Source of the DNA: Candidatus Latescibacterota bacterium
GTDB taxonomy: Bacteria; JAAXHH01; JABIQT01
NCBI GenBank assembly: GCA_018667995.1
Contig: JABIQT010000729.1
Location: forward strand, 1 to 7,051
Reading direction: 5' to 3'
Length of the DNA stretch: 7,051 nt
Shown: piece after piece, positions 1 to 7,051 of the stretch
Layout: the number at the start of each line of letters is the position of its first letter
Position numbering within the stretch: the first letter of the stretch is position 1
Notes under the pieces: generated by a model
Seen by the model: only the letters and a program-made list of their open reading frames with translations
Database searches by the model: none
Told to the model about the DNA's origin: nothing
Program-made: the position numbers and the translations under genes

Positions 1-1115
1 CACCGATTCGTGCCCCGTGTCATTCCGATCATCAATCCCCTTGCGTACATGTCCCAGTTTGGCGCACCCAGACCTGTAAAGGCGGGCACAAGATACATCC
101 CCCCCGTATCGGCTACCTCGCGCGCCATGGCCTCGCTCTCTGTCGCCGTGTTCAGGATTCCCAATTGATCACGCAGCCATTGGATGACCGCACCGCCCAT
201 GAAAACGCTACCCTCCACAGCGTAGGATAGACCTTCGCCAATATCCCAGGCTACCGTAGTCAACAATCCATCATCTGAAAAGAGGGGTTCGTTTCCGGTC
301 TGCATTAACATGAAGCAACCGGTCCCATAGGTGTTTTTCGTATCGCCCGCCGAGAAACAGCCTTGTCCGAAAAGAGCAGCCTGCTGGTCGCCGGCAATGC
401 CGGCAATAGGTACGGAAGTTCCGAAGACAGAGGCTGCGGTCTCACCGATGAGACCACTTGATGGGACCACCTTCGGGAGCAATGAGGACGGTACCTTCAG
501 GATGCGGAGCATCTCTGGATCCCAGTGGCCTTCTTTGATATTGAAGAGCATGGTGCGGGAAGCATTGGATGGATCGGTAACGTGGACCCGCCCGTCCGTT
601 AACCTGTAAATCAGCCAACTGTCCACGGTCCCAAAGGCCAGTTCCCCTTTTTCTGCACGTGACCGTGCCCCCGGTATGTTGTCGAGGAGCCACTGGATCT
701 TTGTTCCGGAGAAATAGGCATCTACGACCAGTCCAGTCGTGTTTCGTATGAGCTCCGTATGTCCATCCGCCTTAAGCTGTTCACATATTCCTGCAGTTCG
801 TCGGCACTGCCATACGATCGCATTGGATAATGGTTCTCCTGTCCGACGATCCCAGAGTAAGGTCGTCTCGCGTTGATTCGCGATTCCGATTCCGGAGACA
901 TCGACGGCTGAGATACCGCTATCCTTCAGAACATCCCTGGCAGCGGCGATCTGGCTGTCGTATATCTCGTTGGGATCATGTTCCACCCACCCGGGTCTTG
1001 GGAAAAACTGGGTGAACTCATGGCTGCGTGAAAGGACCGGTTCACCCGTCTCGTCAAACAATATGGCGCGCGAACTGGTCGTGCCCTGATCCAGGGCGAG
1101 GAGGTATGATGACAT
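1..1115 (-). CDS. glpK: Glycerol kinase, 3'-truncated by the window edge
   Basis: ATP-dependent phosphorylation of glycerol to sn-glycerol 3-phosphate in the cytoplasm. The 371 visible residues align without a break to the first three quarters of the family (about 500 residues): the FGGY N-terminal domain and the start of the C-terminal domain. Visible motifs are DQGTTSSR (residues 9-16, phosphate binding), QRET (81-84), W102, the FGGY-type stretch Y134 to N146, GDQQ with the presumed catalytic base D243, and NTYGTGCF (261-268). Positions matching the glycerol contacts of the E. coli enzyme (R82, E83, W102, Y134, D243, F268) are all kept. The start is ATG at 1115; an in-frame TGA lies five codons upstream and the first motif follows at residue 9, so no other start fits. 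The ribosome site is weak (only a GAAAAA-like stretch). The loop that binds fructose 1,6-bisphosphate in E. coli (GGKGGTR) is replaced by residues 228-234, and the HPr-phosphorylated histidine of Firmicutes is absent. It follows the phosphatase gene by 36 bp. Confidence 0.97.
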
Positions 1116-1151
1116 TTGTTTTTCGGATCAAGCCAAAGAGATGGCACGCAA

Positions 1152-2804
1152 TTAGGTGGATTCTACGATAGAGAGCGTAACGTCGTCCAGATGTTGAGTC
1201 CCATCTGAAAACACTGTAACATTCTCGAGGATGACACTCTTCAAATCGTCCGCACCACGCTTTTTCTCAAGTGTCACAAGGTCAAACAGTCGCTGATCCT
1301 CAAAGAGATCTCCCGCTGGATTTGATGCCTCTGTGATACCGTCTGTATACATGACCAGTTTTGTGCCAGTCAAGAATTCTGCTGAGTCTATCTCGTAATC
1401 CATTTCCATGATCCCCAATGGCGGTCCTTTCGGCATCAAGGATAGCGTGTCGCCTGTTCTGGGAGCGAGTATAGGAGCATTATGTCCGGCGTTACAGTAC
1501 CGTATGGACTCTTTTCCGAGATCGATTTCCGCATGGAAGAACGTGATGAACTGTGTGGGCTGGCAGTGTTTCACAAGGTATGCATTCAGGCGATCCATCC
1601 GATCATCGAAAGGCATACCTGCTTCTATCAGTGCCGTCAATGTAGATTTACAGGCCACCATGAGGAATGCGCTTGATGGACCGTGCCCCGTCACGTCCGC
1701 AATGGTTACGGTTAGTACTTCATCGCTAAATGGCACATAGTCATAGTAGTCTCCCCCCACTTCTTCACAGGCCTCATGGGCTCCGGCACAGACCAGATTC
1801 TGAAAGAAGAACTCTTCGCCAGGTAGCAGGCTCGACTGTATTTCGCCAGCCAGTTCAAGTTCTTTCTCTATCTCTACCTTGTGAAGGACCTCCTGAAAGA
1901 GTCTGAGCTGATCAATCTTTATGGCCGCCAAATTCGCTATGGCGCTTAACAAACGCAGATGATCCACATCAAGACGTCGAAGCGGATCGGTCGTATCGAG
2001 ATACAGGATTCCGAAAATCTGATCATCATGCCAGAGCGGGGCACACATGATGGAAACGATGTTTCTGGCGATGATGCTGGCGCCGTCAAGTTCCTGCATA
2101 GCATTTCCGGTAATCCAGGCCATCCTGTTTTCAAGCGCCTGTCGGAGTGCCGTTCGGCTGATTTTTATGTCCCTGGAGTACTTGGTGCTTGAATGGGCGA
2201 TTGACAGCGTATCCATTGTGTAGTCATCTTCCTGAGTTTCTGCATAGACAATTGCGCAACTCTCCATCTGAAACCACTTTAGCAGCATTCCGGTCAAGGT
2301 GTCTGCCAATTCTTGCTCTGTAGGGATGGCCATGACGTCTTTGCTGAGCTGTGCCAAAAACTGCAGATAATCCTGCTTGGCATGTTCCGGCGATGTCGTC
2401 TCGCTTCCTATCATGGTAACCGCGAGCTCATCGGCCTTGAACATGGTCCCTTGAAATTCGGAGTCGTCGGCACCAATGGCGAGACCGGAATCTGGAGGTG
2501 CTGAGAGCTCAGCGGTGAACACGAGGATCGTCTGACCCAGTCGTAGATGATCGCCTTCCGATAATCCTATTTCTCCGTCGATGAGCCGATTGTTGTGAAA
2601 GGTGCCATTGTGACTGCCGAGGTCTGAAGCCAGGTATTCTCCTCCAAGTTTGCGAATCTGGGCATGCTTTCTCGAGATTCCGTCACCAGCTATTACCATA
2701 TCGGCGTCTTTGTTTGATCGCCCGATAATCGTTATATCGTGCGAGAGCTGATAGTGCTGCGCTTGGCTTGGATTTTGTTCGTTTACAGTATTCAGATAAG
2801 GCAT
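1152..2804 (-). CDS. FHA-GAF-SpoIIE (PP2C-type) serine/threonine protein phosphatase
   Basis: A 550-residue soluble signalling protein, with no signal peptide or membrane segment. Domain 1 is FHA (about 5-98), a phosphothreonine reader, with the core intact: GRS (28-30), SRKHA (44-48) and DLGSHNGT (61-68). A poorly conserved linker (about 100-145) leads to a GAF-like domain (about 160-300). A helical, charged segment (300-325) ending in EIQSSLLP then connects to the RsbU/SpoIIE-type phosphatase domain (about 330-548). Metal-binding positions are present: D352 in GGDYYD, D370 in ADVTGHG, D488 in YTDGITEA, and D540/D541 in HLDDVTL; CNAGHNAP (437-444) is also typical. The enzyme should therefore be active. 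RsbU-like phosphatases usually act on STAS-domain anti-anti-sigma factors in partner switching; no STAS protein, anti-sigma kinase or Hanks kinase is in view, so the substrate is unknown. Start ATG 2804 has an AGAGAG ribosome site and sits 13 bp after the dehydrogenase stop. Domain calls are firm; the pathway is inference. Confidence 0.93.
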   Translation of the reverse strand: MPYLNTVNEQNPSQAQHYQLSHDITIIGRSNKDADMVIAGDGISRKHAQIRKLGGEYLASDLGSHNGTFHNNRLIDGEIGLSEGDHLRLGQTILVFTAELSAPPDSGLAIGADDSEFQGTMFKADELAVTMIGSETTSPEHAKQDYLQFLAQLSKDVMAIPTEQELADTLTGMLLKWFQMESCAIVYAETQEDDYTMDTLSIAHSSTKYSRDIKISRTALRQALENRMAWITGNAMQELDGASIIARNIVSIMCAPLWHDDQIFGILYLDTTDPLRRLDVDHLRLLSAIANLAAIKIDQLRLFQEVLHKVEIEKELELAGEIQSSLLPGEEFFFQNLVCAGAHEACEEVGGDYYDYVPFSDEVLTVTIADVTGHGPSSAFLMVACKSTLTALIEAGMPFDDRMDRLNAYLVKHCQPTQFITFFHAEIDLGKESIRYCNAGHNAPILAPRTGDTLSLMPKGPPLGIMEMDYEIDSAEFLTGTKLVMYTDGITEASNPAGDLFEDQRLFDLVTLEKKRGADDLKSVILENVTVFSDGTQHLDDVTLSIVEST

Positions 2805-2810
2805 AGTGTA

Positions 2811-2816
2811 CTCTCT
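2811..2816 (-). promoter_or_regulatory. Ribosome binding site of the FHA-SpoIIE phosphatase
   Basis: AGAGAG on the minus strand, 6 nt before ATG 2804 and squeezed into the 13-bp gap after the dehydrogenase stop codon. It supports the chosen start and translation from a shared transcript. Confidence 0.6.
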
Positions 2817-2817
2817 A

Positions 2818-4044
2818 TTACGCGGTTCTCAGATCGAATGCCACTTTTACCGCGCCCATACGCCCGGCCTGGATGGCATTCTGAATGGCTGCGCGATAAC
2901 GGCTCAGCGGATATGTTTGACTGACCAGCGGTTTCAACAGTGGACCATACTCTTCGAGCAGGCGTAGTGCCAGAGCGAATGTCCGAACTTGCTCATCTTC
3001 GAAGTGTTCCGTTCCGTACGCATAGGTTCCCTGGACGCGGAGTTCCTTGTACCAGATTGTGGTCCAATCGACGCCGGAGGGAATCCCGGGCATTCCCACG
3101 ATAGCCACGGTTCCATGCGATCGCGTCAACCGGAGGGAGTCGTCGATGGTTTCTGCCGTGCCCACACAGTCAAATGTTCCATGTACACCACCAATTACCG
3201 TCGGTTTGCCTATCTCAGGCTGGTAACTTTCGGCGCCGGTTTCAGTCCTGACCAATTCGTACATTTCTTTTCGATTGCTGACAACCTCATCGGCACCAAG
3301 ATTTCTCGCCAGGTCCTGCTGGTGTCCATATCGGGCCACCGCCAGTATCCGACAACGGCTGCCTATCGCTCTGAGTGCAGCGATCGTCAACAGCCCTATG
3401 GTGCCGCATCCAATCACCAGCACGGTATCGCCGTCCACAGGTCGTGCCGCAATCGCCGCATGAACGCAGCAGCTGAATGGTTCAATCAGAACGGCCTCTT
3501 CATCAGAGAGCGCATCAGATACTTTGTGAAGCTGATGCGCATGGGCGACGAACTCCTCGCTCCATCCGCCACCTGTGTCCCTGCAATAGCCGGTCTGAAT
3601 TCCTGGCGCTATATCTCCATGCATGATCCGCTCGCAATTACCATAGGCTCCATCTCGGCAACTGTCACAGACCGGGTCAATGCCACGAACGATACAGCAG
3701 AGCGCGGGTTCCAGGATAACGCGGTCACCTGCGACAAACTCGGATACCGCTGCCCCGACTTCACTTACATCACCGACTACCTCATGACCGAATACGAAAG
3801 GGCAGGACGTCATGGGTGAAAAATAAGGGCTTCCCTTGGCGCGAATGGTGGAGAGGTCCGAGCCACAGATACCGCTAAGCCTGGTTCTGATTCGTACCCA
3901 CGAATCACCCGGAAGCGCCGGTGGAGTCACTTCAGCCAGACGAATACAGGATAGTGCACCCGTACTCAAGAATGGCCATCGTCCCCCAAGAGCTCTGACG
4001 AATAAATACCGCGGAACGCTCTTTATGTATTGGACAGCTTCCAT
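2818..4044 (-). CDS. Zinc-dependent alcohol dehydrogenase-like MDR oxidoreductase
   Basis: A 408-residue cytoplasmic medium-chain dehydrogenase/reductase expected to interconvert an alcohol (or polyol) and a carbonyl with NAD(P). The GroES-like N-terminal domain carries the catalytic zinc ligands C60 (in GICGSD), H87-E88 (in FGHEVVG) and E188 (in IEPFS). A structural-zinc lobe has C116/C117, C126, C129 and C137. The Rossmann domain has GCGTIG at 212-217; the second strand ends in AVARYG rather than with the acidic residue typical of NAD-specific enzymes, so R238 could favour NADP (inference). The N-terminus has about 25 residues more than a minimal MDR before the barrel, and the family usually runs 340-400. 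Start ATG 4044 is backed by an AAGGAA ribosome site. The substrate cannot be read from sequence; threonine, sorbitol and general alcohol dehydrogenases share these motifs. It lies 77 bp after the HAD gene and 13 bp before the phosphatase gene. Confidence 0.92.
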   Translation of the reverse strand: MEAVQYIKSVPRYLFVRALGGRWPFLSTGALSCIRLAEVTPPALPGDSWVRIRTRLSGICGSDLSTIRAKGSPYFSPMTSCPFVFGHEVVGDVSEVGAAVSEFVAGDRVILEPALCCIVRGIDPVCDSCRDGAYGNCERIMHGDIAPGIQTGYCRDTGGGWSEEFVAHAHQLHKVSDALSDEEAVLIEPFSCCVHAAIAARPVDGDTVLVIGCGTIGLLTIAALRAIGSRCRILAVARYGHQQDLARNLGADEVVSNRKEMYELVRTETGAESYQPEIGKPTVIGGVHGTFDCVGTAETIDDSLRLTRSHGTVAIVGMPGIPSGVDWTTIWYKELRVQGTYAYGTEHFEDEQVRTFALALRLLEEYGPLLKPLVSQTYPLSRYRAAIQNAIQAGRMGAVKVAFDLRTA

Positions 4045-4050
4045 GCAGGT

Positions 4051-4056
4051 TTCCTT
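4051..4056 (-). promoter_or_regulatory. Ribosome binding site of the MDR dehydrogenase
   Basis: AAGGAA on the minus strand, 6 nt before ATG 4044, is the best Shine-Dalgarno match among the visible starts. It decides for the long N-terminus of the dehydrogenase. It sits in the 77-bp gap 4045-4121, the largest non-coding stretch of the window, in which I see no clear promoter or terminator. Confidence 0.7.
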
Positions 4057-4121
4057 GACACTCGCTCTGCCCTGTCCGCGCTTCTGTTAAGCGTGGCCGT
4101 GAGTACCGCTTGACTATACGG

Positions 4122-4805
4122 TTATTTCCAGTCTGCTATCTGCCATCCCCTATCAGCTGCAACTCGGCGCAGTTTAGACTTGGGATTGACCACTGTCGCG
4201 TGACCCACGGCGTCCAGCATGGGCATGTCAGAGCTGCTATCCGCATACCCATATGAGGCAGCTAGGTCGATGTGGTTTCGTTCAGCATACTCGCGAATGA
4301 TACGTGCCTTCTCACGGTCGCCGATGGGCTCAGATGTAAGCGTGCCGCTTAGGTGCCCATCCACATCATCCATGTGGACGGCAATGATGTCGTCTGCCTC
4401 AACAGATGCTGCCAGCGGTTCTATGATAAAGTCCAGTGAACCGGTGACCAGCACTACCCGGACACCCCGTGATCTGTGCTCTGAGATACGCGTCAAGGCG
4501 TCCATGTACAGCCGGGGTTTCATTATCTGCTGGAAGTGATCTACGCTGTGGTCACGCAGAATTTGAGCATTCATTCCACCGTAGTTCCGGTAGAATACAC
4601 GGTTGAAAGTGGATCGGCTGAGTTTGTCGAGCAAAAGATAGAATGCCACCTTCGGCAAAAACGCAGCTGTCCACAGGATTCGTTTGAGTCGCGAGAAGCC
4701 GAGTGTGGCATAAAAGGCATAATAGTGTACGACCGTTGCTTCTACGATGGTACCGTCCACGTCGAAGAATGCGGCTACTGGGCCGGCACGTTGCTCAGTT
4801 GACAC
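4122..4805 (-). CDS. HAD-IB (SerB-like) phosphatase
   Basis: A 227-residue HAD-superfamily phosphohydrolase of subfamily IB. All four motifs are present: FFDVDGTIV with nucleophile D15 and acid/base D17, LVTGS with T121, K166 as motif III, and YADSSSDMPML with D189 and D193. Residues 22-100 form a helical cap, with a hydrophobic stretch around 43-59 (LWTAAFLPKVAFYLLL) that might associate with the membrane. The profile resembles the HAD-IB proteins found beside or fused to PlsC acyltransferases, such as the M. tuberculosis protein annotated as phosphoserine phosphatase/PlsC, more than a dedicated SerB of serine synthesis. A phosphate ester of a lipid intermediate is a plausible substrate, but this is inference. 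The start is GTG 4805, preceded by GGGA at 5 nt, and the reading frame overlaps the acyltransferase gene by 11 nt (4795-4805), implying translational coupling. No other start fits, since the nucleophile follows at residue 15. Confidence 0.9.
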   Translation of the reverse strand: MSTEQRAGPVAAFFDVDGTIVEATVVHYYAFYATLGFSRLKRILWTAAFLPKVAFYLLLDKLSRSTFNRVFYRNYGGMNAQILRDHSVDHFQQIMKPRLYMDALTRISEHRSRGVRVVLVTGSLDFIIEPLAASVEADDIIAVHMDDVDGHLSGTLTSEPIGDREKARIIREYAERNHIDLAASYGYADSSSDMPMLDAVGHATVVNPKSKLRRVAADRGWQIADWK

Positions 4806-7051
4806 GCTGATCCCGAAGTTCTTCTATAGACGACCGGACCTGTTCGATCACGTCTCGGTACAGGGCGTAGTTCATGCGTGTGCCTTTTTTCGCCTTAAAT
4901 GGACCCATCTCCACGGGCGCTCCAAAGCTGACCTCTATTTTGCCGAATCTCGGAAGGGATTTTCCTTTCGGTAATATATCGTAGGTACCATGGATGAAAA
5001 CTGGTATGATGGGGACATTGAGTTCAAAGGCCAATAGTCCAAGACCCACCTTAAAAGGCTGCAGGTCGCCGTTGACCGATCTCGTGCCCTCCGGGTAGAT
5101 CAAGATAGGAGCTGTGGGGGACAGGACCTGTGAGGACACCTGAAGGCCCGACACTACATTCCCATGTCTGTCAAACGGAACCGCGTCCATGAACCTTCGG
5201 AAGAACCAGGACTTCAAGGGGGTATCGAAGAAATAGTCCTTTGCACCCAGTATATTCAGCCTGTCTACATGTTTCCACACAGCCGTGATGATGGCGCCGG
5301 AATCCAGATGACTGGAATGGTTGGCCGCGATGATATAACTCTGTTTTCGAGGCAGATTCTCAAGACCCTTGCACGATAATCCAAAAAGAGCGTGATACAT
5401 CAGGCGTCCCACGAGCCAGAATCCCCGTTGTGCGATTCCGCGTCTGGTCCGATGGCTCTTCGACGCCGCTTCGGTTTCCTCAGGGGCGGTGTGCTCCCAG
5501 CCCTCGGGTTTGAGAACCTTTCCCCAATAGGCGGATGTATCCACTGGTTCATTGATCGGGCCTACGGATTGATTCTGCACGTCGATATGTTGTTGAACCG
5601 TAGATAGGACGTCTTTCACGGTGTGCACATTGAGAGCTGCCGCATCCGGGATTGTGGTCTCGAATCGCGTTTCGAGAGCGGCCAATAGTTCGAGCCGCAT
5701 CAAAGAATCCATTAAGTCGTCGAGAGACCGGTCCGGATTCACGATGAGTTCGGCGACAGGACGATTGGTCAGTTGGCTGATAACGCTATAAACAGCTTCC
5801 TCCCAGCTGATGTCCTGTGATTGCTGATCTGGATTGGCAGCGTGCTTGCCACCGTTCTTCCGGACGGCCAGCTGCTCTCCCAGCAACTCCCGAAAGCGGA
5901 ATCGTCGCTTTTTGTCATCCTCTTCCTCTGGAAGTTCTCCGTCCCAGATATGTACGTGTTGGATACGTTGATAGCTTGGAAGAGCCCTCGATACAGACTG
6001 TACCTTGCCTATCACCTCCGATCGGAATGCGTCGGTGTCCCTGGGGCCCGTATACGCCTCCCAATCTGGCACCAGTATGGCGTGAACGTCCTCACTCATG
6101 GACTCGGGAGAGTGGACTCCCACGATTCGAAATTCCTGGATAAATGGGACGGATGCGTAGAACGACTCGACCTCATCCGGATAGACATTTTTCCCTGCGC
6201 CGGTTACGATCAGGTCTTTAGAGCGTCCCGTTATATAGAGGTAGTTTTCGGAGTCTATACGACCTATATCTCCGGTATATAACCATCCACCGCGTAAGTA
6301 CTCCGCCGAGGCATCTGGGTTTTCATAGTATCCTGCCATGACATTCGGCCCTTGGACAACGATCTCGCCGCAGCCCTCGCTATTGGGTTTATCGATCCGG
6401 ATTTCTATGCCAGGCAGTGGTTTGCCGACAGACGCGGGGCGGCTATTGTCGGGAGGGTTTACGGTAAGGATGGGCGCCGTCTCTGTAAGGCCATATCCCT
6501 CGTAAACGGTAAGACCAATATCTTTGTAAGATTGATAAAGATCGGCACTCAAGGCCGCGCCACCACTTACCAGAAGTCTCAGACGAGAAATCACCTCAGG
6601 GCCGGATCCGGTTCGATCGCCGACCTCTGCAATCCTCCGCAACCGATCATAGAGTAGCCGGAAGATACGCGGCACGGCGAGTATACATGAGGTTTCGGTC
6701 TCTTCGATGGTCTCGATCAATGCTCGCGTTTTCAATGTGTTGGTATACGTGATAGTCGCGCCTGCGTAATAGGGCATCAAGAAACCGCCCGTGAACTCCA
6801 GCGCATGATTCAATGGTAGAATGGAGAGGAAATTGTCAGTCTGGTAAGCTCGAAGCACATCGGCAAGCGAGAGCAGGTCTGAAACAAAATTGCCGTGTGT
6901 GAGCATGGCACCTCTGGGATCCACCGCGGTTCCCTTGGTGAAGATAATGGATGCAAGCGTGTCCGGCGACACAGGTGCCCAGACCGGTGGCTCCTCTTCT
7001 GACCAGACTGGCGGGTCCGATAACTTGTGATCATCGAAAGACCTGCCGTAA
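4795..7051 (-). CDS. AMP-forming acyl-CoA/ACP synthetase - acyl carrier - PlsC acyltransferase fusion, 5'-truncated
   Basis: The frame is open to the right edge with no stop, so the true start lies outside and the GTG at 6972 is an internal valine. Counting from the first whole codon (7050), 751 residues are visible. Residues 1 to about 395 are an ANL adenylation domain of the long-chain acyl type: a P-loop region (38-47), YGLTE (186-190), LYTGD (257-261), GRSKDLI (from 275), and a C-terminal hinge with KNVYPDEVE (from 287). Residues about 410-488 are an acyl carrier domain with LMDSL and the presumed phosphopantetheine serine S449. A linker (about 490-535) leads to a PlsC/LPLAT domain with NHSSHLD (H578, D583; the HX4D motif) and YPEGTRS (652-658). 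The expected reaction is ATP-driven activation of a fatty acid, loading on the built-in carrier, and transfer to a glycerophosphate or lysolipid at the membrane. E. coli Aas has the opposite order (PlsC first) and no carrier. The P-loop reads TKGTAVDPRG instead of TSGTTGxPKG. Roughly 150-250 N-terminal residues are missing. Confidence 0.94.
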   Translation of the reverse strand, partial: YGRSFDDHKLSDPPVWSEEEPPVWAPVSPDTLASIIFTKGTAVDPRGAMLTHGNFVSDLLSLADVLRAYQTDNFLSILPLNHALEFTGGFLMPYYAGATITYTNTLKTRALIETIEETETSCILAVPRIFRLLYDRLRRIAEVGDRTGSGPEVISRLRLLVSGGAALSADLYQSYKDIGLTVYEGYGLTETAPILTVNPPDNSRPASVGKPLPGIEIRIDKPNSEGCGEIVVQGPNVMAGYYENPDASAEYLRGGWLYTGDIGRIDSENYLYITGRSKDLIVTGAGKNVYPDEVESFYASVPFIQEFRIVGVHSPESMSEDVHAILVPDWEAYTGPRDTDAFRSEVIGKVQSVSRALPSYQRIQHVHIWDGELPEEEDDKKRRFRFRELLGEQLAVRKNGGKHAANPDQQSQDISWEEAVYSVISQLTNRPVAELIVNPDRSLDDLMDSLMRLELLAALETRFETTIPDAAALNVHTVKDVLSTVQQHIDVQNQSVGPINEPVDTSAYWGKVLKPEGWEHTAPEETEAASKSHRTRRGIAQRGFWLVGRLMYHALFGLSCKGLENLPRKQSYIIAANHSSHLDSGAIITAVWKHVDRLNILGAKDYFFDTPLKSWFFRRFMDAVPFDRHGNVVSGLQVSSQVLSPTAPILIYPEGTRSVNGDLQPFKVGLGLLAFELNVPIIPVFIHGTYDILPKGKSLPRFGKIEVSFGAPVEMGPFKAKKGTRMNYALYRDVIEQVRSSIEELRDQRVN
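4811..4814 (-). promoter_or_regulatory. Ribosome binding site of the HAD phosphatase, inside the upstream gene
   Basis: GGGA on the minus strand, 5 nt before GTG 4805 and within the last codons of the acyltransferase gene. It is short, so ribosome carry-over from the overlapping upstream gene probably contributes to initiation. Confidence 0.45.

Follow-up and report, generated by a model that had tools for sequence, protein, structure and literature searches.

The gene at one edge of the window, the 7,051-bp stretch of DNA that we analyzed and that constitutes an entire contig (G000:C329), is very probably a homologue of elbD, whose full product most likely comprised a fatty acyl reductase (FAR), an ANL acyl ligase, an acyl carrier (ACP), and a PlsC-type acyltransferase. 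By homology, this enzyme and its neighboring phosphatase would serve reduction, activation, acyl transfer, and dephosphorylation. The ligase-carrier-acyltransferase architecture is that of the known ElbD and is not new. An earlier note on this DNA had presented it as E. coli Aas in reversed order while allowing that it might already be characterized, which is largely the case (Lorenzen et al. 2014; passages of PMC9131029 and PMC9426513); ElbD fits, and Aas is not the relevant comparison. That note did not mention the atypical P-loop and A10 region of the ligase; the 5' end that it called missing amounts to approximately 700 residues. Although the architecture of ElbD is known, it is poorly understood, and the natural series of reduced enzymes described below makes the role of each domain in ether lipid formation testable.

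Domains and motifs of the window gene

The minus-strand open reading frame at 4795-7050 has 751 codons, ends in a TGA stop at 4795-4797, and is open at the contig edge, where its 5' end is lost. Based on the reading frame, Pfam matches, and alignment to relatives, it represents the C-terminal 751 residues (ANL-ACP-PlsC) of the putative ElbD homologue. Matches to AMP-binding (E = 1.3e-46, residues 20-242), PP-binding (3.9e-07, residues 419-482), and Acyltransferase (1.2e-23, residues 559-686) all exceeded the curated Pfam cut-offs. The AMP-binding match is restricted to profile positions 152-384, the last two thirds of the domain, and corresponds to the C-terminal part of the ANL N-terminal subdomain (6325-6993, minus strand, as for all features of this gene). 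The ANL C-terminal subdomain (5923-6174) was recognized from a weak AMP-binding_C match, slightly under its cut-off (22.1 versus 24.5 bits), and from its fold in a structure model of moderate confidence (pLDDT 69, pTM 0.44, below 50 in the P-loop region), which was used for domain boundaries only. The same model displayed the helical pattern of the carrier domain (5605-5796), in which Ser449, the phosphopantetheine attachment serine, lies in a DSL motif (codon 5704-5706). In the PlsC-type domain (4993-5376), the catalytic HX4D motif (5302-5319, within NHSSHLD) and the EGTRS motif (5077-5091, within PEGTRS) are, like the carrier serine, intact in the sequence and in the alignment. The earlier description of ligase, carrier with Ser449, and acyltransferase with both motifs within one polypeptide, in this order, was thus confirmed.

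Aas of E. coli and the LplT-Aas type likewise combine an ANL ligase and PlsC in one polypeptide, but their PlsC domain stands ahead of the ligase and they lack a carrier domain of their own, so that the order in the window is reversed and the internal ACP sets it apart. Aas family models matched the window protein only partially and far below their curated cut-offs, and identity with Aas was rejected on domain order, the internal carrier, and the PRK08043 score (125 bits against an NCBIfam cut-off of 886).

The missing N-terminal half

The phylum sample available for the window comprised 16 genomes of a single order. Homologues that are not cut occur in two of these, G001 (1472 aa) and G013 (1432 aa), and are 60-61% identical to the window protein across its length. 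Both begin with NAD_binding_4 and Sterile, followed by AMP-binding, PP-binding, and Acyltransferase (Pfam). NAD_binding_4 together with Sterile is the domain pair of fatty acyl reductases, and this part of the relatives matched the solved fatty acyl-CoA reductase 7eoz with an E value of 1.3e-84. In the G013 protein, the alignment with the window protein spans residues 702-1429, so approximately 700 residues are missing from the window gene, and in the relatives these include a complete fatty acyl reductase. As intact relatives in the phylum begin with FAR, the full architecture in the window is most likely FAR-ANL-ACP-PlsC; these relatives make FAR in the truncated gene itself a strong inference. 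Queries of 60 and 697 aa did not locate the FAR half in the source assembly, which is fragmented (6.06 Mb, 1165 contigs) and 85% complete, and this assembly did not yield the beginning of the ANL domain either, although it must exist. A scan of viral contigs with the full G013 protein yielded no match.

Relationship to ElbD

In Myxococcus xanthus, ElbD (Lorenzen et al. 2014) unites FAR, an acyl-CoA synthetase (ACS; ANL), ACP, and an AGPAT-like acyltransferase in one protein, as summarized in passages of PMC9131029. According to these passages, mutation of elbD strongly reduces ether lipids, most of whose formation requires ElbD, and the route is largely independent of an AGPS homologue; in vitro, ACS and ACP activities were reported, whereas FAR and acyltransferase activities were not detected. 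Passages of PMC9426513, which also cite Lorenzen et al. 2014, place elbD homologues in sponge-associated Poribacteria and Acidobacteriota; these have the same four domains and lie next to hydrolases and oxidoreductases. Hits to ElbD have been recorded across many phyla (PMC11868695, which gives ABF88003.1 as the accession of the M. xanthus protein). Myxococcota, to which the characterized ElbD belongs, also have full-length homologues; matches to a myxococcal homologue at E<=1e-150 came from 52 of the 188 genomes of this group. Our comparison with ElbD used its published domain set and myxococcal homologues.

The window shares with the M. xanthus system the ANL-ACP-acyltransferase set, most likely completed by the FAR seen in the relatives, and an HAD phosphatase gene in the cluster (elbB there, 4122-4805 here); the sponge-associated clusters in the passages of PMC9426513 have the same domains, again with FAR in the window deduced from the relatives. 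It differs from M. xanthus ElbD in the atypical P-loop and A10 region of its ANL domain. Neither this P-loop change nor the FAR-ANL-HAD fusion and FAR-only states reported below are described in those main-text passages of PMC9426513.

An atypical ligase active site

The canonical P-loop [FY]TSGTTGxPKG was found in all 30 sampled Myxococcota homologues (L068, L071-L099) and also in a proteobacterial homologue (L024). By contrast, the window protein carries FTKGTAVDPRG (6910-6942), and the three full-length members of the phylum (window, G001, and G013) share the form FTKGT[AS]VDPRG, at three positions of which the PROSITE AMP-binding signature PS00455 would presumably fail. The A10 region of these proteins lacks the usual T-x-T/S-R/G ahead of the lysine (LPEEEDDKKRR in the window, LPCEGDMKRAR in G001, and LPANGEPKERR in G013), but the catalytic lysine position itself, Lys380 in the window (5911-5913), is an invariant alignment column. 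Motifs A4, including its His, A5, A7, and A8 are also retained in all three. The second Gly of the P-loop is also replaced in an acidobacterial relative (L025, TSGTTVAPKA) and in clostridial relatives (TSGTTSxxKA), so that this change is not unique to the phylum. In the window's lineage, the ANL step has probably become weaker or can be dispensed with, acyl-CoA then coming from stand-alone ligases, two of which (L019 and L020) have canonical P-loops in the same phylum.

Reduction of the enzyme in sister genera

In genus g3, the enzyme is encoded by single reading frames of roughly 1200-1250 aa in which FAR is followed by a gutted ANL N-terminal subdomain, a variable low-complexity linker, and HAD (L039:6978-10688, L042:7078-10803, L060:4127-7855, L061:7239-10916, L062:7498-11103, L063:7529-11122, and L067:5547-9290); the ACP, PlsC, and ANL C-terminal subdomain are absent. 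The ANL remnant has a P-loop reading TRGMAAESHG, the A4 His is replaced by Gln (PMSQALEF), and both A8 and the A10 Lys are lost. Comparison of the fused proteins of seven genomes (Nei-Gojobori) gave a mean dN/dS of 0.117 for FAR, 0.119 for the ANL remnant, and 0.135 for HAD, against 0.46 for the linker, and the gutted ANL is therefore under purifying selection, like FAR and HAD. The stem leading to g3 measured 0.62 in the ANL tree versus 0.1 in the FAR tree. This long stem, combined with the low dN/dS, indicates a single episode of rapid change in the g3 ANL domain, followed by conservation. In genus g4, the reading frame of G011 (L059:4211-8202) stops soon after FAR, and beyond it HAD and the zinc dehydrogenase are encoded by genes of their own. 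G011 grouped with G001 in the FAR tree with only moderate support and with long outgroup branches.

Nearly all genomes of the phylum retain FAR and most retain HAD, but ACP and PlsC can be dispensed with, both having been lost in two sister genera. The full enzyme, the enzyme without ligase catalysis, and the reductase alone form a natural series that indicates which domains of ElbD are indispensable. The earlier proposal of a tethered mechanism, in which one protein activates, holds, and transfers an acyl chain without release, remains plausible for canonical ElbD but is weakened in the window's lineage. Since the ANL domain there is altered or dismantled and ACP and PlsC are lost where FAR and HAD persist, tethered acyl transfer appears unlikely to be the indispensable core of the phylum's enzyme. 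The chances seem to us evenly balanced that the ElbD ANL domain passed from the altered P-loop state seen in the window to a non-catalytic, selectively kept N-terminal subdomain fused between FAR and HAD. In that case, a new FAR-pseudoANL-HAD enzyme would contain this subdomain as a pseudoenzyme that serves as a spacer or binds the acyl chain.

Proposed function and alternative readings

All catalytic steps, and the ether-lipid function itself, are assigned to the window's lineage by homology. The ANL-ACP module would activate a fatty acid and hold it, and the FAR domain would convert a fatty acyl thioester to an aldehyde or alcohol for the ether-linked chain. The PlsC domain may then transfer an acyl chain to a glycerophosphate or (alkyl)glycerophosphate acceptor, and the adjoining HAD phosphatase may dephosphorylate a phosphorylated intermediate. 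The stand-alone ligases could supply acyl-CoA within the phylum. That FAR persists where the other domains have gone means that, in g3 and g4 at least, it does not require a substrate bound to the internal carrier.

The self-contained acylating enzyme envisaged in the earlier note, in which activation, loading of the internal ACP, and PlsC transfer proceed without release and without any FAR, appears highly improbable for the window. A carrier between activation and transfer is a reasonable reading of the domains, and FAR-less ANL-ACP-PlsC proteins with canonical P-loops do exist: two in G037 (821 and 842 aa; L040:8315-10780 and L043:6137-8665) and one in G033 (950 aa; L041:4400-7252). These have the same ligase-carrier-acyltransferase order and fit that description best, and the failure to find the FAR part in the window's assembly would also agree with it. 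However, their identity to the window protein is only 25-29%, whereas the nearest relatives that have the whole module, at 60-61%, are both intact and carry an N-terminal FAR, so the window gene probably does not encode a self-contained ligase-transferase; the atypical ANL active site and the dispensability of ACP and PlsC in two sister genera also speak against it. A free fatty alcohol or a wax ester precursor, instead of an ether lipid, is an unlikely product as well. The similarity to fatty acyl-CoA reductase and the retention of FAR where ACP and PlsC are lost would suit it, as would the finding of an AGPS-like protein in only 1 of the 16 phylum genomes (G013, contig C46), a count based on screened PF02913 matches in assemblies that are mostly incomplete. 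Against it, the ElbD route in M. xanthus is largely independent of AGPS (passages of PMC9131029), and the PlsC domain together with the HAD phosphatase and glycerol kinase neighbors points to glycerolipids. The rarity of AGPS-like proteins fits such an AGPS-independent route, although most assemblies being incomplete it is no proof of one.

A further reading, compatible with membership in the ElbD family, holds that the ANL domain no longer adenylates anywhere in the phylum and serves as a structural or acyl-binding part, with FAR and HAD forming the working core on acyl-CoA made elsewhere and the window representing an early stage of decay. It is favored by the TKGT[AS]VDPRG P-loop in 3/3 full-length members against 30/30 canonical P-loops in Myxococcota, by the g3 remnant, which lost the P-loop consensus, A4 His, A8, and A10 Lys and yet has a dN/dS of about 0.12, by the disproportionate ANL stem, and by the retention of FAR alone in G011. 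On the other side, 3/3 full-length members retain A4 His, A5, A7, A8, and the A10 Lys position, together with an intact carrier serine and intact PlsC motifs, and the acidobacterial and clostridial deviations at the second Gly imply that activity need not be abolished. We therefore regard a phylum-wide loss of adenylation as possible but tentative, and retain an ElbD-type enzyme as the preferred interpretation of the window gene.

The AGPS-like protein of G013 (L130:747-3557) matched mammalian alkyl-DHAP synthase at E 4.6e-157, carries the motif SHHHGIGKIRQRF, and adjoins a short-chain dehydrogenase. The other PF02913 matches were rejected as AGPS, being mostly glycolate-oxidase-like (GDGNIH motif) or fusions of ~980 aa. 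A CarF-type desaturase (PF10520) was not found in the phylum genomes by a search that matched no control genome either.

Neighboring genes

Downstream of the window gene, on the same minus strand, lie genes for an ElbB-like HAD-IB family phosphatase with a GTG start (4122-4805), which shares 11 bp with the 3' end of elbD and whose counterpart is fused to the protein in a sister genus, and a zinc-dependent medium-chain dehydrogenase (2818-4044, Pfam), which adjoins FAR/HAD in several relatives. These are followed by an FHA-GAF-SpoIIE (PP2C-type phosphatase) regulator (1152-2804, Pfam), also kept downstream in relatives, several of which have it beside FAR, HAD, and zinc dehydrogenase genes, and by a glycerol kinase (GlpK, family match) with its 3' end cut by the contig edge (3-1115), which is near elbD in G013 too. 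The short intergenic gaps suggest that these genes form an operon. In contrast to the elb operon, no elbC- or elbE-like genes occur downstream of the window gene, the sequenced side, where the zinc dehydrogenase, FHA-GAF-SpoIIE, and glycerol kinase genes stand instead. In G013, HAD and zinc dehydrogenase do not adjoin elbD. According to passages of PMC9131029, elbD and elbE are not always linked to elbB and elbC, so that neighboring elbC- and elbE-like genes do not define the protein.

The proteobacterial locus L024:3634-11450 contains, in order, HAD, a LarA N-terminal-domain protein, ElbD, and an epimerase. This fits the published elbB-C-D-E order, by which the 'unknown' ElbC may correspond to a LarA-like protein. 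In two families, a gene resembling bacterial phosphoglucose/phosphomannose isomerase lies directly upstream of the FAR-containing gene (L037:5582-6664 and L039:5872-6981).
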